This document shows, in pieces, positions 1 to 5,949 of a stretch of DNA of 5,949 bases (positions are counted from its first letter, which is position 1; every line of letters begins with the position of its first letter). Made by a program: the position numbers and the translations under genes. Source of the DNA: Candidatus Desantisiibacteriota bacterium (lineage in GTDB: Bacteria; JACRDZ01). The notes under the pieces were generated by a model. The model did no database searches. It was given only the letters and a program-made list of their open reading frames with translations, and was not told where the DNA came from. The stretch lies in assembly GCA_016209155.1 (NCBI GenBank), contig JACQWU010000178.1:1-5949 (forward strand). Direction: 5' to 3'.

Positions 1-161
1 CGGAGTGGATGGGTTATAAATATCCTGCCAGCTTGTGTCACAATTTAAATATCCTCGCCTCCTCCGCCATATACATTCCCAATTGCATAATACAACATCC
101 TATCCTCCCCAACATAAGAAACCCATATTTCCGTTGCCCGTGATCCGCTATCCGTAGTCAT
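1..161 (-). pseudogene. Decayed coding remnant, minus strand
   Basis: Read on the minus strand, positions 161 to 45 give a 38-residue open stretch starting MTTDSGSRATEIWVSYVGED and ending at TAA (45-47). Its composition looks like real protein, resembling a repeat of a sialidase- or propeller-like extracellular protein, but I cannot name a family. After that stop the protein-like reading continues in another frame (NCDTSWQDIYNPSTP, about 50 to 5), which suggests a frameshift near 50-65. Upstream a TAG (168-170) closes the frame, and the palindromic element at 172 follows directly. I read this as the remnant of a gene broken by indels and perhaps by insertion of that element. There is no ribosome site before the ATG at 161. 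The call is inference. Confidence 0.35.
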
Positions 162-171
162 AGGAATCTAT

Positions 172-358
172 TTAATACCTGAATCTTGCACTTCAGATTC
201 ATAAATCGCCAATACATTCCGAAATCCTGCGTCTTCGGCAATTTTGCTCCTCACCGTACTGGGTAAGTACGGTTACGTCATAAAATCACCTGACAGACTT
301 GTTTTTCGGGTATCTTGGCGATTTTACCTGAATCTGAAGTGCAAGATTCAGGTATTAA
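172..358. repeat. 187-bp palindromic element with about 40-bp terminal inverted repeats
   Basis: The left arm (172-212) and right arm (315-358) are inverted copies. The outer 30 bp (TTAATACCTGAATCTTGCAC onward) match perfectly, and after a 1 versus 4 nt bulge another 10 bp (AAATCGCCAA) match. The middle continues the fold: 237-260 pairs imperfectly with 266-290, ending in an 8-bp perfect stem (253-260/266-273) with loop GGGTA. The whole segment can therefore form one long hairpin or cruciform. Both ends carry TTAA (172-175 and 355-358), which could be a target duplication or just part of the palindrome. It has no transposase, so it resembles a MITE or a large intergenic palindromic repeat. 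The minus strand has a 34-codon open stretch (272-168) with AEDAGFRNVLAIYESEVQDS, probably incidental. Confidence 0.75.
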
Positions 359-365
359 TTATTTT

Positions 366-399
366 TACATTTTAATTTATTCATCCATATTAAAATGTA
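366..399. repeat. 11-bp AT-rich inverted repeat
   Basis: TACATTTTAAT (366-376) is exactly inverted as ATTAAAATGTA (389-399) around a 12-nt loop. It lies 8 nt beyond the large palindromic element. The stem is AT-rich and has no downstream T-run, so it is not a convincing terminator. It could be an operator-like site or part of the same repeat-rich intergenic block. Confidence 0.4.
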
Positions 400-417
400 T
401 TTATTGATTTATTCTTT

Positions 418-477
418 GCGAGACTAAAGTCTCGCACTACATAATAATTATATTGTAATGCGAGGCACGAGCCACGC
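418..477. repeat. Pair of REP-like stem-loops
   Basis: The first hairpin is a perfect 8-bp stem, GCGAGACT (418-425) and AGTCTCGC (428-435), with a 2-nt centre that would open to a larger loop. The second (460-477) is GCG-A-GGC, loop ACGA, GCC-A-CGC, with one A:A mismatch. Both begin with TGCGAG and are followed within a few bases by CTAC (437-440 and 480-483). They are GC-rich in an AT-rich spacer. This layout resembles paired REP/BIME-type intergenic repeats; no copy number can be judged from one window. Confidence 0.5.
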
Positions 478-647
478 CTGCTACTGGCGTTATCCCTAAT
501 ATCTCTACCACTCACGGTAAACTAATTTCCTCCGTCTCTATCCACCCCTTTCATATCTCGGCGCAAATTTTATTCTCCTTCTGAATTATTATTTATGACT
601 TCTGTATTTATTATCTGATATTCCTGCACGAAAAATCTTAAAATCTC
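478..647. other. Intergenic spacer without recognisable gene
   Basis: No start codon with a ribosome site and no protein-like reading was found on either strand. The plus strand has an open stretch without a start codon whose composition does not look coding. The segment separates the repeat block from the lipoprotein promoter. It may be further decayed sequence. Confidence 0.4.
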
Positions 648-676
648 TTGACACTACCGTTTTTATTTGGTTAAAT
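648..676 (+). promoter_or_regulatory. Sigma70-type promoter of the lipoprotein gene
   Basis: A perfect TTGACA -35 box (648-653) is followed after 17 bp by TTAAAT (671-676), a 4-of-6 match to TATAAT. Transcription would start near 683, leaving a short leader of about 27 nt. A strong Shine-Dalgarno AAGGAG (698-703) sits 6 nt before the ATG at 710. Spacing and position support a constitutive-type promoter; no operator is evident. Confidence 0.65.
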
Positions 677-709
677 TGAAGATAAAGATGTATTTAAAAG
701 GAGAAAAAA

Positions 710-1549
710 ATGATTAATTATAGTTTAAAAATAAAAGTAATATTGTTGCTATTTAGTATTATTATCACAATTTCATTTTTACCTATTTCCTGTGGTGGCG
801 GTAAAGGAAGTGAAAAAACAAATGATAGTAATAATGATAATGATAATGATAAGAATGATACCACATCGCATTATGATACAACAAAACAATATGATACGAC
901 AAATTTAAATGATACTACAAAAATTTATGACACAACCATACATTATGATACAACAAAGGCAATATATTCAACAATTGGTTCTGCTGGCGGAAAAATTACT
1001 TCCAGAGATGGATTAATGACTTTGGAATTTTTGACAAACACATTAGATGAAGACACGAAGATTGTAATAATTAACAAAAATAAGGATGATCTTCCAAAGC
1101 AATTTTCCGCTATTAATCCTGATTCAGGATATGAACTTTTGCCAAAAACTTTAAATATTAAAAAACCTGTAAAAGTGACTTTTGAATTACCGGGGGCAGT
1201 AAAAGTTACTGATAGTACAATTATAATTGCAATTCCTTTTCCGGCATTTTCAAATGAAGATAAACTTGCATGGTTTGACAGTGTAAAATTAAATATTAAT
1301 AATCCAATTCATCTTCCTACTATTAAAAAATTCAGAAAGCTTATGGAACCGGAATCATTTTCCGGTCAGGTTTCAGGTGAAATGCCTGATTGGGCAAATA
1401 AAAGCGGTGGTATTGGTGTAGGTGGCAATACAACTTTAGGCGGTACAAACGGAATAACAATCAGACATTATGTTTCTCCTGATCTTACATCAGAATTTAA
1501 TTTTTCTTTAGATCTTGGAAATATACCGCAATGCAGCAATATCACATAA
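710..1549 (+). CDS. Surface lipoprotein with DTT repeats and ZU5-like domain (5' part, frameshifted)
   Basis: This is the N-terminal part of a predicted exported lipoprotein. Residues 6-27 form a Lys-bearing hydrophobic signal peptide ending FLPISC, with Cys28 as the probable lipidation site; the lipobox is relaxed because Pro is at -3. A Gly/Asn/Asp linker (29-49) leads to six DTT hexapeptide repeats (50-85). Residues 87-165 have the pattern of a ZU5-like beta domain: GSAGGKITSRDGLMTLEF near the start and LPKTLNIKKPVKVTFELP at the end. The ATG at 710 has an excellent ribosome site. The frame ends at 1549, while the sequence continues sensibly in the +1 frame (1515-2459), so the true protein was probably one chain of about 583 residues. 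One extra base near 1529 would explain the break. It likely acts at the outer surface; the ligand is unknown. Confidence 0.8.
   Translation: MINYSLKIKVILLLFSIIITISFLPISCGGGKGSEKTNDSNNDNDNDKNDTTSHYDTTKQYDTTNLNDTTKIYDTTIHYDTTKAIYSTIGSAGGKITSRDGLMTLEFLTNTLDEDTKIVIINKNKDDLPKQFSAINPDSGYELLPKTLNIKKPVKVTFELPGAVKVTDSTIIIAIPFPAFSNEDKLAWFDSVKLNINNPIHLPTIKKFRKLMEPESFSGQVSGEMPDWANKSGGIGVGGNTTLGGTNGITIRHYVSPDLTSEFNFSLDLGNIPQCSNIT
857..964 (+). repeat. Six 18-bp units encoding DTTxxY-type hexapeptides
   Basis: Residues 50-85 of the lipoprotein read DTTSHY, DTTKQY, DTTNLN, DTTKIY, DTTIHY and DTTKAI. Each unit is 18 bp beginning GAT/GAC-ACn-ACn, and the last position is usually Tyr. The Asp-Thr-Thr core is constant, while its codons and the three variable residues differ, so the repeat is old or under protein-level selection rather than freshly amplified. 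It probably forms an extended hydrophilic stalk between the lipid anchor and the ZU5-like domain. Confidence 0.8.
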
Positions 1550-2459
1550 AAATGGAATCAGTATACATGAACTTATAACCGGAGCACCTGTTCTTGATAT
1601 CCCTTCTACTTCTTCATATATGTATGGTGTGCTTTTTATGAATTCACCTGAATATATTAATAATGGAAATGTTAGATCCGATTGTCTTATTAGTTATGGA
1701 TTTTCCGGAGCATATACATCTTTTTGGTATGAAACTGCTTTTGGGGAGTCAACATTGTCAAGCGCTAATACGGAAATATCAGATGCATGGATACCTTTAA
1801 AAAATACAGCCGGTTATAATTTGAATTATGGGGAAGTTGCTCATACAAATAAAACCGTTGAGTGGAAACAATATAATACAACTAACCATATTTGGGAAAG
1901 TCGTAAAATATTATATTCTGATTGGTTTGCAACTACTAATCAGTTTAATATGCCGGTAAGCGCGCAAGGCGGATTTGATAGTTTTGCGCTTATTGTAACC
2001 CAGGGATTTGGTATCCCGGGTGAATTATGGTACGGGAACATTAATGACACAAAAGGTGTAAAAGTCGGAGAGGTTGGTACCTGGCCCAAAAAAATTCGCG
2101 GCGTCAATGGTTTATGTTTTGTAACAAATTATCAATCAAATGATTTAACAGTAATAAAATGGCCTGTTTCATCAATAAAACCTGAAATACTATATAATGT
2201 ACCTGTAGGGAATGGACCTGTAGGTATAGATCTTGGAATTGACAAAGATAGCACCATACATGTATTAACTACAGGATTTAATGATAATACTTATACAATA
2301 ACTCAAATTGCGCCTGACGGCTCATTAAAATCAAATAAGACCACAACATTAACTAACTGTAATAATCCTGGACATGCTTCATTTATAACAAAAAATAAAA
2401 TTCTTATAACAAGTTACACTGACAGCACATATGTTATAGTTACAAGAGAGACCAACTAA
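1515..2459 (+). CDS. Surface lipoprotein, propeller-like C-terminal part (3' part, frameshifted)
   Basis: This frame continues the lipoprotein encoded from 710. A TAG at 1509-1511 closes it upstream, and the only nearby start is a TTG at 1515 without a ribosome site, inside the upstream frame. It is thus better read as the downstream half of a shifted gene than as a separate gene. Sense resumes around NAAISHKNGISIHELITGA. Toward the end there are beta-propeller-like signatures: FVTNYQSNDLTVIKWP (about residues 202-217) resembles YVTN-type repeats, followed by VPVGNGPVGIDLG and a blade-like IHVLTTGFNDNTYTI. No catalytic motif is visible. The probable role is extracellular binding or adhesion as part of the anchored protein. 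The product is translated only if the shift is bypassed or is an assembly error. Confidence 0.7.
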   Translation: MEIYRNAAISHKNGISIHELITGAPVLDIPSTSSYMYGVLFMNSPEYINNGNVRSDCLISYGFSGAYTSFWYETAFGESTLSSANTEISDAWIPLKNTAGYNLNYGEVAHTNKTVEWKQYNTTNHIWESRKILYSDWFATTNQFNMPVSAQGGFDSFALIVTQGFGIPGELWYGNINDTKGVKVGEVGTWPKKIRGVNGLCFVTNYQSNDLTVIKWPVSSIKPEILYNVPVGNGPVGIDLGIDKDSTIHVLTTGFNDNTYTITQIAPDGSLKSNKTTTLTNCNNPGHASFITKNKILITSYTDSTYVIVTRETN

Positions 2460-2469
2460 TATTAACTGA

Positions 2470-2595
2470 AATTATAATAAAGATTGCCCATTATGTTCAA
2501 TTTACGCTTGGAATAAAATTAGATGCAGCGGAAAACAGAATATATATTCATATAAAAGTATAATAGCTGACACTAAATTTATAATTGAACATTGA
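2470..2595 (+). other. Coding-like open stretch between lipoprotein and acyltransferase
   Basis: This spacer has 41 codons free of stops between TGA (2467-2469) and TGA (2593-2595), in the frame of the acyltransferase start. It has no ATG. The reading (KDCPLCSIYAWNKIRCSGKQ and on to IIADTKFIIEH) looks partly protein-like and could be a displaced C-terminal tail of the lipoprotein after a second frameshift. It could equally be chance in AT-rich DNA. No terminator hairpin or convincing promoter was seen here. Confidence 0.2.
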
Positions 2596-2598
2596 ACT

Positions 2599-3015
2599 AT
2601 GAATAATATAAAAAAAGATCAAAAATTTTTATATGTAGATAATCTACGGGTATTTCTAATAATACTGATAATTATGCTTCATATTGCCATTACTTACGGT
2701 GCCTCCGGGAGATGGTATTATTATGAACATACAGAAAACCTGTTGTCAGTGGTGCTTCTTACGGTTTTTTGCGCAGTGGTACAGTCTTTTAGCCTGGGAT
2801 TTTTCTTTATGATAGCAGGTTTTTTTACACCAGGCCCATATTCAAGAAAAGGGGCAAAAGACTATATGAAAGGAAGGATCAAGCGCCTTGGCATTCCTTT
2901 TCTTTTTTATTGCTTTTTAATAAATCCAGCCATACTGCACATCTTATTTGTTGTTTTGAAAAAAAAATCTATAACTTTCTGGAATTATTTCGGTTCAGTC
3001 CGTTATGGTTTGTAG
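2599..3015 (+). CDS. Acyltransferase-3 family membrane protein, N-terminal part (frameshifted)
   Basis: This is the N-terminal third of a multi-pass O-acyltransferase of the Acyltransferase-3 type (OatA/OpgC-like), enzymes that move acyl groups onto extracytoplasmic glycans. Arg17 and His28 form the family R-X10-H motif in YVDNLRVFLIILIIMLHI. A basic loop KGRIKRLGIPF (about 91-101) matches the conserved (R/K)RL-x-P segment. Hydrophobic spans lie at about 17-36, 48-75 and 97-120. An in-frame TGA at 2593-2595 fixes ATG 2599 as the only upstream start, but no Shine-Dalgarno is visible (TTGAACATTGAACT precedes it). The frame ends at 3015, and family-like sequence continues in the other frame. Full length would be about 366 residues, normal for the family. 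The substrate is unknown. Confidence 0.8.
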   Translation: MNNIKKDQKFLYVDNLRVFLIILIIMLHIAITYGASGRWYYYEHTENLLSVVLLTVFCAVVQSFSLGFFFMIAGFFTPGPYSRKGAKDYMKGRIKRLGIPFLFYCFLINPAILHILFVVLKKKSITFWNYFGSVRYGL

Positions 3016-3698
3016 AAACGTTGCTAATCTTCGCTTTTTTTTATCATTTTTGGCTAAGATATAGCAAAATGAAAATTCCCAAAATAAAAGAATTAACAAA
3101 TACGCATCTATTAATGTTTGCATTTGTGTTGACGATTCTTAATTTTATTATCCGTATATGGTGGCCCACCGGAAAAAATTTTTCAAATCTGCAATTTGGT
3201 TACTTTCCTGGATATATAGTTTTTTTTATTGCAGGGGTAATTGCTTATGAAAATAACTGGTTTCTGAATTTCAATGATTCTATGGGGATGCTTTGGTTCA
3301 AAATCTCCGGAGTACTTATTTTATTATTACCTGTGGTAATGATATTTGGCGGAAGTGTAAAAGACCTGAGTCCTTTTATGGGAGGGATTTGCTGGCAGTC
3401 GATGGTGTATTCTATGTGGGAAGCTTTTACGGGTACAGGATTAATTACTGGATTTTTTGTTATTTTTCGTAGAAAAATGGATTTTCAGAATGATATAACA
3501 AAATTTTTATCGGATAATGTTTATTCAGCTTATATTATTCACGCACTGGTCATTATATTTTATGCGTACGCGTTGAAAGACATATATATGCATCCTTTGA
3601 TCAAGTTCGTCTTTGTATCGGTTACCGGAGTAAGTTTATGTTTTTTAATTAGCCATTTTCTCGCAAGAAAAATCCCTTATCTAAAAAAAATCCTGTGA
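2910..3698 (+). CDS. Acyltransferase-3 family membrane protein, C-terminal part (frameshifted)
   Basis: This is the downstream two thirds of the acyltransferase begun at 2599. The first in-frame ATG is 2910, but residues from there to about the A9 tract (2959-2967) are an out-of-frame reading of the upstream half. Genuine sequence begins between about 2960 and 2996 and leads into FSPLWFVETLLIF, the family's typical (G/S)PLWF-x-x-x-LLIF span. About seven hydrophobic helices follow, including FPGYIVFFIAGVIAYE and ITGFFVIFRR. SDNVYSAYIIHALVIIF near the end matches the conserved S-x-x-x-Y-x-x-Y-x-x-H helix. Adding the N-terminal spans gives about ten membrane helices, as expected. One missing base restores a single frame, either A10 instead of A9 or a base near 2993. 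It may be non-functional, slippage-dependent or an assembly error. Confidence 0.75.
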   Translation: MLFNKSSHTAHLICCFEKKIYNFLELFRFSPLWFVETLLIFAFFYHFWLRYSKMKIPKIKELTNTHLLMFAFVLTILNFIIRIWWPTGKNFSNLQFGYFPGYIVFFIAGVIAYENNWFLNFNDSMGMLWFKISGVLILLLPVVMIFGGSVKDLSPFMGGICWQSMVYSMWEAFTGTGLITGFFVIFRRKMDFQNDITKFLSDNVYSAYIIHALVIIFYAYALKDIYMHPLIKFVFVSVTGVSLCFLISHFLARKIPYLKKIL

Positions 3699-3710
3699 TC
3701 GGCTGGTTAA

Positions 3711-3809
3711 GGAAGTAAAGGAAGGGGCGTATTTGTAAATTTTAGGGATGCACCTGAAAGTATTAAAAAACTTGACTATAAATATTATATATATATAATT
3801 AAAGATTAA
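3711..3809 (+). pseudogene. Possible C-terminal gene scrap
   Basis: After the acyltransferase stop and a second in-frame TAA (3708-3710), 32 codons remain open to TAA 3807-3809. They read GVFVNFRDAPESIKKLDYKY and onward. The composition looks protein-like, with no start codon and no ribosome site. I suspect the tail of a deleted gene but recognise no family. The tail part overlaps a promoter-like sequence, so chance is a real alternative. Confidence 0.2.
3772..3799 (+). promoter_or_regulatory. Sigma70-type promoter before the aldo/keto-reductase-like gene
   Basis: TTGACT (3772-3777) and a perfect TATAAT (3794-3799) are separated by 16 bp. A start near 3806 would give a leader of about 137 nt before the ATG at 3943, containing a small ORF with its own ribosome site. 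The surrounding (TA)n tract makes chance -10 boxes likely, so confidence is moderate. No operator or riboswitch-like fold was recognised in the leader. Confidence 0.5.
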
Positions 3810-3857
3810 TATTAAATAAATAATATAGTGTCGTAAAAATTCATTAAAGGAGCGTTT

Positions 3858-3953
3858 ATGCACTTTGTTATTCCATTTTACAGTTTACAGTTTTTTTATT
3901 GGCTAATTACATTAAAAGGATGCACCCCTTGTGGAGGTATTTATGGATTTTAG
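3858..3953 (+). CDS. Possible 31-residue leader ORF
   Basis: ATG 3858 is preceded by AAAGGAG (3846-3852) at 5-nt spacing, one of the best ribosome sites in the window. The frame encodes 31 residues, hydrophobic and aromatic in the first part (FVIPFYSLQFFYWLI), then TLKGCTPCGGIYGF with a CxxC, and ends at TAG 3951-3953. It overlaps the first 11 nt of the aldo/keto-reductase-like gene in another frame. It may be a translated leader that couples to the next gene, a small membrane peptide, or noise. Conservation cannot be judged here. Confidence 0.3.
   Translation: MHFVIPFYSLQFFYWLITLKGCTPCGGIYGF
3933..3937 (+). promoter_or_regulatory. Ribosome binding site that fixes ATG 3943
   Basis: GGAGG lies 5 nt before ATG 3943. 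A GTG at 3931 in the same frame would put the start 2 nt before this Shine-Dalgarno and has none of its own. The ATG is therefore preferred, giving a protein beginning MDFRKKIILGRTGL. Confidence 0.75.
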
Positions 3954-4728
3954 AAAAAAGATAATCTTAGGCAGAACAGGACTTCTTGCAGGGCGTCTTG
4001 GACTTGCGGCAAGCTATGGCGCTCCCACCGAAGCTTTTGAGGAAGCATTCGAAAAGGGATGTAACTATTTTTACTGGGGTTCATTTCGTAAAGATACAAT
4101 GTGCCGGGCAATAAAAAATATATGCGCGAAAGGTAAACGTGATGACTTGATTATTGTAGTACAAAGCTATTCGCGTTCACCTTATTTGATGGAAGTGTTT
4201 TACAAAAAAGCTTTAAAATCTCTCGGACTTGATCATGCTGATATTCTGCTTCTGGGATGCCATAATAAACGTCCGGCACAGAAGCTTATTAATAAAGCCA
4301 TACAGATGAAAGAAAAAGGATATTATCGTTTTCTTGGTATGTCCGGACATAATAGATTACTGTTTCCTCAAGTAGCTAAAGAAGGGATATTTGATCTTTT
4401 CCATGTAAGATATAATGCTGTGCATCGCGGTGCTGAAAAAGAAATTTTTGTTCCTCTTCAATATGATTCACGGCCCGGGATAGTTTCATATACAGCAACA
4501 TCATGGGGACAACTGCTGAATATAAAAAATATGCCTCCCGATAGCACTATACCGCCAGCTTCCGACTGCTACCGCTTTGTGCTTTCAAATTCAAGTGTTG
4601 ATGTATGTATGTGCGGACCGCGGGATTTAAGCCAGATGAGAGAAGCCTTAAAAACATTAGAACTCGGACCGCTAAATAATGAAGAAATGGAACGCATTAA
4701 AAAAATAGGAGACTATATCCACAAGTGA
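3943..4728 (+). CDS. Aldo/keto-reductase-fold protein with atypical catalytic residues
   Basis: This 261-residue protein has the order of an aldo/keto reductase barrel: an N-terminal LGRTGL (9-14), ADILLLGCHNKRP (99-111), GYYRFLGMSGHNR (126-138), RPGIVSYTATSWGQLL (177-192) and CGPRDLSQMREAL (224-236), where the family has its cofactor-binding end. It is shorter than the usual 280-330. The catalytic tetrad (Asp, Tyr, Lys, His) is mostly missing. Where the family has FxDTAxxYG this has NYFYWGSF (41-48), and where it has the Lys of TK it has VVQSY (72-76). His107 may correspond to the active-site His. Distinctive conserved-looking blocks are VRYNAVHRGAEKE (155-167) and SDCYRFVLSN (207-216). It may be a divergent oxidoreductase subfamily or a non-catalytic member; the substrate is unknown. 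It is probably expressed alone from the 3772 promoter. Confidence 0.75.
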   Translation: MDFRKKIILGRTGLLAGRLGLAASYGAPTEAFEEAFEKGCNYFYWGSFRKDTMCRAIKNICAKGKRDDLIIVVQSYSRSPYLMEVFYKKALKSLGLDHADILLLGCHNKRPAQKLINKAIQMKEKGYYRFLGMSGHNRLLFPQVAKEGIFDLFHVRYNAVHRGAEKEIFVPLQYDSRPGIVSYTATSWGQLLNIKNMPPDSTIPPASDCYRFVLSNSSVDVCMCGPRDLSQMREALKTLELGPLNNEEMERIKKIGDYIHK

Positions 4729-5157
4729 TTAATTTACAACAATAAATGGCAAACCAGGACATTTTCCCTGCTTCATAAATTCTTTTGAATTCCGGATTTC
4801 AGGATGAATTTTCATATAATATTCCTCAATTACTTCAATCGCTCTTTCTGCATCTTTTTCTGATACAGCCAGCAGGTAAGTATTGCCGCAGCATCCTTTA
4901 TTACATTCAGACTCAGGAAGAATTATACATGGAATATTTTCATTATCAAGTATATTAGAAAGAACTTTAATCCAGTCTAATTCACCTTTTCTTATAATAA
5001 CAGAATTTTCAGAATCATTATTTACCTCTTGCTGTCCTTTCTGCTTTATAATTCCATTTTCATCTGGATATACAAGAACCTCACCACAGTCTGCACAGCA
5101 TTCAATATGTTCATAATATTCCTCACCGCATCCCGGACACTTTTTTATTTTTGACAT
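4729..5157 (-). CDS. Zinc-ribbon protein with DUF2007-like domain
   Basis: This 142-residue cytoplasmic protein starts with a zinc-ribbon: Cys7-x2-Cys10 and Cys20/21 with Cys24 in KKCPGCGEEYYEHIECCADC. A polar linker (about 30-57) follows. Residues 58-115 run GELDWIKVLSNILDNENIPC, a Cys-rich CNKGCCG (85-91), TYLLAVSEKDAERAIEVIEE. This is the layout of DUF2007-like putative signal-transducing domains, small ACT/GlnB-like folds. The C-terminal tail has one more Cys (133). The function is unknown; metal binding is likely from the Cys pairs. Its start lies 18 nt after the PEP carboxykinase stop, so the two are probably co-transcribed. The Shine-Dalgarno is weak (GGAAAG about 9 nt before the ATG). 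Its stop abuts the stop of the convergent upstream gene. Confidence 0.7.
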   Translation of the reverse strand: MSKIKKCPGCGEEYYEHIECCADCGEVLVYPDENGIIKQKGQQEVNNDSENSVIIRKGELDWIKVLSNILDNENIPCIILPESECNKGCCGNTYLLAVSEKDAERAIEVIEEYYMKIHPEIRNSKEFMKQGKCPGLPFIVVN

Positions 5158-5175
5158 CGTAATTTCTTTCCAAAA

Positions 5176-5949
5176 TTATTTATCTTTTTTCAACCTGATT
5201 TCTAAATTTTCATATTCCTGCCATAACTCAGGAGGAAGATTTTTTTTGAACATAGTAAAAAATTTATTAATATCTTTTAATTCTTTAATCCAATCTTTTT
5301 TTTCTATAGCAAAAAGCTTTTCCAGTGAGCCTTGCGGAAGTTTTAGTCCTGTCATATCAATATCACTTATATTTGGGATATACCCTATCGGAGTTTTAAC
5401 TGCTTCCACTTTATTATTGCACCGATCAAGTATCCATTCCAATATTCTCAAATTTTCGCTATAACCCGGCCACAAAAATTTTCCATTTTCATCCATTCTA
5501 AACCAGTTAACATGAAAAATCTTCGGTTGTTTTTTCATGCGCTTACCCATATCCAGCCAGTGAGCAAAATAATCATCCATGTTATAACCGCAAAATGGAA
5601 GCATAGCCATAGGATCACGCCGTATTTCTCCTAATTTACCAACTTGAGCGGCTGTTCGTTCAGAAGCCATAGTGGCTCCTATAAACACACCGTGCTGCCA
5701 ATCAAAAGCTTCATATACAAGCGGCGCTAAATGAGCTCTGCGTCCGCCAAAAATGATTGCTGAAATAGGAACTCCATGATGCTGGTCTAGACGAAAAGAT
5801 ACCGAAGAACAATTAGTAACCGGAGCTGTAAACCGGCTGTTTGGATGTGCACCCATGATACTTTTTCCATCTTCGTCTAAAATACCGGGTCTCCAATTCC
5901 TTCCCTGCCAATCCATTCCATCCTGAGGAATATCTCCATCTGCACCTTC
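5176..5949 (-). CDS. pckG: Phosphoenolpyruvate carboxykinase (GTP), C-terminal part, runs off window
   Basis: This is the last 257 residues of the GTP-dependent PEP carboxykinase, which interconverts oxaloacetate plus GTP with PEP, CO2 and GDP in gluconeogenesis or anaplerosis. The frame stays open to the window edge; the family is about 600 residues, so the N-terminal half and the P-loop (kinase-1a) lie outside. Visible family blocks in order (numbering from the window edge) are DWQGRNWRPG (13-22), HPNSRFTAP (35-43), IIFGGRRAHLAPLV (65-78), FDWQHGVFIGATMASERTAA (82-101), DPMAMLPFCGYNM (112-124), and HVNWFRMDENGKFLWPGY (146-163) followed by ENLRILEWILDR, the guanine-nucleotide-binding end. 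It appears intact. The ATP-type enzyme has a different sequence, so the GTP assignment is firm. The zinc-ribbon gene follows 18 nt downstream. Confidence 0.95.
   Translation of the reverse strand, partial: EGADGDIPQDGMDWQGRNWRPGILDEDGKSIMGAHPNSRFTAPVTNCSSVSFRLDQHHGVPISAIIFGGRRAHLAPLVYEAFDWQHGVFIGATMASERTAAQVGKLGEIRRDPMAMLPFCGYNMDDYFAHWLDMGKRMKKQPKIFHVNWFRMDENGKFLWPGYSENLRILEWILDRCNNKVEAVKTPIGYIPNISDIDMTGLKLPQGSLEKLFAIEKKDWIKELKDINKFFTMFKKNLPPELWQEYENLEIRLKKDK

Follow-up and report, generated by a model that had tools for sequence, protein, structure and literature searches.

A probable miniature transposon with a conserved folded interior and a population of solo palindromes in a Candidatus Desantisiibacteriota genome

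The window analysed here is a stretch of 5,949 nt from a Candidatus Desantisiibacteriota bacterium (contig JACQWU010000178.1) that contains, near its left end, a long hairpin whose inverted arms (positions 169–201 and 329–361) are 97 % complementary. The stretch 165–365 has a folding energy of −54.4 kcal/mol, against −15.1 ± 2.8 kcal/mol for shuffled sequences (z = −13.9; 0 of 200 shuffles), so that the palindrome noticed in a sequence-only reading of the window is genuine and well beyond chance. The hairpin contains no ORF of at least 60 aa and no transposase. Further downstream, positions 416–486 contain two GTAG-tagged, minus-strand palindromes (GTAGTGCGAGACTTTAGTCTCGC and GTAGCAGGCGTGGCTCGTGCCTCGC) that form a REP dimer, with a similar dimer near position 1261 of L131; this REP system is separate from the family described below. 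ORFs 710–1549 and 1515–2459 overlap and may be a single gene split by a frameshift, and an 18-bp tandem repeat at 855–957 encodes a DTT-rich stretch. Two ORFs in 2599–3698 match the halves of one acyltransferase domain (PF01757), indicating a frameshift in this gene, close to a run of A.

The sequence-only reading had placed the boundaries of the element at 172–358. However, aligned copies end at CCTG and CAGG and leave TTAATA and TATTAA outside, which situates the element at 178–352, with the following parts (a strand is given for those features that were assigned one):

178–352, mobile element of 175 bp, CCTGAATC...GATTCAGG, with ends common to the aligned copies and the solo palindromes
173–177, left target-site duplication TAATA, corresponding to the 5-bp direct repeats around family members
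353–357, right target-site duplication TATTA, with one mismatch to the left TAATA
178–203, left terminal arm, itself a hairpin, here the complement of the right arm; its usual form is CCTGAATCTTGCATAGCAAGATTCAG
327–352, right terminal arm, which forms a hairpin of its own and has the sequence of the most frequent solo palindrome
178–186, copy 1 of the direct repeat CCTGAATCT, putative deletion endpoint
327–335, copy 2 of the direct repeat CCTGAATCT, putative deletion endpoint
203–324, minus strand, structured core, homologous to cores in other phyla
203–210, outer core stem, 5′ side on the plus strand, AAATCGCC, pairing with 317–324
317–324, outer core stem partner, GGCGATTT, pairing with 203–210
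253–273, central hairpin, ACCGTACT...AGTACGGT
242–258, minus strand, most conserved motif, TACGGTGAGGAGCAAAA (minus-strand sequence)

Across 24 bp of the element, the two arms of the window copy are perfectly complementary, versus 0–13 bp in the other copies, and the perfect terminal inverted run is of 12–13 bp in most full-length copies. It seems that conversion has turned this left arm into the complement of the right one, and the symmetry, which is what drew the attention of the sequence-only reading, could have arisen by template-switch correction inside the hairpin. The preservation of both arms had been thought to imply recent movement or selection on structure, a suggestion weakened by the apparently converted arm, by the differences seen in the other copies, and by the one-sided stem breaks that are common in solo hairpins.

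A search of the host assembly (3.08 Mb, 79 % complete) with the window copy identified 78 matches, palindromes matching on both strands, and the element is thus not single-copy. The fetched contigs contain nine near-full-length copies (164–177 bp), one copy of 96 bp, three truncated copies and around 35 solo palindromes of 26 or 27 bp, partial copies having been separated by hand in this count, and solos outnumber long copies by approximately 4 to 1. The whole element was absent from all 59 further genomes that were searched, three of them from the host's phylum; the exact solo palindrome had no match in GTDB contigs, nor its degenerate form in IMG/VR, and no match was found in plasmids or phages for the long element, or in plasmids for the element of a relative. 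IMG/VR matches to the central hairpin (L208–L210) were situated in other contexts and judged to be due to chance. No Rfam family reached its gathering score.

Identical 5-mers flank 23 of the 48 insertions in the host genome (mean of 7.2 and maximum of 15 in shuffles), a part of them being expected by chance because a bias towards TAWTA raises the chance level; the rarer pairs TACTA, TGATA, TCATA, TATTT, and TATAA also recur on both sides, and identical 6-mers flank none of the 48. By class, and including partial copies, exact 5-mer pairs surround 5 of 10 long copies, 13 of 26 right-type solos and 5 of 12 left-type solos, that is, 18 of 38 solos. The sequences next to other copies are TACTA, TGATA, TCATA, TTATA, and TATTT, among others, and the TTAATA and TATTAA around the window copy accordingly correspond to the target duplication plus chance. 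No empty site was observed. The TTAA target preference proposed earlier was therefore not borne out, since the duplicated site is 5 bp long, follows a TAWTA-like consensus in the host genome and has little fixed sequence among relatives, and a TTAA-type (piggyBac-like) element was rejected. The insertions occupy spacers or gene ends, frequently at a stop codon. On a crude ORF map (89 % coding), no insertion lies well inside a gene, and the five that overlap a called ORF were judged to do so at a gene end, in 5′ extensions or in a short ORF of doubtful reality; many solos begin 0–20 bp from a stop codon, and some copies lie between divergent genes. Likewise, the open stretches of the different copies vary in frame and length, with no conserved ORF, and this location and variability speak against the mobile reading-frame extender that had been envisaged.

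Since 5-bp direct repeats flank both copies and solos, the family is probably a MITE-like DNA transposon, non-autonomous and conserved in its structured core, whose solos would be deletion scars. Its description as a mobile palindromic element devoid of transposase holds, with many genomic copies and 5-bp flanking repeats. Correia, RUP, and ERIC elements duplicate a TA target. As occurs with MITEs, the family is short, non-coding and multi-copy, and has inverted termini and target-site duplications. It resembles the bacterial MITEs Chunjie, QMITE2, Correia, RUP, and ERIC in size (100–250 bp), lack of coding capacity and inverted ends, as well as in target duplications, location in spacers and the occurrence of truncated beside full copies, although the duplication is of 7–9 bp in QMITE2 (PMC10969869), versus 5 bp here and 5–6 bp in relatives. 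It differs from these MITEs in that its interior is kept between phyla and its ends are not, and in that its solos belong to two fixed deletion classes.

The origin of the solos was examined by predicting deletion products from direct repeats of at least 8 bases within each long copy. The repeat CCTGAATCT, present in both arms, predicts the product CCTGAATCTGAAGTGCAAGATTCAGG, found as 12 exact solos, and the repeat GCAAGATTCAG(G) predicts CCTGAATCTTGCATAGCAAGATTCAGG, found as three exact solos plus close variants; further solos match exactly the products predicted from variants. The two solo classes thus equal the products of deletion between 9–13-bp direct repeats of the arms, with retention of the flanking direct repeats. 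A third repeat, GGCGATTTT, predicts a product of 96 bp, and the 96-bp copy (L147) has this length and a similar junction, but is not letter-identical. Additionally, left-type solos end in G, while A is the usual last base of the left arm in long copies (p = 0.0045, from a hand tally), as expected if the last base of these solos comes from the right arm. In another lineage, placed in a different phylum and with unlike arms, we found a hybrid of both arms with TCCTT on both sides (L304, position 9331) and a second hybrid-arm scar flanked by GAAGG (L323), both of which fit deletion between other short repeats. Overall, the two solo types appear to be scars of near-precise excision. In near-precise excision of Tn10, short direct repeats are the endpoints of a deletion that spans inverted repeats and leaves a small palindrome in the original duplication (PMC12524634). 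Deletion here may likewise occur by replication slippage across the hairpin; the logic is shared with Tn10, although in our case there is a genome-wide scar population of a miniature element, known from sequence alone. The coexistence of long copies and scars within intact target duplications would constitute a natural record of near-precise excision.

The interior of the element matches a genome of another phylum (E = 2.9e-5; phyla of relatives are the taxonomic placements given by the genome search tool), and genomes in the family of the matched genome and in its sister family carry as many as 43 copies of motif TACGGTGAGGAGCAAAA each, with zero control matches there. A literature search for this motif gave no match. 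Identity of the ca. 122-bp core to the host copies is 83–88 % for G387, 77–81 % for G487, 75–80 % for G401, and 65–66 % for the type A elements of G387, with z-scores of at least 10 versus shuffles. In contrast, the ends of the elements differ, being CCCAAAAATAG...CTATTTTACGG in type A relatives versus CCTGAATC...GATTCAGG in the host genome. Judged by these comparisons, the interiors are homologous across phyla and the terminal arms are not alike. Type A elements are flanked by exact 5-mers in 19 of 46 cases (0.5 in shuffles) and by exact 6-mers in 9 of 46 (0.2 in shuffles), or 28 of 46 combined versus about 0.7 expected by chance. For 35 of 48 elements of relatives, the downstream gene shares the strand, a tally that was set aside because of the crudeness of the ORF map. 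In other genomes (L207, L218, L222, and L227), extra hairpins or repeats are inserted within the element, with the central motif intact.

RNAalifold on 14 cores, the insert of row G392_L290x having been removed by hand, yielded a single long stem with conserved internal loops. Under this consensus structure, which derives from the same alignment used for the pair counts and from sequences that are few and clustered, 96.4 % of the alignment cells pair and 14 of 32 core pairs are changed on both sides, with a covariation score of 0.399 (0.200 when shuffled and at most 0.10 when slid). These values lend good support, short of a formal test, to a conserved pairing in the core, and it is this interior, not singled out by the sequence-only reading, that does look conserved in structure. 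Columns with G-U outnumber those with A-C by 12 to 2 on the core strand across lineages (our own tally), with a modest excess of events inside two families (10:6 and 11:4), which at most hints at an RNA. The core may have been retained because the element or its mobiliser makes use of the fold, whether adopted by RNA or by single-stranded DNA. Non-autonomous elements are usually known by their ends, their interior being free; here, it is the ends that vary by lineage and the folded interior that is retained from phylum to phylum. This pattern suggests that the interior has a function, and it offers a case in which the idea of a mobile structured nucleic acid can be tested.

The best reading is that these are non-autonomous DDE transposons, with a core that is perhaps an RNA; the mobiliser would presumably be a DDE transposase, and the flanking 5-bp repeats are as left by a transposase cutting its target with a 5-bp stagger. 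In the host genome (79 % complete), no family member was seen beside a transposase with the same ends, and a full-length relative encoding one was not found: searches with 12 and 13 bp of the ends identified only palindromes of the family itself plus a small number of solitary sites, none of them paired at IS distance. An IS1380-type mobiliser, suggested by the CC ends and the 5 bp, was discarded, with PF13701 absent from this 79 % complete genome. The element's ends were also absent from four DDE_Tnp_1 loci of the host genome, which include an IS1182 and an IS1634 fragment, and from one rve locus that scored below the cut-off; no matching ends were found near the IS1634-like fragment (L172). 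In the part of two relatives that was sampled (570 kb), elements and scars were present, with no autonomous copy recognised. IS1634 elements have 5–6-bp direct repeats and a terminal C (PMC2266710), and because our element shares both, although it lacks a transposase gene, an IS1634-like enzyme is the best candidate, as a lead only.

The excess of solos over long copies, together with the six Y1_Tnp genes of the host genome, could suggest a REP/REPIN-like system, in which the 26/27-bp palindromes would be the mobile units and the long element two such units in inverted orientation around a captured spacer, with Y1 (RAYT) transposases mobilising it in single-stranded form. REP/REPIN sequences are also small spacer palindromes occurring as singles and inverted pairs (PMC3733652, PMC3116915), with a GTAG or CGTC tag at one palindrome end (PMC3733652). 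However, our palindromes carry neither tag, the six Y1 loci have neither the palindrome nor the element ends, and target duplications are foreign to the REP model; moreover, the hybrid scars of the other lineage join two different arms and a shared core cannot be a randomly captured spacer, making this explanation very improbable. Solo hairpins might instead transpose by themselves with the transposase of the long element, each arm acting as a complete pair of ends, since every arm ends in CCTG/CAGG-like sequences and solos show the same 5-bp duplications. We consider this improbable, because 26 bp is a very short substrate for pairing two transposase-bound ends, the left arms of long copies mostly lack the terminal G of the solos, and hybrid scars require deletion.

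The proximity of many solos to stop codons would agree with host regulatory hairpins, terminators or mRNA stabilisers, multiplied by their usefulness, with flanking repeats that simply reflect an AT-rich composition. This is hardly credible, given that the matching 5-mers vary from site to site and are above shuffles, unambiguously so in relatives, that copies also lie between divergent genes, and that only two deletion classes are seen. Finally, the covarying core, whose arms differ across phyla, might itself be the functional unit of a structured non-coding module, either RNA or folded single-stranded DNA, that spreads horizontally and contributes to host regulation or to its own transposition, a conceivable but unlikely scenario.

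Other repeats were detected in the host genome. A second repeat of ca. 150 bp (gtgccattaatac...aaataaataataaagaattcc...) is present at L127, L132, L138, L141, L152, and L166, with one copy adjoining a tmRNA gene (L152, 12999–13375). Another repeat, with ends GGGGCTGTCCAAAAAGGTG, occurs at L122, L155, L161, and L152; these ends resemble the end of an IS1182-family element of the host genome (L170, TAGGAGGCTGTCC), and the repeat abuts a truncated copy of the focal element in L155 and L122.
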